Assembly (NCBI RefSeq): GCF_021531435.1
Contig: NZ_JAFBIS010000003.1
Location: 1 to 64,000, forward strand
From: Oscillibacter valericigenes
GTDB taxonomy: Bacteria > Bacillota > Clostridia > Oscillospirales > Oscillospiraceae
DNA: 64,000 nucleotides
Reading direction: 5' to 3'
Position 1 is the stretch's first letter. Every line of letters starts with the position of its first letter. Shown here piece after piece: positions 1 through 64,000 of this stretch. A program made the position numbers and the translations under genes. The notes beneath the pieces were generated by a model. It worked only from the letters and a program-made list of their open reading frames with translations, did no database searches and had not been told where the DNA came from.

Positions 1-71
1 TTACTTTTGCCGCAGTGCCTGCGGTTCTGTTTTTGCGCCCTTTTTCGGGCTTCCCCGATTATTACGTTGTT
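1..71. other. window edge downstream of the response regulator
   Basis: This stretch follows the stop codon of the response regulator on the minus strand. It contains a short inverted repeat (CCGCAG..CTGCGG, positions 10-24) and a second weak one near 38-51. No ATG, GTG or TTG start with a ribosome site is visible, so a partner histidine kinase, which is often encoded next, cannot be placed inside the window. Confidence 0.4.
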
Positions 72-782
72 TCAAACTTCCGCCTTCTCCGTCTGCTTGG
101 CGCCCACCAGCTCGAATTTATAGCCGACGCCCCACACCGTTTTCAGCGCCCACTGGTCGGAGACATTCTCCACCTTTTCCCGCAGGCGCTTGATGTGGAC
201 GTCCACGGTCCGGCTGTCGCCGAAGTAGTCGAAGCCCCACACCTCGTCCAGCAGCTGGTTGCGGGTGTAGACCCGGTTGGGGGTGGAAGCCAGATGGTAC
301 AAAAGCTCCAGCTCCTTAGGCGGCGTATCCACCTTTTTCCCGTCCACGATCAGCTCGTAGGAGTCCAGGTCGATGACCAGCTTGTCGAAGGTCAGCCGCT
401 TGCTGGTGTCGTTGGGGATCTCCGTCCGCCGCAGGACAGCGTTGATGCGGGCGATGAGCTCCTTCATCTCAAAGGGCTTGACGATGTAGTCATCCGCGCC
501 CATCTCCAGGCCCTGGATGCGGTCGAACACCTCGCTCTTGGCGGTGAGCATGATGATGGGCACCTTGCTGGTCTCCCGGATCTTGGCGCACACCGCCCAG
601 CCGTCCATGACGGGCAGCATGATGTCCAGCAAAATCAGATCCGGCACCTCTTTTTGAAATTCCTCGATGGCCTTCCCGCCGTCTCCGGCGATGCGGACGT
701 CGAAGCCCTCCTTCACCAGATACATGTGGATCAGATCGGAAATATTGCGGTCATCCTCTACCACCAAAATGTTGCGGCCCAT
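72..782 (-). CDS. OmpR/PhoB-family response regulator
   Basis: Two-component transcription factor of 236 residues, the usual length for the family. The N-terminal receiver domain (about 1-120) has the acidic pair E9/D10-D11, phosphoacceptor D53 in LLDIMLPVMDGW, T80 and the conserved K102 in YIVKPF. The C-terminal winged helix (about 130-228) ends in the typical VWGVGYKFE motif. It would be phosphorylated by a membrane histidine kinase and bind DNA as a dimer. The kinase is not visible; it may lie beyond the window edge. A TATAAT -10 lies at 821-826 on the minus strand, without a good -35. The target genes cannot be deduced. Confidence 0.93.
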   Translation of the reverse strand: MGRNILVVEDDRNISDLIHMYLVKEGFDVRIAGDGGKAIEEFQKEVPDLILLDIMLPVMDGWAVCAKIRETSKVPIIMLTAKSEVFDRIQGLEMGADDYIVKPFEMKELIARINAVLRRTEIPNDTSKRLTFDKLVIDLDSYELIVDGKKVDTPPKELELLYHLASTPNRVYTRNQLLDEVWGFDYFGDSRTVDVHIKRLREKVENVSDQWALKTVWGVGYKFELVGAKQTEKAEV

Positions 783-868
783 GGCAATCCCTCCAAAGTT
801 TCACTGTTTTTGCACTTTCCATTATACCCGCTGACCGGGCGGGATGTTGAATATTCTGTAAATAGTCG

Positions 869-1987
869 TCACGAAGTCTCCGTCAGCGCAAGGCACCGGC
901 CGTCGGCATTCTCGATGGCATTCAAAAAAGCCCGCAGCCCCGCGCCGGCGGCGGTGTCTCCCAGCCAGACGCTGATATTGCCCCGGAACGCGGACACCCT
1001 CTGGAGCAGGCTCCTGGCGTTGGAGGCCGTCTTCAGCTCATAGGCCGACCGGTCCAGCGACGGCTGCACGCAGCGGTACCCCGCCGCCTGGGCCGCCTGA
1101 AGGTCCTCGTCTTTCCCATTGCGGACCATGGCCAGCCGCGTGCCGCCGCAGGTGGCCCGCTCCAGCGCACGGCTTCCGGCGGCCAGCTGTTCCTCCACTG
1201 TGCGCGTTTCGTCCGCGGCATCCACCAGAATACCGATGCTGTTTCCCGTGGCGGTCATCCGGCGCAGCAGACCGCCCCGGCTCTCCAAAAACTCCGGCGT
1301 GCAGAAGAAGGCTGCCTGGGCCTCATAGTCATCCAGCGCGTCCAGCAGGGCCTCCGTACCGTCACCCGCCTCAAGGCACAGGTACACGCTTTTGCCGTCG
1401 ATCTCCGTGCCTGTGGGGTCCTCCACGGCGGACGTGCCCGACGATGTCTTTTTCTTCTTGATGTACTCCGCGTAGCTGATGGCGCAGGGATACTCCGCGG
1501 CATTAGCGAACTGCTTGTCCGTCATATTGAAGCTGGGCTGGCGGATCCACACCAGATAGCCGTTTTCCACGTCCAGCACGGAATACAGCAGATTGAAATA
1601 CCTGGCCACCAGATAGGCCGGCACGAACACCACGCCGCCCCGCCGGAGGGCGCCGGGATAGCTGATATTGCCCTCTCTGTCCTGGGTATAGTCTTTGTCC
1701 AGGTCAAAGATCAGGGAACGGTCGCCGCTGTTGTTATACAGCACTGCCGTCTGGCCGGAGCCCATGTAGGAAACGCCCAGGGCCTTCCGGCTGGTTCCGC
1801 TGAAAGTCGACGCCGCGATGTACAGGTAGCCGCCGGACCAGAAGGGCATGGTGTCGTCGGACAGGGGCAGCACCTCGTTGCCCGCCGCCACAAAATAGAC
1901 GCTCTCCGCGGCGTCCGCCGGCAGGGCCGCGGTCTGAAACACCAGCAGCAGGCACAGCACCAGCGCCGCCCATCTCCGTTTCTTCAT
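869..1987 (-). CDS. secreted protein with stalk domain and degenerate polysaccharide-deacetylase-like domain
   Basis: 372-residue exported protein. A signal peptide (MKKRRWAALVLCLLLVFQ..ADA, about 1-27) is followed by a segment resembling the copper-amine-oxidase-type N-terminal cell-wall stalk domain (about 30-150). A C-terminal half follows whose pattern VYLCLEAGDG..AAFFCTPEFL..ATGNSIGIL recalls the NodB polysaccharide deacetylase fold. The catalytic Asp pair and metal-binding His residues of true deacetylases are absent: the TFDDGP-like position reads LEAGDG and the HxxxH site is missing. It is therefore probably a non-catalytic relative. The ATG is preceded by AAAGGGGG. Family assignment is inference from pattern, not a search. 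Confidence 0.6.
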   Translation of the reverse strand: MKKRRWAALVLCLLLVFQTAALPADAAESVYFVAAGNEVLPLSDDTMPFWSGGYLYIAASTFSGTSRKALGVSYMGSGQTAVLYNNSGDRSLIFDLDKDYTQDREGNISYPGALRRGGVVFVPAYLVARYFNLLYSVLDVENGYLVWIRQPSFNMTDKQFANAAEYPCAISYAEYIKKKKTSSGTSAVEDPTGTEIDGKSVYLCLEAGDGTEALLDALDDYEAQAAFFCTPEFLESRGGLLRRMTATGNSIGILVDAADETRTVEEQLAAGSRALERATCGGTRLAMVRNGKDEDLQAAQAAGYRCVQPSLDRSAYELKTASNARSLLQRVSAFRGNISVWLGDTAAGAGLRAFLNAIENADGRCLALTETS

Positions 1988-2068
1988 TTTCCGCAGCCCC
2001 CTTTCCTCCCACTCTGAACAGTTTATTTTATCACATTTTCGCAGTCTTTGTAAAGCCTGATGCGCCTG

Positions 2069-3082
2069 TCATCCGGGCAGGTAAGGCTCCACCGTGACGC
2101 CGGTATAATAGTGGGTCAGGATCTCCTTGTAGTCCGCGCCGCCGGCGGCCATCCGGTTGGCCCCGTACTGGCTCAGGCCCACGCCGTGGCCGTAGCCGGT
2201 GACGTAGAATACCAGCTTCTCTCCCTGCGCCTCCCACTCAAAGCAGGCGGAGCGGAGCCCCAGGGCCGCCCGCACCTGGGTGCCCTTCACCGTGACGCCG
2301 CCCACCTCCACCGTCTCCACGCTGCCGGCGCTGTCGGTGACGGCATTTTTCAGCCAGCCCGACACCGGGCCGGAGAGGTCCGCCTCTGGGAAGGCCGCCA
2401 GCAGCTTCTCCCTGGCCTCCGCCGCCGTGAATTCCGCCCGGCTGTAATAGTTGGGGATGGCGTCCCCCTCCTCCGGGGAATCCACCGCCTGGAGGTAGGG
2501 CAGGTCGTTCAGCCACACCTGTCCCGCCGCCCGGGTCAGCCCGGCGGAGGAGGAGTGGAACACCGCCAGAATGGGCACACCGCCGTAGAGAATGGTCTCG
2601 CCGTCGGTGGAAGTCACGGCGTTTTCCACCTTTTTCTCGTAGGTATTGGCATTTTCGCCCCAGTTGGCCTTGGCCCGTTCCTCGCTGATGTAGGCCTGGC
2701 AGCAGGTGGAATCCGTGCAGATGTCCGCCTCGTCTGCGTGGTTGCCGCCGGTCTGTATTTTATAGATGGTATAGGTCCGGGCGGCCACCGCCTGGGCTTT
2801 CAGGGCCTCCTCCTCAAAGGAGGCGGGCATCTCCGCCCGCACCACGCCCACCAGGTAGGTGCCCAGGTCTATCTCCTCCACGGTATCGCCGTTTTTCACC
2901 TTCAGAACCGTCCGGCTGTCCAGGTCCCCGCTGACAAAGGGCTCCCCCTCCGTCTCATCCATGGCCGGCTCCCGGGTGAGCAACTCCGAGCGGAAGGGCA
3001 CGATGACCAGCAGCGGCAGGATGAACAGCGCCGCCAACAGCACCGCCGACACGGCGACGCTCTCCCTGACACCTCGTTTCAT
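2069..3082 (-). CDS. spoIID: stage II sporulation protein D, lytic transglycosylase
   Basis: 337-residue SpoIID-type murein lytic transglycosylase, needed for peptidoglycan remodelling as the mother-cell membrane engulfs the forespore. It has one N-terminal membrane anchor (VAVSAVLLAALFILPLLVIVP), then the SpoIID domain: EIDLGTYLVGVVRAEMP, where the Glu in AEMP is the family catalytic residue, LKAQAVAARTY, and the C-terminal GYGHGVGLSQYGA. I chose the ATG at 3082 over longer upstream frames because AGGAGG lies just before it and the anchor follows directly. A sigma-E-like promoter precedes it (separate entry). Its SpoIIM/SpoIIP partners are not in the window. Confidence 0.95.
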   Translation of the reverse strand: MKRGVRESVAVSAVLLAALFILPLLVIVPFRSELLTREPAMDETEGEPFVSGDLDSRTVLKVKNGDTVEEIDLGTYLVGVVRAEMPASFEEEALKAQAVAARTYTIYKIQTGGNHADEADICTDSTCCQAYISEERAKANWGENANTYEKKVENAVTSTDGETILYGGVPILAVFHSSSAGLTRAAGQVWLNDLPYLQAVDSPEEGDAIPNYYSRAEFTAAEAREKLLAAFPEADLSGPVSGWLKNAVTDSAGSVETVEVGGVTVKGTQVRAALGLRSACFEWEAQGEKLVFYVTGYGHGVGLSQYGANRMAAGGADYKEILTHYYTGVTVEPYLPG

Positions 3083-3113
3083 GGGTCTCCTCCTTTGCAC
3101 AGGTTGTCCCTCC

Positions 3114-3142
3114 ACTCTATGCGCCGTCCCGGCGGAAAATGC
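3114..3142 (-). promoter_or_regulatory. putative sigma-E promoter of spoIID
   Basis: On the minus strand GCATTTT (3136-3142), a 14-base spacer and CATAGAGT (3114-3121) match the known mother-cell sigma-E pattern (kmATATT, 13-15, CATAnnnT). It lies about 30 bases before the spoIID start. In Bacillus, spoIID is a sigma-E gene, so position and pattern agree; no mapped start site supports it here. Confidence 0.5.
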
Positions 3143-3151
3143 GGCCCGGCA

Positions 3152-3180
3152 TGGACAAACGCCCGGGGCCGTGCTATACT
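3152..3180 (+). promoter_or_regulatory. sigma-A-type promoter of the 3227 membrane-protein gene
   Basis: TGGACA (3152-3157), 17-base spacer, TATACT (3175-3180), about 47 bases upstream of the TTG start at 3227. It diverges from the spoIID promoter. Confidence 0.55.
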
Positions 3181-3226
3181 GATACTCGTATTTCCAACGA
3201 ATCCGCTTCCGAAAGGAGCCTTTGAC

Positions 3227-4105
3227 TTGAAAAAGCATCTCATTCTGCCCGCGCTGTCCGTCCTGGGCGGCGCCGTGGCTTTCCTTCTGCGGCTCTTGCA
3301 GAACCGCACCGGCTTTGAGCCGGACACCGGCCTTCCCATCCCAGGCAATGTCCCCGGCCTGGCGCTGGTGGTATTGCTGGCGGTACTGGCAGCCGCGCTC
3401 TGCGTGCTGGTGTGGAAGCTGCCGAAAGAGGCCGACCCCGGCCCCGCCTTCCCCCAGGATTTTGCCACCACCGACACCCGGCTGCTGACGCTGCCGGTGA
3501 TGGGCGTGCTGCTGATCGCCCTGTCCGGGCTGCTGGACCTGGTGGGCGGCTTCGGCATCACGCTCGGCGGCCCCAGTCTGGAGGACGCCTACGTGCTCTC
3601 CGCCGCCATGGAAACTTACATCCCCGGCCCCGCTTTTTCCCAGAAAGCGCTGCTTTTGATGGGCCTGCTGTCCCTGGCCTCCGCCGGGGGGCTGTTCCTG
3701 TCCGTGCTGTCCTGCCGCCCCCGGGAGGGCCGCGCCGCGAACGGGACCCTGCTGCTCATCGCCCCGGCGGCGCTGGTGGTGCGGCTGGTGCTGGTCTACC
3801 GGGTGGATTCCGTTGACCCCGCTCTCGAAGCCTATTATGTGGAGCTGCTGGCCCTGGTCTTTCTGACCCTGGGCTTCTACCGGCTGTCCTCCTTCGCCTT
3901 CGGCGCCGGACGCACCCGGCGGTTCGCCCTGTACACAGGGGCCGCCGTGGTATTGAGCCTGGCGGCCCTGACCGACGGCGCCGCCGGCATCTCCTCCACC
4001 CTGCTGTATCTGGGCGGCGCCCTGACCCTGCTGGGCTTTTTGCTGCTGCGGCTGTGCCGCCCCGCCGGGGACTGTGAAGCCCATCATAGCACAGGCGAGG
4101 CATGA
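3227..4105 (+). CDS. hypothetical multi-pass membrane protein
   Basis: 292-residue protein with about seven to eight hydrophobic segments separated by short Arg/Lys turns; I do not recognise a family. The start is a TTG (LKKHLILPALSVLGG) with AAGGAG eight bases upstream, which fits better than any in-frame ATG; the long open frame upstream of it is only the shadow of spoIID. It is transcribed alone and followed by a row of strong hairpins. No catalytic or binding motif is visible, so no function is proposed. Confidence 0.7.
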   Translation: MKKHLILPALSVLGGAVAFLLRLLQNRTGFEPDTGLPIPGNVPGLALVVLLAVLAAALCVLVWKLPKEADPGPAFPQDFATTDTRLLTLPVMGVLLIALSGLLDLVGGFGITLGGPSLEDAYVLSAAMETYIPGPAFSQKALLLMGLLSLASAGGLFLSVLSCRPREGRAANGTLLLIAPAALVVRLVLVYRVDSVDPALEAYYVELLALVFLTLGFYRLSSFAFGAGRTRRFALYTGAAVVLSLAALTDGAAGISSTLLYLGGALTLLGFLLLRLCRPAGDCEAHHSTGEA

Positions 4106-4253
4106 ACGCCACCTGTTTTTCGGCAGGATTCGGCTGTAACGGTGCTGAAAATTTTAACAAAAGCAGCATGATTTGAGGAATTTTCGGACATACAGCAGCA
4201 AAAATATATCGACGCGGAACGCCTCAAGTTATCGCAAGGAAGGGATAGTTTGA

Positions 4254-4286
4254 AAGGGGAACCTTAGCGGGTTCCCCTTTCTTTTC
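4254..4286 (+). terminator. rho-independent terminator
   Basis: Stem GGGGAACC / GGTTCCCC (4256-4263 with 4270-4277), followed by TTTCTTTT. It fits as the terminator of the membrane-protein gene upstream. Confidence 0.75.
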
Positions 4287-4293
4287 AATCAAA

Positions 4294-4341
4294 CCCGGCG
4301 CAAAGCGCCGGGCCCATTTCAGCCCACAGGGCTGAAATGGG
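4294..4341. repeat. two tandem GC-rich hairpins
   Basis: An 8-bp stem CCCGGCGC / GCGCCGGG (4294-4312) is followed at once by a perfect 13-bp stem (4313-4325 with 4329-4341, three-base loop). Neither has a U-tract, so they are not simple terminators. Confidence 0.6.
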
Positions 4342-4345
4342 AAGG

Positions 4346-4405
4346 CTTCCAAAAAATAGCCAACAAGCCAACCTTTCGGTTGGCTTGTTGGCTATTTTTT
4401 GGAAG
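4346..4405. terminator. 28-bp perfect hairpin, bidirectional terminator-like
   Basis: Positions 4346-4373 and 4378-4405 are exact reverse complements around a TTTC loop. The inner GC-richer stem is bracketed by A6 and T6, so RNA from either strand would form a stem followed by a U-run. It separates the membrane-protein gene from the converging tadA. Confidence 0.75.
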
Positions 4406-4519
4406 ATTGGATGAAAAGAAGTTTTGTCTCTTGCAAGTATTAAGATACAGGAGAGTTGTTAACCAAACCAGCACCAATTGTTACAAAAGTCTTAAATCAC
4501 GGATATTTTTTATGTCAAC

Positions 4520-4978
4520 TTACCTGTCCCGCCGGAGGCTCGCGAAAAAATCCGCCAGCACTGTCCGGCACTCCTCCGCCAGAACGCCGCCCACCAGGGC
4601 GGGCCGGTTGGGGAATTGCTCCATGAACAGATTTGTCACGCCGCCGCAGGCCCCCATAGCCTCATCCCGGGCGCCGTACCACACCCGCCGGACCCGGGCG
4701 TTCAGGATGGCCCCGGCGCACATGGGGCAGGGCTCCAGGGTGACATACAGCTCGCAGTCATCCAGCCGCCAGGTGCCGAGGCGCCGGTTGGCCTGGGCGA
4801 TGGCCTCCATCTCCGCGTGTGAGGCGGTGGCCTGCTTCTCCTCCCGGCGGTTCCGGCCCCGGCCCACGATCTCGCCCTCCCGGACGATGACGCAGCCAAC
4901 AGGCACCTCCCCCGCCGCCGCGGCCTCCCGGGCCAGGGCCAGGGCTTCCCGCATATACCGTTCCTGTTCCGTCAGCAT
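4520..4978 (-). CDS. tadA: tRNA-specific adenosine deaminase (A34 to inosine)
   Basis: 152-residue cytidine/deoxycytidylate-deaminase-fold enzyme that deaminates the wobble adenosine of tRNA-Arg(ACG). The zinc site is complete: H54-A-E56 (HAEMEAI), with E56 the proton shuttle, and P83-C84..C87 (PCPMCAGAI). ALNARVRRVWYGARD and the C-terminal ECRTVLADFF helix are typical of TadA. I place the start at the ATG at 4978 because GGAGG lies about seven bases upstream; the longer frame lacks a site. It is divergent from yaaL-bofA. Confidence 0.95.
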   Translation of the reverse strand: MLTEQERYMREALALAREAAAAGEVPVGCVIVREGEIVGRGRNRREEKQATASHAEMEAIAQANRRLGTWRLDDCELYVTLEPCPMCAGAILNARVRRVWYGARDEAMGACGGVTNLFMEQFPNRPALVGGVLAEECRTVLADFFASLRRDR

Positions 4979-5006
4979 GGTGCTTCCTCCCGTTGTATAA
5001 AAACTG

Positions 5007-5034
5007 GCATATTTGTCCAAACTCCCCATAAGCT
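5007..5034 (+). promoter_or_regulatory. putative sigma-E promoter of yaaL-bofA
   Basis: GCATATT (5007-5013), 13-base spacer, CATAAGCT (5027-5034) closely match the sigma-E consensus, 20 bases upstream of the yaaL start. Mother-cell expression would suit BofA. Confidence 0.5.
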
Positions 5035-5055
5035 GTATCACTGGGAGGGACATCC

Positions 5056-5316
5056 ATGAAATCCATTTTTTCCAAAAAGACAAAGTCCGATCCCGAGCTG
5101 CTGGCCCTGAAAGCCGAATTGCAGGAGGCCCAGGAGGAGCTGTCTCTGGCCTACCGCCGGTTCGACCAAGCTCTGGACCCGGAGCTGGTGGAGTCCTGCG
5201 TCTATCAAATCAGCGCTGTCAAGGCCCGGTGCAACTATCTCATCCGGGCCATCAAAGCCCGGGAACCGGAGCCCACGGCAGCCGCCCAACTGGAGGGGGA
5301 TACTCTATGGACCTGA
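5056..5316 (+). CDS. yaaL: YaaL-type DUF2508 protein
   Basis: 86-residue, largely alpha-helical, charged protein (ELLALKAELQEAQEELSLAYRRFDQ) with the ISAVKARCNYLIRAIK segment typical of DUF2508/YaaL. In Bacillus yaaL sits between recR and bofA; here it overlaps bofA by 10 bases and is preceded by GGGAGGG. The function is unknown in the family. Context suggests co-expression with bofA in the mother cell. Confidence 0.8.
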   Translation: MKSIFSKKTKSDPELLALKAELQEAQEELSLAYRRFDQALDPELVESCVYQISAVKARCNYLIRAIKAREPEPTAAAQLEGDTLWT

Positions 5317-5570
5317 GTCAAACTGTCATCGCCGTCCTGCTGGGCGGCTTCTTCCTCATCGCCCTGATCCGGGTGTTCCGCACACCCCTGCGGTTGGCGC
5401 TGAAGCTGCTGTGCAACACCCTGCTGGGCTTCCTGGCGTTGTGGGTCGTGCGCCTGACGGCGGGGATCACCGGCATCACCCTGGGGCTGAACCTATGGAA
5501 CGCCCTGGTCATCGGCGTGCTGGGACTGCCGGGATTCGTACTGCTGCTGTTGGTGCAGTGGGTGTTGTAG
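5307..5570 (+). CDS. bofA: BofA, pro-sigma-K processing inhibitor
   Basis: 87-residue membrane protein with two to three hydrophobic segments and the family pattern RLALKLLCNTLLGFLALW..GITLGLNLWNALVIGVLGLPGF. In Bacillus, BofA with SpoIVFA inhibits the SpoIVFB protease in the outer forespore membrane, delaying sigma-K activation. The start overlaps yaaL by 10 bases, indicating translational coupling. A terminator follows directly. Confidence 0.88.
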   Translation: MDLSQTVIAVLLGGFFLIALIRVFRTPLRLALKLLCNTLLGFLALWVVRLTAGITGITLGLNLWNALVIGVLGLPGFVLLLLVQWVL

Positions 5571-5581
5571 CTACATAGCGC

Positions 5582-5611
5582 GGAGGGAGGCTTCTCCCTC
5601 CCATTCTTTTT
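5582..5611 (+). terminator. terminator after bofA
   Basis: Stem GGAGGGAG / CTCCCTCC (5582-5589, 5594-5601) with a GCTT loop, then a T-rich tail. Confidence 0.75.
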
Positions 5612-5705
5612 GCAGGAATTTCAAAAATCAATTTCGAGTATTCGAGAGATAATCAGAGATATTGAAAGGAAACAGGAGCTTTTCCCGGCGTAAATCAAAT
5701 TTCTG

Positions 5706-5734
5706 TTGACAGGGCTTGTCTCCTGTGGTATAAG
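5706..5734 (+). promoter_or_regulatory. rplM-rpsI promoter
   Basis: Consensus TTGACA (5706-5711), 17-base spacer, TATAAG (5729-5734), a strong vegetative promoter as expected for ribosomal protein genes. Confidence 0.85.
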
Positions 5735-5740
5735 TATTCT

Positions 5741-5809
5741 TGCTCCGATTTTACCCCGGAGCACTTGATTTGTAAAGCACATGCAAATATATGATACGGA
5801 GGAAACACC
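5741..5809 (+). promoter_or_regulatory. putative L13 autoregulatory mRNA leader
   Basis: The transcript leader begins with a hairpin TGCTCCG / CGGAGCA (5741-5747 with 5757-5763) just after the -10. Firmicute rplM-rpsI mRNAs carry an L13-binding leader in this place. Position and the short hairpin are suggestive, but I cannot match the Rfam covariance model by eye. Confidence 0.4.
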
Positions 5810-6241
5810 ATGTCCACTTTTATGGCAAACAAGGCCAACATTGAGCGTAAGTGGTACATCCTGGACGCCGCCGGCAAGCCCCTGGGCAAGACCGCTGTCC
5901 GGGCTGCTGACCTGCTGCGCGGCAAAGGCAAAGTCACTTACACCCCCCACGCTGACTGCGGCGACAACGTCATCATCATCAACGCCGGCAAAGCTGTCCT
6001 GACCGGCAAGAAGGGCACCCAGAAGATGTACCGCACCCACTCCGGTTGGGTCGGCGGCCTGAAGGAGACCCCCTACCGCATCCTGATGCAGGAGAAGCCC
6101 GACGTCGCCATGCGCGTCGCCATCCGCGGCATGATGCCCCGGAACACCGTTTCCAAGGATTCTCTGAAGCGCCTGCACATCTACGCTGACGCCAACTATG
6201 AGCAGCAGGCCCAGAAGCCCGTCGCTCTGGACGTCGAATAA
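5810..6241 (+). CDS. rplM: 50S ribosomal protein L13
   Basis: 143-residue L13 of the large ribosomal subunit. Recognised by [41 protein letters not shown]-like [17 protein letters not shown], and the MLPRN-like [16 protein letters not shown]. The start is fixed by GGAGG. It is co-transcribed with rpsI 14 bases downstream, the usual bacterial pairing. Confidence 0.97.
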
Positions 6242-6255
6242 GGAGGAGTAAGAGA

Positions 6256-6660
6256 ATGTATCAGTCTAAGAAGCCTTATCTGTATGGCACCGGCCGCCGG
6301 AAGTCCTCCGTGGCCCGCGTCCATCTGTTCCCCAACGGCACCGGCTCCATCACCATCAACGGCCGTGACATCGACGATTACTTCGGTCTGGATACCCTGA
6401 AGATGGTCGTCCGTCAGCCCCTGGAGGCCACCGGCAACACCGGCAAGATGGACATCGTTGCCACCGTCACCGGCGGCGGCATCTCCGGTCAGGCCGGCGC
6501 TCTGCGTCACGGCATCGCCCGCGCCCTGCTGCTGGCCAGCGAGGACTACCGTCCCATCCTGAAGAAGGCCGGTTTCCTGACCCGCGATCCTCGTATGAAG
6601 GAGCGCAAGAAGTACGGCCTGAAAGCCGCCCGTCGCGCACCGCAGTTCAGCAAGCGCTGA
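6256..6660 (+). CDS. rpsI: 30S ribosomal protein S9
   Basis: 134-residue S9, with [13 protein letters not shown] at the N-terminus and the conserved basic tail [10 protein letters not shown] that reaches the ribosomal P site. AGGAGG precedes the ATG. The last 16 codons, stop and terminator are present a second time at 9673-9773, meaning the present 3' end was probably supplied by an integrated element (see island entry). The reading frame is intact. Confidence 0.97.
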
Positions 6661-6675
6661 TTTTGTTATCAGTTG

Positions 6676-6710
6676 CCCCGGAAAACCTCGGTTTTCCGGG
6701 GTTTTCTTTC
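6676..6710 (+). terminator. rpsI terminator, left copy
   Basis: Stem CCCCGGAAAAC / GTTTTCCGGGG with a short loop, then TTTTCTTT. An almost identical copy lies at 9739-9773. Confidence 0.85.
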
Positions 6711-6803
6711 GTGAAAGTTGATATATCGAATTTATTGGCTTATTATTTTGCTCTCAATCCGCAACTATATCTTGTGTTTTGTCCCGTAAAAACTCACAAG
6801 TTT

Positions 6804-6854
6804 GAGGTTAAAATTGGGGTTAAAGCAGCGTTTGCGGTTAATTTTGAGGTTAAA
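6804..6854. repeat. four GGTTAAA arm-site-like repeats (left)
   Basis: GAGGTTAAA (6804-6812), GGGGTTAAA (6816-6824), GCGGTTAAT (6834-6842) and GAGGTTAAA (6846-6854) in direct orientation. Two matching copies lie near the other end of the island. Clustered short direct repeats flanking a core site resemble integrase arm-binding sites. Confidence 0.55.
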
Positions 6855-6924
6855 AATTGTTGCAAAGAAAGGGGGCTGTTCAACAGGAACGCCCCCTCTC
6901 TTTGCAGAAACATCATGCCACCGG

Positions 6925-8262
6925 TCAGCGGAGTTCTTTCAGCTTTTCATATAGCTCCGCATTGGCCTCGGCATCGCACCAGGCACGGTGGGCATTCTTC
7001 TGCTGGATCCCGAACCATTCTGAGAGATATTCCAGCTTCACATTATCCCAGCCTTTGATTTCCTGCCACCGTTTGGCATAGAGATAGGTATCGAAAAACG
7101 GATTTTCCAGGCGCACACCTGCCCGGCGGGCTGCCCGGTCGATGTAGTAGAGATCTGATGCCTTGATGTTATGTCCCACCAAGACGCTGTCCCCCACGAA
7201 TTCTGAGAAAGCCCGGATGACTGTGGTGATGTCCGGCTTGTCCGCCACCATATCGTCCGTGATGCCGGTAATGCGGGCGATGCGGGGCAGGATTTTCCTG
7301 CCGGGGTTCACCAACTCAGAAAGCCGCTCCGTCACCTTGCCGTCCACCACCTTGACCGCACCGATCTCCGTGATCTCGGCGGGGCCGTCGCCGTTTGCGG
7401 CGCCATAGGTGCCGGAAGTCTCAATGTCAAAAGCTACAAAGGAATCAAAATCCGGCGTTGTCAGCTCCGGCATGGGCTGGGGCATCCCGTCCTCCAATTC
7501 CTCGCAGCTCACCCCCGCCAGCTCCAGCAGTTCCAGTGCCTGGGTGATCTGCTCCGGCGTTCCGGTGAGTTTCAGCACCTTATAGCCCACCCGCCGGTCC
7601 TCAGCGGCCGTGGGAAGCGGCACGGATGTCTCTGCCTCGCTGACGGCGTTCAGACGCTCCCGATAAGCCGCCAGTTCCCGGGTGTCCAGCGTCTCCAAAT
7701 ACCTGGCCGTCAGCGCCCCGGAGTGCTGGCCCGCCGTGGCCTGGATGCTGCCCAGAGCCCGGGCGGCAGCGGCAATCTTTTCATCCACCGCAGTCCGCCA
7801 CGTTTTGGCCGACGTGGACTTGTTCAGCCACTTATCCTCCAGAAACGCCGGGCTGGCCAGCACCTGCTCCGCCAAATCCCCCAGCGGGCCGCTCTCCCTG
7901 TGGAAATACGCCTCGATCTCCTGCCGCCTGGTGACCTTCTCCTGCTCCTCCATGGATGCGATGAAGCCCTTGATCTCCTCCAGCGGGGCGTCGATCATGG
8001 CAAGCAGTTCCTTCACCTGCCCCTCAAAGGCGTTGTAGGGGGCGAGATAGGCCCGTTTGACCTCCTTGCGGCGGTCATCCAGTTCCCTGCGCAGGCGGGT
8101 CAGTTCCTTCTTGTCCGCCTTGGCGTCCGCCAGCATGCCGTCGGTATAGACGAGGTGCTCATACCTGTTCAGTACGCCGGACAGCTCCTCCCGCAGTTCC
8201 TGAAAATTGTCGATGATAACCTCTCCCGGCTTTTGCCGGGAAAGTAGCTGCAATTCTTCCAT
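6925..8262 (-). CDS. phage-type DUF1351 protein fused to DEDDh 3'-5' exonuclease
   Basis: 445-residue two-part protein. Residues about 1-240 match the pattern of phage DUF1351 proteins, a coiled-coil-rich family (YTDGMLADAKADKKELTRLRREL, RAYLAPYNAFEGQVKELL). The C-terminal part, from about 265, is a DnaQ-like exonuclease with FDIETSG (DE pair), GHNIKASDLYYID and HRAWCDAEAN giving the DEDDh residues. DUF1351 genes usually sit in phage recombination modules, so a role in DNA recombination or end processing is likely. It lies inside the rpsI island. Downstream of its start, 8263-8330 encodes what looks like the tail of a further lost upstream gene (..FKPVAEFTLEEL stop). Confidence 0.75.
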   Translation of the reverse strand: MEELQLLSRQKPGEVIIDNFQELREELSGVLNRYEHLVYTDGMLADAKADKKELTRLRRELDDRRKEVKRAYLAPYNAFEGQVKELLAMIDAPLEEIKGFIASMEEQEKVTRRQEIEAYFHRESGPLGDLAEQVLASPAFLEDKWLNKSTSAKTWRTAVDEKIAAAARALGSIQATAGQHSGALTARYLETLDTRELAAYRERLNAVSEAETSVPLPTAAEDRRVGYKVLKLTGTPEQITQALELLELAGVSCEELEDGMPQPMPELTTPDFDSFVAFDIETSGTYGAANGDGPAEITEIGAVKVVDGKVTERLSELVNPGRKILPRIARITGITDDMVADKPDITTVIRAFSEFVGDSVLVGHNIKASDLYYIDRAARRAGVRLENPFFDTYLYAKRWQEIKGWDNVKLEYLSEWFGIQQKNAHRAWCDAEANAELYEKLKELR

Positions 8263-8333
8263 AAGTATGCTCCTCGATGATTCACAGTTCTTCCAGGGTA
8301 AACTCCGCCACGGGTTTGAAGTCGTCGGTGATA

Positions 8334-9269
8334 TTAAACCGCCATGAAGGGGATATTGTTCTCCTTTGCGTAGGTTTCGGCATAACTGCCCGAGGGGGCG
8401 TGGATCGTGACCAATGTTGCGTAAAAGGCGCCATCACCAATCTCGGTGACACTGGCCGGAATCGTGATTTCTTTCAGTTCGCTGGTGTTAAAAGCATGTG
8501 CGCCAATTGTAGTCACGCCATCTGAGAGGACGACCTTTTCCACATAGTCCGTAAACGCAAATGCGCTTTCCTTGATGGCGACCACTGGATGTTTTCCGAT
8601 AGACGGAGGAACTACCATTGTGCCATCCGTTCCCTTGTAGCCGCTGATCACAACGCCTTTGTCTGTATAGGAGAACTTCAACAGTTTCTTCCAGTCTGCG
8701 GCAGACATTTCAAGGTCATCCCTTTGCTTTTCAGCGGTTTTTTTCACGGAATCCTGACCATTGCAAACGCTTAGAATAACCGCTTTTGCTTCACTTGCTC
8801 CACATCTTTCGGCCAGATCAAGATAGGAAGTGATTTCGTCTTGCGGAATCTTTGTCTGCAGGCTCAGCAATCGAGCCAGTGCTACTGTTGACTTCGCCCT
8901 TCCAATAAAATACCCGGCAAGGTCTTTACGCACAGCTTCCCGTCTGATTTCACTCATAAAACTGGCTTCCAAACCATTCAACTGTGTGTCATTGATCAAC
9001 ACGTTGGTCAGAAAACATTGGTTCATTTCATAATCGCATGCTGCTCCGGAATTCTGGGGCAGCAGTTTGAAAAATGCTGCTTTAATAGCGTTTTTCCCAA
9101 TATGTTCAACTGTTTGCGCAGATATTTCAATTGTTTTGAGATGATTACAGCCACTAAATGCATCTGATCCAATATAGGCAACGCTGTCTGGAATCACAAT
9201 ATGTTCCAGGCTCGGGGCATTGACCGCACGGTCTGCAATTGCTCTCGTTCCGTCAGGGATCTTAAGCAA
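8334..9269 (-). pseudogene. N-terminally truncated BspA-type leucine-rich repeat protein
   Basis: 311 residues carrying BspA-like (TpLRR) repeats at both ends: LEHIVIPDSVAYIGSDAFSGC near the N-terminus and VEKVVLSDGVTTIGAHAFNTSELKEITIPASVTEIGDGAF near the C-terminus, with a helical middle section. The frame begins abruptly at a TTG (9269) with no ribosome site and an in-frame TAG just upstream, in mid-repeat, so the front of the gene has been lost. It abuts a plus-strand gene fragment. These repeats are usually surface-exposed or protein-binding. Base composition is lower in GC than the neighbours. Confidence 0.6.
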
Positions 9270-9470
9270 GCACTAGAAATTCAACCAGCAACTATGCCGG
9301 AATTGCTTGAGGTTTTGGATCGAGGTGCTCTATCCGCTGTCCTTACACCTGTTCAAAAAAACAGGAAAGTTTCAAACCTTTTGCAAAAAATGAAAGCAGA
9401 TGGGAGTATAGTTCCCGAAGGGCCAAGGAATCGCGCGAAATGGCACCTTGTAAAAAACGATAAAACTTAA
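9261..9470 (+). pseudogene. C-terminal fragment of a winged-helix-containing protein
   Basis: An open frame ending at 9470 reads LLEVLDRGALSAVLTPVQKN, NLLQKMKADGSIVPEGPRN, AKWHLVK, a pattern of a winged-helix domain like those closing AlbA_2/RecG-related regulators. It runs into the truncated LRR gene without a start or ribosome site. An internal ATG at 9294 could restart, but the sequence is best read as a leftover 3' end. Confidence 0.45.
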
Positions 9471-9593
9471 AGCGCAATAACTTAGTTTTATTTAGTTTTA
9501 TCTTAAGTTTGAAAGGCCGCAAGTTGTTTCTACAAAGCGACTGACCGGCTTCGCTTATAAATCGCAGATTATATATGCTATAAGGCTGCTTTT

Positions 9594-9614
9594 GCGGTTA
9601 AATTTGAGGTTAAA
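9594..9614. repeat. two GGTTAAA arm-site-like repeats (right)
   Basis: GCGGTTAAA (9594-9602) and GAGGTTAAA (9606-9614), same orientation and wording as the left cluster, about 60 bases inside the right rpsI copy. Confidence 0.5.
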
Positions 9615-9672
9615 TTTATTCCCGATCCCGCAACTCATTGTGCCGCAGCGGTTTCAAGTTTGCCGCTTTCAA

Positions 9673-9723
9673 GAGTACGGCCTGAAGGCCGCCCGTCGTG
9701 CTCCCCAGTTCTCCAAGCGCTGA
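9673..9723 (+). pseudogene. displaced 3' end of rpsI
   Basis: Sixteen codons plus stop encode [16 protein letters not shown], the same tail as rpsI but with several different synonymous codons. It has no start of its own and continues into a second copy of the rpsI terminator. It is most simply the original chromosomal end of rpsI, cut off by element insertion. Confidence 0.8.
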
Positions 9724-9738
9724 TTTTGTTATCAGTTA

Positions 9739-9773
9739 CCCCGGAAAACTTCGGTTTTCCGGGGTTTTCTTTT
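9739..9773 (+). terminator. rpsI terminator, right copy
   Basis: Same stem and T-tract as at 6676-6710 with two base changes, one in the loop. Confidence 0.8.
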
Positions 9774-9840
9774 GTCAAAAGGTAAGCGTCAAAGCTAACG
9801 GCGACTTGCGGTAAATTGAATAACCCGCTGAACGTCAAGC

Positions 9841-9869
9841 GGACACGCCGCACAGACTGCGGCGTGTCC
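9841..9869. repeat. 11-bp inverted repeat
   Basis: Perfect stem GGACACGCCGC / GCGGCGTGTCC with a 7-base loop, downstream of the MerR gene. It could end the MerR/ABC operon but lacks a U-tract. Confidence 0.5.
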
Positions 9870-9930
9870 GAAAGGTTCATTGTTTTCCATGGGAGCGCTG
9901 CGCCTTCCATATCGGGAGCGTCAAGAGGCG

Positions 9931-10530
9931 CTATTCTGCCATCCTCCTGACCGGCACCTGTATTTCTGACAGCCATTCCCTTTCATCATCCTTGTTCCAG
10001 ACCCCGTCAATATAGCTCTCCCGTATCTCCCCGTCGATCTCATACCCATTTTCCTCAATATACCGCAGCACGGTTTCGTAGGATTCCAGCCGGATCCGCA
10101 TAAAGGCCACGGTGGTTTCCGGGATGGTCTTGACCAGTACCGGGGCGAACAGGCCGTTTTTCTTTTTGGACAGGTACCCGTCCACCACGGCGATCTGCCT
10201 TGTGAGGTCAGCGATCCTGGCAAGCAGCTCTGATTTTTTCTTTAGCAGCACCGCTTCTTCATCCGCGCCGGAATTGATGTGGGCAATTTCCTCCAGCGTG
10301 AATCCCGCCAGCTTCAGGGCGTTGATCTGGTGGAGCACCGCCATCTGGGAGAGGGTGTAGTACCGGTATCCGGTCTCCGGATGGATCAGCGCCGGCATCA
10401 GCAGGCCCTGTTCCTCATAGAAGCGCAGGGTCTTGACCGTCACATGGTTCATGGCCGCAAACATGCCGATCTTATAGAGGGTATCGCTTATCTTTCCTTC
10501 GCAGGACTTGTGTTCTTGTTTCATCTCCAT
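9931..10530 (-). CDS. MerR-family transcriptional regulator with GyrI-like effector domain
   Basis: 199 residues. The N-terminal MerR winged helix (about 18-87) reads YKIGMFAAMNHVTVKTLRFYEEQGLL, ETGYRYYTLSQMAVLHQI, LKLAGFTLEEIA. A dimerisation helix follows, then a shortened effector domain ending EWLSEIQVPV, as in BmrR/GyrI-type drug sensors. It lies four bases after the ABC permease in the same operon, whose promoter has a MerR-type operator. Likely an auto-regulated drug or peptide-efflux switch. Confidence 0.85.
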   Translation of the reverse strand: MEMKQEHKSCEGKISDTLYKIGMFAAMNHVTVKTLRFYEEQGLLMPALIHPETGYRYYTLSQMAVLHQINALKLAGFTLEEIAHINSGADEEAVLLKKKSELLARIADLTRQIAVVDGYLSKKKNGLFAPVLVKTIPETTVAFMRIRLESYETVLRYIEENGYEIDGEIRESYIDGVWNKDDEREWLSEIQVPVRRMAE

Positions 10531-10534
10531 AGCG

Positions 10535-11272
10535 TTACTCCCATCTGAATGTTTTGACGGCGACGGCGCCGCAAATCACAGCAATCGCAATCAGGGTCAT
10601 GACCGGCATTGCCATTTTATCATAGCACCCCATGGACACGGATTTCAACAGACCGATCCCCACGCCGAGGGGCATCCACCCGGAAACAGCCCTCAGCCCG
10701 GCCGGAAACACCTCCGCCGGAATCGTGGCGCCGGAGAACAGCAGCATGGGAAAGTAGAGCAGGCTTGTCGCCACATTCATTGATTTTGTGGTCCGGCACA
10801 GGCTGGCCACCATGAGGCCAATGGAGAACATGGAGGTCATGGTCAGCAGCCACACAGCAAGATATGCAAATACGTTTCCCCGCATCCGGTAGCCAAAAAC
10901 CACCACCGCAGCGGCGGTCAGAATCAGGGTGGAAATGACGGCCATGACGCCGCTGCAAATGGTATCGCAGGCCAGAAGTCTCGCGGGAGAGCAGGGGCTG
11001 CAGTACATCCGCCGCAAGATTCCCTGAGACCGGCACTCGACGATGGTGATAGGGATGCTCATAAACGCGCTGCAGCAGATCCCCACGGTGGACAGCGACA
11101 CATAGGCGCTCTGCAGATAGGTAAGACCCGAATCCGCGGCGTTTTTATCTCCGGTGATCATCGTGATCACAACGAATACCACCAGCGGCATCGCCAGGTT
11201 AAACAGGATCACATCCGGGGAGCGGAAAAAAATCTTTTGCTCCACCCGGTACATGCTCAAAAATCTCTTCAT
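10535..11272 (-). CDS. ABC-2 type transporter permease
   Basis: 245-residue integral membrane protein with about six transmembrane segments, typical of ABC-2 drug/lipid export permeases (GILRRMYCSPCSPARLLACD, LLYFPMLLFSGATIPAEVFP). The start at 11272 overlaps the ATPase stop by four bases (ATGA), showing coupling. It should form the membrane half of an exporter with the ATPase encoded just upstream. Confidence 0.88.
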   Translation of the reverse strand: MKRFLSMYRVEQKIFFRSPDVILFNLAMPLVVFVVITMITGDKNAADSGLTYLQSAYVSLSTVGICCSAFMSIPITIVECRSQGILRRMYCSPCSPARLLACDTICSGVMAVISTLILTAAAVVVFGYRMRGNVFAYLAVWLLTMTSMFSIGLMVASLCRTTKSMNVATSLLYFPMLLFSGATIPAEVFPAGLRAVSGWMPLGVGIGLLKSVSMGCYDKMAMPVMTLIAIAVICGAVAVKTFRWE

Positions 11273-11994
11273 AACAGTTCCTCCTCTCCCATAAAGAACA
11301 AATACGCTTCCTCCAGGTCCTTCCGCCCCGACGCGGCGACCACTTCGCCGATGGTACCTTCCGTGGCCTTTTTCCCAGACCTGATGATACACACCCGGTC
11401 GCAAAGGGCCTCCGCCTCCTCCATGTAATGGGTGGTCAGGAAAATCGTCAGCCCCTGCTCCTTCAGCTGCTTCAATGTCCGCCAAACCTCACGCCTCGCC
11501 ACCACATCCAATCCGGTAGTCAGCTCGTCCAGAAAGACGATCTCCGGGTTGCCGATCAGCGCCAGAACAACAGAAAGCTTCTGCCGCTCCCCGCCGGAGA
11601 GCTTGGACACGAAGCTCTTTCTGAGTGTGCCAAGTCCAAATTGCTCCAGCAGCCGCGGATAGTCCGCCGGAGCTGCATACAAAGAGGCATACTCGATGCA
11701 CGCCTCCTCCACGGTGATGCCCAGCTGATACTGGGTGTTCTGAAGCTGCACGCCGACCCGCTCAAACACCTGCTTTCTGTTTTTGGCGGCGTCCATTCCC
11801 AGGATCTTCGCGGAGCCGGCCTCCGGCGCCTTCAACCCCAGGATCAAATCGATGGTGGTGCTTTTGCCTGCTCCGTTATGCCCCAGCAGGGCGAAGACCT
11901 CGCCCTTTTGCACATCAAAGGACAGCTCATCCACGACCCTGCGGCCCGAAAACGATTTTGTCAGGTTTTTTACGCTGACAGATGGTTCATTCAT
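11269..11994 (-). CDS. ABC exporter ATP-binding protein
   Basis: 241 residues. Walker A GHNGAGKST, Q-loop QLQNTQYQLG, signature LSGGERQK, Walker B IVFLDELTTGLD (ELT in place of EPT) and the switch His in LTTHYMEEAE, as in ABC-2 drug exporters. I chose the ATG at 11994 because AAGGAGG precedes it. First gene of the operon ATPase-permease-MerR. Confidence 0.93.
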   Translation of the reverse strand: MNEPSVSVKNLTKSFSGRRVVDELSFDVQKGEVFALLGHNGAGKSTTIDLILGLKAPEAGSAKILGMDAAKNRKQVFERVGVQLQNTQYQLGITVEEACIEYASLYAAPADYPRLLEQFGLGTLRKSFVSKLSGGERQKLSVVLALIGNPEIVFLDELTTGLDVVARREVWRTLKQLKEQGLTIFLTTHYMEEAEALCDRVCIIRSGKKATEGTIGEVVAASGRKDLEEAYLFFMGEEELL

Positions 11995-12029
11995 AGCAAA
12001 AATCCTCCTTGCTTTTCTTTGCAAGGAGG

Positions 12030-12061
12030 ATTCTATCATCTCCCCTAAAGGGGAGAGTCAA
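12030..12061 (-). promoter_or_regulatory. MerR-type promoter and operator of the ABC operon
   Basis: Minus-strand -35 TTGACT (12056-12061) and -10 TAGAAT (12030-12035) are separated by 20 bases, the overlong spacer typical of MerR-activated promoters. The spacer holds the dyad CTCCCC TTTA GGGGAG (12040-12055). The TTGACTCTCCCC wording resembles known bmr-type promoters. It places the operon, including merR, under MerR control. Confidence 0.85.
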
Positions 12062-12140
12062 GCAGTATTTTAACTGTTCGGAAAATCATAGGGTCCGGCA
12101 TCCGGGCTTGTGTTGCGGGCGGCGCAGAGACGGAGCTTTT

Positions 12141-12743
12141 TCATTCTTCTTTGCGCCGGCCCAGATAGCGAAACACCCGGCGCCGGTAGTTCAGATATTC
12201 CGTGCCGAACGCGCCGGTCAGATAGCGCTCTTCCTGCAGGATCTGCAAATGCAGCATGGTGACGGCGGAGGCTGTGAATGCCGCTGTCAGCAGATTGCAG
12301 AACATGAGCAGCACACCGAGATACTGCAAGTCAAAGCCCAGAAACGCCGGATTGCGGCTGTAAGCGTAAATACCGTCTGTTACGAGTTCTGTCCTGTCTT
12401 TATCCGGGATACCGGCCCGCCAACTGTCCTTCATGCACAGGACGGAAATCAGAAAGATCAAATCCCCGATCAAGCCGACGCAGGACCCGGTAAAGCGGGC
12501 TCCCGCGGGCAGATGGCTCCATCCAAATCCGATGGACAACAGCTGCGCGGGGATGACGCCTACGGTGGCGATCCCCATCAGAGTCTCGACTGTGTGGGCG
12601 TTCTTTCTATGTCCGAACTGCATGGTCTGGATGCCACGGCGTTTCTGCATCCGCATTTTGGCGAGATAAATGCCGTAAAACACTGCCAGGACCAACAACG
12701 CCAGTACGGAGTAGGGTATGGATTCTTCCAGTGGCATCTTCAT
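12141..12743 (-). CDS. isoprenylcysteine carboxyl methyltransferase-family membrane protein
   Basis: 200 residues, five to six membrane segments, with the family C-terminal pattern VTDGIYAYSRNPAFLGFDLQYLG and EERYL..FGTEYLNYRRRVFRYL that forms the S-adenosylmethionine site in ICMT/PEMT-like enzymes. Bacterial members methylate diverse small molecules or lipids; the substrate cannot be told. AAAGGAGC precedes the ATG. It is followed by the lipoprotein gene 25 bases on. Confidence 0.8.
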   Translation of the reverse strand: MKMPLEESIPYSVLALLVLAVFYGIYLAKMRMQKRRGIQTMQFGHRKNAHTVETLMGIATVGVIPAQLLSIGFGWSHLPAGARFTGSCVGLIGDLIFLISVLCMKDSWRAGIPDKDRTELVTDGIYAYSRNPAFLGFDLQYLGVLLMFCNLLTAAFTASAVTMLHLQILQEERYLTGAFGTEYLNYRRRVFRYLGRRKEE

Positions 12744-12764
12744 CGTTTCCAGCTCCTTTTGCTT

Positions 12765-13115
12765 TCACCCATGGTAGTCGCCTGTGGCAGACTCTACCGT
12801 GACAAAGGGGACGATCCCGCCGCCCAAGTCCTCATAGTATTCCGGAAGTACGCCGTATTTTTCAAATAAGTCCTCCGTAAGCGCTGTTTTCCAGGGTTCT
12901 TCCTCCGCGCCGGTTGGGACAGATTCGCCCTCAGAAACTTCATCTCCACTGGTTGAGGGCTCTTTGTTCGCAGAGGTTTTCCCATCATTCTGCCGCTCTG
13001 TTTGCTGGGCGGCAGGATCCGTTTTGTCGGATGCGGCCGGGGTTTTCCCGCAGGCTGTCAGAGCAAACAGCGCCATGGCCGCAAGCATGGCGGCCGCAAA
13101 AGCTCTGTATGTCAT
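12765..13115 (-). CDS. small lipoprotein of unknown function
   Basis: 116 residues with a lipoprotein signal (MTYRAFAAAMLAAMALFALTACG; lipobox LTAC). A Ser/Thr/Glu-rich linker leads to a C-terminal segment DLFEKYGVLPEYYEDLGGG..PFVTVESATGDYHG. The start at 13115 was chosen because AAGGAG and the signal peptide follow correctly; the longer frame adds a charged N-terminus unfit for export. Anchored on the outer face of the membrane; role unknown. Confidence 0.7.
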   Translation of the reverse strand: MTYRAFAAAMLAAMALFALTACGKTPAASDKTDPAAQQTERQNDGKTSANKEPSTSGDEVSEGESVPTGAEEEPWKTALTEDLFEKYGVLPEYYEDLGGGIVPFVTVESATGDYHG

Positions 13116-13154
13116 TTTTGTGTTCTCCTTATCCGTATCCTCACGGGCCATATG

Positions 13155-14057
13155 TCAGTTTTTTCCCGGTGCTATCGGCTTTTCCCTGTCTCTGATACAG
13201 ATCCAAGCCGCCAGCAGGATCATCGGCAGTCCACCCACCAGTCCGACCATCAGAGGTCCCAGCAAAAGCCGGTCTCCGTATGCCGGATTCAGGAAGATCG
13301 TCGGGACGCCCGCAAAAGCATTGATCGCTCCATGGCACAACGCGGGGATCCAGATGCAGTTCGTTTTTTCATAGAAGAAATCCAGCAGGATACCCATGGA
13401 AGCCGCGATCAGGCAGAACAGCAGCGGCCCTGTCACCGGAGCGCCCCAATAGGAGGTGCCGTATTCATAGCCTGCCAGCAGCATGATCGGCCAGTGCCAA
13501 ACGCCCCAAATGATCCCTCCGGCAATTCGGCCCTTCAGCGTTCCCCAGCGGCTTTTCAGCGCGGGATACAATACGCCGCGCCAACCGGCTTCCTCTCCGA
13601 TGGCAAAGAGCATGTTCAACCAGGGGGCATAGGTCAGAGATGCCACACAGCTGCTGATGACGTATTGCTGAACCGACAGGCCGCTGCTTTCCATCTGCCG
13701 GACGCCCTCCGCTCCCAACACGTTGTAAAGATACGAAAACGAGGTGTCCAGCGCATCCGGCACCATCAGGAAATACAGCGCGGCGCCCATGGCCCCCCAA
13801 ACAGCCGGGCCAAACCATGCGCCCATGATCCAGCGGATGTTTCCTTTGATACGGGGCTTCCAGCCCATTCCCCTGATACCGGCTCCGGACAAAACTGCCG
13901 CAAGCAGCGGCGCAAACATGGAAACTGCCAGCAGTGTCGAGTAGGCCAGGCCTTCCCCGGCCCGAAACATCATGCCTGCCGCGATCTGCAGGATCCACGC
14001 GATGCCGAACGCCCAGAGCAGATAGGACGCAAGGCGGTCCTTTTTCCCGTTTTTCAT
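13155..14057 (-). CDS. CPBP-family intramembrane glutamic metalloprotease
   Basis: 300-residue multi-pass membrane protein with the three CPBP/Abi motifs: EEAGWRGVLYP (catalytic Glu pair), GVWHWP (His) and CHGAINAF (His). Bacterial members are type II CAAX-protease-like and often linked to bacteriocin immunity or surface-protein processing. AGGTAATATGCC precedes the ATG. It is the first of two CPBP genes in this minus-strand region. Confidence 0.88.
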   Translation of the reverse strand: MKNGKKDRLASYLLWAFGIAWILQIAAGMMFRAGEGLAYSTLLAVSMFAPLLAAVLSGAGIRGMGWKPRIKGNIRWIMGAWFGPAVWGAMGAALYFLMVPDALDTSFSYLYNVLGAEGVRQMESSGLSVQQYVISSCVASLTYAPWLNMLFAIGEEAGWRGVLYPALKSRWGTLKGRIAGGIIWGVWHWPIMLLAGYEYGTSYWGAPVTGPLLFCLIAASMGILLDFFYEKTNCIWIPALCHGAINAFAGVPTIFLNPAYGDRLLLGPLMVGLVGGLPMILLAAWICIRDREKPIAPGKN

Positions 14058-14106
14058 GGCATATTACCTCCCCGAAAATGATTTCTCTGTGCGTATGTAT
14101 ACGTGC

Positions 14107-14625
14107 CTATAAAATCAGCTCGTATAGGAAAAAATCAGTCCAGCCCACATTATCCGCATACCACCGCCGCTGATCCCGTTTCTGAAAACCAAGGGATTCA
14201 TAAAGCCGATGTGCGAGCGTGTTGCAGGCCAGGGCATCCAGCCGCACCGCCTTTTTCCCCATTTCCCGGCTCAGCACTACGATCTGCTGCATGGTCATGC
14301 GGGCGATCCCCTTCCCCTGCCATTCGGGTGCAACACAGAGCAGATGCACCACGGATACCTCGTCATCCTCCAAGGGAACCGACCATGCCGAATCGTGATA
14401 ATCCTCTGCCTGGGGCGTAACAGCTGCGGCAGAGCGTATCCTTCCATCTTTTTCGCAAACGTACATGGCGCCTTTGCGGATGTAGCCTTGCATCATTTCA
14501 TCCGTGGGATGCTTACCGTATACCCACCGGGCACAGGTATCCATATGCTCTGTGTGGGCGATCACATCCCGATAGAATCGCGTGATCCTTTGAAAATCCT
14601 GCTCCGTTGCTTTGACCAGCTTCAT
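14107..14625 (-). CDS. GNAT-family N-acetyltransferase
   Basis: 172 residues. The acetyl-CoA motif A is LLCVAPEWQGKGIARMTMQQIV (Q/RxxGxG/A), followed by AVRLDALACNTLAHRLYESLGF, the usual motif B. The substrate is unknown. It precedes the GyrI-like gene order in the same direction with 15-base spacing, so the two may be co-transcribed. Confidence 0.88.
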   Translation of the reverse strand: MKLVKATEQDFQRITRFYRDVIAHTEHMDTCARWVYGKHPTDEMMQGYIRKGAMYVCEKDGRIRSAAAVTPQAEDYHDSAWSVPLEDDEVSVVHLLCVAPEWQGKGIARMTMQQIVVLSREMGKKAVRLDALACNTLAHRLYESLGFQKRDQRRWYADNVGWTDFFLYELIL

Positions 14626-14639
14626 AACGGTCGCTCCAT

Positions 14640-15200
14640 TTACAGAATCCCTGTGATCGTCATGGCCGAGACGATGTCAGCCGTTTCGTTTTCCTTTTCG
14701 AGCCTACAAACCGGCACCCAGATGCCGCACTCGTAGCCGGGGCTTTGCATATCACCGGGGGAGTAGACCTCCAGCATGGCATTTCCGTTGCCCCGGTATT
14801 TCTGCCCCTCGTTCGGATACCACTCCTGCCAGACCTGGGTGTTCAGGGCTTGCAGGGAACCGGGCAGGGGGCCTTTGGCGGAGAACATCACCCAGTCGCT
14901 TTCCGGGAAGGTATAGAGCTTCAACCCCTCCGGCACGTCGCCGCCCTTGTAAGGTCCGGCGATCCAGTATTCAAAGGTGCCTTCCTTCTCATCGCAGATG
15001 GCGAACAGGCCCACGCCGTTTTCGAGGATAGCCGCTTCAACCGCCGTTTCCGGCCGCATGGTCTGCCAGAGCCGCGCGTATTTCTGCGCATACTCCCTGT
15101 CCCAGAACTCGGGGCACTTCCGATAGCCCTCCTCCGGGCGGATGGAGGTGGAAAAGCCGATGAAAGTCATGGCCGGTTTGTGTTCGTATGTAATGTTCAT
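14640..15200 (-). CDS. GyrI-like small-molecule-binding domain protein
   Basis: 186-residue stand-alone effector-binding domain (AraC/GyrI-like). It has the two-fold repeat pattern with FEYWIAGPYKGG..VPEGLKLYTFPESDWVMFSAKGPLP and ends ECGIWVPVCRLE. Such proteins bind or hydrolyse cyclic or aromatic ligands. I chose the ATG at 15200 because AAGGAGG precedes it; the upstream frame has no site. Confidence 0.8.
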   Translation of the reverse strand: MNITYEHKPAMTFIGFSTSIRPEEGYRKCPEFWDREYAQKYARLWQTMRPETAVEAAILENGVGLFAICDEKEGTFEYWIAGPYKGGDVPEGLKLYTFPESDWVMFSAKGPLPGSLQALNTQVWQEWYPNEGQKYRGNGNAMLEVYSPGDMQSPGYECGIWVPVCRLEKENETADIVSAMTITGIL

Positions 15201-15273
15201 TTGTGTGCCTCCTTGTTTGGCTCTGTATGCTCTTTGTGTTGATGCAGGCAAACTGAAATCTGTCTTGAAACCC

Positions 15274-15762
15274 TTACATGACTTCACTGAGTTTATGGAC
15301 TGCGCAGCCCCTGCCTGCATAGTATGCAAGCATCTCAGGGAGTTTCTTTTTATCATAACTGGTGATACAGTCAGACAAAACATGAACGGCAAAACCGGCT
15401 TTGGTCATGTTGTAGCAGGTGGATTTTACGCAAGCCGTGGCATCTGCCCCGGTAATAAAAAACTCGGTGATGCTGCGTGCCTGGATAAAGGCGGCAAATT
15501 CTTCACTGGTTAAAGCATTGCTCTTTGTTTTGGTAAAAATGTGATCTGATACGATTTTCAGTTCCGGAACAAACTCAGCACCGTGCGTGTCAGGCTTAAA
15601 TGTTCTCGTTCCGGCAGACAGATTGTTATGCCGGATGTAAACAACATCCATATTGTTTGCAGCAGCCCAATCGATCGCCTGATTGGTGGTCTCAATGATC
15701 TCCTTGTAGTTTTTTGTAATGTCATTTTGAAGGTCGATCACGGCCAAAGCTTTGTTTTTCAT
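15274..15762 (-). CDS. isochorismatase-like cysteine hydrolase
   Basis: 162 residues. The family triad is visible: Asp in ALAVIDLQND, Lys in FTKTKSNAL and nucleophilic Cys in ITGADATACVKSTCYNM with the cis-peptide region before it. Members hydrolyse amides such as nicotinamide or isochorismate; the substrate here is unassigned. GGGGAGGAG precedes the ATG at 15762. Confidence 0.88.
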   Translation of the reverse strand: MKNKALAVIDLQNDITKNYKEIIETTNQAIDWAAANNMDVVYIRHNNLSAGTRTFKPDTHGAEFVPELKIVSDHIFTKTKSNALTSEEFAAFIQARSITEFFITGADATACVKSTCYNMTKAGFAVHVLSDCITSYDKKKLPEMLAYYAGRGCAVHKLSEVM

Positions 15763-15804
15763 AATGCTCCTCCCCAAAAATTCTGATTTGATGAACAGGG
15801 TTTT

Positions 15805-16290
15805 TCATGTTGGCATTGTTCTCTTACTTCGTTCCCGACCAGAGTTGCTGTTTTTTGCGGGCAATGGCTGATACCGCGATAACACACCGTATTGTTCCGA
15901 CCGGGGAAGGAAATCGGCCTGTGCGTTCCAGACGGATGTTTCGACCATGTTGGTTTTCAGAATCACTTGGTTGATCTCACCTTGGACTGGAATCGCGATA
16001 TCAAAATCACCCGTCTCGAAGAAGCCGAACACAGCGCTGAACCGGAAGCCCACATAGAGCTTGCCGTCCTGCTCCTTTGCATAGTACCCGCAGAAGCCCT
16101 CCGGAAAGGAACCGGGATAGAAACCAGTGATATGAACGCTCTTCTCATGGACTTCCAAGGAGGTGATCCCCGCGCCCTGACAGGCGCGAAATCCGCCCAG
16201 CTTCCATCCGTAGCGTCCTGCAAGGAAAACCGCCAGCAGGGCAACAGCGGTAACCAGCAGCACAGCCAGTGCTTTTTTCAGTGTTTTCAT
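15805..16290 (-). CDS. hypothetical membrane-anchored protein
   Basis: 161 residues with one N-terminal membrane helix (ALAVLLVTAVALLAVFLAG) and an outer soluble domain of alternating short hydrophobic strands (VHITGFYPGSFPEGFCGYYAKEQDGKLYVGFRFSAVFGFFETGDFDI). No family is recognised. The strand-like pattern suggests a small beta-barrel or sandwich. The Arg/Lys-rich tail is short. Confidence 0.6.
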   Translation of the reverse strand: MKTLKKALAVLLVTAVALLAVFLAGRYGWKLGGFRACQGAGITSLEVHEKSVHITGFYPGSFPEGFCGYYAKEQDGKLYVGFRFSAVFGFFETGDFDIAIPVQGEINQVILKTNMVETSVWNAQADFLPRSEQYGVLSRYQPLPAKNSNSGRERSKRTMPT

Positions 16291-16346
16291 CCCTTGCCCC
16301 CCTCATATGTAATCGGCGTCCGGAACAGTGCGCAGGATACGGCCCG

Positions 16347-16751
16347 CTAACAGTCCAACCCTTTTACCATAGCCCTGCCGTTCAGGACTTGATACCCATA
16401 TTTTTCGTATAAGGAATGTGCGTCACGGGTTATTAACATGCCGCGAAGCCCTTCATACTCCGGACGCACCTCAATATAGGCAACGAGCGCGCTTCCGAAG
16501 CCCCTGTGCTGATAATCCGTGTCAATGATCATATCACACAAATAGTAGGTCGTGGCATAGTCGCTGATCACGCGGGCAAAACCGATCAGCTTTTTCTCAT
16601 CGTCCAGATATACGCCATAACAGGATGAGTTGGCAATAGATCTGCTGACCTGTTCCGCGGAACGCTTATCTGTCCAATATGTCATCTTCAGAAGCCTCAT
16701 GATCTCAGCCAAATCCATCTTTTCTGAGCCTTCTATGATCCTGTAATTCAT
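16347..16751 (-). CDS. GNAT-family N-acetyltransferase
   Basis: 134-residue short GNAT. Acetyl-CoA loop in MIIDTDYQHRGFGSALVAYIE and a C-terminal SLYEKYGYQVLNGRAMVKG. AGGAG lies about ten bases before the ATG at 16751. The compact size and sequence fit the widespread stand-alone acetyltransferases of Firmicutes; substrate unknown. Confidence 0.85.
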   Translation of the reverse strand: MNYRIIEGSEKMDLAEIMRLLKMTYWTDKRSAEQVSRSIANSSCYGVYLDDEKKLIGFARVISDYATTYYLCDMIIDTDYQHRGFGSALVAYIEVRPEYEGLRGMLITRDAHSLYEKYGYQVLNGRAMVKGLDC

Positions 16752-16800
16752 TGCGGATGTTCTCCTTTCGAAGAATCCTGCCCTCCCCCATGACAGCTGT

Positions 16801-17004
16801 TCAATCAATTGGCAGTCGCTTCAGCATAGTGATCGTCCGGTAGATCTCGCCGCAGGAAGGGCATTTCCAGTCACAAGCACTTTTCTTCGCTTTTCTGTGA
16901 AGGTGAACTAAAGTTCCTTTCCCGCACTTCGGACATACCGCTTTTTCACCACGCCATAGTTTTTTCATCAGGGCAATCTCTGTATCTCTGCTGTCTGTAT
17001 ACAC
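16801..17004 (-). CDS. small zinc-ribbon protein
   Basis: 67 residues with a CPKC..CPSC zinc ribbon (AVCPKCGKGTLVHL, DWKCPSCGEIYRT). The start is a GTG at 17004 preceded by AAGGAG, which gives VYTDSRDTEIALMKKLW; longer frames lack a site and overlap the upstream gene. No function is known. Confidence 0.6.
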   Translation of the reverse strand: MYTDSRDTEIALMKKLWRGEKAVCPKCGKGTLVHLHRKAKKSACDWKCPSCGEIYRTITMLKRLPID

Positions 17005-17033
17005 GGGCGTCTCCTTTTTCGCTGCGCAGCGTC

Positions 17034-17189
17034 TTACCTCGCTTTTTCGTTCCTGCCGCTCAGCTTTTCGCACCGGGTCAGCGGTTTATGGCCGGAAGCG
17101 TGATGGTATTCCCGGCAGGCCGCACAGTCACCCTGTCTGGGACATTGGATACGCTTGCATGGACAGGGTTCCCGCTGTACATTTTCCAT
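17034..17189 (-). CDS. small cysteine-rich protein
   Basis: 51 residues, six Cys: REPCPCKRIQCPRQGDCAACREYHH followed by a basic tail ending in RCEKL. The CPCKR..C..GDCAAC spacing recurs in short uncharacterised clostridial proteins and would suit metal binding. Its ATG overlaps the stop of the upstream small membrane protein by one base (TGATG). Too short for most gene callers, but the coupling and composition support it. Confidence 0.6.
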   Translation of the reverse strand: MENVQREPCPCKRIQCPRQGDCAACREYHHASGHKPLTRCEKLSGRNEKAR

Positions 17190-17365
17190 CACCGTTTCTC
17201 CAGCAGGGCGGCACCCGCGCAGGCCAGGCCGATGCCCAGCAGGGGAACGGCGGTTTGCGGGTCCAGACTTCCCAGGCAGGACAGCACCACAACGGCGACG
17301 CCCATGGCCAGGGTCACGGCCTTGAAAATGGCAGAAATCATTTCGCGAATCGACTTCTTTTCCAT
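17189..17365 (-). CDS. small two-helix membrane protein
   Basis: 58 residues: MEKKSIREMISAIFK, then two hydrophobic helices (AVTLAMGVAVVVLSCLG; AVPLLGIGLACAGAALL) ending in EKR. AAGGAG precedes the ATG and its stop overlaps the start of the next gene, so the three tiny genes 17365-16801 look like one transcript. Function unknown. Confidence 0.6.
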   Translation of the reverse strand: MEKKSIREMISAIFKAVTLAMGVAVVVLSCLGSLDPQTAVPLLGIGLACAGAALLEKR

Positions 17366-17480
17366 ATCTTTTTTCTCCTTGAATCACCGAGTATTTGCGT
17401 TTATTTCCAGCTTACACCCTATATTTTACAAGAGTGCGCCGGCTGCATATAGGCGCTTTTTGTATGCGTATGTGTCTGTT

Positions 17481-18326
17481 TTATAGATGCTGCGCTTGTT
17501 TCTTTACGCGCATGTACAGGATCACAGCCAATGCCCAGGCACAGAGGATCGTCAGTACGCCGGTCTCGCTGACAAAGTACATTTTGTTGGCGCCCGCGGT
17601 GATGACCTGGAACACCGCCTGGTCGTAGTTGTTGTGCGCTGCGTGGAGGAAGGCCGCAGGCCACACGCTGCCGCTCTCCAGTGTCAGCAGCCCCGCCATC
17701 ACCCCCACCGGGAAGATGTGCAGCGCAAAGGCGGGCAGCTGATACCACAGGGGCGTGCCGGTCATGTAGCCGCCACCGATCAGCAGGGGCAGATGCCAGC
17801 AGCACCAGAACAGGCTGGAAATCAGAAGCGTCCTGTTCAGTCCCAACCTCTCATACAGCGCAGGAACCATGAAGCCCCGCCAGCCGATCTCCTCTCCCAG
17901 GGCGGACAGCAGAGAAAAAAAGGTGCCGATCACCAGAGGTGGCAGGAGATCCTTGAGAATGACCGCCAAGGCGACACCATGATAGGCGAAATTCTCCGGG
18001 TACAGCAGCCAGTACACCATGTAGGGAATCAGCAGATACACCAGCGGCAGCAGGCAGCCCAGCAGCACATAGCGCAGCATGCATGTCCGGAAGCCGCCCA
18101 GCGCAAACAGCTTTTTCACCGAGAAGGGTTCACCGTTTTCCCGGAAGAAAACGCAGTTTGCCACGGTAGCTGCCACGGCAGGTATCCACATTAAAACGAT
18201 ATAGAGCCACTCAGCTCCGCCCCGGCAGATCAGAGTCTCCACCGCCGCAGATATAAGTATCACGATTGCGAAGAAACTGATCAACGCCCGTTTTCCGTAA
18301 TTCCTGTTTTCAATCTTTCTATTCAT
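17481..18326 (-). CDS. CPBP-family intramembrane metalloprotease
   Basis: 281-residue multi-pass protein with CPBP motifs EEIGWRGFMVPALYE, CWHLPLLIGGGY and HAAHNNYDQAVFQ (the Glu pair and His residues of the active site). I start it at the ATG 18326 because AGGAGGGG precedes it. It overlaps the end of the preceding gene by eight bases. The two CPBP genes of this region are only distantly alike. Confidence 0.87.
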   Translation of the reverse strand: MNRKIENRNYGKRALISFFAIVILISAAVETLICRGGAEWLYIVLMWIPAVAATVANCVFFRENGEPFSVKKLFALGGFRTCMLRYVLLGCLLPLVYLLIPYMVYWLLYPENFAYHGVALAVILKDLLPPLVIGTFFSLLSALGEEIGWRGFMVPALYERLGLNRTLLISSLFWCCWHLPLLIGGGYMTGTPLWYQLPAFALHIFPVGVMAGLLTLESGSVWPAAFLHAAHNNYDQAVFQVITAGANKMYFVSETGVLTILCAWALAVILYMRVKKQAQHL

Positions 18327-18861
18327 CAAACCCCTCCTGCATCTCCGGGAACACCCATGTTGTGCCAACCTCCACCAGGTCCGATGATGATTCCGTCACC
18401 TCAAAAACCGCGTGGTCAAGGTCACACTGAATGGTACCCTTCATATCTGCAAAATCATCTGTGTAAACAAGCATACCCCGGGTCTCCACCGCGGTTCCCC
18501 GGAAATACCCCAGGCGGTAGATCTCCATTTCAATCACATAGCCGCTGCCGCTCCGCGCAATGGATAAGCTGCTGTATATCTCATCCGTTTCCTGACGGTC
18601 CACATACACCTTCGGGGTCACGCCCATCGCCGGGGTATCCTCCCGGTCCCCGTAGGCCCAGCAAATCGTCATGTCCTGATCGTCCATTTCCAGCTCTGCC
18701 ACGCCGTTTTCCTCCGTAATGCGGAAGTCCCAGACCCGTGAGGTCTGCTCCAAATCAGAGGTCAGCTGCGCATGGATCACCCCATCCTCCACGGTATAGG
18801 TCCCGTGCCAGCCCTCCGCTCCGATGTACCAGCTCATTTGGCCGTCGCTCCGGATCTCCAT
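18319..18861 (-). CDS. hypothetical protein, probably missing its N-terminus
   Basis: 180 residues in the called frame, rich in beta-type motifs (MEIRSDGQMSWYIGAEGWHGTYTVEDGVIHAQL). The open frame continues upstream to 18936 as DLAAFADPLDLFPGYGEWGAG, which reads as coding but has no start codon or signal peptide. An ATG exists one base out of frame (18935). Related-looking clostridial proteins are exported lipoproteins, so this copy has likely lost its signal region or carries a frameshift. Function unknown. Confidence 0.5.
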   Translation of the reverse strand: MEIRSDGQMSWYIGAEGWHGTYTVEDGVIHAQLTSDLEQTSRVWDFRITEENGVAELEMDDQDMTICWAYGDREDTPAMGVTPKVYVDRQETDEIYSSLSIARSGSGYVIEMEIYRLGYFRGTAVETRGMLVYTDDFADMKGTIQCDLDHAVFEVTESSSDLVEVGTTWVFPEMQEGFDE

Positions 18862-18952
18862 ACCGGCGCCCCATTCTCCATAGCCGGGAAACAGGTCCAG
18901 GGGATCCGCGAATGCGGCAAGGTCGTTCTTTTCATGTCAAATCAATCCCCCT

Positions 18953-19105
18953 TCACATGACCCGGTATCCTGATTCGGTCAGTCCAAATAGAAAGTCCCA
19001 AAACAGGCTTTCCGCTTTTATTATCATTTTGCCGTCATCAATTGCATGGAACGAAACGATTTTGTTTTCCTCGTCAATCCATGCAATTTTGTCTTCTTCA
19101 TTCAT
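18953..19105 (-). CDS. 50-residue hypothetical protein
   Basis: Reads MNEEDKIAWIDEENKIVSFH, then AIDDGKMIIKAESLFWDFLF and GLTESGYRVM, with AAGGAATG ahead of the ATG. It lies five bases after the small membrane protein gene, in the same direction. Balanced acidic and aromatic residues and normal codon use suggest a real small gene, but I know no family. Confidence 0.5.
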   Translation of the reverse strand: MNEEDKIAWIDEENKIVSFHAIDDGKMIIKAESLFWDFLFGLTESGYRVM

Positions 19106-19109
19106 CTTC

Positions 19110-19331
19110 TTACATTCCTTTCAAAACGGGCCAGAGAAATGCCGTCAACAGCGCAAGGAGCAAAAGAGGGATCGCAAGAGACACCAAACCGCCGACAAAC
19201 AGCACGGTCAGCAGCGCGGGAATTCCAATCACAAAAAGGGCACTCTTCGTGATTCCCCATGCGGCCTTGAGCGCGAAATGAATGAGCTTCCCTGTAAATA
19301 CAAGGATGCCGATTACAAACAGTGCGATCAT
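19110..19331 (-). CDS. small hydrophobic membrane protein
   Basis: 73 residues, mostly hydrophobic, with two to three helices (MIALFVIGILVFTGKLIHF, ALFVIGIPALLTVLFVGGLVSLAIPLLLLALLTAF). AAAGGA precedes the start. A TetR-type operator lies 30 bases upstream (19361-19376), so it is probably under the TetR regulator encoded at 19636-20253. Function unknown. Confidence 0.65.
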   Translation of the reverse strand: MIALFVIGILVFTGKLIHFALKAAWGITKSALFVIGIPALLTVLFVGGLVSLAIPLLLLALLTAFLWPVLKGM

Positions 19332-19635
19332 ATAAAATCCTTTCTTTTTATCAAATACTGCCTATCGTTCGGTAGGATGCGGTTTCAAAATGAAGCGGCC
19401 ATGTCGTAGCGGACACAGCCGCATTTCCATACAAAAGGGAGTTTATTTCTCGTTTCTAAATGCTCTCCAAAAACATAGGGCCAATCATTGTCAGCAGTAT
19501 GCCGCAAACCATTTTCTGATCCTCAATCCATCATCCTCCAGATTTTGATTCGTTGAATTCTTCTGTTTTGGCTTTGGTAATTCGTCATACACCCCTTCGG
19601 TAGTCGAAGGGCCGCACGCCTTCCGGCGGCTGCAA
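19332..19635. other. intergenic region with TetR-type operator
   Basis: Apart from the operator at 19361-19376 and a small hairpin CCCTTCG/CGAAGGG near 19597-19615, I see no gene. Confidence 0.5.
19361..19376. promoter_or_regulatory. TetR-type operator, copy 1
   Basis: Imperfect palindrome CCTATCGTTCGGTAGG. It shares 15 identical bases (CCTATCGTTCGGTAG) with the operator inside the tetR promoter at 20324-20343, and lies just upstream of the small membrane protein gene. Confidence 0.7.
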
Positions 19636-20253
19636 TCACCGCGCCGACCGCTGATAGAGCCTGAAAAACTGCCGGATATGCTTCTCCACCAGCTCCATGA
19701 CCTCCGGCTCCCGGTCCGGCTCCCGGTCGCAGAGGTTGATCCACACGGAAATAGGCAGGCAGAACTGGGCTGCCATGATCTCCGGATCATCTTCTGGCAG
19801 TACACCCTGCCGGATCAGATGTTTCACAAGTCCAGTGAAGTATTGCAGCACATCGGTATAATTCTGCTTGGTCTGCAGCTTCGCCAGCTCCGGATTCTGG
19901 AACTGTTCGATGGCCAGCATTTTCCGCGCCCTGCTGATACTGGGGTCATGGAGAATATAGCGGATCTGTCCCTGAATCATTTGAACAGCGGCATCGGGAG
20001 CCAGAGGAAGATCACCGGTACCTTTCTCCCAATCCGTTTTCGCAAAAATGGAATGTGCCCCATATTGTTCCAAAACATCCTTCACAAGCGCATCCAGAAT
20101 TGCCTGCTTATTCTCAAAATGACTGTAAAGAGATGCCTTCCGAATACCTACGGCGTTCGCAATTTGAGAAATAGAGGTCGCTTCAAACCCCTGCACTGAG
20201 AACAACTCCAACGATGCGTCCAAAATCTTTTGTTTTGTGCTTCCACGGTCCAT
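19636..20253 (-). CDS. TetR/AcrR-family transcriptional regulator
   Basis: 205 residues. The N-terminal HTH is typical: KILDASLELFSVQGFEATSISQIANAVGIRKASLYSHFENKQAIL. The larger C-terminal part is the variable ligand and dimer domain. A perfect vegetative promoter upstream has an operator filling its spacer (20318-20346), so it represses itself. A second copy of the operator precedes the small membrane protein gene. The ligand is unknown. Confidence 0.92.
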   Translation of the reverse strand: MDRGSTKQKILDASLELFSVQGFEATSISQIANAVGIRKASLYSHFENKQAILDALVKDVLEQYGAHSIFAKTDWEKGTGDLPLAPDAAVQMIQGQIRYILHDPSISRARKMLAIEQFQNPELAKLQTKQNYTDVLQYFTGLVKHLIRQGVLPEDDPEIMAAQFCLPISVWINLCDREPDREPEVMELVEKHIRQFFRLYQRSAR

Positions 20254-20317
20254 AACGAATTCTCCTTCACGAAAACCAAGATCTCACTCCGCTGAACTTC
20301 AAAGATCATATATCTGT

Positions 20318-20346
20318 ATTATAACTACCTATCGTTCGGTAGTCAA
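20318..20346 (-). promoter_or_regulatory. tetR promoter with embedded operator, copy 2
   Basis: Minus-strand TTGACT (20341-20346), 17-base spacer, TATAAT (20318-20323). The spacer is the palindrome ACTACC..GGTAGT (20324-20343). This is a textbook arrangement for repression by occlusion. Confidence 0.85.
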
Positions 20347-20421
20347 CAGAAAAATGATCGAACGAAGGAACCGCAAGGGTTCCGGGGCTTTTTATTCTGC
20401 CGCAAGGCCGCCGCTCCCGGA

Positions 20422-21675
20422 TCAGCCGTCGAATGTAACGCCTTCCCTGATGTCGATGGTATAGGTGATGCCCAGCTCATTCGCCCAGGCGATGTACTGC
20501 TCCACCTGCCGGTCATCCAGCATATCGGATGAGATCAGGCCCTTCTGGGGGACCATGTCGTTGACCAGCAGCTTCGTGTACAGAAACGCGCCCTGGCCGG
20601 TCAGGTACATCTCGCCGGTCATTTTGGCCCGCTCGTAGGCCTCCGCCAGACCGGGGGAAAATACGTGCAGGTCCACCATGACGTCCCTGCCGTCCTTCCT
20701 GCCGTAGGCCTCGCAGACGAAAGCGCCGTTGTCCTCCACGATGCCCTCGTCGATGATCTCCCGGATGACCTGGGGGTCCTTGGGAGGCGCGGGGATGTGT
20801 CTGAGCACCCAGTCGAAGGGCACGATCTCGCGTCCCCCAAACACCTCGGGCTCATGGTGCAGCAATCCGGCCCTGTACAGGCCCTCGGCAAACTCGATGC
20901 CTGTCCCGCCGTACTTGAAATAGGCGTTCCGGCAGCCTTTGAAATACTTCTCCCGGTTGAAGCCGATGTACACCGGCTCGTCGTGGGCGTGCTCCACCAG
21001 GGTCACCTCGCGGCCGCACTCCGGCCAGTTCCGCTTGATGGGGCGGCTGAAGGGCTTGGTGCGGATATGGCGGCCGTTCTCGAAGGCGTAGGCGTCCTCC
21101 TCCATATCGCACAGCGCCACCTCGGGGGACCAGAAAAAGGGAATGAAGCGCTTGGTGCGGGTGCCCTCATACACCATGCAGGCGATGGTGTCGCATTCGT
21201 CCAGCTCGCCCACGGCCCTGCGGGCCATGACGCACATGACGCCGGGGGCGGAGCCGGTGCCGATGATGGCGGTGGTGCCGTTTTCAGCGAACCGGCGGCC
21301 ATACCCGGTGTACATATACCGGATGCCCTCCAGCCAGGTGTCGTAGGCTGGAAAGCCCTCCACGACGTTCTCACAGGCGGACAGGTCCTGGTAGCAGGCC
21401 TTGATCCGCAGCGCGGCCTCCATGACGTTGACGCCGAACTCCAGCGGCATGACGTTGACGATCAGCTCACAGCCTTCGGCGGCTCCGGCGATCTCGTCCA
21501 CATGGGCCGCGTTGACCTGCCTGGGGGTGCCCTTTTTCATCAGAGCGCACACCGCCTCGGCAGCCGCAAGGTCATAGTCCGCGCAGACGACCTCTTCGAT
21601 GTTGGGCTCCTCGTCCAGCCGCCTGCAGATGGTGGAGCCCTGGGCTCCGCAGCCGCATACCATTACCTTTTTCAT
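20422..21675 (-). CDS. saccharopine dehydrogenase-like NADP-binding protein
   Basis: 417 residues. The N-terminal Rossmann fold has MKKVMVCGCGAQGSTICRRL (GxGxxG) and CADYDLAAAEA; a central region has IIGTGSAPGVMCVMARRAV, as in lysine-pathway saccharopine dehydrogenases and related carboxynorspermidine/lysine enzymes. The exact reaction cannot be told. The gene has its own promoter and is preceded by a tandem glycine-type riboswitch with a terminator platform, which would link its expression to glycine. Neighbours are an amidohydrolase and a peptide-binding lipoprotein. Confidence 0.8.
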   Translation of the reverse strand: MKKVMVCGCGAQGSTICRRLDEEPNIEEVVCADYDLAAAEAVCALMKKGTPRQVNAAHVDEIAGAAEGCELIVNVMPLEFGVNVMEAALRIKACYQDLSACENVVEGFPAYDTWLEGIRYMYTGYGRRFAENGTTAIIGTGSAPGVMCVMARRAVGELDECDTIACMVYEGTRTKRFIPFFWSPEVALCDMEEDAYAFENGRHIRTKPFSRPIKRNWPECGREVTLVEHAHDEPVYIGFNREKYFKGCRNAYFKYGGTGIEFAEGLYRAGLLHHEPEVFGGREIVPFDWVLRHIPAPPKDPQVIREIIDEGIVEDNGAFVCEAYGRKDGRDVMVDLHVFSPGLAEAYERAKMTGEMYLTGQGAFLYTKLLVNDMVPQKGLISSDMLDDRQVEQYIAWANELGITYTIDIREGVTFDG

Positions 21676-21725
21676 GTTGTCCCCTTCTCTTTTGATGATT
21701 TTTACACACGCCGATTCCGGGAAAG

Positions 21726-21763
21726 AAAAAAGGCAGGGGAAGCTTACTTGCGTATCTTCCTCT
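21726..21763 (-). terminator. riboswitch expression-platform terminator
   Basis: Minus-strand RNA AGAGGAAG (21763-21756) pairs with CTTCCCCT (21742-21735, one mismatch), followed by GCC and six U. The 5' arm overlaps CAGAG, the 3' side of the P1 stem of aptamer 2, so ligand binding would compete with terminator formation. Confidence 0.6.
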
Positions 21764-21924
21764 GTCTTTTTGCCAGTTGGTTATAGCCTCATTGGCGCCA
21801 TTTGAAAATGGTCTTTCCAAAGCACCGTCCAACAGTCTTTTTTTTGCCTGTCAGTTTCCACGGAGCACGCGCCGGGCGCTCCATCTTTCCGCTTCGGCCT
21901 TCTGAAAGAATGTCTCAGGCTGTT
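21760..21924 (-). promoter_or_regulatory. tandem glycine-type riboswitch (second aptamer diverged)
   Basis: On the minus strand, aptamer 1 (21924-21831) has closing stem AACAG/CTGTT, GAGAC, a small hairpin, GCCGAAGCGG, a GGAGC..GCTCC hairpin, then CTGACAGGCAAAA..GAC, matching the order of glycine-riboswitch core elements. The linker TTGGACG follows as in known tandems. Aptamer 2 (21822-21760) has stem CUUUG/CAGAG, GGAAAGACC hairpin GGCGCC, and CAACTGGCAAAAAGACAGAG, but its CCGAAG core reads CCAATG. It lies upstream of the saccharopine-dehydrogenase-like gene, an unusual target. Confidence 0.7.
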
Positions 21925-22005
21925 TTCATCCGGTTCGATATTTGATTGTGCGCCGCAAGTCCGGCGCTGCTTTCAGCAGTTGGGCCTTCGGCTGATACCG
22001 TAATC

Positions 22006-22034
22006 AGCATAGCAGGCGGCCGTGGTCTTGTCAA
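22006..22034 (-). promoter_or_regulatory. promoter of the riboswitch-controlled gene
   Basis: TTGACA (22029-22034), 17-base spacer, TATGCT (22006-22011) on the minus strand, giving a leader of roughly 325 bases before the ATG at 21675. Confidence 0.75.
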
Positions 22035-22066
22035 TCAATTTTCACCTCGAAATCTTCCTGACGCGG

Positions 22067-23695
22067 TCAGAATCTGAACGCCTCGTTCACATAGGTGGGC
22101 TTGCCGCCCAGCATGGTCAGCAGTACCCGGGTGTTCATCATATGGTGGACGGGGACCTCGTTCAGGTCCTTTTCCAGCACCACCAGGTCGGCGTACTTGC
22201 CCACCTCGATGCTGCCGGTCCTGTCCTCCATGTGCATCCCGTAGGCCGCGTTGATGGTGTAGGCCTCCAGGCACTGTTCAACGGTCAGGCGCTCGGCGGC
22301 AGGCGCCAGGATGGGGGCGCCGGGATCGCTGTAAATTTGGCGGGTCACGCCCATCTGGATGCCTTTCAGAGGCTCCCTGCCCATCTCGTCGGCGGGGAAA
22401 TCACTGCCCAGGGTCATGCGGGCGCCGTGGGACAGGATGGACCGGAGCTGAAACTGGCGGTCATAGCGCTCATCGCCCAGGATGTCCCGGTTTTCGGGTG
22501 CGTCATAGTGCCAGATGCCGCTGGTATTGGCCAGCACATTGTACCGGGCGAACAGGGGGATGTCCTCCCGGGCGGTGAGGTGGGTATGGGCGTTGATGAT
22601 GCGGGTGTCGAAATACCCCGCCTCCCGGACGGCCCTGGCTGCCATCAATGTCTCATGGACGGCCCGATCCCCGATGGCGTGGATGTGGAGGTGGAAGCCC
22701 TCCGCCGCGGCTTCCAGGCATACGCGGGCCAGAGCCTCGCCCTGGAGCATGGGTTCCACCACCCTGCCGTCGGGATAGGGCCCGCGCAGGGCGCAGCTGC
22801 GGCTTTCCACCGTGCCGTCGTTCACGATCTTCAGTGTATGGATATTGTACATGTCGCTGTGATGCCGGGCGTGCAGCGCCCGCAGACGCTCCACGGCGGT
22901 CTTGGCACTCTCCGGGTCCTCCGCCATGACGCAGCCGCAGATGCGCTGCCGCAGCTCGCCCTGTGCCTCAAGGTCCGCGATCTGTTGGACGACCCGCTGT
23001 TCAAAGGCGCCGAAGATGCCGCAGTCCACAAAGCCGGTGACGCCCAGAGCGCTGTACTCCCGGAAAATGCGTTTGCAGGCATCGCTGATATGCTCCGTCT
23101 CAAACCACCGGATGTCCCCCATGGCAAGCATCTGCGCCGCCATCTCCACCATGTGGCCGGTGGGCTCGCCGTTTTCGTCACGATGGAACCAGGAGAAGCC
23201 CGGCATGGGGTCCGGTGTGTCCCCGGTGATATGCCCCAGCTCCAGGGTCCTGCTGTTGCACCAGCCCTCATGGATGCCGTTGCTCATCAGATACAGGGGC
23301 TTGTCCGGGCAGATGGCGTCCAGCTCCTCTTTGCGGGGGCCGCGCTCGTCGAATACCCACTCAGGGTAGCCCTGTCCGAAGTATGCCTCGTTGCCGGGAT
23401 GGGCCTCCACATAGGCCCGGATGGTCTCCAGGACCTCACCGTGGGTCATCCCGGCGCCGCAGAGAATGCCGGAGGTCAGGAACGCCCCCATCAGAGGGTG
23501 ACAGTGGGCGTCGATCAGGCCGGGGATCAGCATTTTGCCGGCCAGGTCAATGACCTTCGCGCCGCTTTTATAGGGCCCGGCGCCTTCATCATTGCCCACA
23601 TAGATGATCCGATTGTCCCGGACCGCGACGGCGGAAACGCAGGGCATCTCACGGTTCATGGTGTACACGCGGCCATTTTGAAACACAGTTGTCAT
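22067..23695 (-). CDS. amidohydrolase 3-family metal-dependent hydrolase (YtcJ-like)
   Basis: 542 residues, the usual length for YtcJ-like enzymes. It has MLIPGLIDAHCHPLMG (metal HxH), LHIHAIGDRAVHETL (metal His), NAHTHL, MTLGSDFPADE (metal Asp) and the C-terminal strand IEVGKYADLVVLEKDL. It should hydrolyse an amide or N-formyl bond in the cytoplasm; substrate unknown. I start at ATG 23695 (AAGGAGG). A terminator ends the upstream gene, so it has its own promoter. Confidence 0.9.
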   Translation of the reverse strand: MTTVFQNGRVYTMNREMPCVSAVAVRDNRIIYVGNDEGAGPYKSGAKVIDLAGKMLIPGLIDAHCHPLMGAFLTSGILCGAGMTHGEVLETIRAYVEAHPGNEAYFGQGYPEWVFDERGPRKEELDAICPDKPLYLMSNGIHEGWCNSRTLELGHITGDTPDPMPGFSWFHRDENGEPTGHMVEMAAQMLAMGDIRWFETEHISDACKRIFREYSALGVTGFVDCGIFGAFEQRVVQQIADLEAQGELRQRICGCVMAEDPESAKTAVERLRALHARHHSDMYNIHTLKIVNDGTVESRSCALRGPYPDGRVVEPMLQGEALARVCLEAAAEGFHLHIHAIGDRAVHETLMAARAVREAGYFDTRIINAHTHLTAREDIPLFARYNVLANTSGIWHYDAPENRDILGDERYDRQFQLRSILSHGARMTLGSDFPADEMGREPLKGIQMGVTRQIYSDPGAPILAPAAERLTVEQCLEAYTINAAYGMHMEDRTGSIEVGKYADLVVLEKDLNEVPVHHMMNTRVLLTMLGGKPTYVNEAFRF

Positions 23696-23743
23696 GGCGG
23701 TTGACCTCCTTGGTCCCATATACAGATACTATCCCGACAGGCG

Positions 23744-23775
23744 GAAAAAGCCGGCAATCCGGAAAGATTGCCGGC
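23744..23775 (-). terminator. terminator of the solute-binding lipoprotein gene
   Basis: Perfect 10-bp stem GCCGGCAATC / GATTGCCGGC followed on the minus strand by five T. Confidence 0.85.
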
Positions 23776-23825
23776 TTCCGTCATTCAAATATCGGGGGCA
23801 ATTTTACCGTGGGCTGCCTTTGCAG

Positions 23826-25496
23826 CTACGACGTTCTGAGGATGGTATTGGCAAAGCCGAACCAGCCCCGGGCATCCCGGAACGCGCCGGTGAGGGTATC
23901 CCGCATCTCCCAGGCGGTCCCTTCCGTGTACAGGGGGGCAAGGACATGGTCGCTGAGCAGCAGGTCCTCCGCGTCGTGGAGGCAGCCCATGCGGGCCGTG
24001 CCGTCGGCGGCATTGGCAATAATGACCATCAGGGTGTCGTAGGCGCTGTTCTCATAGCCCGCCACGTTGTCCGGGCTGTGGGTGGTCCAGGCGGTCAGGA
24101 AGCACTCGGCGTCATTGCCGCCGGCGGTCAGCGCCACGCCCGCCGCCGTATACGCGCCGCTTTGCAGCGCGGTGCGCAGCTCCTGCTCCGTGACGCCCCG
24201 TGGGGTCATATGGATCCCCAGCGCATCCCGCCACTGCTGGCACAGGACCTGGGCCGTCTGGCCGTTGCTCCCCTCATCCACATACAGGTATTCCAGCTCG
24301 CCCAGGTCGCTGCCGCTGTCGTAACCCGCGCTGCTCAGCAGCTCCCGTGCCCGGTCTCGGCGCTCCCCGTACAGCTCCGGGTCATTGTCCAGCAAAGCGC
24401 CGCCCATGGTGCGGAAGTCCCCTTCCTCACTCTCCGGCACGCCGGGGGGCACCAGTCCCTCCGCGGCCCTGGTTGTGACGCCGGCTGTCTCCACCAGGGC
24501 GTTCCGGTCAATGGCAAGCTGCATGGCCTCCCGCACCGTGGGGTCGGCAAACACGCCTTCCCGGCAGTTGAACACCGCGCTGTACGTGCTCAGCGTGGGA
24601 GTGGCTGTCCATGCTTCGTCAGCCGCCAGCTCCTCCAGGCGGGCCTGGGGCAGGGGCCAGACGGCATCCACGGTCTTGCTGTCGTACAGGACCCAGCCCT
24701 CCTCCGCGCTGTCCGCAAACCGGAACGTCAGTTCCGAAGGGCCGGGCTGGTCGCCGTAATACCGCTCGCTGGCGGCGGCGTGGAGCGAATCCTCTTCCCA
24801 GGCCGTCACCTGGAAGGGACCGTTGGTCACAAGCTGCGTGGGGTCATTCCACCAGGGCAGGGCTTTCTCTCCCTCTCCCACGGCCTGAATGCCCGCCTCC
24901 TTCAGCCGCAGGACCACGTCCTGGCGCAGGGGCACCGTGGCCGGAGCGGTGCAGACCTGGGTCAGGAACCAGTCGTACTCGCCGTCCAGCACCACCACAA
25001 AAGTCGTGTCATTCTTCGCGCTGACCTGGAGCAGCTCCATATCCCCGCTCTGCCGGGCCTCCTCATATCCGCTGACAATGGACAGCAGGGACGCATGGGG
25101 CGACTGGCTGGCGGGGTCCGCCAGCCGACGCCAGGCGTACACAAAATCCGACGCCCGGACGTTCTTGCCGTCAGACCACTTGGCGCTGCGGAGCCGGAAG
25201 GTATACGTGACGGTACCGTCGTGGTTCTCCTCCACGTCCACGCTCTTTGCCATGCCGTTTACCACCGTGGAGCCGCCGGAGCCGTCCGACGCCGCCCGCA
25301 TCAGGTTCTCATAGAGGTGGGCCAAAATCGTCTGGTCCGTGATCTCCTGCGCATAGATGGGATCCAGCGTCACAGGGGCCGGGCCCACACAGACAGAAAG
25401 AGACAGTCCCTCCCCGTCCTTGGCGCAGCCCGCCAGCAGAGAGAGACAGAGCACCGCCGGCAGCGTCAGGGCCGCCAGCCGTTTCCAAAGCCGCAT
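23826..25496 (-). CDS. peptide ABC transporter substrate-binding lipoprotein (OppA-type)
   Basis: 556 residues. Lipoprotein signal LPAVLCLSLLAGC (lipobox LAGC) then a family 5 solute-binding domain: APVTLDPIYAQEITDQTILAHLYENL, YTFRLRSAKWSDGKNVRASDFVYAWRRL, DPTVREAMQLAIDRNALV. It would bind oligopeptides at the outer membrane face. No permease or ATPase is next to it, so it is an orphan that may serve a transporter elsewhere. A terminator-like hairpin lies in its short leader. Confidence 0.93.
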   Translation of the reverse strand: MRLWKRLAALTLPAVLCLSLLAGCAKDGEGLSLSVCVGPAPVTLDPIYAQEITDQTILAHLYENLMRAASDGSGGSTVVNGMAKSVDVEENHDGTVTYTFRLRSAKWSDGKNVRASDFVYAWRRLADPASQSPHASLLSIVSGYEEARQSGDMELLQVSAKNDTTFVVVLDGEYDWFLTQVCTAPATVPLRQDVVLRLKEAGIQAVGEGEKALPWWNDPTQLVTNGPFQVTAWEEDSLHAAASERYYGDQPGPSELTFRFADSAEEGWVLYDSKTVDAVWPLPQARLEELAADEAWTATPTLSTYSAVFNCREGVFADPTVREAMQLAIDRNALVETAGVTTRAAEGLVPPGVPESEEGDFRTMGGALLDNDPELYGERRDRARELLSSAGYDSGSDLGELEYLYVDEGSNGQTAQVLCQQWRDALGIHMTPRGVTEQELRTALQSGAYTAAGVALTAGGNDAECFLTAWTTHSPDNVAGYENSAYDTLMVIIANAADGTARMGCLHDAEDLLLSDHVLAPLYTEGTAWEMRDTLTGAFRDARGWFGFANTILRTS

Positions 25497-25518
25497 CGCG
25501 CAAACTCCTTTCCGAGGG

Positions 25519-25550
25519 AAAAAAACGAGCGCCGTAGGGAAGGCGGCGCT
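25519..25550 (-). terminator. terminator-like hairpin in the leader of the solute-binding gene
   Basis: Minus-strand RNA: stem AGCGCCG / CGGCGCT (25550-25544 with 25534-25528) followed by CG and seven U, only about 15 bases before the ribosome site. It could act as an attenuator or as a stability element. Confidence 0.5.
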
Positions 25551-25573
25551 GTACTTCTGAAAATTTCACAAAT

Positions 25574-25602
25574 ATTATAGAGAATCCCGCCGGCTTTGTA
25601 AA
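25574..25602 (-). promoter_or_regulatory. promoter of the solute-binding lipoprotein gene
   Basis: TTTACA (25597-25602), 17-base spacer, TATAAT (25574-25579) on the minus strand. Confidence 0.8.
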
Positions 25603-25771
25603 GGCGAAGGCCAAAAAAAGTAACAAAAAATAACAAAAATTTAAGTTCTGTTCATAAGTCGTCAAATTGGAGCAAACCCACGGCTTTGCGATCCTCCCCC
25701 AAAAGAAATCTCTGCCTTCCCTCCGCGGCGGATACCCACCGTGAAATCTTTCGGACCGGGCAACACGGCTC

Positions 25772-25800
25772 TTGCAAAATACCGCCAAATGCCTCATAAT
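25772..25800 (+). promoter_or_regulatory. nagBA promoter
   Basis: TTGCAA (25772-25777), 17-base spacer, CATAAT (25795-25800). Confidence 0.65.
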
Positions 25801-25856
25801 AACCATATAAAGTTCTGATTGCAGTCATCATAAAATATATAAAGCAAAGGAGACAT

Positions 25857-26615
25857 ATGGCTATGAGAATTTATCAGGAAGCTGACTATGAGGCGATGAG
25901 CCGTCGGGCCGCCAATCTCATCTCTGCCGAGGTCATCCGCAAGCCCAACTGCGTGCTGGGTCTCGCCACCGGCTCTACCCCTGTGGGCACCTACAAGCAG
26001 CTGGCCATTTGGAACCAGCGGGGCGACTTCAGCTTTAAGGAAGTCAAGACCGTCAACCTGGACGAATACAAGGGCCTGGCCCCCACCCACGACCAGAGCT
26101 ACCGCTATTTCATGCAGACCAATTTCTTCGACCACATCGACATCCACTTTGAGAACACCCATGTGCCCGACGGCCTGGCCGCCGACGCCGCCGGCGAGTG
26201 CGCCCGGTACGACAATCTGATCCGCTCCCTGGGCTACGCCGACCTGCAGCTGCTGGGCGTGGGGCACAACGGTCATATCGGCTTCAACGAGCCCTGCGAC
26301 TCCTTTGTGAAGGAGACCCATGTGGTAGACCTGACCCAGAGCACCATTGACGCCAACGCCCGGTTTTTCGCCTCTGCCGACGATGTGCCCCGCCAGGCCC
26401 TGACCATGGGCATCGGCTGCATTATGGCGGCCCGCCGGGTGCTGCTCATCGCCAGCGGCGCGGACAAGGCCGACGCGGTGTACAACGCGTTCTGCGGGCC
26501 CATTGACCCCCGCTGCCCCGCCTCCATCCTCCAGCTCCACAACGATGTGGTGCTGGTGGGCGACAAGGCGGCTCTCAGCAAGCTGGTCGCCGCCGGGGTG
26601 CCTGTATGCGAGTGA
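25857..26615 (+). CDS. nagB: glucosamine-6-phosphate deaminase
   Basis: 252 residues. Converts glucosamine-6-phosphate to fructose-6-phosphate and ammonia. Family motifs: LGLATGSTPVGTYKQL (phosphate loop), TVNLDEYKGLAPTHDQSYRYFM with catalytic Asp, GVGHNGHIGFNEP with the general-base region, and DVPRQALTMGIGCIM. AAAGGAG precedes; the second ATG at 25863 has better spacing and may be the true start. It overlaps nagA by ten bases, forming a GlcNAc-use operon. Confidence 0.95.
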   Translation: MAMRIYQEADYEAMSRRAANLISAEVIRKPNCVLGLATGSTPVGTYKQLAIWNQRGDFSFKEVKTVNLDEYKGLAPTHDQSYRYFMQTNFFDHIDIHFENTHVPDGLAADAAGECARYDNLIRSLGYADLQLLGVGHNGHIGFNEPCDSFVKETHVVDLTQSTIDANARFFASADDVPRQALTMGIGCIMAARRVLLIASGADKADAVYNAFCGPIDPRCPASILQLHNDVVLVGDKAALSKLVAAGVPVCE

Positions 26616-27736
26616 TCGGCGGTCAGGTCTTTGACCTGGAAAAGGGCTTTGCGGAGCGGGAGCTCCGCACCAGCGGTGCCCTCCTCTCCGAGACCAGCGG
26701 CGACGGGCAGGTCCTGGACGCCGCCGGCTGCTATGTCATTCCCGGTCTGGTGGACGTCCACTTCCACGGCTGCGTGGGCGAGGACTTCAGCGATGCCACG
26801 CCGGAGGGGCTGCAGCGCATCGCGGACTATGAGCTGCGTCAGGGCGTCACCTACATCTGTCCCGCCGGCATGACCCTGCCCGAGGACCAGCTGACGGCCA
26901 TCTGCAAAAACGTCGCGGCCCACCGGTCCAAAAACGCCGGCGGCGCCGAGGTGGTGGGCGCCCACCTGGAGGGGCCCTTCCTCTCCACGGCGAAAAAAGG
27001 CGCCCAGAACGCCGACTTCCTCCATGACCCGGACGTGCCCATGCTCCGCCGCCTTCAGGAGGCCGCGGAGGGCTGCGTGCGGCTGGTGACGGTCGCCCCC
27101 GAACAGCCCGGCGCCATGGAATTCATCCGCGCCGCCGCCGAAATGGGCATCACGGTCTCCGTGGGCCACACCGTGGCGGACTACGACACCGCCAGCGCCG
27201 CCTTCGCGGCGGGTGCCAGCCACGCCACCCACCTCTACAACGGGATGCCTCCCATCCACCACCGTGCCCCCGGCGTCATCGGTGCCGCCTTTGACGACCC
27301 CAAGGTCCAGGTGGAGCTGATCTGTGACGGCATCCACATCCACGGCAGCATCGTCCGGGCGACCTTCCGCCTGTTCGGGGCGGAGCGGATGATCCTCATC
27401 TCCGACTCCCTGCGGGCCACCGGCATGCCCGACGGCCAGTACCCCTTCGGCGGGCAGGAAATCGAGGTCCACGGCAGCCGGGCCACCATCGTAGGCCACC
27501 CCGAGACCCTGGCCGGCTCCGTCACAAGTTTGATAGGCTGCCTGCGGCAGGCGGTGCGGTTCGGCATTCCCCTGGCGGACGCGGTGCGCTCCTGCACCTA
27601 CAACCCCGCCCAGTCCGTGGGCATCGACGACCGGGCCGGCACGCTGGACATCGGCAAAGAGGCCAGCTTTGTCCTGCTGGACAAGGAGACCCTCGCCACC
27701 CGCGCCATCGTGTTCAAGGGCAATTTGGTATCATAA
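26606..27736 (+). CDS. nagA: N-acetylglucosamine-6-phosphate deacetylase
   Basis: 376 residues. Removes acetate from GlcNAc-6-phosphate, feeding NagB. Shows VIPGLVDVHFHGCVGEDF, HLEGPFLS with the metal Glu, SVGHTVADY, HATHLYNGMPPIHHRAPG (metal His), ICDGIHIH and ISDSLRATG (catalytic Asp region). Its start lies inside the end of nagB, so it is translationally coupled. A bidirectional terminator follows. Confidence 0.95.
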   Translation: MRVIGGQVFDLEKGFAERELRTSGALLSETSGDGQVLDAAGCYVIPGLVDVHFHGCVGEDFSDATPEGLQRIADYELRQGVTYICPAGMTLPEDQLTAICKNVAAHRSKNAGGAEVVGAHLEGPFLSTAKKGAQNADFLHDPDVPMLRRLQEAAEGCVRLVTVAPEQPGAMEFIRAAAEMGITVSVGHTVADYDTASAAFAAGASHATHLYNGMPPIHHRAPGVIGAAFDDPKVQVELICDGIHIHGSIVRATFRLFGAERMILISDSLRATGMPDGQYPFGGQEIEVHGSRATIVGHPETLAGSVTSLIGCLRQAVRFGIPLADAVRSCTYNPAQSVGIDDRAGTLDIGKEASFVLLDKETLATRAIVFKGNLVS

Positions 27737-27741
27737 TGAAA

Positions 27742-27773
27742 AACCGAGGAGCGAATGCTCCTCGGTTTTTTCT
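27742..27773. terminator. bidirectional terminator between nagA and the helicase
   Basis: Stem AACCGAGGAGC / GCTCCTCGGTT with GAAT loop, flanked by A-run and T6, serving two converging genes. Confidence 0.9.
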
Positions 27774-27779
27774 TCCGTA

Positions 27780-28934
27780 TTACACCACGGTCAGCTTGCC
27801 GTCGTCGCCGAATTTCACCGGCACGATCTCGTTCCGGGTGTTCTTGGCGATGTCGTCGATGCGCAGCTTGGAGGGGTAGTCGGCGATGAGGCTCACCGCC
27901 ACGCCCTGGCGCTTGGCCCGGCCGGTACGACCGATGCGGTGGATATAATCCTGGTTCTCGTCGGGCACATCGCAGTTGAACACGATGTCCACATCGTCCA
28001 CGTCGATGCCACGGGCGGCCACATCGGTAGACACGAACACCCGCAGCTTACCCTGGCGGAACTTGTCCATCACCTGCTCCCGCTTCCGCTGGGGGATGTC
28101 GCCGTGGATACACTCCGCGTCGATGCCCCGCATCTGGAGGAACTTGGTGATGCGCTCCGTGGCGCCCTTGGTGTTGCAGAAGCACATGCAGCGGTCAAAG
28201 CCCGTCTCGTTCAGAATTTTTTCGATGGCGTCGGCCTTGCCGTCAAAGCTGACGTCCATGCGGAACTGCTTGATGTCCGGCTTGTTCTGCTCGTCCTCCC
28301 GGACGGTGACCTCCGCCGCGTCCCGCTGGTAGACCCAGGCGATGTCCATGACCTCCCGGGAGATGGTGGCGGAGAACAGCCCCAGGTTTTTCCGCTTGTC
28401 CATCTTGTCCAGCAGGCGGGTCACATCGTGGATGAAGCCCATGTCCAGCATCCGGTCCGCCTCGTCCAGCACCACGGTCTGGGCGGTGTCCACCCGGACG
28501 GTTCGGCGCTTCATGTGGTCGCTGAGGCGGCCGGGGGTGGCCACCACGATCTGGGGGTGCTTTTTCAGCGTGTCGATCTGCCGGCCGATGGGTGCGCCAC
28601 CGTACAGGCACACGCAGCGGACGCCGGGCTTATAGGTGGACAGCAGCCGGATCTCGTCGGTGATCTGGATGGCCAGCTCCCGGGTGGGAGCCAGAATGAC
28701 GGCCTGGACGCTCTCGTCCTCAGGGTCGATATGCTCCACGATGGGGATGCCGTAGGCAAAGGTCTTGCCGGTACCGGTGGGGGCCTTGGCGATGACATCC
28801 TGCCAGTCCATCATAGGCGGGATGCAGCCGGCCTGTACCGGCGTGGACACCTCAATATTGCGCTGGGCGATGGCACGCATGATCTCCGGGGACAGCCCCA
28901 GGCTGTCAAACCGGACGCCTTCCGTGTATTCCAT
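27780..28934 (-). CDS. DEAD-box ATP-dependent RNA helicase
   Basis: 384 residues: only the two RecA-like core domains. Motifs in order: Q-motif STPVQAGCIPP, I APTGTGKT, Ia PTRELAIQ, Ib TPGRL, II VLDEADRMLDMGF, III SAT, IV-V STDVAARGIDV, VI HRIGRTGRA. The C-terminal RNA-binding extension found in CshA or DbpA is absent, so target choice is unknown. A vegetative promoter (28983-29011) precedes it. Confidence 0.93.
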   Translation of the reverse strand: MEYTEGVRFDSLGLSPEIMRAIAQRNIEVSTPVQAGCIPPMMDWQDVIAKAPTGTGKTFAYGIPIVEHIDPEDESVQAVILAPTRELAIQITDEIRLLSTYKPGVRCVCLYGGAPIGRQIDTLKKHPQIVVATPGRLSDHMKRRTVRVDTAQTVVLDEADRMLDMGFIHDVTRLLDKMDKRKNLGLFSATISREVMDIAWVYQRDAAEVTVREDEQNKPDIKQFRMDVSFDGKADAIEKILNETGFDRCMCFCNTKGATERITKFLQMRGIDAECIHGDIPQRKREQVMDKFRQGKLRVFVSTDVAARGIDVDDVDIVFNCDVPDENQDYIHRIGRTGRAKRQGVAVSLIADYPSKLRIDDIAKNTRNEIVPVKFGDDGKLTVV

Positions 28935-28982
28935 AATTCTTTCCTCTTTTTTCGCATAAGATAGGCATAATTTGATAGAGTA

Positions 28983-29011
28983 ATTATACCCACAAAAGCG
29001 CGGCTTGTAAA
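28983..29011 (-). promoter_or_regulatory. helicase promoter
   Basis: TTTACA (29006-29011), 17-base spacer, TATAAT (28983-28988) on the minus strand. Confidence 0.8.
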
Positions 29012-29198
29012 GCCATGGCGGACAGAACCGCCGAAAGTTTCCGTCTTTGCGGCAATCCGCTCAAATCGTTGCCGAATTACTTGTTTTTGTTGTATTTATT
29101 GCATTTTTTGTAGTAAAATTGTGTATTGTGTCTGCATCCCGTTCTGTTTTTTATGATAAATTCATGTTACGAGATACTTTGCAACGGAGGTGTCAACC

Positions 29199-29414
29199 GT
29201 GGATGAGATGGACTATGTGCGCATCTTGCGTGATTTGCGGGAAGACGCCGACAAGACCCAGACACAGATCGCCGAGGTCTTAGGCACTTCCCAGACCATG
29301 TACGCCCGGTATGAGCGGGGCGCCAATGAATTGCCCATCCACCATCTGATCACGCTGAGCAAATACTACGGTGTCAGCACCGACTATTTGCTGGGTTTGA
29401 CAAAGGAACGCTGA
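29199..29414 (+). CDS. small XRE/Cro-type HTH regulator
   Basis: 71 residues, a single helix-turn-helix of the lambda-repressor type: LREDADKTQTQIAEVLGTSQTMYARYERGANELPIHHLITLSKYYGVSTDYLLGLT. I start at the GTG 29199, eight bases after GGAGG (29186-29190); a GTG at 29190 would overlap the ribosome site. No ligand domain; it stands alone upstream of a terminator pair. Confidence 0.85.
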   Translation: MDEMDYVRILRDLREDADKTQTQIAEVLGTSQTMYARYERGANELPIHHLITLSKYYGVSTDYLLGLTKER

Positions 29415-29418
29415 GGCG

Positions 29419-29448
29419 CGGACAGGTTTTTTCCCTGTCCGTGTTTTC
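29419..29448 (+). terminator. terminator of the HTH gene
   Basis: Stem CGGACAGG / CCTGTCCG followed by TGTTTTC. Confidence 0.65.
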
Positions 29449-29460
29449 ATCTCCAGGCAA

Positions 29461-29492
29461 AAAAATTCCCGGCTTTTCAGCCGGGAATTTTT
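29461..29492. terminator. terminator of the glycogen operon
   Basis: Perfect stem of 14 bp (29461-29474 with 29479-29492) bracketed by A5/T5; it ends the minus-strand glg operon and can also stop plus-strand readthrough. Confidence 0.88.
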
Positions 29493-29495
29493 GCG

Positions 29496-31922
29496 TTATT
29501 TATGGGACACGTGCCAGATGTTGTCCGCGTACTCCGCCACGGCCCGGTCGGCGGCAAAAATGCCGCTGCGGGCGATGTTGTGGAGGCTCATGCGGTTCCA
29601 CTTCTCCCGGTCGGCGTAGGTCTCCACCATGCGCTTTTCCGCCTGGCAGTACGCCTGGAAATCCGCCAGGAGCAGGTACTCGTCGGCAGGGCTGCCGCCG
29701 CTGCCAAACAGCAGGCGCTGATACAGATCCTCATACCGCACGCCGTCCCGGAAGCCGGCCCGGAGCGCGTCCAGGCAGCGGCGCAGCTTCTCGTCCCGGT
29801 TGTACAGGCGCTGGGGCACATAGCCCTCCCGTTTCAGGCGCTCCACCTCGTCGGCGTGGAGGCCGAAGAGGAACATATTCTCGTCGCCCAGCACATCATG
29901 CATCTCCACATTGGCGCCGTCCAGGGTGCCGATGGTCAGGGCGCCGTTCATCATAAACTTCATGTTGCCGGTGCCGCTGGCCTCCTTGCCGGCGGTGGAG
30001 ATCTGCTGGCTGACCTCGCTGGCGGGCATCAGGTGCTCGGCCAGGGAGACCCGGTAGTTCTCCAGGAACACCACCTGCAGCTTATCCTTACAGATGGGAT
30101 CGTGGGCGATCTGGTCCGCCAGGGAATTGATCAGCTGGATGATGCGCTTGGCCACGGCGTAGCCGGGAGCGGCCTTGGCGCCGAACAGGAACGTATGGGG
30201 CTGGGTAATGGCGTTGGGGTCGTCCTGCAGCTGCTGATACAGGGCGATGATATGCAGCACGTTCAGCAGCTGGCGCTTATACTCGTGGAGCCGCTTGACC
30301 TGCACGTCGAAAATGGCGTCGGGGTTCAGGATCACGCCCCGGCTGCGCTTGGCGTGGTTGGCGAAGGCCACCTTGTTCTGGTGCTTGATCTCCGCCAGAC
30401 GCTCCAGCACGGCCTTGTCGTCGGCGTAGTCGTCCAGCTTCCGCAGCGTCAGGGGGTGCATCAGGTAATCGTCCCCGCCCGTCAGGTCCCGGATGAGGCC
30501 GTCCAGACCGGGGTTGATCTCGCTGAGCCAGCGGCGGTGGTCGATGCCGTTGGTAACGTTCTGGAACTTCCAGGGCTCCATGCCACAGGCGTCCTTGAAC
30601 ACATCCTTCTTCAAAATCTCGGAGTGAAGGCCGCTGACGCCGTTGACGGCCATGCCGCCGGCGATGCACAGGTTCGCCATGCGGACCTCGCCGCCCCAGA
30701 TGATGGCCATGTTCTGGGTCTTGGCGGGGTCGTGGTAGAAATTCTCCACCTTCCGCTGCCAGCGGGCGGAGATCTCCTGAATGATCTGCCAGATACGGGG
30801 CAGCAGCGTCTCCATCAGGCTCTGGGGCCAGCGCTCCAGGGCCTCCGCCAGGACGGTGTGGTTCGTGTAGGCTACGGACTTGGTGGTGATCTCCCAGGCC
30901 TCGTCCCAGTTCATACCGGCCTCGTCGATGAAAATGCGCATCAGCTCCGGCACCACCAGCGCGGGATGGGTGTCGTTGATCTGGATGACGTTCTTCTCGT
31001 GGAAGTTTTTCAGGGTGCCGTAGGTGTCCAGGTGCTTAGTGGCAATGGACTGGACCGTGGCGGACACGAAGAAATACTGCTGCTTCAGGCGCAGGGACTT
31101 GCCCTCATAGTGGTTGTCCTCGGGGTACAGCACCTTGGCGATGGTCTCCGCCATGGCCTCCTCCTCGGCGGCCTTCAGGTACTCGCCCCGGGAGAACAGG
31201 GACATGTCCACGGGCTTAGTGGCCCGGGCGTCCCACAGGCGCAGGGTGTTGACGTGGTTGGTGTCGTAGCCCGCCACCACCATGTCGCAGGGCACGGCCA
31301 GCACCGCCGTGGCGTTTTCGTTGACGGTGTGCAGGTGGCCGTCGGCCCAGAACTCCCGCAGGGTGCCGCCAAAGTGGACGGTCTGGGCCTCCTCGGGCTT
31401 GGGCAGCAGCCAGGCGGCGCCAAGGTCCTTCCAGTTGTCGGGCAGCTCCACCTGCTGGCCCTCCACGATCTTCTGCTTGAAGATGCCCAGCTCATAGCAG
31501 ATGGAGTAGCCGGTGGCGGGGATCTCCAGCGTGGTCATAGAGTCCAGATAGCAGGCGGCCAGGCGGCCCAGTCCGCCGTTGCCCAGGCCCGCGTCCGGCT
31601 CCAGCTCAAAGATGTCCGCCGCCTTGAAGCCTAGGTTTTCCAGGGCCTCCCGCAGCTGGGGCAGCACATTCAGGTTGTAGGCGTTCTTCATCAGGCTGCG
31701 GCCCATCAGGAACTCCAGAGACAGGTAGTGGACCTGCTTCTTCTGCTCCCGGCGGGTCTGTTTGTTGGTCTCCACACCCCGGATGGCCATGACGTCCCGG
31801 AGCACCAGGGCGCTGGCCTTCATCATCTCCTGGTCGGTGGCCTCCTCCGGCGTCTTGCCGAAGTTCAGCATCAGTTTCGCGGTCAGCGCCTCTTCCAGCG
31901 TTTTCGTGGTAAATGGTGTCAT
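29496..31922 (-). CDS. glgP: glycogen/starch/alpha-glucan phosphorylase
   Basis: 808 residues, normal length. Releases glucose-1-phosphate from glycogen using pyridoxal phosphate. Motifs: YLSLEFLMGRSL, DAGLGNGGLGRLAACYLDS, INDTHPALVVPELMRI, VKRLHEYKRQLLN, and the PLP-binding EASGTGNMKFMMNGA. Last gene of glgBCDAP, nine bases after glgA, so breakdown is co-expressed with synthesis. Confidence 0.96.
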   Translation of the reverse strand: MTPFTTKTLEEALTAKLMLNFGKTPEEATDQEMMKASALVLRDVMAIRGVETNKQTRREQKKQVHYLSLEFLMGRSLMKNAYNLNVLPQLREALENLGFKAADIFELEPDAGLGNGGLGRLAACYLDSMTTLEIPATGYSICYELGIFKQKIVEGQQVELPDNWKDLGAAWLLPKPEEAQTVHFGGTLREFWADGHLHTVNENATAVLAVPCDMVVAGYDTNHVNTLRLWDARATKPVDMSLFSRGEYLKAAEEEAMAETIAKVLYPEDNHYEGKSLRLKQQYFFVSATVQSIATKHLDTYGTLKNFHEKNVIQINDTHPALVVPELMRIFIDEAGMNWDEAWEITTKSVAYTNHTVLAEALERWPQSLMETLLPRIWQIIQEISARWQRKVENFYHDPAKTQNMAIIWGGEVRMANLCIAGGMAVNGVSGLHSEILKKDVFKDACGMEPWKFQNVTNGIDHRRWLSEINPGLDGLIRDLTGGDDYLMHPLTLRKLDDYADDKAVLERLAEIKHQNKVAFANHAKRSRGVILNPDAIFDVQVKRLHEYKRQLLNVLHIIALYQQLQDDPNAITQPHTFLFGAKAAPGYAVAKRIIQLINSLADQIAHDPICKDKLQVVFLENYRVSLAEHLMPASEVSQQISTAGKEASGTGNMKFMMNGALTIGTLDGANVEMHDVLGDENMFLFGLHADEVERLKREGYVPQRLYNRDEKLRRCLDALRAGFRDGVRYEDLYQRLLFGSGGSPADEYLLLADFQAYCQAEKRMVETYADREKWNRMSLHNIARSGIFAADRAVAEYADNIWHVSHK

Positions 31923-31931
31923 CGCTTTTCC

Positions 31932-33734
31932 TTACTCTGCCGGCTTCTCCTTTTTGTCTTTTGCGGCAGGCCCTTTCTTTTTGGTCTCTTTCTTAGCGGC
32001 GGTCTTTTTGACAGGTGCCTTCTTCTCCGGCTTTTCCGCCGGTTTTTCATCTTTTTTTGCCCTTTTTGCAGATCTTTTTGCCGTTTTCTTCGCGGGAGCC
32101 TTCGGCTTCTCCTTCGCGGCGGGAGCGGTCTCCTCAACAATGGGAGCAGCCTCCTCGACAACGGGAGCGGGCTCCTCAACAGCAGGGGCAGCCTCCTCCA
32201 CGGCAGGCGCGGGCTCCTCGACAACGGGAGCGGGCTCCTCAACAGCAGGCGCGGATTCCTCTACGACGGAAGCAGGTTCCTCCGCCACAGGAGGCCAGGG
32301 CTGGCCGGTGATGTTGGCATAGATGCGCAGGTATTCTCTGGCGCTGCGGGCCCAGCTGAAGTCGCACTTCATGGCCCGCTTGCGCAGGCGGCTGAAGGCG
32401 TCGGGATAGTCCTTGTACAGGTACACGGCCTCCCGGATGACATACAGCATGTCGCCGCTGGCGTAGTTGGCGAAGGTGAACCCGTTGCCGGCGTCCCGCC
32501 AGGCCTCATAGGGCTGGACGGTGTCCTTCAATCCGCCTGTCTCCCGGACGATGGGCACCGTGCCGTAGCGCATGGCGATCATCTGGCTCAGGCCGCAGGG
32601 CTCGCTCTTGGAGGGCATCAGGAACAGGTCGGCGCCGGCGTAAATGGCCATGGACAGCTCCTCGTTATAGTCCAGACGCACCGCCATGCGGCCGTGATAC
32701 TGCTGGGCCGCCCAGTGGAAGAACTCCTCGTACTTCCGGTCGCCCTTGCCGAGAATGACAAGCTGCATTGGAAGTTCCATCATATCATGAAGAACTTCAC
32801 AAATCAAGTCCAAACCCTTGTGGGACACCAGACGGCTGACGATGGCCACGATGGGCACATGGGGCTCCTCCCGCAATCCCATCATCCGCTGCAGGGCCGC
32901 CTTATCAGTATCCTTGCCCGCCAGGTCGTCCACGGAGTAATTGGCGGTGATGCGCTGGTCGGCGGCGGGGTCGTACAGCTTCATGTCGATGCCGTTGAGC
33001 ACGCCGGAGAGCTTGTACTCACAGCGGCGCATGATGTTCTCCAGCCGGTGGGCAAAGTAGGACATTTTCAGCTCGTTGGCGTAGGTGGGAGACACGGCGT
33101 TGATGGCGTCGGCGCACAGGATGGCGCCCTTCATCAGGTTCACGTCGCCGTCCATAATGATCGTGCCGTCGTCCGCCCAGCCGTGGTCCAGGCCGAACAG
33201 GTCGCCCAGGGTCTGCATCCCGAAGCGTCCCTGATACTCGATGTTGTGGATGGTCAGGGCCGTCTTGATGGAGCGGTAGCGGTCCTCCCGCACGCCGTCA
33301 TCCTTCAGGTAGATGGGCACCAGGGCGGTCTGCCAGTCGTTGCAGTGGATGACCTCGGGCCAGAACTTGAAATGGGGCAGCATCCGCACGATGGCCCGGG
33401 AGAAGAAGCCGAACCGCTCGCCGTCGTCGATGTATCCATACAGGTCGGGGCGGAGGAAATACTGCTCGTTGTCCAGGAAATACCAGGTCACGCCGTCCTT
33501 CTCCAGGGAGAACAGGCCGCAGTAGCTGTGCCGCCAGGCCAGGTCCACATAGTCGTAGCACTCGAATTTCAGCTGGCTGCCGAAGCGCTCCTTCACCCGC
33601 TGGTACAGGGGCAGCACCACGGCCACCTCCGCGCCCTGCTCCGCCAGAGCCGGGGGCAGAGAGCCGGCCACATCCGCCAGGCCTCCGGTCTTACAAAAAG
33701 GGACAGCCTCACTGGTCGCATACAAAATTTTCAT
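31932..33734 (-). CDS. glgA: glycogen synthase with long low-complexity C-terminal tail
   Basis: 600 residues; the family norm is about 480. ADP-glucose-dependent GT5 synthase: N-terminal KTGGLADVAGSLP loop, HNIEYQGRFG, GVLNGID, KGLDLICEVL, and the C-terminal MPSKSEPCGLSQMIAMRYG and REAVYLY. From about residue 480 the protein changes to repeats of VEEPAP/VEEAAP (acidic) followed by a Lys/Ala tail (KKTAKRSAKRAKKDEKP..KKTAAKKETKKK). The reading frame and stop are intact, so the tail is real; its role is unknown. Confidence 0.95.
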   Translation of the reverse strand: MKILYATSEAVPFCKTGGLADVAGSLPPALAEQGAEVAVVLPLYQRVKERFGSQLKFECYDYVDLAWRHSYCGLFSLEKDGVTWYFLDNEQYFLRPDLYGYIDDGERFGFFSRAIVRMLPHFKFWPEVIHCNDWQTALVPIYLKDDGVREDRYRSIKTALTIHNIEYQGRFGMQTLGDLFGLDHGWADDGTIIMDGDVNLMKGAILCADAINAVSPTYANELKMSYFAHRLENIMRRCEYKLSGVLNGIDMKLYDPAADQRITANYSVDDLAGKDTDKAALQRMMGLREEPHVPIVAIVSRLVSHKGLDLICEVLHDMMELPMQLVILGKGDRKYEEFFHWAAQQYHGRMAVRLDYNEELSMAIYAGADLFLMPSKSEPCGLSQMIAMRYGTVPIVRETGGLKDTVQPYEAWRDAGNGFTFANYASGDMLYVIREAVYLYKDYPDAFSRLRKRAMKCDFSWARSAREYLRIYANITGQPWPPVAEEPASVVEESAPAVEEPAPVVEEPAPAVEEAAPAVEEPAPVVEEAAPIVEETAPAAKEKPKAPAKKTAKRSAKRAKKDEKPAEKPEKKAPVKKTAAKKETKKKGPAAKDKKEKPAE

Positions 33735-33785
33735 AAGTAAACTCCTTTTCTGATTGCTGGGAAACTTCCAATACCTCTTCCGCTC

Positions 33786-33837
33786 CGCCGGAAAACCGGC
33801 GGAAAATCCGCAAGGGGGAGTAGCACGCTCCCCCTTG
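33786..33837. repeat. two hairpins between glgD and glgA
   Basis: Stems CCGCCGG..CCGGCGG (33786-33803) and a perfect 10-bp CAAGGGGGAG / CTCCCCCTTG (33811-33820 with 33828-33837). No U-tract. They occupy the only wide gap in the operon and may be mRNA processing or stabilising elements. Confidence 0.6.
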
Positions 33838-33844
33838 CAGACGT

Positions 33845-34950
33845 TTAAACAATACTGCCCTTGGCCAGAACGATGGGGTAGGTGGCGTGGCCCATCAGGG
33901 TGCGGTCCGCCAGGACCTCCACATCCTTATCCGCGATGATATAGGAAAGCTGCGCGTTCTTCCGCACCACGTCCTCCTTGAACAGGACGCAGTTGCGCAC
34001 CACGGCGCCTTCCTCCACCACCACGCCGGGGAACAGGACGGAATTCTCCACCGTGCCCTCGATGCGGCAGCCGTCGGCCACCAGGGAATTCACACAGCGG
34101 CCATTTGCCCCTACGTAAGTGGAGGGCTTGTCGGCGCCCTTGGCCCGGATGGGCCGCTCCGGGGTAAACAGCTCCGCCCGGATGGCGGGGTCCAGCAGCT
34201 GCATGCTGCGGTCGTAATACTCCTGCACGGAGCGGATCTGGGCCGCGAAGCCGCCCCAGACGTAGCTGTGCAGGTACAGGGAATCCTTCCGGGTCTGCAG
34301 CTCCTTCCGCCAGCTGAACTGGTCCCGGGCGGAGCACTCGTCCACGATCTCGCACAGCAGCTTCTTGGAGAGGATGTACACCTCCAGGCCCCGGTAGCCC
34401 CGGGGGGTATGCAGGTGGTAGAGGACCTCGGTGATGCGGCCGTCCCGGTTCATCTCGAAATAGGTGCCGTCCTCGGTGGCGAAGCTGTCGTTCCCACAGA
34501 CCACGGTCACGTCCGCGCCGGACTTGATGTGGCTTTCAAAAATGTCCGTCATGGGCAGGTTCACCACCAGGTCGCCGTCCATCAGGGCCACATAATCCTG
34601 CCGGATCTCGTCTAGGTAGGTGCGGACGCCCGCCAGGGCCTCGATCTTGCCCCGGAAGGGCATGACGCCCCAGTCCTTCTGATAGTTGAAGGGAGGCAGG
34701 ATGCGCAGGCCGCCGCGCTTGCGGCTCAGGTCCCACACCTTGCCGGTGCCCAGGTGGTCCAGCATGCTCTGATACCGGCCGTTGAGCACGATGCCCACAT
34801 CGGTGACGCCGGCGTTCACCAGGTTGGACAGGGCGAAGTCCACCGCCCGGTAGCGGCCGCCGAAGGGGATGGACGCCGCGGAGCGGATCTCGCCCAGCTC
34901 CCGCAGGTCGTTGCGCTTTTCATAGGAAAAGATGATACCGTGCAGTCCGT

Positions 34951-34954
<4 letters not shown>
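33845..34954 (-). CDS. glgD: glucose-1-phosphate adenylyltransferase subunit GlgD
   Basis: 369 residues. Nucleotidyltransferase fold with [30 protein letters not shown] plus a left-handed beta-helix end ([33 protein letters not shown]). The usual GGxGTRL signature is absent at its N-terminus ([20 protein letters not shown]), as expected of the non-catalytic or regulatory GlgD of Firmicutes that forms heterotetramers with GlgC. Overlaps glgC by four bases. Confidence 0.93.
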
Positions 34955-36155
<1,201 letters not shown>

Positions 36156-36159
<4 letters not shown>

Positions 36160-38087
36160 GGTTTCTCCAGCTCCTTTGCCTCTTTTTTCTTCCTGGGCTT
36201 GGGTAATTTGCCTTCACCCCGCAGGAACACCGCGCCGAAGGCCGGGATGCGGATGGCCGCGGACTGCTCCTTGCCGTGGGAGGGGATGCGCTCCACCAGC
36301 ACGGGCTCGGTATCACCGAAGCCGTCTCCGCCGTACTCCACGGCGTCGGTATTGAACACGGGGATATACTTCCGGCGGGCAGGCACGCCCAGCCGGTAGT
36401 TTTCATAGGTGTTGGGCGAGAAGTTGACGGCGCACATCAGGTCCCGGCCCTTCTTGTCCTTGCGCAGGAAGACCACCACGTTGTTCTGGTTGTCGTCGGG
36501 CACCAGCCACTCAAAGCCCTCCCAGCTGAAGTCGATCTCCCACAGGGCCTTTTCCTTTTTGTAGAAGGCGTTGGCGTCCTTGAAGAATTGGTGGATCTTC
36601 TGGTTGACGGGCTTTTCCAGCAGATACCAGTCCAGAGACTGGTTGGAGTTCCACTCCCGCCACTGGCCCAGCTCCGCGCCCATGAACAGCAGCTTCTTGC
36701 CGGGGTGGGCCAGCAGATAGGCGTAGAAGCCCCGGGTGCAGCGGAGCTGGTTTTCGTAGTCGCCGGGCATCTTCCCCACCACGGAGCCCTTCATATGCAC
36801 CACCTCGTCGTGGGAGATGGGCAGGACGAAGTTCTCCGAGAAGGCGTACATCATGGAGAAGGTGATGTCCTTGTGGTGATACTGGCGGAACCAGGGGTCC
36901 ATCTTCAGGTAGTGGCACATGTCGTTCATCCAGCCCATGTTCCACTTCAGGTTGAAGCCTAAGCCCCCGATGTCGGCGGGCCGGGTCACCATGGGCCAGG
37001 CGGTGGATTCCTCGGCGATCATCAGCACGCCGGGGTCCACGGAAAAGGCCATGGCGTTCAGCTCCCGCAGGAAGTCGATGGCCTCCAGATTCTCATGTCC
37101 GCCGTATTTGTTGGGCGTCCAGGCGCCGCCCTGTCGGTCGTAGTCCAGATACAGCATGGACGCCACGGCGTCCACCCGCAGGCCGTCGATGTGATATTCC
37201 TCCAGCCAGAACCGGGCGGAGGAGAACAGGAAGCTCTTGACCTCGGGACGGCCGTAGTCAAAGACCCGGGTGCCCCAGGAGGCGTGCTCCCACTTGTTGG
37301 GGTCGCTGTACTCGTAGCAGCAGCTGCCGTCGAACTGGTAGAGGCCCTGCTCGTCCTTGCAGAAGTGGGCGGGCACCCAGTCCAGAATGACGGAGATGCC
37401 GTTTTTGTGCATGTGGTCCACGAACCACATGAAGTCATGGGGCGTGCCGAACCGGGAGGTGGGGGCGAAATACCCGGTGCTCTGGTAGCCCCAGGAGTCG
37501 TCCAGCGGATGCTCCGTCACCGGCAGCAGCTCGATGGCGGTGTAGCCCATCTCCTTCACGTAGTCCGCCAGCTGTTTGGCCAGATCCCGGTAGTCGATGA
37601 AGTCGCCGTTGTCCCGCCTGCGCCAGGAGCCCAGGTGGACCTCGTAGATATTCAGGGGGGAATCGTAGACCTGGTGCTTCTGCTTTTTCTCCCGGAAGGA
37701 CTTGTCCGTCCATTTGAAGCCGCCGATGTCATACAGCTTGCTGGCGGTGGCGGGCCGGGTCTCCGTGTGGAAACCGTAGGGGTCCGCCTTCATATGTACC
37801 TTGCCGTCGCAGCCCAGGACGGCATATTTATAAGCGGTGTAAGGTTCCAGGCCGGGGATGAAACCCTCCCAGATCTCTCCCTTCCGGGTGAGGCGGTTCG
37901 CGTCCTGGTTCCAGCCGTTGAAGTCTCCGACCACGGACACGCTCTGGGCGTGGGGCGCCCAGACCCGGAACATCCATCCGGCCTTCCCTCTCCGTTCGGC
38001 CGGATGGGCGCCGAACCAGCGCCACCCGTCGGTCAGCGTGCCGCCATGGAACAGCGCGGCCTGATCGTCTTTTGCGTTTTTCGCCAT
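36156..38087 (-). CDS. glgB: 1,4-alpha-glucan branching enzyme
   Basis: 643 residues. Introduces alpha-1,6 branches. N-terminal CBM48 ([21 protein letters not shown]), then the GH13 barrel: [22 protein letters not shown] (nucleophile Asp), [10 protein letters not shown] (acid Glu), [12 protein letters not shown] (third Asp). A short basic C-terminus ([15 protein letters not shown]) extends past the normal end. First gene of the operon, with a clear promoter at 38177-38205. Confidence 0.96.
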
Positions 38088-38176
38088 GAGTGCTCCTCTC
38101 CCCGCCGGATGCCCGGGGGTCTTTCGTTGTTTATTTGCAGAATTTTCCTATGGGCACAGTGCGTTGTATTATATAT

Positions 38177-38205
38177 ATTATACGTCCTGCCCGAAAAAGC
38201 GTCAA
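38177..38205 (-). promoter_or_regulatory. glgBCDAP operon promoter
   Basis: TTGACG (38200-38205), 17-base spacer, TATAAT (38177-38182) on the minus strand. Confidence 0.85.
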
Positions 38206-38349
38206 GGACAGTCCCGTCAAAAAAGAGCTGTTCTTTTGGTTTATTCAGCCAATTTCTTTGCCATTTTCACGATATTTTTTGTTTACCTTTAGCAAATTTT
38301 TCAAATCTTTCCACGATTTTACAGCCTTTTTACTTTCCCGGACCTCTTA

Positions 38350-38378
38350 TTGATTTTACCGTGTCTGTCTGTTACAAT
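38350..38378 (+). promoter_or_regulatory. TauE-gene promoter
   Basis: TTGATT (38350-38355), 17-base spacer, TACAAT (38373-38378). Confidence 0.75.
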
Positions 38379-38418
38379 AAGTTGAATTTTGTCATATCCC
38401 TTCGGAGGTCTCATTTTT

Positions 38419-39243
38419 ATGCTGGACAACGTGGTCTCCCTGTTTACCAACTTCAAGGTGGAGGGCTTTCCCCTGTGGGTGATCCTTCTCATCTGCGCAG
38501 GCGTTTTCCTGGCTTCCTTTATGGACGCTATCGCCGGAGGCGGCGGCATCATCTCCGTGCCCACCTACCTCATCGCTTTCTCCGGTCTGCCCGCCTATTA
38601 CGCCCTGGGCACCAACAAGCTCTCGGCGGGCATCGGGACGGTGTTCTCCACCGCCCGGTTCATCAAAAACGGATATGTGAACTGGCGGCTGGTCACTCCC
38701 GCCATCTTCCTGGCGCTGCTGGGCTCCATGGGCGGCACCTGGCTCCAGCTCCGCACCCCGGATGTGATTTTGAAATACCTGCTGCTGGTGGTCCTGCCGG
38801 TGGTGGCCTTCGTCACGCTGCGGAACCGGGAGTGGCCCGACGAGCCGGGCAAGATGGACTTCAAAAAGCAGGCCGCCATCGTTTGGGCAGGCGCCCTGGC
38901 CATCGGCATTTACGACGGGTATTACGGCCCCGGCACCGGCACCTTTCTGATGCTCATTTTCATCCGCCTTGCTAAAATGGACACCCGCCATGCCGCCGGC
39001 AGCGCCAAGGTCATCAACCTGTCCTCCAATATCGGCAGCCTGTGCGCTGCTCTGGCGGCCGGCAAGGTGTTCGTCGGCGTGGGGTTGATCGCCTCTGTTG
39101 CCTCCATCGCGGGGCACTATATCGGCTCCGGTCTCGCCATCAAAAACGGCAGCAAAATCGTCCGTCCCACTGTCATCGCCGTTTTGCTTCTGCTGACGCT
39201 GAAGGTGGGCAGTGAGCTGCTGTTCCCCGAATTCTGGAACTGA
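38419..39243 (+). CDS. TauE/SafE-family sulfite/anion exporter
   Basis: 274 residues with about eight membrane helices. The two half-repeats carry FMDAIAGGGGIISVPTYLIAFSGLP and YDGYYGPGTGTFLMLIFIRLAKMD, typical of TauE/SafE (DUF81) permeases that export small anions such as sulfite or sulfoacetate. The start is the ATG 38419 after CGGAGG. Monocistronic, closed by a terminator. Confidence 0.9.
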   Translation: MLDNVVSLFTNFKVEGFPLWVILLICAGVFLASFMDAIAGGGGIISVPTYLIAFSGLPAYYALGTNKLSAGIGTVFSTARFIKNGYVNWRLVTPAIFLALLGSMGGTWLQLRTPDVILKYLLLVVLPVVAFVTLRNREWPDEPGKMDFKKQAAIVWAGALAIGIYDGYYGPGTGTFLMLIFIRLAKMDTRHAAGSAKVINLSSNIGSLCAALAAGKVFVGVGLIASVASIAGHYIGSGLAIKNGSKIVRPTVIAVLLLLTLKVGSELLFPEFWN

Positions 39244-39278
39244 AGCCCCTTTCCCCGGAAAACTCAATATCCCTACCA

Positions 39279-39305
39279 AAGCCCGACGTCCGCCGGGCTT
39301 TTTTG
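39279..39305 (+). terminator. terminator of the TauE gene
   Basis: Stem AAGCCCG / CGGGCTT then six T. Confidence 0.85.
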
Positions 39306-39397
39306 CGCGCCTCTCCCCTGTTTTTGACCGCCGGGCAGCAGGGAAAAGGGAAAAACGGAACATAATAATGGGGCATCAAACAATGCGAGGTAAGCGT

Positions 39398-40618
39398 ATG
39401 AAAAAAACATGGACCCTCCCCATGCAGATCCTGCTCGCCCTGGTTCTGGGCATCGCGGCCGGCCTGGTCTGCGGGCTCGCGGGCCTCGGCGATTTTACCG
39501 TGAATTACCTGAAGCCCTTCGGCGATATATTTGTCAACCTGCTGAAGTTCATCGTGGTCCCCGTGGTGCTGTTCTCCATGATCGGCGGCATCCTGTCCAT
39601 GGACGACATGAAGAAGGTCGGCGCCGCCGGCGTCAGGACCGTGGCCTATTTCCTGTGCAGCACCGCCGTCGCCTGCGTCATCGGCCTGGCGCTGGCAAGC
39701 CTCTTCGACAGCGCCGGCCTGTTTCCCAACCTGGCCGGCGATGCCCAGTCCGCCGAATATGAGGCCGCGGAGTACGGCGGCTTCCTGTCCACTCTGGTCT
39801 CCATTTTTCCCACCAACATGTGGCAGTCCTTCTCCAGCGCCAACATGCTGCAGGTCATTGTCATCGCCCTGCTTTTCGGCGGCTCCATCATGGCCGCCGG
39901 TGAAAAGGCCAGACTGTGCCGGGACATCGTGGCCTCCGTCTACGCCGTGATCGAAAAGCTGATGGCCTTCGTCATCGGCCTGGCCCCCATCGGCGTGTTC
40001 ACCTATATAGCCTGGGTGGTCGCCACCCAGGGCACCGCCATTCTGGGTTCCCTGGCCCTGGTGCTGCTGTGCGCCTATATCGGCTATATCGTCCACGCCG
40101 TAGTGGTGTACTCCGTTTCCGCCAAGGTCTTTGCCGGCGTCAGTCCCGCCGCCTTCTTCAAGGGCGCTTCTGCCGCCATGATCCTCGCCTTCACCTCCGC
40201 CTCCTCCGCCGCCACCCTGCCGGTGTCCAAGGAGTGCGCCGACAGCATGGGCGCCGACAGCGGCATCTCCGCCTTCGTGCTGCCTCTGGGCGCTACTATC
40301 AACATGGACGGCACCGCCATTTACCAGTGCGTGGCCGCCGTGTTCCTGGCCTCCTGCGCCGGGATGCGCCTGTCCATCGGCCAGATGGCCCTGGTGGTCG
40401 TCACCGCGACCCTGGCCTCTGTCGGCACCGCGGGCGTCTCCGGCGCCGGCATGCTCATGCTGGCTATGGTGCTGGAGGCCATCGGCATCCCCGTGTCCTA
40501 TATCGGTCTCATCGTCGCCGTGGACCGGCTGTTCGACATGGGCCGCACCTGCCTGAATGTCACCGGCGATATTGCCTGTTCCCTGTGCGTTTCCAGGTGG
40601 GCGGGCAAAAAGGCGTAG
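39398..40618 (+). CDS. dicarboxylate/amino acid:cation symporter
   Basis: 406 residues, DAACS family (GltP/DctA-like). It has the serine-rich re-entrant loop AFTSASSAATLPVSKECADSMG, then ATINMDGTAIYQ (NMDGT signature), AGVSGAGMLMLAMVLEAIGIP and DRLFDMGRTCLNVTGD (substrate/cation sites). Takes up C4-dicarboxylates, glutamate or similar with Na+ or H+. GAGG lies eight bases before the ATG at 39398; an earlier ATG at 39369 is possible but weaker. Confidence 0.92.
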   Translation: MKKTWTLPMQILLALVLGIAAGLVCGLAGLGDFTVNYLKPFGDIFVNLLKFIVVPVVLFSMIGGILSMDDMKKVGAAGVRTVAYFLCSTAVACVIGLALASLFDSAGLFPNLAGDAQSAEYEAAEYGGFLSTLVSIFPTNMWQSFSSANMLQVIVIALLFGGSIMAAGEKARLCRDIVASVYAVIEKLMAFVIGLAPIGVFTYIAWVVATQGTAILGSLALVLLCAYIGYIVHAVVVYSVSAKVFAGVSPAAFFKGASAAMILAFTSASSAATLPVSKECADSMGADSGISAFVLPLGATINMDGTAIYQCVAAVFLASCAGMRLSIGQMALVVVTATLASVGTAGVSGAGMLMLAMVLEAIGIPVSYIGLIVAVDRLFDMGRTCLNVTGDIACSLCVSRWAGKKA

Positions 40619-40665
40619 ATCCCGGCACTTTTTCACGGTTTCCAAATATCTCCAGCCGTCCCTCC

Positions 40666-40695
40666 GGCATAAGGCGGAAAATATTGAGGATACTA
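40666..40695 (+). promoter_or_regulatory. possible sigma-G-like promoter of spoVT
   Basis: GGCATA (40666-40671), 18-base spacer, ATACTA (40690-40695). The forespore sigma-G consensus is about TGMATR-17/18-CATACTA; the match is partial, but spoVT is a sigma-G gene in Bacillus. Confidence 0.35.
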
Positions 40696-40740
40696 CCAGT
40701 TGTCAACTGATACAGCAATTCACGAAAAGGAGTTTTCGAT

Positions 40741-41283
40741 ATGAAGGCAACTGGAATCGTGCGGCGGATCGATGATTTGGGCCGGGTCGTCATTCCGAAG
40801 GAGATCCGCCGCACTATGCGCATCCGGGAGGGGGACCCCCTGGAGATCTACACCAGCCGGGACGGGGAGGTCATTTTCAAGAAATACTCCCTGCTGGGCG
40901 GTGTGGAGGATTTTGCCGGGCAGCTCTGCGAAACCATGAGCCGCTCCACCGGCTGCATCTGCGCCGTCACCGACCGGGACACCGTCATCGCCGTGGCCGG
41001 CGGCGGCAAGCGGGAGCTGTTGGGCAAGCGCATCACCCCGGAGCTGGAGCAGATCATGGAGAGCCGCCGCATCTACCAGTACAGCGGCGAGGACCAGCCC
41101 ATCCCCGTCTCCGACAGCACCGACAAGCTGATGACCAGCGTGGCCGCCCCCATTCTGGCGGAGGGCGACCTGCTGGGACTGGTGCTGTTTATCGGAACCG
41201 CCCCCGGCACCGCCACCGGCGACGCGGAGTTCAAGCTGGCCCAGACCATCGCCGCGTTCCTGGGGCGGCATATGGAGGGCTGA
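40741..41283 (+). CDS. spoVT: stage V sporulation protein T
   Basis: 180 residues. N-terminal swapped-hairpin AbrB domain (MKATGIVRRIDDLGRVVIPKEIRRTMRIREGDPLEIYTSRDGEVIFKKY) and C-terminal GAF domain (CICAVTDRDTVIAVAGGGKRELLGKRIT..LAQTIAAFLGRHMEG). A forespore transcription factor that tunes sigma-G genes. The AbrB part alone would fit other regulators; the GAF part and length identify SpoVT. Confidence 0.95.
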   Translation: MKATGIVRRIDDLGRVVIPKEIRRTMRIREGDPLEIYTSRDGEVIFKKYSLLGGVEDFAGQLCETMSRSTGCICAVTDRDTVIAVAGGGKRELLGKRITPELEQIMESRRIYQYSGEDQPIPVSDSTDKLMTSVAAPILAEGDLLGLVLFIGTAPGTATGDAEFKLAQTIAAFLGRHMEG

Positions 41284-41474
41284 CCAACGGCAGGAGGCGG
41301 GCGCACCGGCGGCTCCCGCCTCCTGTTTTTCGCCCCTCTGCCCGCGCCCTGCGGACGGATGTTTTCCCCTCAAATAGTCCCTTTTCCCGGAACAACCCCC
41401 GTTTTTGGGCGGTTCTGCCGGAAAGCAGCAGAAATATTGGGGCAAAAAGTCGGCGGATTTTGTGGGATTTGACG

Positions 41475-41504
41475 TTGACAGCACCCTGTCCGCAATGGTA
41501 AACT
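41475..41504 (+). promoter_or_regulatory. asnB T-box promoter
   Basis: TTGACA (41475-41480), 18-base spacer, TAAACT (41499-41504). Confidence 0.75.
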
Positions 41505-41802
41505 CCAAACAACAAATCAATCATCGGCAAAGGCGCTGATGGAGAAAAGTACCGCAGACGTTCGGTTCAGTGAGCGGGGGACAGTGGAAACCCCGTACCA
41601 AAGAATCTGCGCGAAGAACACTCCGTAGCTGCAATCCGAACGCGGGTTTCCGTTAGTAAGTGCGACGAGTTGTGACCGTTACATCACACGGGCTTGTTGG
41701 AGCCTTGAAGGTGACCGTCCCCGTCAGAGGGGAGGTAAATTAGGTGGCACCGCGGATAGCAGCTATTCGTCCTAAAATTTTAGGATGTAGCTGCGTTTTT
41801 TT
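41505..41802 (+). promoter_or_regulatory. T-box leader, Asn-specific
   Basis: tRNA-sensing leader. Stem I has AGTA (41548-41551) and a specifier loop GAAGAACACTCC where the codon reads AAC (41617-41619, Asn) followed by A. The conserved T-box AGGTGGCACCGCGG is at 41742-41755. The terminator (GCAGCTA 41759-41765 with TAGCTGC 41788-41794, enclosing a TCCTAAAATTTTAGGA stem, then T7) competes with the antiterminator. Uncharged tRNA-Asn should switch on asnB. Confidence 0.93.
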
Positions 41803-41897
41803 GTTATGCGGAGCATAACAAAACACTTTATGCGCCAACGCCTCGCCCCTTCGGGGCAACCGGCGGTTGATGCGCAAGTCTATCTGGAGGTGCTTTT
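41803..41897. other. spacer between T-box terminator and asnB
   Basis: Contains a small GCCCC TTC GGGGC hairpin near 41845-41858 and the ribosome site CTGGAGG ahead of asnB; no other feature. Confidence 0.5.
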
Positions 41898-43481
41898 ATG
41901 TGTTCCATCATGGGTTTTTCCAAGAAGACCTACACCAAGGAAGAAATTCGTCCCTATTTTGACCGCACCGTCTCCCGCGGCCCCGACATGAGCCGCATCA
42001 TTGAAACCCCGTCCGGTTACCTCTGCTTCCACCGCCTGGCCATCATGGGCCTGACGGAGGCCGGTATGCAGCCCTTTGAGCTGGACGGCGACTACGTGGT
42101 CTGCAACGGCGAGATCTACGGCTTCCGCCCCCTGAAGCGGCAGCTGGCTGAAAAAGGCTACGAGTTCAAAAGCGGCAGCGACTGTGAAATTCTGCTGCCC
42201 CTGTTCCGGGAATACGGCCTGTCCATGTTCTCCCGGCTGGACGCCGAGTTCGCCCTCATTATTTACGATTCCATGACCGACTCCCTCATCGCCGCCCGTG
42301 ACCCCATCGGCATCCGCCCCCTGTTCTACGGCTACGACAAGGACGGCGCCATCATGTTCGCCAGCGAAGCCAAGAACCTCATCGGCCTGTGCAAGGAAGT
42401 CTGCCCCTTCCCTCCCGGCCACTATTACGCCTACGGCAAGTTCGTCCGCTACGCTGACCTGACCACCGTCCGCAGCTACTCCGGCGACGATTTGGAGACC
42501 GCCTGCAAGCATATCCGCGACAAGCTGATCGCCGGCGTTGACAAGCGGCTGGACGCCGACGCCCCCCTGGGCTTCCTGCTCTCCGGCGGCCTGGACTCCT
42601 CCCTGGTGTGCGCCATCAGCGCCATCGTGCTGGGAAAGAAAATCCGAACCTTCGCTATCGGCATGGATAAGGACGCCATCGACCTGAAGTACGCCCGGGA
42701 AGTCGCCGACTACATCGGCGCCGACCACACCGAGGTCTACATGACCCGCCAGCAGGTGCTGGACTCCCTGGAGGAGGTCATCGCCATGCTGGGCACGTGG
42801 GACATCACCACCATCCGGGCCAGCATGGGCATGTACCTGTGCTGCAAGGCCATCCATGAGCAGACCGACGTCCGCGTCCTGCTGACCGGCGAGATCTCCG
42901 ACGAGCTGTTCGGCTACAAGTACACCGACTTCGCCCCCAGCGCCCAGGCCTTCCAGGACGAGGCCAAGAAGCGGGTGGATGAGCTTTACATGTACGATGT
43001 GCTCCGGGCCGACCGTTGCATTTCCGTCAACTCCCTGGAGGCCCGGGTTCCCTTCGGCGACCTGGACTTCGTAAAATACGTTATGAGCATCGATCCCAAG
43101 CTGAAGCTGAACACCTACGACATGGGCAAGTACCTGCTGCGCCACGCCTTCGAGAAGGACCACCTGCTGCCCGACGACATCCTGTGGCGCCAGAAGGCCG
43201 CCTTCTCCGACGCCGTGGGCCACTCTATGGTGGACGACCTGAAGGCCTACGCCGAGGAGAAATACACCGACGAGGAGTTCGAGACCCTGCGCCGCAAGTA
43301 CGACTACTGCACGCCCTTCACCAAGGAGAGCCTGCTGTACCGCGAAATTTTCGAGAAGTATTATCCCGGCCAGGCACCGATGATCAAGGATTTCTGGATG
43401 CCCAACAAATCCTGGGAGGGCTGCAACGTCAACGACCCCTCCGCCCGTGTTTTGGCAAACTACGGTGCCAGCGGCAAGTAA
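41898..43481 (+). CDS. asnB: asparagine synthase (glutamine-hydrolysing)
   Basis: 527 residues. N-terminal class II glutaminase with Cys2 as nucleophile (MCSIMGFSKK; RGPDMSRI, FHRLAIMGL, VVCNGEIY), then the synthetase half with PP-loop LLSGGLDSSLVCAI and EVADYIGADHTEVY. Makes Asn from Asp, Gln and ATP. Controlled by the upstream Asn T-box, so regulation matches function. GGAGG precedes the ATG. Confidence 0.96.
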   Translation: MCSIMGFSKKTYTKEEIRPYFDRTVSRGPDMSRIIETPSGYLCFHRLAIMGLTEAGMQPFELDGDYVVCNGEIYGFRPLKRQLAEKGYEFKSGSDCEILLPLFREYGLSMFSRLDAEFALIIYDSMTDSLIAARDPIGIRPLFYGYDKDGAIMFASEAKNLIGLCKEVCPFPPGHYYAYGKFVRYADLTTVRSYSGDDLETACKHIRDKLIAGVDKRLDADAPLGFLLSGGLDSSLVCAISAIVLGKKIRTFAIGMDKDAIDLKYAREVADYIGADHTEVYMTRQQVLDSLEEVIAMLGTWDITTIRASMGMYLCCKAIHEQTDVRVLLTGEISDELFGYKYTDFAPSAQAFQDEAKKRVDELYMYDVLRADRCISVNSLEARVPFGDLDFVKYVMSIDPKLKLNTYDMGKYLLRHAFEKDHLLPDDILWRQKAAFSDAVGHSMVDDLKAYAEEKYTDEEFETLRRKYDYCTPFTKESLLYREIFEKYYPGQAPMIKDFWMPNKSWEGCNVNDPSARVLANYGASGK

Positions 43482-43567
43482 AGCGGCAAAAAGTTAGAAG
43501 TATTACCTATTGTTTTCCCGCAATTTTATGATACGATTCTATATAGAAATATAGGAGGATGAAACGT

Positions 43568-45655
<2,088 letters not shown>

Positions 45656-45723
45656 TACTTTCCAAGGGGGAGTCCGCTCCCCCACCCCCTCTTCTTTTTT
45701 CTTTTTCATTTTCTTCCTTTTTA

Positions 45724-45769
45724 AAAAACAAGCGCAACGGAGCGCCGAAGCTCCGTTGCGCTTGTTTTT
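45724..45769 (+). terminator. glnN terminator
   Basis: Perfect stem AACAAGCGCAACGGAGC with its complement, GCCGAA loop, flanked by A5 and T5. Confidence 0.9.
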
Positions 45770-45984
45770 GATTTTGTCCGGCCTCGAGCCGGAATCGGGG
45801 AGGTCAACACTCCCCTGTTCCCCTCTTTCTTTTGGCCCCGCCGTGCTTCCCAGCGGCGGGGCCGCCCTTCTTTTTTCAGCGTTTTCCGCCGGACTTATAC
45901 CAGACTTCCATGAAAAGTGGACAAAGTCTGCATGAGACGGCGTCTGCGCTCTTTGCGCAGATGGGTGACGCTTTAAGCGGCGCC

Positions 45985-46018
45985 TTTCCAATAAAAAGTA
46001 TCTGCTTTTTATTGGAAA
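45985..46018 (-). terminator. terminator of lrgAB
   Basis: 14-bp stem TTTCCAATAAAAAG / CTTTTTATTGGAAA with a six-base loop, just after the lrgB stop on the minus strand. Confidence 0.6.
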
Positions 46019-46024
46019 ACAGTA

Positions 46025-46714
46025 TTACAAAATAAGATCAAACCCCAGCGCCAGAAGTGCGGTAAAGATCCCGCAGATGCCGACAGCAAGGCCGCTCATG
46101 GCGCCCTCCGTCTCGCCCATCTCCAGGGCCTTGGCCGTGCCCAGGGCATGGCTGCAGGTGCCGATGCCCAGGCCCGCCGCCACGGGGTCCTTTACCCGGA
46201 ACAGCTTCACCAGGAAGGGCGCCGCCAGATTGCCCAGGATGCCGGTGACGATGACCGCCGCCACCGTGATAGGGACGATGCCGCCGTGTCCCTCCGACAC
46301 GGCCGTGGCGATGGGCGTCGTCACGGATTTGGGCAGCAGGGACGCCGTCATGTCCTTATCCAGACCGAACAGGCGGCTCAATACCAGAATGCTGCCGATG
46401 GACGTCACCGTGCCGGCCAGACATCCCGCCAGCACCGGCAGCCAGTACTTTTTCAGCAGGTCCATCTTGGCATAGACCGTCACCGCCATGCAGGCCGTGG
46501 CTGGCCCCAGAAACAGATTGATGAGGCTGCCGCCCTGGTAATAGTCCTCATAGGGGATATGGAACACCGTCAGGACGGCGATGATCAGGGCCACCGTGAT
46601 GAGCATGCTGTTGCAGACCACAAGGCCCGTCTTTTTCTGGGCCCTGACACCCACCCAGTAGGCCACGATGGTCAGCGTGATGCCAAAAAAGGGAGAGCTT
46701 GCCAGTTCACTCAT
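46025..46714 (-). CDS. lrgB: LrgB-like membrane protein
   Basis: 229 residues, about six membrane helices. LrgB/CidB signature LPKSVTTPIATAVSEGHGG, plus GLGIGTCSHALGTAKALEMGE. In other bacteria this pair controls murein hydrolase release or exports pyruvate/glycolate. Its ATG overlaps the lrgA stop by four bases (ATGA), which fixes the start and shows coupling. Confidence 0.92.
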   Translation of the reverse strand: MSELASSPFFGITLTIVAYWVGVRAQKKTGLVVCNSMLITVALIIAVLTVFHIPYEDYYQGGSLINLFLGPATACMAVTVYAKMDLLKKYWLPVLAGCLAGTVTSIGSILVLSRLFGLDKDMTASLLPKSVTTPIATAVSEGHGGIVPITVAAVIVTGILGNLAAPFLVKLFRVKDPVAAGLGIGTCSHALGTAKALEMGETEGAMSGLAVGICGIFTALLALGFDLIL

Positions 46715-47079
46715 TCCGCCGCCCCCTTCCGCTTCTCCAGCAGGCGGCAGGTCAGCCGCACGGCCCACGCCGCGGCAGCAAAGGTCAGCACCGTGGAGAC
46801 CACGCAGATCACCAGAAACGGCGCGGCGTTGTCCCGGATCACATCGATGTAATTCACAATGCTGACAGACACCGGGACGAAGAAAAAGCTCAGATTCCCC
46901 AGCAGAAAGTCCGCCTTTTCCCGGATATGGTCCACCTTGACCGCTTTCAGCACCAGCAGCGCCAGCAGCAGCAAAAGGCTGATGACACTGGCGGGAAACG
47001 AAAAGGGCAGCACCGCCTCGATGCACTGGCTGACCCAGTACAGGCCAAACACAATACCGATCTGCAGTAAAATCTTCAA
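46711..47079 (-). CDS. lrgA: LrgA/CidA-like membrane protein
   Basis: 122 residues, four membrane helices, holin-like. Family pattern LPFSFPASVISLLLLLALL and VDHIREKADFLLGNLSFFFVPVSVSIVNY. I use the TTG at 47079 (MKILLQIGIVFGL), because a promoter (47114-47142) lies within the longer frame, which therefore cannot be translated from its own message. AAAAAGG lies about 11 bases upstream. Confidence 0.85.
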   Translation of the reverse strand: MKILLQIGIVFGLYWVSQCIEAVLPFSFPASVISLLLLLALLVLKAVKVDHIREKADFLLGNLSFFFVPVSVSIVNYIDVIRDNAAPFLVICVVSTVLTFAAAAWAVRLTCRLLEKRKGAAE

Positions 47080-47113
47080 CTCTACCACGACCTTTTTGCA
47101 AAATCCGTTTTCT

Positions 47114-47142
47114 ATTGTATGGGTTTGGCCGTTGGAAGTCAA
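47114..47142 (-). promoter_or_regulatory. lrgAB promoter
   Basis: Minus-strand TTGACT (47137-47142), 17-base spacer, TACAAT (47114-47119). Confidence 0.75.
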
Positions 47143-47170
47143 ACGAATTTCCACTTTTCGGCAGATCGGG

Positions 47171-47202
47171 CAAGGCCCCGCCGCAAATGCGGCGGGGTCT
47201 TG
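47171..47202 (-). terminator. hairpin after the CoA-transferase gene
   Basis: 14-bp stem with one G-U pair, loop AAAT. No clear U-tract, but it lies 10 bases past the stop codon. Confidence 0.5.
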
Positions 47203-47211
47203 TCAGATCTG

Positions 47212-48558
47212 TCAAAGATATTTCTTCAATTCTTCCCGAAAATCCGGGTGGGCGATGGAGATCAGGGCCCTGGCCCGCTCCAGGGTGCTTTTGTAGCGCA
47301 AGTCCACCACGCCGTACTCGGTGGCGACATACTGGACGCAGGTGCGGGGCGTGGTGACGATGCTGCCGGGCGCCAGCTGGGGAACGATCTTGGAGTGAAG
47401 CACGCCCTGCCGGTCCCGGTAGCTGGAGCGCAGGGCAATGATGCTCTTGCCCCCCTTGGACCACTGGGCGCCCAGCACCCACTCCAGCTGGCCGCCGGTG
47501 CCGGAATACTGGCGGGGGCCGATGCTCTCCGCGTTCACCTGGCCGGTGAGGTCGATCTCCATGGCGTTGTTGATGGACACCACCCTGTCATTCCGGGCGA
47601 TGTTCCGGGGGTCGTTGGTCCACTGGATCTCCTTCTGGCAGAAGGCCGGGTTGTCCCGGGCGAAGTCCCACAGCCGCCTGTCCCCGATGAAGTAAGCTCC
47701 CGCCGAGCGGCCGGGGCAGGTCTGCTTGCGGCTGTTGTTGATGATGCCCCGTTCCATCAGGTCCACCACGCAATTGCTGATAACCTCTGTCTGGATGCCC
47801 AGGTCCTTTTTCCCGGCGTAGGCCAGGCACTCGCCCACGGCGTTGGCAAGACCTCCAAGACCGAACTGAACACAGGCGCCGTCGGGCACCAGCTCCGCGA
47901 TGTGGCCGGCGATGACCCGGTCGATCTCCGCCGTGGGCACCGGCGGCGTCTCGGCCACAGGACGGCTGTTCTCCAGAAGTATGTCCGCCTCGGATACGTG
48001 GAACAGCATGTGGGCCTCGCCGTCACTGGCAAAGAAGGGCAGCTGGTCATTGATCTCCACGATGACTACCTCCGCCTGCTCCAGGGCCCGGCGGGAAACA
48101 TCGCTGCCCCACAGGGAGCGGCTCATCCAGCCCTGTTCATTCGGTGCGGAGCAGGTGATGGCCACCACCCTGGGGCTCCGGGAGATCTGCCAGTCTCCGG
48201 TTGCGCTGAGATGTGTAGGCACAAATTGAATGTTTCCCTGGGACGCCAGCACCCGCTCTCCGGAGAAAAAGTTACTGTGGAAGGTCAGCAGATCCTTGTT
48301 CTCCGGTGCCAGCAGCGAGGTGTCCAGAGGCAGAAACAGACCGTTGACCTGCACACGGCCCCCTATGACCCGCAGGTGCTTGGTCAGCGCCGCGTCAAAT
48401 GCGTAAGGCCAGTTGGCAGAGGCCGACATCACCAACACGTCCCCGTCCCGGATGCAGGCGGCTGCCTCCTCCGGCGTCATCAGCAGGGCCCGGTACTGCT
48501 CCTGCCAGCTCCCGTGCCCCGCCATACGTCCCTTTCGAACCGGCATACATGAACGCAT
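47212..48558 (-). CDS. acetyl-CoA hydrolase/transferase family (butyrate-type CoA-transferase)
   Basis: 448 residues. Family I CoA-transferase of the 4-hydroxybutyrate/butyryl-CoA:acetate type: FVPTHLSATGDW, AITCSAPNEQGW, VQFGLGGLANAVGECLA, INNAMEIDLTGQVNAESIGPRQYSGTGGQLEW and TEYGVVDLR. Such enzymes move CoA between acetate and butyrate or related acids in gut Clostridia; the exact pair cannot be told. I chose ATG 48558 because GGGAGG precedes it, and a promoter (48605-48633) lies inside the longer frame. Confidence 0.88.
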   Translation of the reverse strand: MRSCMPVRKGRMAGHGSWQEQYRALLMTPEEAAACIRDGDVLVMSASANWPYAFDAALTKHLRVIGGRVQVNGLFLPLDTSLLAPENKDLLTFHSNFFSGERVLASQGNIQFVPTHLSATGDWQISRSPRVVAITCSAPNEQGWMSRSLWGSDVSRRALEQAEVVIVEINDQLPFFASDGEAHMLFHVSEADILLENSRPVAETPPVPTAEIDRVIAGHIAELVPDGACVQFGLGGLANAVGECLAYAGKKDLGIQTEVISNCVVDLMERGIINNSRKQTCPGRSAGAYFIGDRRLWDFARDNPAFCQKEIQWTNDPRNIARNDRVVSINNAMEIDLTGQVNAESIGPRQYSGTGGQLEWVLGAQWSKGGKSIIALRSSYRDRQGVLHSKIVPQLAPGSIVTTPRTCVQYVATEYGVVDLRYKSTLERARALISIAHPDFREELKKYL

Positions 48559-48604
48559 AACATCCTCCCAGATACGATTTGATCTTTTGCCGTACAATGT
48601 TAAA

Positions 48605-48633
48605 ATCATACTCCTTTCTGTAAAAAAACGCAA
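48605..48633 (-). promoter_or_regulatory. CoA-transferase promoter
   Basis: TTGCGT (48628-48633), 17-base spacer, TATGAT (48605-48610) on the minus strand. Confidence 0.6.
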
Positions 48634-48691
48634 CGGTGCCAGACCCATCTCGAAAAAATGTTATAAATATCGAAAATCCATGAATTTTTCC

Positions 48692-48720
48692 TTGCAACTC
48701 CTGACGCCCCATGTTATACT
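48692..48720 (+). promoter_or_regulatory. phospholipase-family gene promoter
   Basis: TTGCAA (48692-48697), 17-base spacer, TATACT (48715-48720). Confidence 0.75.
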
Positions 48721-48752
48721 GTGGCCGTTCAGGAGCTTTGGAGGTAACTGCC

Positions 48753-49301
48753 ATGCAAAAACGCAGCCATACCCTTCTGGCCTCCGCCCTTCTGCGGAGT
48801 CAGGAAGGCTTTGACGCCAGACGGTTTGAGCTGGCTTTTCTGTTCGGCTCTTTCCAGCCGGACTGCAATCCTTTCAGTTACCTGAAGGGCTCCCTCCGGG
48901 CCAGGAAGTTCGGCGGGCACAACTACACCAATTCCCACGATTATATCATCGCCCACATCGAACGCCTGCAGCGGCGCCGCACCGCATGGACCATGTGGCA
49001 GTATTACACGCTGGGCAAGCTGACCCATTATCTGGCGGATGCTTTCACCTATCCCCACAACGAAAATTTCCCCGACACCATGCTGGACCACCACCGCTAC
49101 GAGACGGACCTCCGCCAGTATCTGGCAGGCTACCTGGCCCACAAAAACCCCCGGCGGCTGAAGAGCTGCCAGGAGCTGACCGCCGCCCTGGAGGAGCTTC
49201 ACGAACAGTACATGGCCGCTCACGCCACCATGAACCGGGATATTCGCTATATCCTGCAAGCCACGGAATTGCTGATGGCAGGCTGTGTTCCCACCGCCTG
49301 A
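48753..49301 (+). CDS. zinc-dependent phospholipase C-family protein
   Basis: 182 residues. His/Asp-rich zinc sites of the family are seen: ALLFGS-like FLFGSFQPDCNPF, GGHNYTNSHDYIIAHI, LGKLTHYLADAFTYPHN and LDHHRYETDL. Unlike clostridial alpha-toxins it has no signal peptide or lipid-binding C2 domain, so it is probably an intracellular relative with unknown substrate. GGAGG precedes the ATG at 48753. Confidence 0.82.
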   Translation: MQKRSHTLLASALLRSQEGFDARRFELAFLFGSFQPDCNPFSYLKGSLRARKFGGHNYTNSHDYIIAHIERLQRRRTAWTMWQYYTLGKLTHYLADAFTYPHNENFPDTMLDHHRYETDLRQYLAGYLAHKNPRRLKSCQELTAALEELHEQYMAAHATMNRDIRYILQATELLMAGCVPTA

Positions 49302-49384
49302 TTTCGTCAGAAAGCGCATTTCCCCCGTTCTTTTTCCGTTTATTTTTGGATAGATTTACAATTTCCTTTTCCCGGCCGAAGTGT

Positions 49385-49390
49385 TATGCT
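49385..49390 (+). promoter_or_regulatory. probable -10 of the aromatic operon
   Basis: TATGCT at 49385-49390, about 38 bases before the leader peptide start. The -35 region (T-rich, near 49363-49370) is poor. Confidence 0.4.
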
Positions 49391-49428
49391 TTAAACATCT
49401 AAAGAACCCAGAAGGAGCACCGCCTGTT

Positions 49429-49527
49429 ATGACCAACACCGCCCGCACTGCTGAATACCGCTACTTTAGCTTTACCTACTTTTATGGTAAGGCTTATTTC
49501 GGTTTGGCTGAAAGCGTGCGTGTGTAA
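49429..49527 (+). CDS. aromatic leader peptide of an attenuator
   Basis: A 32-codon ORF: MTNTARTAEYRYFSFTYFYG then KAYFGLAESVRV and stop. Within residues 10-24 nine of fifteen are Tyr (5) or Phe (4). AAGGAG lies 11 bases upstream. It ends 31 bases before a terminator and is followed by the first enzyme of aromatic synthesis. This is the hallmark of a ribosome-stalling leader peptide sensing charged tRNA-Tyr and tRNA-Phe. There is no Trp codon. Confidence 0.88.
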   Translation: MTNTARTAEYRYFSFTYFYGKAYFGLAESVRV

Positions 49528-49589
49528 GTCGGTTTTCCAAAAACTGTTCGTACATGAAGGCCCGCAGCCAACCGGCTGCGGGCCTTTTT
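49501..49589 (+). promoter_or_regulatory. attenuator: antiterminator and terminator before DAHP synthase
   Basis: Terminator stem GGCCCGCAGCC / GGCTGCGGGCC (49559-49569 with 49574-49584), loop AACC, then T5. The segment GGTTTGGCTG (49501-49510), within the leader ORF just after the aromatic codons, can pair with CAGCCAACC (49565-49573), which includes part of the terminator 5' arm and loop. A ribosome stalled on Tyr/Phe codons leaves this free and permits readthrough; one that reaches the stop at 49527 covers it and allows termination. Confidence 0.85.
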
Positions 49590-49625
49590 CACACCAATAC
49601 CCGTCAAAATAAGGAGGAACTTATT

Positions 49626-50639
49626 ATGATCGTCATTCTGAAACAAAATCCAAACCGTGACCAGCTGGAAAGCCTCATCGCCTGGCTCCAGGAAAAAGGC
49701 GTCACCATCCACACCAGCATCGGCGAAGCCCACACCATCCTGGGTCTGGTGGGAGACACCTCCAAGCTGGACATCGACCTGATCTCCGCCCTGGACATCG
49801 TAGAGGATGTGAAGCGCGTCCAGGAGCCTTACAAGAACGCCAACCGCAAGTTCCACCCCGAGGACACCGTCATCCAGGTGGGCAACACCCAGATCGGCGG
49901 CGGCAACCTGACCATCATGGCGGGCCCCTGCTCCGTGGAGAGCGAGGAACAGGTGGTGGCCATCGCCAAGGCTGTCAAGGCCAGCGGCGCAACCATGCTC
50001 CGCGGCGGCGCCTTCAAGCCCCGCACCTCCCCCTACTCCTTCCAGGGCCTGGGCGCCACGGGCCTCGAGTACCTGAAGATCGCCCGGCAGGAGACCGGCC
50101 TGCCCATCGTCACCGAGCTGATGGACCTAAGCCAGCTGCCCCTGTTCAAGGATGTGGACGTCATCCAGATCGGCGCCCGGAACATGCAGAACTTCGATCT
50201 GCTGAAGGCTGTGGGCCATCAGGACAAGCCCGTGATGATCAAGCGCGGTATGTCCGCCACCTATGAGGAGTGGCTGATGAGCGCCGAGTACGTCATGGCC
50301 GGCGGCAACGAAAACGTCATCCTCTGCGAGCGCGGCATCCGCACCTTTGAGAGCTACACCCGCAACACTCTGGATCTGGCGGCCATTCCCGTTCTGAAAA
50401 AGCTGACCCATCTGCCCATCATCATCGACCCCAGCCACGCCACCGGCAAGAGCTGGCTGGTGGAGCCCCTGGCCATGGGCGCCGTGGCCACCGGAGCCGA
50501 CGGCCTCCAGATCGAGGTCCACAACGACCCCGCCCATGCCCTGTGCGACGGCCCCCAGTCCCTGAAGCCCGAGGTGTTCGATCCCCTGGCCAGAAAGCTG
50601 CTGAAGCTCCACGAAATGATGAAGACCCTGGAGGGCTGA
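49626..50639 (+). CDS. aroF: 3-deoxy-7-phosphoheptulonate synthase (DAHP synthase)
   Basis: 337 residues. Condenses phosphoenolpyruvate and erythrose-4-phosphate, the first step to aromatic amino acids. N-terminal ferredoxin-like regulatory domain (MIVILKQNPNRDQLESLIAWLQEKGVTIH, about 1-70), then a type I-beta barrel: MAGPCSVESEEQ, GGAFKPRTSPYSFQGLG, IQIGARNMQNFDLLKAVG, PVMIKRGM, PIIIDPSHATGK. AAGGAGG precedes. First enzyme gene after the attenuator, with tyrA four bases behind. Confidence 0.96.
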   Translation: MIVILKQNPNRDQLESLIAWLQEKGVTIHTSIGEAHTILGLVGDTSKLDIDLISALDIVEDVKRVQEPYKNANRKFHPEDTVIQVGNTQIGGGNLTIMAGPCSVESEEQVVAIAKAVKASGATMLRGGAFKPRTSPYSFQGLGATGLEYLKIARQETGLPIVTELMDLSQLPLFKDVDVIQIGARNMQNFDLLKAVGHQDKPVMIKRGMSATYEEWLMSAEYVMAGGNENVILCERGIRTFESYTRNTLDLAAIPVLKKLTHLPIIIDPSHATGKSWLVEPLAMGAVATGADGLQIEVHNDPAHALCDGPQSLKPEVFDPLARKLLKLHEMMKTLEG

Positions 50640-50643
50640 GCGC

Positions 50644-51480
50644 ATGAAGGTTGGTATCGTCGGCCTGGGGCTCATCGGCGGCTCCATGGCAAAAAGCACC
50701 AAGGCCCGCACCGCCCACACGGTCTGGGGCGTTGACCTGGACGCCGAGACTATGACCATGGCCCGGATGTGCGGCGCCATCGACGCACCGCTGACGGATG
50801 AAAACCTGCCCCAGTGTGACCTGATCCTGGTGGCCATCCGTCCCGGCGCCGCCGTTGAATGGGTGCGGCGGAACGCGGACATCATCAGCCGGTCCGCCAT
50901 ACTGGTAGACCTGTGCGGTGTGAAGCGCGTTGTGGTGGAGGGCATCGGCCCCATCGCCGAGCAGCACGGCTTCGCCTACATCGGCGGCCATCCCATGGCC
51001 GGTAAGGAACGGGGGGGCTTTACCGCCGCCACCGATGACCTGTATGTGGGCGCCTCCATGATCCTGACGCCGGACCGGCGGACGGATATGCAGCTTCTGG
51101 AAACGCTGAAGAGCTTTTTCCTGGACATCGGCTTTGCCGGCCTGACCTTCTCCGACCCGGAGGAGCATGACCGCATCATCGCCTTTACCTCCCAGCTGGC
51201 CCATATCACCTCCAGCGCCTACGTGAAGTCTCCCGAGGCCCAGCGCCGCCGGGGCTTCTCCGCCGGAAGCTTCCAGGACATGACCCGCGTGGCCCGGCTG
51301 GACGAGGACATGTGGACGGAGCTGTTCCTGGACGACGCCGACTACCTGACGAAGGAGCTGGGCGAGCTGATCCGCCACCTGACGGAATATCAGGAGGCTC
51401 TGGAGGCCCGGGACGCGGAAAAGCTCCGCGCCCTGCTGAAGGATGGCCGGGAAAAGAAGGCCACCGCGGGCGGGAACTGA
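50644..51480 (+). CDS. tyrA: prephenate dehydrogenase
   Basis: 278 residues. Makes 4-hydroxyphenylpyruvate for Tyr. NAD-binding MKVGIVGLGLIGGSMAKS; IGGHPMAGKERGGFTAAT with the substrate region; HDRIIAFTSQLAHITSSAY. No ACT domain at the C-terminus, so feedback control may rest on the attenuator and on DAHP synthase. It begins four bases after the DAHP synthase stop. Confidence 0.94.
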   Translation: MKVGIVGLGLIGGSMAKSTKARTAHTVWGVDLDAETMTMARMCGAIDAPLTDENLPQCDLILVAIRPGAAVEWVRRNADIISRSAILVDLCGVKRVVVEGIGPIAEQHGFAYIGGHPMAGKERGGFTAATDDLYVGASMILTPDRRTDMQLLETLKSFFLDIGFAGLTFSDPEEHDRIIAFTSQLAHITSSAYVKSPEAQRRRGFSAGSFQDMTRVARLDEDMWTELFLDDADYLTKELGELIRHLTEYQEALEARDAEKLRALLKDGREKKATAGGN

Positions 51481-51837
51481 CGCCTTCGAGGGGGAGCAGG
51501 CTCCCCCTTGACCTCCCCCACCCCCAGTGACATCGGTCACTGGTGTGTGCGCCCCAGGGTCGCACGGGTCAAGGTATTTCTGTCAGGCACATGTCCTGAC
51601 AAAAATGATTGAAATTTCTTCATTCGCCGCTGGCGAATAAACTGGGGGAAAGCGGCGAAGCGCCGCCTGTGGCGGAAGAAGCGAGCCGCTTTCGAGGCAG
51701 CGGCACGATTGGCGGCTCCGGCAGGAGCCGGGAATCGTAACGCCGCAACGGTGCTAACCGAAGGTTTCCCCTAGACCCCTTTCCTGTGGGGGCTCCCCCA
51801 GAAATTTTGTTTCCATATTATAATAAGGAGGGACCCT
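51481..51837. other. structured intergenic region inside the aromatic cluster
   Basis: No ORF is supported. It holds a chain of inverted repeats: GGGGGAG..CTCCCCC (51490-51506), CAGTGAC..GTCACTG (51525-51542), TGTCAGG..CCTGACA (51581-51601), TTCGCCG..CGGCGAA-like (51621-51637), GCGGCG..CGCCGC (51652-51668) and GGCTCC..GGAGCC (51713-51732). A late A/T tract with TATAAT and AAGGAGG leads into aroB. Confidence 0.6.
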
Positions 51838-52905
51838 ATGTCCTCCATTCAGACCATCCAAGTCCATACCGCCCCCGCCTATGAAGTGTCCATCGGCGGC
51901 GGGCTGCTGCATACCTGCGGCCAGCGCCTCCGGGAGGTGCTGGCCCCCTGCCGCGTTGCCGTCATCACCGACAGCACCGTGGCCCCCTTATATCTCAAGA
52001 CGGTGACCGGCAGCCTGGAGGGTGCCGGGTTCACCGTCTGTTCTTATATCTTCCCCGCCGGGGAAGGCAGCAAGAATTTTACCACGCTGTCCGCTATTCT
52101 GGAATTTCTGGCGAAGCAGCGGCTGACCCGCACGGACTGCGTCGCGGCCCTGGGCGGCGGCGTTACCGGAGACATGGCCGGCTTTGCCGCCGCCTGCTAC
52201 CTCCGGGGCATCCGCTGCGTCCAGCTGCCCACCACCCTTCTCTCCGCCGTGGATTCCTCCGTGGGCGGCAAGACCGCCATCGACCTGAAGGCGGGCAAAA
52301 ACCTGGCGGGAGCGTTCCTGCAGCCCGCCGCCGTGCTGTGCGACACCGACTGCCTCCGCTCCCTGCCTCCGGAGGTCTTTGCCGACGGCGCCGCTGAAGC
52401 CATCAAGACCGGCGTGCTGGATGACGAGAGCCTGTTCGCCCTCTTTGAGGACGGCACCCTCACCGCCGCGCCGGAGGAGGTCATCGCCCGGTGCGTGGGG
52501 TACAAGGCCGGGGTCGTGGAGCGGGACGAAAAGGAGCAGGGCGAGCGCCGCCTGCTGAACCTGGGCCACACGGTGGGCCACGCCATTGAAAAATGCAGCG
52601 GCTACGCCATCCCCCACGGCCACGCCGTGGCGGCGGGTCTGGCCGTCATCGCCCGAAGCGCCGAGGCCCTGGGCTGGACCGAGGAGCCCGTCGCCGCCCG
52701 CATCGCCGCCTGCCTTGCCAAAAACGGCCTGCCCACCGGCACGGATTTCTCCGCCGAAGCTCTGGCCGAGGCTGCTCTGGCGGACAAGAAGCGCACAGGC
52801 GGGGACATCACGCTGGTCATTCCGAAAAAAATCGGCGTCTGTGAATTGAAGAAAGTCCCGGTGGCGGAGCTGCTGCCTATCATCCGGGCGGGACTGGAGG
52901 GCTGA
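51838..52905 (+). CDS. aroB: 3-dehydroquinate synthase
   Basis: 355 residues. NAD- and metal-dependent second step of the shikimate pathway. Motifs: AVITDSTVAPLYL, PAGEGSKNF, VAALGGGVTGDMAGFAAACYLRGIRCVQLPTTLLSAVDSSVGGKTAIDL, ERDEKEQGERRLLNLGHTVGHAIE, HGHAVAAGL. AAGGAGG precedes. Starts the second block of the aromatic cluster. Confidence 0.97.
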   Translation: MSSIQTIQVHTAPAYEVSIGGGLLHTCGQRLREVLAPCRVAVITDSTVAPLYLKTVTGSLEGAGFTVCSYIFPAGEGSKNFTTLSAILEFLAKQRLTRTDCVAALGGGVTGDMAGFAAACYLRGIRCVQLPTTLLSAVDSSVGGKTAIDLKAGKNLAGAFLQPAAVLCDTDCLRSLPPEVFADGAAEAIKTGVLDDESLFALFEDGTLTAAPEEVIARCVGYKAGVVERDEKEQGERRLLNLGHTVGHAIEKCSGYAIPHGHAVAAGLAVIARSAEALGWTEEPVAARIAACLAKNGLPTGTDFSAEALAEAALADKKRTGGDITLVIPKKIGVCELKKVPVAELLPIIRAGLEG

Positions 52906-52906
52906 A

Positions 52907-54079
52907 ATGGACATTCGCATCATCCCCCAAAAGCTGCGCGGCGCTGTAACGCCTCCCGCCAGCAAGTCCATGGCCCACCGGGCGGTGCTGGCAATGGCGC
53001 TGGCAGGCGGAACAGGCACCCTCTCCAATCTCAGCGACTCCCAGGACATTCAGGCCACGAAACGCTGCGTGGCGGCATTGAAAGACCCCCGGCCCGAGGG
53101 CGAACTGCCCTTCCTGGACTGCGGCGAATCCGGTTCCACCCTCCGCTTTCTCATTCCCATCGCCCTGGCGGTGGCGGGTGGCGGCGTGTTCACCGGGCAC
53201 GGCCGCCTGATGGAGCGGCCCCAGCAGCCTTACTTCGATATTTTTGACGAAAAGGGGATTTTTTACGGGCAAACGGACGGCGTGCTCACCGTCCGGGGCA
53301 CGCTGACCCCCGGCGTGTACCGTCTTCCCGGCAATGTGTCCAGCCAGTTCGTTACGGGCCTGCTGTACGCCCTGCCTCTGCTGCCGGGAGACTCCACCAT
53401 AGAAATCACTACGCCGCTGGAGTCCGGCGGATATGTGGACATGACGCTGGACATGCTGGAAAAGTTCGGCATTTCGGTGCAAAACAAGAACTATGCGGTG
53501 TTTCATATTCCCGGAAATCAGGTATACCAAGGCCGGGACATCACCGTGGAGGGCGACTGGTCCCAGGCGGGTTTCTGGTACGCCGCAAACTTTTTGGATA
53601 ACCAGGTCGCCATTCAGGGCCTGAACGCCGATTCCACCCAGGGGGACCGGGTGGTGGCCTCCCTCTACTGGAAGCTGGCAAAGCCCGGGGATACGGACAT
53701 CGATGTGTCCGGCTGCCCCGACCTGCTGCCGCCCCTGGCGGTGATGGCGGCGGTGCGGAGCGGGACCACCCGCTTTGTGAACGCCGCGCGGCTCCGCATC
53801 AAGGAGAGCGACCGCCTCGCCACCACCGCCGCTCTGCTGAACGCCCTGGGCGGACACGCGGAGGAAGGGCCGGACAGCCTGACCGTCCGCGGCGTTCCCG
53901 CCTTTTCCGGCGGCACCGTGGACGGTGCCAACGACCACCGCATCGTCATGGCGGCGGCCATCGCCGCCACCCGCTCCTCCGCCCCGGTGACCATTCTGGG
54001 GGCGGAAGCGGTCCGAAAATCCTACCCCTCCTTCTGGGAGGACTACAAACAGCTGGGAGGTGTTTTTGATGTCTTCTGA
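52907..54079 (+). CDS. aroA: 5-enolpyruvylshikimate-3-phosphate synthase
   Basis: 390 residues, slightly short of the usual 420-430. PPASKSMAHRAVLAMAL (shikimate-3-phosphate site), LDCGESGSTLRFLIP, LPGNVSSQFVTGLLYALP, RIKESDRLATTAALL and NDHRIVMAAAIAA. The family LGNAGTA/DCGESG region is of the GESGSTLRF type as in Gram-positives. One base after aroB; overlaps aroC by 11 bases. Confidence 0.95.
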   Translation: MDIRIIPQKLRGAVTPPASKSMAHRAVLAMALAGGTGTLSNLSDSQDIQATKRCVAALKDPRPEGELPFLDCGESGSTLRFLIPIALAVAGGGVFTGHGRLMERPQQPYFDIFDEKGIFYGQTDGVLTVRGTLTPGVYRLPGNVSSQFVTGLLYALPLLPGDSTIEITTPLESGGYVDMTLDMLEKFGISVQNKNYAVFHIPGNQVYQGRDITVEGDWSQAGFWYAANFLDNQVAIQGLNADSTQGDRVVASLYWKLAKPGDTDIDVSGCPDLLPPLAVMAAVRSGTTRFVNAARLRIKESDRLATTAALLNALGGHAEEGPDSLTVRGVPAFSGGTVDGANDHRIVMAAAIAATRSSAPVTILGAEAVRKSYPSFWEDYKQLGGVFDVF

Positions 54080-55160
54080 ATTCGGAAAGCTGCTGCGGGT
54101 GTCGGTGTTCGGCCAGTCCCACGGCAAGGCTATCGGTGTGAACATTGACGGTCTCCCTGCGGGAGAAGCCATCGACATGGACGCTCTGAACGCTTTCCTG
54201 GACCGGCGGAAGCCGGGAAAGAGCCGTCTGTCCACACAGAGACGGGAAGCGGACGCCCCCATTTTTTTATCAGGGATAGAAAAGGGTGTCACCTGCGGTT
54301 CACCGCTGTGCGCCATGATTGAGAACAGCGACCAGCATTCCTCGGATTACAGTGAGCTTGCCGATAATCCCCGGCCCTCCCACGCGGACTACACCGCCTG
54401 GGTGAAGTGGGGCGGGCAGGCCGACATGCGGGGCGGCGGCCACTTCTCCGGCCGCCTGACGGCTCCGCTGTGCATCGCCGGCGGCATCGCCAAGCAAATT
54501 CTGGCCCGCCGGGGCGTGTATGTGGGGGCCCACCTGTCCTCCGTCGGCACGGAAAACGATTCCGCTTTCCCCCTGCGGCCCACCGCCGTCCTCTTTGACG
54601 AGGTGGCCGCCAAGCCTTTCCCCGTGCTGGACGACCGGGCCGGGGAGCGGATGCAGGCCCTCATTCTGGAGGCCCGGCAGAACCTGGACTCCGTGGGCGG
54701 CGTCATTGAATGCGCCGCCGTCGGCATCCCCGCCGGGCTGGGCGACCCCATGTTCGACGGTATCGAGAACCGCCTGGCGGCGGCCCTGTTCGGCATCCCC
54801 GCCGTGAAGGGCGTGGAGTTTGGCCTGGGCTTCGGCTCCGCCCGGCTCCACGGCTCGGAGAACAACGACCCCTTCACCGTGGAAAACGGGCAGATCGTCA
54901 CGGAGACGAACCGCGCCGGAGGCATCCTGGGCGGCATCACCACCGGAATGCCCATCACGCTGCGGGTGGCCATCAAGCCCACCCCGTCCATTTCCCAGGC
55001 CCAGCGGACCGTCAGCCTGTCGGCAAAAGAGCCGGCGGAGCTGGTGATCCGGGGCCGCCACGACCCATGCATCGCCCACCGGGCCGTCCCGGTGGTGGAG
55101 GCCGTCACCGCGACGGTATTACTTGATCTACTTTTGGAGGGACATCATGGAACTTTCTGA
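54069..55160 (+). CDS. aroC: chorismate synthase
   Basis: 363 residues. FMN-dependent last common step to chorismate. FGQSHGKAIGVNIDGLPAG (usual FGESHG; here Gln), RRKPGKSRLSTQRREAD, GGGHFSGRLTAPLCIAGGIAKQIL, GLGDPMFDGIENRLAAALFGIPAVKGVEFG and RHDPCIAHRAVPVVEAVTA. I start at ATG 54069 since GGGAGG lies ahead at the right spacing. Confidence 0.96.
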   Translation: MSSEFGKLLRVSVFGQSHGKAIGVNIDGLPAGEAIDMDALNAFLDRRKPGKSRLSTQRREADAPIFLSGIEKGVTCGSPLCAMIENSDQHSSDYSELADNPRPSHADYTAWVKWGGQADMRGGGHFSGRLTAPLCIAGGIAKQILARRGVYVGAHLSSVGTENDSAFPLRPTAVLFDEVAAKPFPVLDDRAGERMQALILEARQNLDSVGGVIECAAVGIPAGLGDPMFDGIENRLAAALFGIPAVKGVEFGLGFGSARLHGSENNDPFTVENGQIVTETNRAGGILGGITTGMPITLRVAIKPTPSISQAQRTVSLSAKEPAELVIRGRHDPCIAHRAVPVVEAVTATVLLDLLLEGHHGTF

Positions 55161-56283
55161 AATTCGCACAAAAATCGACGCCGTGGACGACCAGCTGCTG
55201 GACCTGTTCCTGCAGCGCATGGAATTGTCCGAAGAGGTGGCCGCCTATAAAAACGAGCACAACCTGCCCATTTTGAACAAGGCCAGAGAGCGGGAGATCC
55301 TGGCCAAGGTCACGGAAAAATCCGGCGAGAAGGAGCGGTATGCCTACCACCTGTTCTCCACCCTCTTTGAGCTGGCCCGCTCCCGGCAGGCGGAGCTGAT
55401 CAACGCTCCCACCCGGGTCCAGTCCCAGGTGGAAGCATCCCTGGCCGCCGGCGGCCCCGTGTTCCCTCAGACGGGCCTGGTGGCCTGCCAGGGCGTGGAG
55501 GGCGCCAACTCCCAAGTGGCCTGCGACCGCATCCTGCCCCGGGGCAACATCGTGTACGTCAAGACCTTTGAGGCGGTGGTCTCCGCCGTGGAATCCGGCC
55601 TGTGCAAATTCGGCGTGCTGCCCATCGAGAACAGCTCCAATGGCTCCGTCCGCGCCGTTTACACCCTGCTGCAGGAGCACAACCTCTCCGTTGTCCGCTC
55701 CACCCGGCTGTGCATCCGCCACGAACTGCTGGCCAAACCGGGCGTGAAGATGAGCGATATTACGGAAATTTACTCCCATGAGCAGGCGCTGGGGCAGTGC
55801 AGCAAGTTCCTGAACGGTCTCAACGGCGTCCGGGTCATCCCCTGCGACAACACCGCCATGGCCGCCAAGATGGTTGCCGAGAGCGGAAACCGCCACGCCG
55901 CCGCCATCTCCTCCCATCCCTGCGCCGCGCTGTACGGCCTGGAGTGCATCAGCGACGCCATTCAGGACAGCGACAACAACTACACCCGGTTCTTCTGCAT
56001 CGCGAAAGACCCCGTCATCTACGCCGGCGCCAACCGCATCAGCCTCATCATCGCCTGCGACAACAAGCCCGGCGCCCTGTATGAGATCCTGTCCAAGCTG
56101 GCCGCATTGAACATCAACATGACCAAGCTGGAATCCTGCCCGGTCAGCGGCCGGAATTTTGAGTTCATCTTCTTCCTGGAGCTGGAGGCCTCCGTTCAGG
56201 ACCCCAGCGTTCTGCCCATGCTCCGGGAACTGGAACGCAGCTGCGCCAGCTTCAATTTCCTGGGCAGCTACACGGAAGTCTGA
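55147..56283 (+). CDS. pheA: bifunctional chorismate mutase/prephenate dehydratase
   Basis: 378 residues, three domains: AroQ chorismate mutase (about 1-90, ELSEIRTKIDAVDDQLLDLFLQRM), prephenate dehydratase (about 105-285, VACQGVEGANSQVA, FGVLPIENSSNGSV, TRFFCI) and a C-terminal ACT domain (about 295-378, RISLIIACDNKPGALYEILSKL..ESCPVSGRNFEFIFFLE) for Phe feedback; the ESRP motif is ESCP here. Overlaps aroC by 14 bases, GGAGG in place. Confidence 0.95.
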   Translation: MELSEIRTKIDAVDDQLLDLFLQRMELSEEVAAYKNEHNLPILNKAREREILAKVTEKSGEKERYAYHLFSTLFELARSRQAELINAPTRVQSQVEASLAAGGPVFPQTGLVACQGVEGANSQVACDRILPRGNIVYVKTFEAVVSAVESGLCKFGVLPIENSSNGSVRAVYTLLQEHNLSVVRSTRLCIRHELLAKPGVKMSDITEIYSHEQALGQCSKFLNGLNGVRVIPCDNTAMAAKMVAESGNRHAAAISSHPCAALYGLECISDAIQDSDNNYTRFFCIAKDPVIYAGANRISLIIACDNKPGALYEILSKLAALNINMTKLESCPVSGRNFEFIFFLELEASVQDPSVLPMLRELERSCASFNFLGSYTEV

Positions 56284-56286
56284 GCC

Positions 56287-57531
56287 ATGGCCGGGAAAAT
56301 TTACGGCCTGCTGGGACGCAAGCTGGGGCACAGCTGGTCCGTGCCCATCCACACCGCCCTGGGCTGCGGAGGCTACCGGCTCATAGAGCTGGAGCCGGAG
56401 GAGCTGGAGGGCTTTCTCAGCCAGCCGAACATCGGCGGGCTGAATGTCACCATCCCCTACAAGCGGGATGTGATGCCTTTCTGCGACGTCATCGACCCGC
56501 TGGCCCAGGCCATCGGCAGCGTCAACACCCTGACCCGCCGGGCCGACGGGAAGCTGTACGCCTTCAACACTGACGCCGCCGGCTTCTGCTGGATGGTGGA
56601 GCGGGCAGGCATCTCCTTCGCCGGGAAAAAGGCGGTGGTGCTGGGCAGCGGCGGCGCTTCCCTCACCGCCGTGGCCTGCGCGAAAAAGCTGGGCGCCCGG
56701 GAGGTGGCGGTCATATCCCGCTCCGGGCCTGACAACTACACCAACCTGGACCGCCACGATGACGCGGACATCGTGGTGAACACTACGCCGGTTGGGATGT
56801 ACCCCAACACCGGCGCCGCGGCGGTGGACCTGACGGCTTTTCCCCGCTGCCGGGGCGTGCTGGACGTAGTCTACAACCCCCGGCGCACTGCTCTGCTGCT
56901 GCAGGCCGAGGCGCTGGGCATCCCCTGCTCCGACGGACTGCCCATGCTGGTTGCCCAGGCCAAGGCCGCGGAAGAGCATTTCTTTGAAAAGTCCATTCCG
57001 GACAGCGAAAATGAGCGTATCCTGGCCATGCTGCGGCAGGAGTGCACCAACATCGTCCTCATCGGAATGCCCGGCTGCGGAAAATCCACTGTCGGCCAGG
57101 CGCTGGCGGAGCTGACGGGCCGGGAGGCCATCGACATCGACCAGCGCATCGTGGAACGGACCGGCCGCCCCATCCCGGAGATCTTCGCCCAGGACGGCGA
57201 GGCCTCTTTCCGGGCGCTGGAGCGAGAGGAGACGGCGGAGGCCGGCAAGCTGTCCGGCAAAATCATTCTGACCGGCGGCGGCGTCATCAAGGATGAGCGG
57301 AACTACGCTTCCCTGCATCAAAACTGCCGCATTTACCACCTCATCCGGGACTTGAACGTCCTGCCCACCGACGGCCGTCCCCTGTCCCAGGGGGCCGACC
57401 TTGGTGCCATGTGGAGAGAGCGGGAGCCGCTGTACACCCGGTTCCGGGACGCGGTCATCCGGAACGACGGCACGGTCCGGGAAGCCGCGCAGGAAATTTG
57501 GAGGGATTTTTGTGAAAATTCTGGTACTTAA
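56287..57531 (+). CDS. aroE-aroK: shikimate dehydrogenase-shikimate kinase fusion
   Basis: 414 residues, two enzymes in one chain. Residues 1-250: AroE (YGLLGRKLGHSWSVPIHTALG, NVTIPYKRDV, GSVNTL, AFNTDAAGFCW, VLGSGGAS, NTTPVGMYPN). From about 255: AroK (IVLIGMPGCGKSTVGQALAELTGR Walker A, IDIDQRIVERTGRPIPEIFAQDGEASFRALE, ILTGGGVI, DGRPLS lid region). The linker DSENERILAMLRQE is short. It covers two consecutive-but-one reactions of the pathway. Confidence 0.94.
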   Translation: MAGKIYGLLGRKLGHSWSVPIHTALGCGGYRLIELEPEELEGFLSQPNIGGLNVTIPYKRDVMPFCDVIDPLAQAIGSVNTLTRRADGKLYAFNTDAAGFCWMVERAGISFAGKKAVVLGSGGASLTAVACAKKLGAREVAVISRSGPDNYTNLDRHDDADIVVNTTPVGMYPNTGAAAVDLTAFPRCRGVLDVVYNPRRTALLLQAEALGIPCSDGLPMLVAQAKAAEEHFFEKSIPDSENERILAMLRQECTNIVLIGMPGCGKSTVGQALAELTGREAIDIDQRIVERTGRPIPEIFAQDGEASFRALEREETAEAGKLSGKIILTGGGVIKDERNYASLHQNCRIYHLIRDLNVLPTDGRPLSQGADLGAMWREREPLYTRFRDAVIRNDGTVREAAQEIWRDFCENSGT

Positions 57532-57943
57532 CGGGCCCAACATGAACATGCTGGGCATCCGCCAGCCGGAGATCTACGGCAAGGCCACCTATCAGGACCT
57601 GTGCGGCATGCTTCAGGCTGAGGCGGACAAGCTGGGCGTGGAGATCAGCTTCTTCCAGTCCAACCATGAGGGCGCGCTGGTGGACGCCATCCAGCAGGCC
57701 TATTTCGACAAGGTGGACGGCATCATCATCAATCCGGCGGCCTACACCCACACCAGCGTGGCGCTGCTGGACGCAGTAAAGGCGGTGGGCATCCCCACGG
57801 TGGAGGTCCACGTCTCCGACCCGGACAGCCGGGAGGAGTTCCGGCATGTATCCTACATTCGTGCCGCCTGCGTGGGGACCATCCGGGGCCACGGCCTGCC
57901 GGGGTATCTGGAAGCCCTTCATCTTCTGTGCGGGAGAAACTAA
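57512..57943 (+). CDS. aroQ: type II 3-dehydroquinate dehydratase
   Basis: 143 residues. Third step of the pathway. KILVLNGPNMNMLGIRQPEIYG with the catalytic Tyr, SNHEGALVDAIQQA, INPAAYTHTSVALLDA, VEVHVSDPDSREEFRHVSYI and GTIRGHGLPGYLEAL (catalytic His and Arg). The start is a GTG 20 bases inside aroE-aroK with GGAGGG ahead. Last gene, followed by a terminator. Confidence 0.95.
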   Translation: MKILVLNGPNMNMLGIRQPEIYGKATYQDLCGMLQAEADKLGVEISFFQSNHEGALVDAIQQAYFDKVDGIIINPAAYTHTSVALLDAVKAVGIPTVEVHVSDPDSREEFRHVSYIRAACVGTIRGHGLPGYLEALHLLCGRN

Positions 57944-57952
57944 GCAGCCAAA

Positions 57953-57987
57953 ACACCGCAGTTTAAATGAACTGCGGTGTTTTTTTC
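57953..57987 (+). terminator. aromatic operon terminator
   Basis: 11-bp stem ACACCGCAGTT / AACTGCGGTGT (57953-57963 with 57970-57980), then seven T. Confidence 0.9.
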
Positions 57988-57990
57988 GCA

Positions 57991-58025
57991 AAAAAGGACT
58001 GCCGCGGAAGCGGCAGTCCTTTTTT
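57991..58025. terminator. cstA terminator, bidirectional
   Basis: A5 + GGACTGCCGC GGAA GCGGCAGTCC + T5, between converging genes. Confidence 0.9.
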
Positions 58026-58064
58026 CATAACGGAGACTGGCAAAACTCCGTCATTCACTTGAAA

Positions 58065-59759
58065 TTACTTCTTGGCCTCAGCGGGCTTCTTGTTGGACAG
58101 AGCCTTGACACCCTCGATGACCAGAACCACAGCCAGGATCACCAGGACGGCAGAGAACAGGCACTGCAGAACGTCGGCGGCCACGGTGGGATTCTCGGGA
58201 GGAGTGATCAGACGGCCCAGCTTGGTCTTGAAGGTGATGATCAGGGAGGTCACGGTAGCGGCCAGCATGAACACCATGGGGATGTAGAACATCTTGTTGT
58301 TCTTGCCGATGTTGCCCAGCCAGGCAGCGGAGGCCAGCAGAGCCAGAGCAGCCAGCAGCTGGTTAGCAGCACCGAACAGGGGCCAAATCAGGCTGTAACC
58401 ACCGGTCATCAGGATGCCGCCGATCACGACGGTGATGAGGGTAGCCACAAAGGGATTGGAGATGGCCTTCTTGAAGCCGGTCAGGTTCTCCACGCTCTCG
58501 CCCTCGTCCACGAAGAACTCCTGGAGCATGTAACGGGCCAGACGGGTGGCAGTATCCAGAGAGGTCAGGCAGAAAGCGGAGACAGCCAGGATCAGCACGG
58601 AGTACATGACATCATAGGGCAGGCCCATGGTCTGCAGCATGGTGGCAATACCGGTGGCGAACACCTGGGTGGGAGTGCCGGAAGGCATAGCGCCGTCAGC
58701 GAACAGGAAGGACACGCAGATCAGGGAGATCACGGCCAGGCCGCACTCGATCAGCATGCCGCCGTAGCCGATAGCCATGGCGTCCTTTTCGTTGTCCAGC
58801 TGCTTAGCGGTGGTACCGGAGCCGACCAGAGAATGGAAGCCGGAGATAGCGCCGCAGGCCACGGTGATGAACAGAACGGGGAACAGCTGGCTGTTGCCGT
58901 TGATGCCGCCGAAGCCGGTGAAAGCGGGCAGGTTCATGGTGGGGTGAGCCACCACGATGCCCAGGACAGCCAGGATGATCATACCGTACAGCAGGAAGCT
59001 GTTCAGGTAGTCACGGGGCTGCAGCAGGATCCAAACAGGAGTGACGGAGGCGATCAGGATGTAAGCCAGAACGAAGATCTCCCAGAAGGTCTTGCTCAGG
59101 TGGATGGGGCACAGGTAACCAACGACAATGCAGAGCACCAGAGCAGCCACGCCGATGACGGTGGACACACCCAGAGGAGCATTGCGGCGATAGACCAGGA
59201 AGCCGAACACGATAGCCAGCACGATGAACAGCATGGAGATCATGGCGGTACGGCCGTTAGCCAGGTTGTAAGCGTCGCTGCCTGCCGGGCCGGAAGCAAA
59301 GGTGCCGACCACGATGGAACCGAAAGCGGCAACCACCAGCAACAGGGTCAGGTAAGCGAACACCAGGAACAGCTTCTTGCCACGACGGCCGATGTTGACC
59401 TCGATGACGTGGCCGATGGACTTGCCCTCATGACGGATGGAGGAGAACAGAGCGGCAAAGTCATGGGTGGCGCCGAAGAAAACGCCGCCGATCAGGATCC
59501 ACAGCAGAACGGGCACCCAACCGAAGATAGCGGCCTGAATGGGGCCGTTGATGGGGCCGGCGCCTGCGATGGAGGCGAAGTGGTGGCCCAGCAGGACAGG
59601 CGCCTTAGCGGCGACGTAGTCATTGCCGTCAGCCATGGTGTGAGCGGGGGTCTCCTTGGAAGGATCGACACCCCACTGCTTAGCCAGCCATCTGCCATAG
59701 AACAGATAGCCGCAGACCAGCACGACGATGCTGATCAGCAGGATAACGAGTGAGTTCAT
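58065..59759 (-). CDS. cstA: carbon starvation protein CstA-type pyruvate/peptide transporter
   Basis: 564 residues with about 14 membrane helices. CstA signatures: [30 protein letters not shown]-like [72 protein letters not shown] and [22 protein letters not shown]. CstA proteins import peptides or pyruvate with cations. Preceded, 15 bases upstream, by a hypothetical gene sharing its promoter. Confidence 0.93.
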   Translation of the reverse strand: [564 protein letters not shown]

Positions 59760-59774
59760 ACATACTCTCCCTTC

Positions 59775-60293
59775 TTAATTCGCCTTGGGCGCGAAATTGC
59801 GTTCCAAGGTCTTCCGGGCTTCCTTCCCGGCTGGATTGGAAAAGAAGCTCTGCGTGGAACATTCCATTGCTGCTATGTGATACTCCATCCAGCCGTGGAG
59901 TGCCAGCCGAAAGTTTTTCCGGAAGCGGGTCTTCTGGATCAGCTTCTTCGCCTCCGGGTCCATGGTGTCCGCCAGGATCACCAGGGTCACGTAAGAGAAC
60001 ATGTGCTCGCCGCTGGGCTCGATCTTGCCCATGCCCGCCTGCCGGGACAGCTCGATCTGGTTTTTCAGCGTTTCCGCGTCCAGATGCTCCGTCACATAGA
60101 AGTAGACGTATTCGTGCTGCTCTGTGGCATAGACCACGTGGGCCTTTGTAGCGATGTAGTTCTCCTCGCGGAAGTGGTAGAACGCGGTGGCAGGGAACTG
60201 CCCTCCCTCCACAGGAACATCCCGCTCGATATCGAAGTAATAGGAGTAGGCATCCAGCAGCTTTTCCAGCCGCTCCTGCAGAGTCATTTCCAT
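59775..60293 (-). CDS. hypothetical protein co-transcribed with cstA
   Basis: 172 residues, soluble, no signal peptide. MTLQERLEKLLDAYSYYFDIE, FHFREENYIATKAHVVYATEQHEYVYFYV, then a helical C-terminus (MDPEAKKLIQKTRFRKNFRLALHGWMEYHIAAMEC). I do not know a family. The start at 60293 has AGGGGG ahead. It shares a promoter with cstA and lies 15 bases before it, so it may regulate or assist the transporter. Confidence 0.65.
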   Translation of the reverse strand: MEMTLQERLEKLLDAYSYYFDIERDVPVEGGQFPATAFYHFREENYIATKAHVVYATEQHEYVYFYVTEHLDAETLKNQIELSRQAGMGKIEPSGEHMFSYVTLVILADTMDPEAKKLIQKTRFRKNFRLALHGWMEYHIAAMECSTQSFFSNPAGKEARKTLERNFAPKAN

Positions 60294-60346
60294 GGGCTTC
60301 CCCCTGTCATCAGAATAAAAGTCGCAGATTTCCACTTATGACAGTT

Positions 60347-60375
60347 ATTATACACGCTCTTTCTGAATTTGTTAA
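60347..60375 (-). promoter_or_regulatory. promoter of the cstA operon
   Basis: TTAACA (60370-60375), 17-base spacer, TATAAT (60347-60352) on the minus strand. Confidence 0.75.
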
Positions 60376-60615
60376 GAGGGTTTGTTCAAATTTGTGTACA
60401 ATTTGTGAATAACCTTATAAAAATTGTGGATTATAGAGATGCTTTTTCTATTTTTTCCCATTTTTTGCATCCGTTCTGCGCAATTTTTTCTCTTGTTTTT
60501 GTTTATTTTGCCTTCATGTTCAGGCATTTTCCTGATTCCGCACCAAATCGGCTCTTGACGCGGGAGGGCAGTTTTTTAACGCGGACCGCCTTTTCTTTAC
60601 GGGCGCTGAACGGCA

Positions 60616-60640
60616 AAAGGCGGCGCGATGCGCCGCCTTT
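60616..60640 (-). terminator. terminator of the GntR gene
   Basis: 11-bp stem AAAGGCGGCGC / GCGCCGCCTTT with a three-base loop; followed on the minus strand by TGCC, so the U-run is within the stem end. Confidence 0.6.
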
Positions 60641-60659
60641 GGAGCTTCTGATGCCGCAG

Positions 60660-61343
60660 TTAATCCTGCAGCGTATTGATGAGGTGCTTCATGTGGATGC
60701 TCATGGCATGGCGGGCGCCGACCTCGTCCCGCTTTAACAGGAAATCCAGAATGAGCCGGTTGTCATTGACCGCGATGTCCTGCATGTGCTGCCGGTTCTG
60801 GGAGATCTGCAGAATTTCATTGACGGCACTGTTGATGATCGGGTACAGCCGCCGCATATACTCATTGTGGGACGCCTTGATGATGGCCCAGTGGAACTCC
60901 TGGTCCGCCAGGGGCCAGTCTCCCCCCTCGGCGGCGATGTGCTCCATCCACTGGGCTTTCTTTTCGATCTGGGCCAGCTCGTCATCCGTGGCCCGCAGGC
61001 AGGCCAGGGCCACCGTAGCCGGCTCAAAGATCAGGCGCATCTCGAACAGGTCCTTCGCCCGCACCCGGGACCGGAGCCCCGCCAGGCTCGTCAGGTCCAG
61101 TCCAGCGGCAGGCAGCTGGTCACTGACGAACGTTCCCTTGCCCCGGCGGATCTCCAGCACCCCCTGGGCCACCAGAAATGAGATCGCCTCCCGCAGCGTG
61201 GTGCGGCTGACCTGCAGCTCCTCGCTGAGCTCATTTTCGTTAGGCAGCTTGCTGCCCGGCGTATAGCGGCGCTCATCCACGATCATCTCATAAAGCCGGT
61301 CCGCGGTCTGCTCCGACAATTTTACCTTTCTGATCTCCGCCAT
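60660..61343 (-). CDS. GntR-family regulator, FadR/FCD type
   Basis: 227 residues. N-terminal winged helix (RLYEMIVDERRYTPGSKLPNENELSEELQVSRTTLREAISFLVAQGVLEIRRGKGTFV), C-terminal all-helical FCD ligand domain with metal-site residues in DLFEMRLIFEPATVALA, DQEFHWAIIKASHNEYM and NDNRLILDFLLKRDEVGARHAMSIHMKHL. Divergent from the oxidoreductase operon, whose promoter carries repeated ATCATACAAC boxes likely to be its operator. The ligand may be an organic acid. Confidence 0.93.
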   Translation of the reverse strand: MAEIRKVKLSEQTADRLYEMIVDERRYTPGSKLPNENELSEELQVSRTTLREAISFLVAQGVLEIRRGKGTFVSDQLPAAGLDLTSLAGLRSRVRAKDLFEMRLIFEPATVALACLRATDDELAQIEKKAQWMEHIAAEGGDWPLADQEFHWAIIKASHNEYMRRLYPIINSAVNEILQISQNRQHMQDIAVNDNRLILDFLLKRDEVGARHAMSIHMKHLINTLQD

Positions 61344-61413
61344 AATACCTTCCTCCGTCGGTTTTCTACATAATTTATATCATAATTCTTTTTTCAAAAA
61401 AAGCAAGCGGCAC

Positions 61414-61442
61414 TTGACATCATATTATTCGAGGTATACAAT
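61414..61442 (+). promoter_or_regulatory. promoter of the 2-oxoacid oxidoreductase operon
   Basis: TTGACA (61414-61419), 17-base spacer, TACAAT (61437-61442). Confidence 0.85.
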
Positions 61443-61475
61443 GACATCATACAACGCAAATCAAAATCATACAAC
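61417..61475. promoter_or_regulatory. repeated boxes, probable GntR operator
   Basis: ACATCATA occurs at 61417-61424 and 61444-61451; ATCATACAAC occurs twice, 61446-61455 and 61466-61475, exactly 20 bases (two helical turns) apart. They overlap and follow the promoter, as expected for repression. Confidence 0.6.
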
Positions 61476-61494
61476 ATGTACAGGAGGTGTTTCA

Positions 61495-62175
61495 GTGTCC
61501 GCTTCAGCTGTCTGTTCCCACCGCATTTCCATCGTCACCGGACATTACGGCACCGGCAAGACCGAGTTTGCCGTGAACCTGGCGCTGGCTCTGGCGGCGG
61601 AGGGTGCCTCCGTGATGCTGGCCGACCTGGACATCGTCAATCCTTACTTCCGCTCCCGGGAGCGGCGGGATCTGCTGGAGAACGTCGGCATCCGGCTCAT
61701 CTCCTCCTCCCAGGCCTGCTCCGACGCCGACGTCCCCGCCCTGCCGGCGGAGCTGCTGGCCATTTTGGAGAACCGGGATATCCGGGGCGTGCTGGACATT
61801 GGCGGCGACCCTGTGGGCGCCCGGGTCCTGGCCAGGTTCCAGCCCAAGATCGTCCAGGAGGACTACCAGCTCATCTACGTGCTCAACGCCAACCGCCCGG
61901 AGGTCCGGACCGCGGAGGCCGCCATCGCCTACCTGCGGGGGATCGAGGCCACCACCGGGCTTGTCTGCTCCGGCATCGTCAACAACACCCACCTGTGCGG
62001 CGAGACCACCGAGGAGGAGATCCGTAAGGGCGCGGCCCTGGCGGAGAGCGTCTCCAGGGAGACCAATATTCCCATCCTCTGCCACGTGGCCGAGGAAAAA
62101 TTCGTCCCAGCTCTGTCCGATCTGCCGGAAACCGTGTTTCCGATCACCATTAAAATGAAAAAGCCGTGGGAATGA
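61495..62175 (+). CDS. P-loop ATPase associated with 2-oxoacid oxidoreductase
   Basis: 226 residues. MinD/ParA-like nucleotide-binding protein with Walker A VTGHYGTGKTEFAVNLALAL, ADLDIVNPYFRSRERRDLL (the Walker A' region) and GVLDIGGDPVGARVL. The start is a GTG at 61495 ten bases after AGGAGG. It is first in an operon with ferredoxin and both oxidoreductase subunits, as is common in Clostridia; it may help assemble the iron-sulfur enzyme, which is inference. Confidence 0.8.
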   Translation: MSASAVCSHRISIVTGHYGTGKTEFAVNLALALAAEGASVMLADLDIVNPYFRSRERRDLLENVGIRLISSSQACSDADVPALPAELLAILENRDIRGVLDIGGDPVGARVLARFQPKIVQEDYQLIYVLNANRPEVRTAEAAIAYLRGIEATTGLVCSGIVNNTHLCGETTEEEIRKGAALAESVSRETNIPILCHVAEEKFVPALSDLPETVFPITIKMKKPWE

Positions 62176-62208
62176 CCGCGGCAGAAGGGGAAGGAGGACC
62201 ACATCGTT

Positions 62209-62421
62209 ATGTCTGCGAAAGTCACATTTAATTCCGACCGCTGCAAAGGGTGCGAGCTGTGCACCACCGTGTGTCCCAAGCACATCGTCGCCATCGACAT
62301 GAATGTCATCAACCGCAAGGGCTATCATCCCGCCACCGTGACCGACATGGACCAGTGCATCGGCTGCGCCAGCTGCGCCAAGATCTGCCCGGATTCCATC
62401 ATCACCGTGGAAAAATTGTAA
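62209..62421 (+). CDS. 2-oxoacid:ferredoxin oxidoreductase, ferredoxin-like delta subunit
   Basis: 70 residues with two [4Fe-4S] motifs: CKGCELCTTVCP and CIGCASCAKICP. It carries electrons from the TPP-enzyme to ferredoxin. AAGGAGG precedes. Next to the alpha and beta subunits. Confidence 0.93.
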   Translation: MSAKVTFNSDRCKGCELCTTVCPKHIVAIDMNVINRKGYHPATVTDMDQCIGCASCAKICPDSIITVEKL

Positions 62422-62439
62422 AGAAGGAGGTCATCAACC

Positions 62440-63510
62440 ATGGCAAAGGAATTATGGAAGGGTAACGAAGCCATCGCCGAGGCTGCCATCCGCGCCGGCT
62501 GCGACTGCTTCTTCGGTTATCCCATCACTCCCCAGAGCGAAGTCCCTGAGTATATGTCCGTGCACCTGCCCAAGGCCGGCGGCGTGTTCGTGCAGTCCGA
62601 GTCCGAGCTGGCCGCTATCAACATGGTATACGGCGCCGCCGGCGCCGGCATGCGGGCCATGACTTCCTCTTCCTCTCCCGGCATCAGCCTGAAGCAGGAG
62701 GGCATTACATATCTGGCAGGCGCCGAGCTGCCCGCCGTCATCATCAACTGCATGCGCGGCGGTCCCGGCCTGGGCACCATCCAGCCCGGCCAGGGCGACT
62801 ATTTCCAGGCCACCCGCGGCGGCGGCAACGGTGACTACCGCACCGTGGTCCTGGCCCCCTCCAACGTGCAGGAGACCGTGGACTTCGTCCAGGAGGCCTT
62901 CGACATTGCCGACATGTACCGCAACCCCGTCATGGTGCTCTGCGACGGTCTGATCGGCCAGATGATGGAGCCCATTGAGTGGAAGCCCATCCCCAAGCGG
63001 GACCTGCCCCCCAAGGACTGGGCGGCCGGCGGCCGCAAGGGTCGGGCCGACCACAACTTCATCACCTCTATCTTCCTGGATGCCGAGGAGTGCGAGTCCC
63101 ACAACGACCGCCTGACGGCCAAGTACGCCGAGATGGAGGAAAAGGAAGTCCGCTGGGAGGAAGTCCAGTGCGAGGACGCGGAGGTCCTCATCACCGCTTA
63201 CGGCACCCCCGCCCGTATTGCCCTGACCGCGCTGGAGACTCTGCGCTCCGAGGGCATCAAGGCAGGCCTGTTCCGCCCCATCACCCTGTGGCCCTTCCCC
63301 GAAAAGGCGCTGCACGCGCTGGCGGGCCAGGAGCACATCAAGGCGGTCCTGGACGTGGAAATGAGCACCACCGGCCAGATGCTGGACGACGTCCGGCTGG
63401 CTGTGGAGGGTCAGAAGCCCATCAGCTATCTGGGTCACGCCGGCGGCGTCATGCCCACCGTGGAAGAAATGATCGAATCGGCCAGAAAAGCCTTGAAGGA
63501 GGTCAAGTGA
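62440..63510 (+). CDS. 2-oxoacid:ferredoxin oxidoreductase, alpha subunit
   Basis: 356 residues. Pyrimidine-binding TPP fold with [68 protein letters not shown] and the C-terminal transketolase-like domain ([37 protein letters not shown]). VorB/KorA type; oxidatively decarboxylates branched-chain or 2-oxoglutarate-type acids to acyl-CoA. Substrate cannot be told from sequence alone. Confidence 0.92.
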
Positions 63511-63511
63511 T

Positions 63512-64000
63512 ATGGCAGTCGTATATGAAAAGTCCAAAGGCTTGACGGATGCCGAACTGCATTACTGCCCCGGCTGTCATCACGGCATCATTCACAAGCT
63601 GGTAGCCGAATCCCTGGTGGAGCTGGGACTGCTGGACGGCGCCATCGGCGTCTGCCCCGTGGGCTGCTCCGTGTTTGCCTACAAGTATTTCGCCTGTGAC
63701 ATGCTGGAGGCCTCCCATGGCCGCGCCCCCGCCGTTGCCACCGGCATCAAGCGCACCCATCCCGACCAGGCGGTGTTCACCTATCAGGGCGACGGCGACC
63801 TGGCCTCCATCGGCGCCGCCGAGATCGTCCACGCCGCCATGCGCGGTGAGAAGTTCACCACCATTTTCGTCAACAACGCCATTTACGGCATGACCGGCGG
63901 CCAGATGGCGCCCACCACCCTGATCGGCCAGCGGGCCACCACCTGTCAGAGCGGCCGTACCGTGGAGCAGGCCGGTATGCCCATCCGCGTGGCCGAGATG
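63512..64000 (+). CDS. 2-oxoacid:ferredoxin oxidoreductase, beta subunit (cut by window end)
   Basis: The first 163 codons are present. TPP-binding subunit with [58 protein letters not shown] (GDG TPP signature) and [29 protein letters not shown] precedes the ATG. Together with the alpha and ferredoxin genes it forms the enzyme; a gamma subunit would be expected beyond the window. Confidence 0.93.

Follow-up and report, generated by a model that had tools for sequence, protein, structure and literature searches.

The locus and its leader

The window, that is, the whole 64,000-nt stretch of DNA that was analysed, lies on contig C33 of a 2.8 Mb genome that is 96.8% complete. It contains eight same-strand genes whose identities indicate that together they make chorismate, phenylalanine and tyrosine (Table 1). 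The genes are presumably co-transcribed, with a gap of about 360 nt between genes 2 and 3 of the putative operon. Among the named relatives, which are mostly metagenome assemblies, the closest DAHP synthase genes are found in a Clostridia MAG (96%) and in Oscillibacter-labelled records, O. valericigenes included (87–94%).

Table 1. Features of the leader and the putative aromatic operon in the window
Feature	Coordinates	Strand	Description	Basis
Putative promoter	49362-49390	+	-35-like TTTCCT (49362-49367), 17-nt spacer, TATGCT	
Extended -10 TGTTATGCT	49382-49390	+	GTGnTATgCT	Kept across an alignment of 38 upstream regions from close relatives
Shine-Dalgarno-like AAGGAG	49412-49417	+	11 nt 5' of the leader ATG	gaaaGga-type consensus in 38 aligned regions
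Leader ORF	49429-49527	+	32 codons, MTNTARTAEYRYFSFTYFYGKAYFGLAESVRV; Tyr/Phe codons within 10-24 predicted to be regulatory	Sequence; conservation in relatives
Segment 1, GCTGAATACCG	49450-49460	+	Can pair with 49500-49508, keeping segment 2 away	In the MFE fold
Coding hairpin, 5' arm, AGCTTTACC	49468-49476	+	Encodes Ser-Phe-Thr	Pairing in type I loci; covariation
Coding hairpin, 3' arm, GGTAAGGCT	49486-49494	+	Encodes Gly-Lys-Ala	Pairing; covariation; near-fixed synonymous codons
Segment 2, CGGTTTGGCTG	49500-49510	+	Candidate antiterminator 5' arm, within the leader ORF	Covariation
Segment 3, CAGCCAACCG	49565-49574	+	Candidate antiterminator 3' arm, within the terminator 5' arm and loop	Covariation; swap test
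Intrinsic terminator	49557-49589	+	13-bp stem, AACC loop, T tract	
DAHP synthase	49626-50639	+	First structural gene	NCBIfam NF006421 and TIGR01361, above cut-off
Downstream genes	50644-57943	+	Prephenate dehydrogenase, aroB, aroA, aroC, then the next three	NCBIfam, several below cut-off; ORFs
Downstream genes, continued	within 50644-57943	+	Chorismate mutase-prephenate dehydratase, aroE-aroK fusion, aroQ	

The leader ORF carries nine aromatic residues (Y10, Y12, F13, F15, Y17, F18, Y19, Y23 and F24) and no tryptophan, and its translation bears out the original prediction of nine Tyr/Phe codons among residues 10–24. When the 726 short ORFs (12–70 codons) of the window were counted, the leader ORF being taken from an in-frame upstream GTG, nine Tyr/Phe in 15 codons were found in this ORF alone, and at least seven in two ORFs, this one included, the other not exceeding seven. 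The strong terminator that had been claimed directly before DAHP synthase is also present; it has the form AAGGCCCGCAGCC-AACC-GGCTGCGGGCCTT with a T tract running to its last base, and a 53-nt piece that spans it folds at -30.2 kcal/mol (z -6.4). A simple sigma-70 pattern scan returned no promoter at the leader, and the corresponding terminator scan, which is too crude, returned no terminator there. Adjoining the leader upstream is an ORF of about 182–196 aa (48711-49301, + strand), for which no NCBIfam match was obtained at E<=0.001.

Within the leader no Rfam 15 family reached its gathering cut-off. The Phe_leader model (RF01859) scored 16.4 bits against a cut-off of 55 and the trpB motif (RF04312) 24.2 bits against 59 (E 0.28), while T-box (RF00230) gave no match in the window at gathering and none within 49300-49650 at E<=10. 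The host genome has 18 T-box matches, eight of them above the cut-off, which indicates that T-boxes are in use there, not at the DAHP locus. One T-box-like leader lies elsewhere in the window (41527-41777, + strand; 89.4 bits, under the 93-bit cut-off), 5' of a gene at 41898 that by eye is asparagine synthetase-like. The window also holds a glycine riboswitch (21758-21933, - strand; glycine-GGAnGA, RF03166, 155.5 bits).

Distribution of the leader among relatives

DAHP synthase loci were gathered by genus, family, order, class and phylum, and 361 of the 362 located loci had enough upstream sequence. The choice was not random: the top-scoring loci of each search were taken together with about one per further genus selected by hand, the genus set being limited to the 30 top scorers among 54 matching genomes, and six "order" loci coming from same-family genomes that the order search returned. 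A locus was scored by its best short upstream ORF, and at least six Y/F/W in 12 codons were counted as a leader. Such ORFs were present at 238 of the 361 loci; the reverse strand gave 25 and dinucleotide shuffles 18.7. With at least eight Y/F/W the counts became 122 against 1 and 0.1. Removal of 12 duplicates left 349 distinct loci, 229 of them with a leader: the window itself (1/1), 26/26 in the genus, 54/61 in the family, 42/61 in the order, 37/72 in the class and 66/79 among named relatives. The alignment check proposed along with the original prediction, which asked for aromatic runs in related genomes, thus found the ORF conserved in genus and family. In the rest of the phylum the frequency of 3/49 is that expected by chance (5–7%), and two of these three leaders (L367 and L368) look genuine.

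No aromatic leader was detected at 19/61 order and 35/72 class loci; among 20 such leaderless loci (18 order, 2 class) none had a T-box at the gathering score. Out of 20 DAHP loci from the rest of the phylum, five carried a T-box, which by its coordinates is directly 5' of the DAHP gene in L204, L354 and L358 and further off in L205 and L207. Aromatic leaders before DAHP synthase were also seen in contigs labelled Treponema (L077, L080) and Oligosphaeraceae/Lentisphaerae (L055, L070), and these may reflect either horizontal transfer of the gene with its leader or mis-binned contigs.

A terminator of -9 kcal/mol or stronger follows the ORF in 223 of the 229 leader-bearing loci (own 1, genus 26, family 54, order 42, class 35, rest of phylum 2, named 63); a cruder terminator scan sometimes chose a stronger hairpin elsewhere within 450 nt. 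This bears on the alternative that translation of the leader acts through some other coupling, e.g., Rho or initiation of DAHP synthase translation, and not through intrinsic termination. The stop codon and the region beyond it do vary in position among relatives, as such coupling would allow, but nearly all leader-bearing loci have a strong stem plus T tract ahead of the gene, and this stem has the top covariation score of the four stems counted, so that this alternative is judged very improbable.

The antiterminator

The pairing of GGTTTGGCTG (49501-49510) with CAGCCAACC (49565-49573), proposed earlier as an antiterminator, is as it was described, and one further C-G pair (49500, 49574) can be added. 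In the window alone this duplex does not differ significantly from shuffles (-16.2 vs -15.2, p 0.3), and support for the antiterminator is therefore comparative. The comparison was based on 76 type I loci, the window included, that were chosen by the motif F[TASN]...[GS]KA, and on an alignment (A2) of 48 rows, the window among them, drawn from 75 distinct type I references; the 27 omitted were near-duplicates and the divergent rows L035, L070, L127, L128, L129, L131, L132, L135, L255 and L307.

In A2 the terminator stem is paired in 97.6% of cells with two-sided changes in 8 of the 9 pairs counted, and the antiterminator in 89.6% with two-sided changes in 7 of 11 pairs, and thus covariation, which had been suggested as a check on both stems, is present in each. 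For the antiterminator 18 two-sided cells were counted against 4.4 in shuffles, a value reached in 0 of 500 shuffles and lying well above slid controls. Divergent partners illustrate the point: GGUUUGGCUG × CAGCCAACC in the window, GGUUUGAC × GUCAAACC in L118, UUCUGCUGUGGA × UCCGCGGCAGA in L140 and GUUUCGCUGC × GCAGUGAAAC in L292. When segments 2 and 3 were swapped between loci, pairing weakened from -13.5 for own partners to -10.9 kcal/mol, and none of 5000 permutations was as good; a swap cost 2.7 kcal/mol in the full set of 65 distinct loci and 3.7 when the 34 with DAHP identity <85% were taken, although the own segment 3 was the best or tied partner in just 6/65 and 5/34 of them, respectively. 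Across all leader types, 83 of 221 loci passed the antiterminator test against shuffles at p<=0.05 and 35 at p<=0.01; against swaps 56 of 221 passed at p<=0.05, and the window is not among the passing loci.

Segment 1 could compete for segment 2. This pairing occupies 82.6% of cells in A2, its two-sided changes being no higher than in slid controls, and when compared with synonymous recoding it reached p<=0.05 in 9/76 loci (window p 0.85).

A hairpin within the leader ORF

The original prediction overlooked a hairpin that, on comparison of sequences, is a conserved feature of the leader ORF. Its arms, AGCUUUACC × GGUAAGGCU, form 9/9 pairs in 70 of the 76 type I loci and eight in the other six, with an average of 8.92 pairs vs 6.87 after random synonymous recoding; in 53/76 loci both arms are identical to AGCTTTACC/GGTAAGGCT. 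Since type I loci were selected by motif, the selection constrains which amino acids the hairpin encodes, but not the codons used for them. Two-sided changes were seen at two of its pairs (A-U to G-C and C-G to U-A), giving 5 cells vs 0.3 in shuffles; one of the five measures applied, the number of further pair types, did not exceed shuffles (equalled in 135 of 500). The loop, largely made of Tyr/Phe codons, is 9 or 12 nt long in 70/76 loci and ranges over 6–21 nt.

The codons of the hairpin are near-fixed. In 41 close loci (DAHP identity >=87%) GGT occurs in 40/41, GCT in 41/41 and TTT in 41/41, and in the adjoining Gly-Leu-Ala TTG occurs in 39/39; the DAHP genes at these loci favour GGC, GCC, TTC and CTG, and in them GGT, GCT, TTT and TTG have frequencies of 0.12, 0.06, 0.18 and 0.05, respectively. 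AAG and ACC of the hairpin are conserved too, yet these are common codons in DAHP genes. With near-fixed and mostly rare codons, the conserved core of the leader peptide therefore seems to be kept for its RNA. This also answers the proposal that the ORF encodes a functional small protein and the terminator merely lowers basal expression, for which the peptide core SFTYFYGKAYFGLAE, well kept across genus leaders, would speak: conservation is at the nucleotide level and against the preference of the DAHP genes, the peptide beyond the aromatic run varies in length (the stop codon is not conserved in position and lies 0–51 nt downstream of the GKA codons across the 76 type I loci), and the antiterminator covaries. 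Of all the alternatives weighed here, this one appears the least probable.

Such fixity, with almost no synonymous change, would also be expected if the hairpin and flanking RNA bound a protein or a small molecule, in the manner of a riboswitch or TRAP, the aromatic ORF being a by-product. Against this, aromatic runs persist at class loci that have no type I hairpin motif (none of the 76 type I loci comes from the class set), the frame and the identity of the codons are preserved, Trp codons track a Trp gene (see below), the loop varies in length and the leader contains no Rfam family at cut-off. A binding site of this kind is thus unlikely, if marginally less so than the two alternatives above.

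A second type of leader, with the core GFYFSAGYF and often with Trp, was observed in deeper Clostridia (L188, L079, L316, L315, L332 and others). In this class-level leader, ...FWGFYFSAGYLFC..., the codons GGC-UUU-UAU-UUU-AGC-GCU could by eye fold into a comparable short stem-loop; UAAUGAGU × ACUCAUUA was likewise read by eye as a candidate antiterminator.

Ribosome position and the proposed mechanism

The effect of a translating ribosome was modelled by masked folding of the nascent RNA through segment 3, where bases under the ribosome (assumed footprint, A-site -17 to +11) were barred from pairing. The antiterminator probability was 0.49 without a ribosome, 0.89–0.98 with the A-site at codons 1–21, 0.64 at codon 22 and 0–0.03 at codons 23–33. 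Accordingly, stalls at codons 10–19, which hold seven of the nine aromatics, would permit the antiterminator and read-through, while those at 23–24 would not. A ribosome on any of codons 1–21 would free segment 2, and the geometry is therefore workable without singling out the regulatory codons. Of the 76 type I loci, 60 gain at least two antiterminator pairs with a stalled ribosome relative to one at the stop codon; 2 show the opposite.

It had been proposed that a ribosome stalled on the aromatic codons frees the antiterminator and that one at the stop codon masks it. The first part stood, as a stall on codons 10–19 does free segment 2 in the masked folds, but the second did not in its simple form: with a footprint of the usual size a ribosome at the stop codon covers only about the last four bases of segment 2, and the stop codon itself is variably placed. 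When the full-length RNA was folded at equilibrium, the terminator prevailed (0.97) in all five of the ribosome states reported, and hence the switch would have to be kinetic, with timing deciding the outcome. This agrees with attenuation theory (PMC1183508).

The following course of events can be proposed. Transcription would begin near 49397 and a ribosome would load onto the leader ORF. If Tyr or Phe were short, the ribosome would stall on codons 10–19 with segment 2 free, and as segment 3 emerged the antiterminator would form before segment 4 was made, so that polymerase would read into the operon. If both amino acids were plentiful, the ribosome would reach codons 23–33, where its footprint would keep segment 2 from segment 3; pairing of segment 1 may also withhold segment 2, and the terminator would form. 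Judged by the trp and his leaders, the most likely role of the coding hairpin is to halt RNA polymerase for a time, until the first ribosome arrives and unfolds it, which would couple both machines. A hairpin located within regulatory codons would offer a clear target for tests of RNA polymerase–ribosome coupling in Clostridia.

Comparison among relatives shows conservation of the ORF, the terminator, the antiterminator and the coding hairpin, which for the stems takes the form of paired changes. Four hallmarks of an attenuator were found, i.e., a leader ORF with codons for the end products, a terminator, an alternative antiterminator (by comparison) and a suitable stall geometry (in silico). 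Attenuation by a Tyr/Phe leader peptide, as originally read, is supported by the conserved ORF, two covarying stems, the masked-fold geometry and the lack of a T-box or other Rfam element at cut-off in the leader. From these sequence data we consider it very probable that the leader acts as a ribosome-mediated transcription attenuator, which would respond to charged tRNA-Tyr and tRNA-Phe and thereby govern expression of the chorismate-Phe-Tyr operon.

Tryptophan codons and the amino acids presumably sensed

Some relatives carry Trp codons in their leaders, and the relation of these codons to tryptophan synthesis was followed through the gene for indole-3-glycerol-phosphate synthase (IGPS). The candidates were 139 genomes, namely that of the window and 138 whose leader has at least seven aromatics. 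Of these, 80 were tested, comprising 20 of the 21 with a Trp-codon leader and 60 of the 118 others, which were hand-picked with most genus members left out. IGPS was present in 16/20 genomes with a Trp-codon leader vs 16/60 without (Fisher 4e-5, relatedness ignored), and in the class-level genomes in 11/12 vs 5/16 (0.002, relatedness ignored). In 4/20 genomes the gene was absent despite a Trp-codon leader.

A search of the host genome for two Trp-pathway families gave no IGPS and no Chorismate_bind match, which fits a leader with Tyr/Phe codons only. The claim that the leader senses only two end products is in this respect consistent with its own genome, but does not extend to those relatives that have Trp codons. 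The series of leaders (Tyr/Phe and Tyr/Phe/Trp), tied to the pathways that were retained, could serve as a test bed for the evolution of attenuators.

Aromatic leaders before other genes

R1, a covariance model built on type I leaders, gave matches at E<=0.01 in 53/61 genus genomes and 83/300 family genomes. By eye, the strong matches are mostly at known DAHP sites, and 20 apparently elsewhere were retrieved; genes downstream of them were named from sequence unless NCBIfam is stated. Aromatic leaders were found before tyrA (L400; NCBIfam prephenate dehydrogenase, below cut-off), aroB (L414, L415) and chorismate mutase-prephenate dehydratase (L417), and, with Trp, before a TrpB-like gene (L405, L406; NCBIfam above cut-off for that of L405). 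Others precede a PaaK-like ligase (L399, below cut-off) or an acyl-CoA ligase (L401, L403, L404, L407). At L421 (4914-10244, - strand) a Tyr/Phe leader and a terminator are followed by an acyl-CoA ligase, the alpha and beta subunits of indolepyruvate ferredoxin oxidoreductase (NCBIfam above cut-off) and a PaaK-like ligase (below cut-off); L422 (1684-5671, + strand) has by eye the same arrangement through the oxidoreductase beta subunit. No leader-plus-gene of note was seen at matches L409, L410, L412, L413 and L418, and at L411 the match is before a tyrA-like gene and the leader ORF is absent. L416 was rejected as a non-DAHP match, as it proved to be upstream of DAHP synthase.

At L405, L406 and L426 a leader that combines Trp, Tyr and Phe codons (AFYWYWFSFTD.../AFYWFWFSFTD...) lies upstream of the gene for a TrpB-like PLP enzyme; in L426 that gene is followed by a PaaK-like ligase and a small protein that by eye is ACT-like. 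Ile-rich ORFs occur at two R1 matches, one before an acyl-CoA synthetase (L402) and one before an acetolactate synthase-like gene (L408). The first (L402/L423, 1401-3743, + strand) reads MLNFVTGIIIIISIIIIIIDN... with a run of isoleucines. The gene after it encodes an AMP-binding protein that in NCBIfam comes closest to MbcS, below cut-off, and it is possible that this leader is an Ile attenuator of 2-methylbutyrate salvage.

An aryl-CoA ligase was detected at E<=1e-60 in 138/300 family genomes, and none was found in the host genome. A Phe/Tyr leader as a general feature of this gene was rejected, since leaders are rare among the 30 testable loci (31 were taken and one was dropped for too little upstream sequence): at least six aromatics were found in 5/30 and at least seven in 4/30, against 1 and 1 on the reverse strand and 0.75 and 0.1 in shuffles. 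The four convincing ones (L434, L435, L443, L404) come from genomes already indicated by R1, and the fifth, L445, is without a terminator; one of the loci with at least seven aromatics is unconvincing.

Ligase and indolepyruvate oxidoreductase genes of gut bacteria are usually read as catabolic. A Tyr/Phe leader before them suggests salvage of arylacetate to Phe/Tyr that is controlled by starvation. We put forward, tentatively and as rather less than an even chance, that this group of Clostridia employs an aromatic leader-peptide regulon instead of T-boxes, with codons fitted to synthesis capacity, and that in a few members it also covers arylacetyl-CoA ligase/indolepyruvate oxidoreductase operons. 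If such a regulon exists, these operons would run in the biosynthetic direction and not catabolically. Leaders before unexpected genes allow the function of such genes to be tested directly.

Relation to known systems

Classical Tyr+Phe leader-peptide attenuation was originally described as mainly an enterobacterial theme, which is too strong for Firmicute leader peptides in general in view of those with Leu (PMC5794164) and His codons (PMC2965389; PMC9413887) and of a Phe uORF in Acholeplasma (PMC8632094). The last, the uORFC-13-1 motif, is described there with 24 representatives from Acholeplasma and environmental sequences only, upstream of aroF (PMC8632094). It resembles the present leader in having a uORF with at least one Phe codon and a terminator before the DAHP synthase gene and in the attenuation proposed for it; it is set apart by its description, which in the passages on the motif does not mention a Tyr run. 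The Leu-rich ilv-leu attenuator of S. aureus likewise represents leader-peptide attenuation in a Firmicute, with mutants selected, but according to the part of PMC5794164 that concerns it, it responds to branched-chain amino acids and its proposed antiterminator pairs with the poly-U tail. His leaders of Bacillus, some Eubacteriales and Erysipelotrichales are, in the corresponding parts of PMC2965389 and PMC9413887, Firmicute leader-peptide attenuators too, some of them in Clostridia; they differ in their His codons and in their genes (his, hisS, hisZ), and 17 genomes are involved in PMC9413887. The main text of a 2024 survey of fifty genomes, with eight uORF candidates, contains none of the terms DAHP, aroF and phenylalanine (PMC11109978). 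No description of a Tyr/Phe leader before DAHP synthase of Clostridia was recognised in open-licence PubMed Central, and an earlier mention is possible. Aromatic regulation in low-GC Gram-positives was reportedly treated by Panina et al. in FEMS in 2003.

The T-box found before DAHP synthase in other classes of Bacillota shares with the leader the gene, the uncharged-tRNA signal and transcription read-through; it differs in binding tRNA directly and in needing no translation. The T-box is the more familiar switch in Clostridia. Control of the entry step of aromatic synthesis can now be predicted for many gut Clostridia to depend on a translated Tyr/Phe sensor and not on a T-box. Ribosome-mediated attenuators of enterobacteria include the trp, his, pheA and pheST leaders. 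With these enterobacterial attenuators the leader described here has in common the regulatory codons, the terminator, the alternative antiterminator and the control of a matching operon (general mechanism, PMC1183508). Unlike them, it belongs to another bacterial class, has DAHP synthase as the first gene, would respond to Tyr and Phe jointly and has a conserved hairpin around regulatory codons. The mechanism is classical; what seems to be new is the Tyr/Phe attenuator of DAHP operons across Clostridia, in which a hairpin runs through the regulatory codons.
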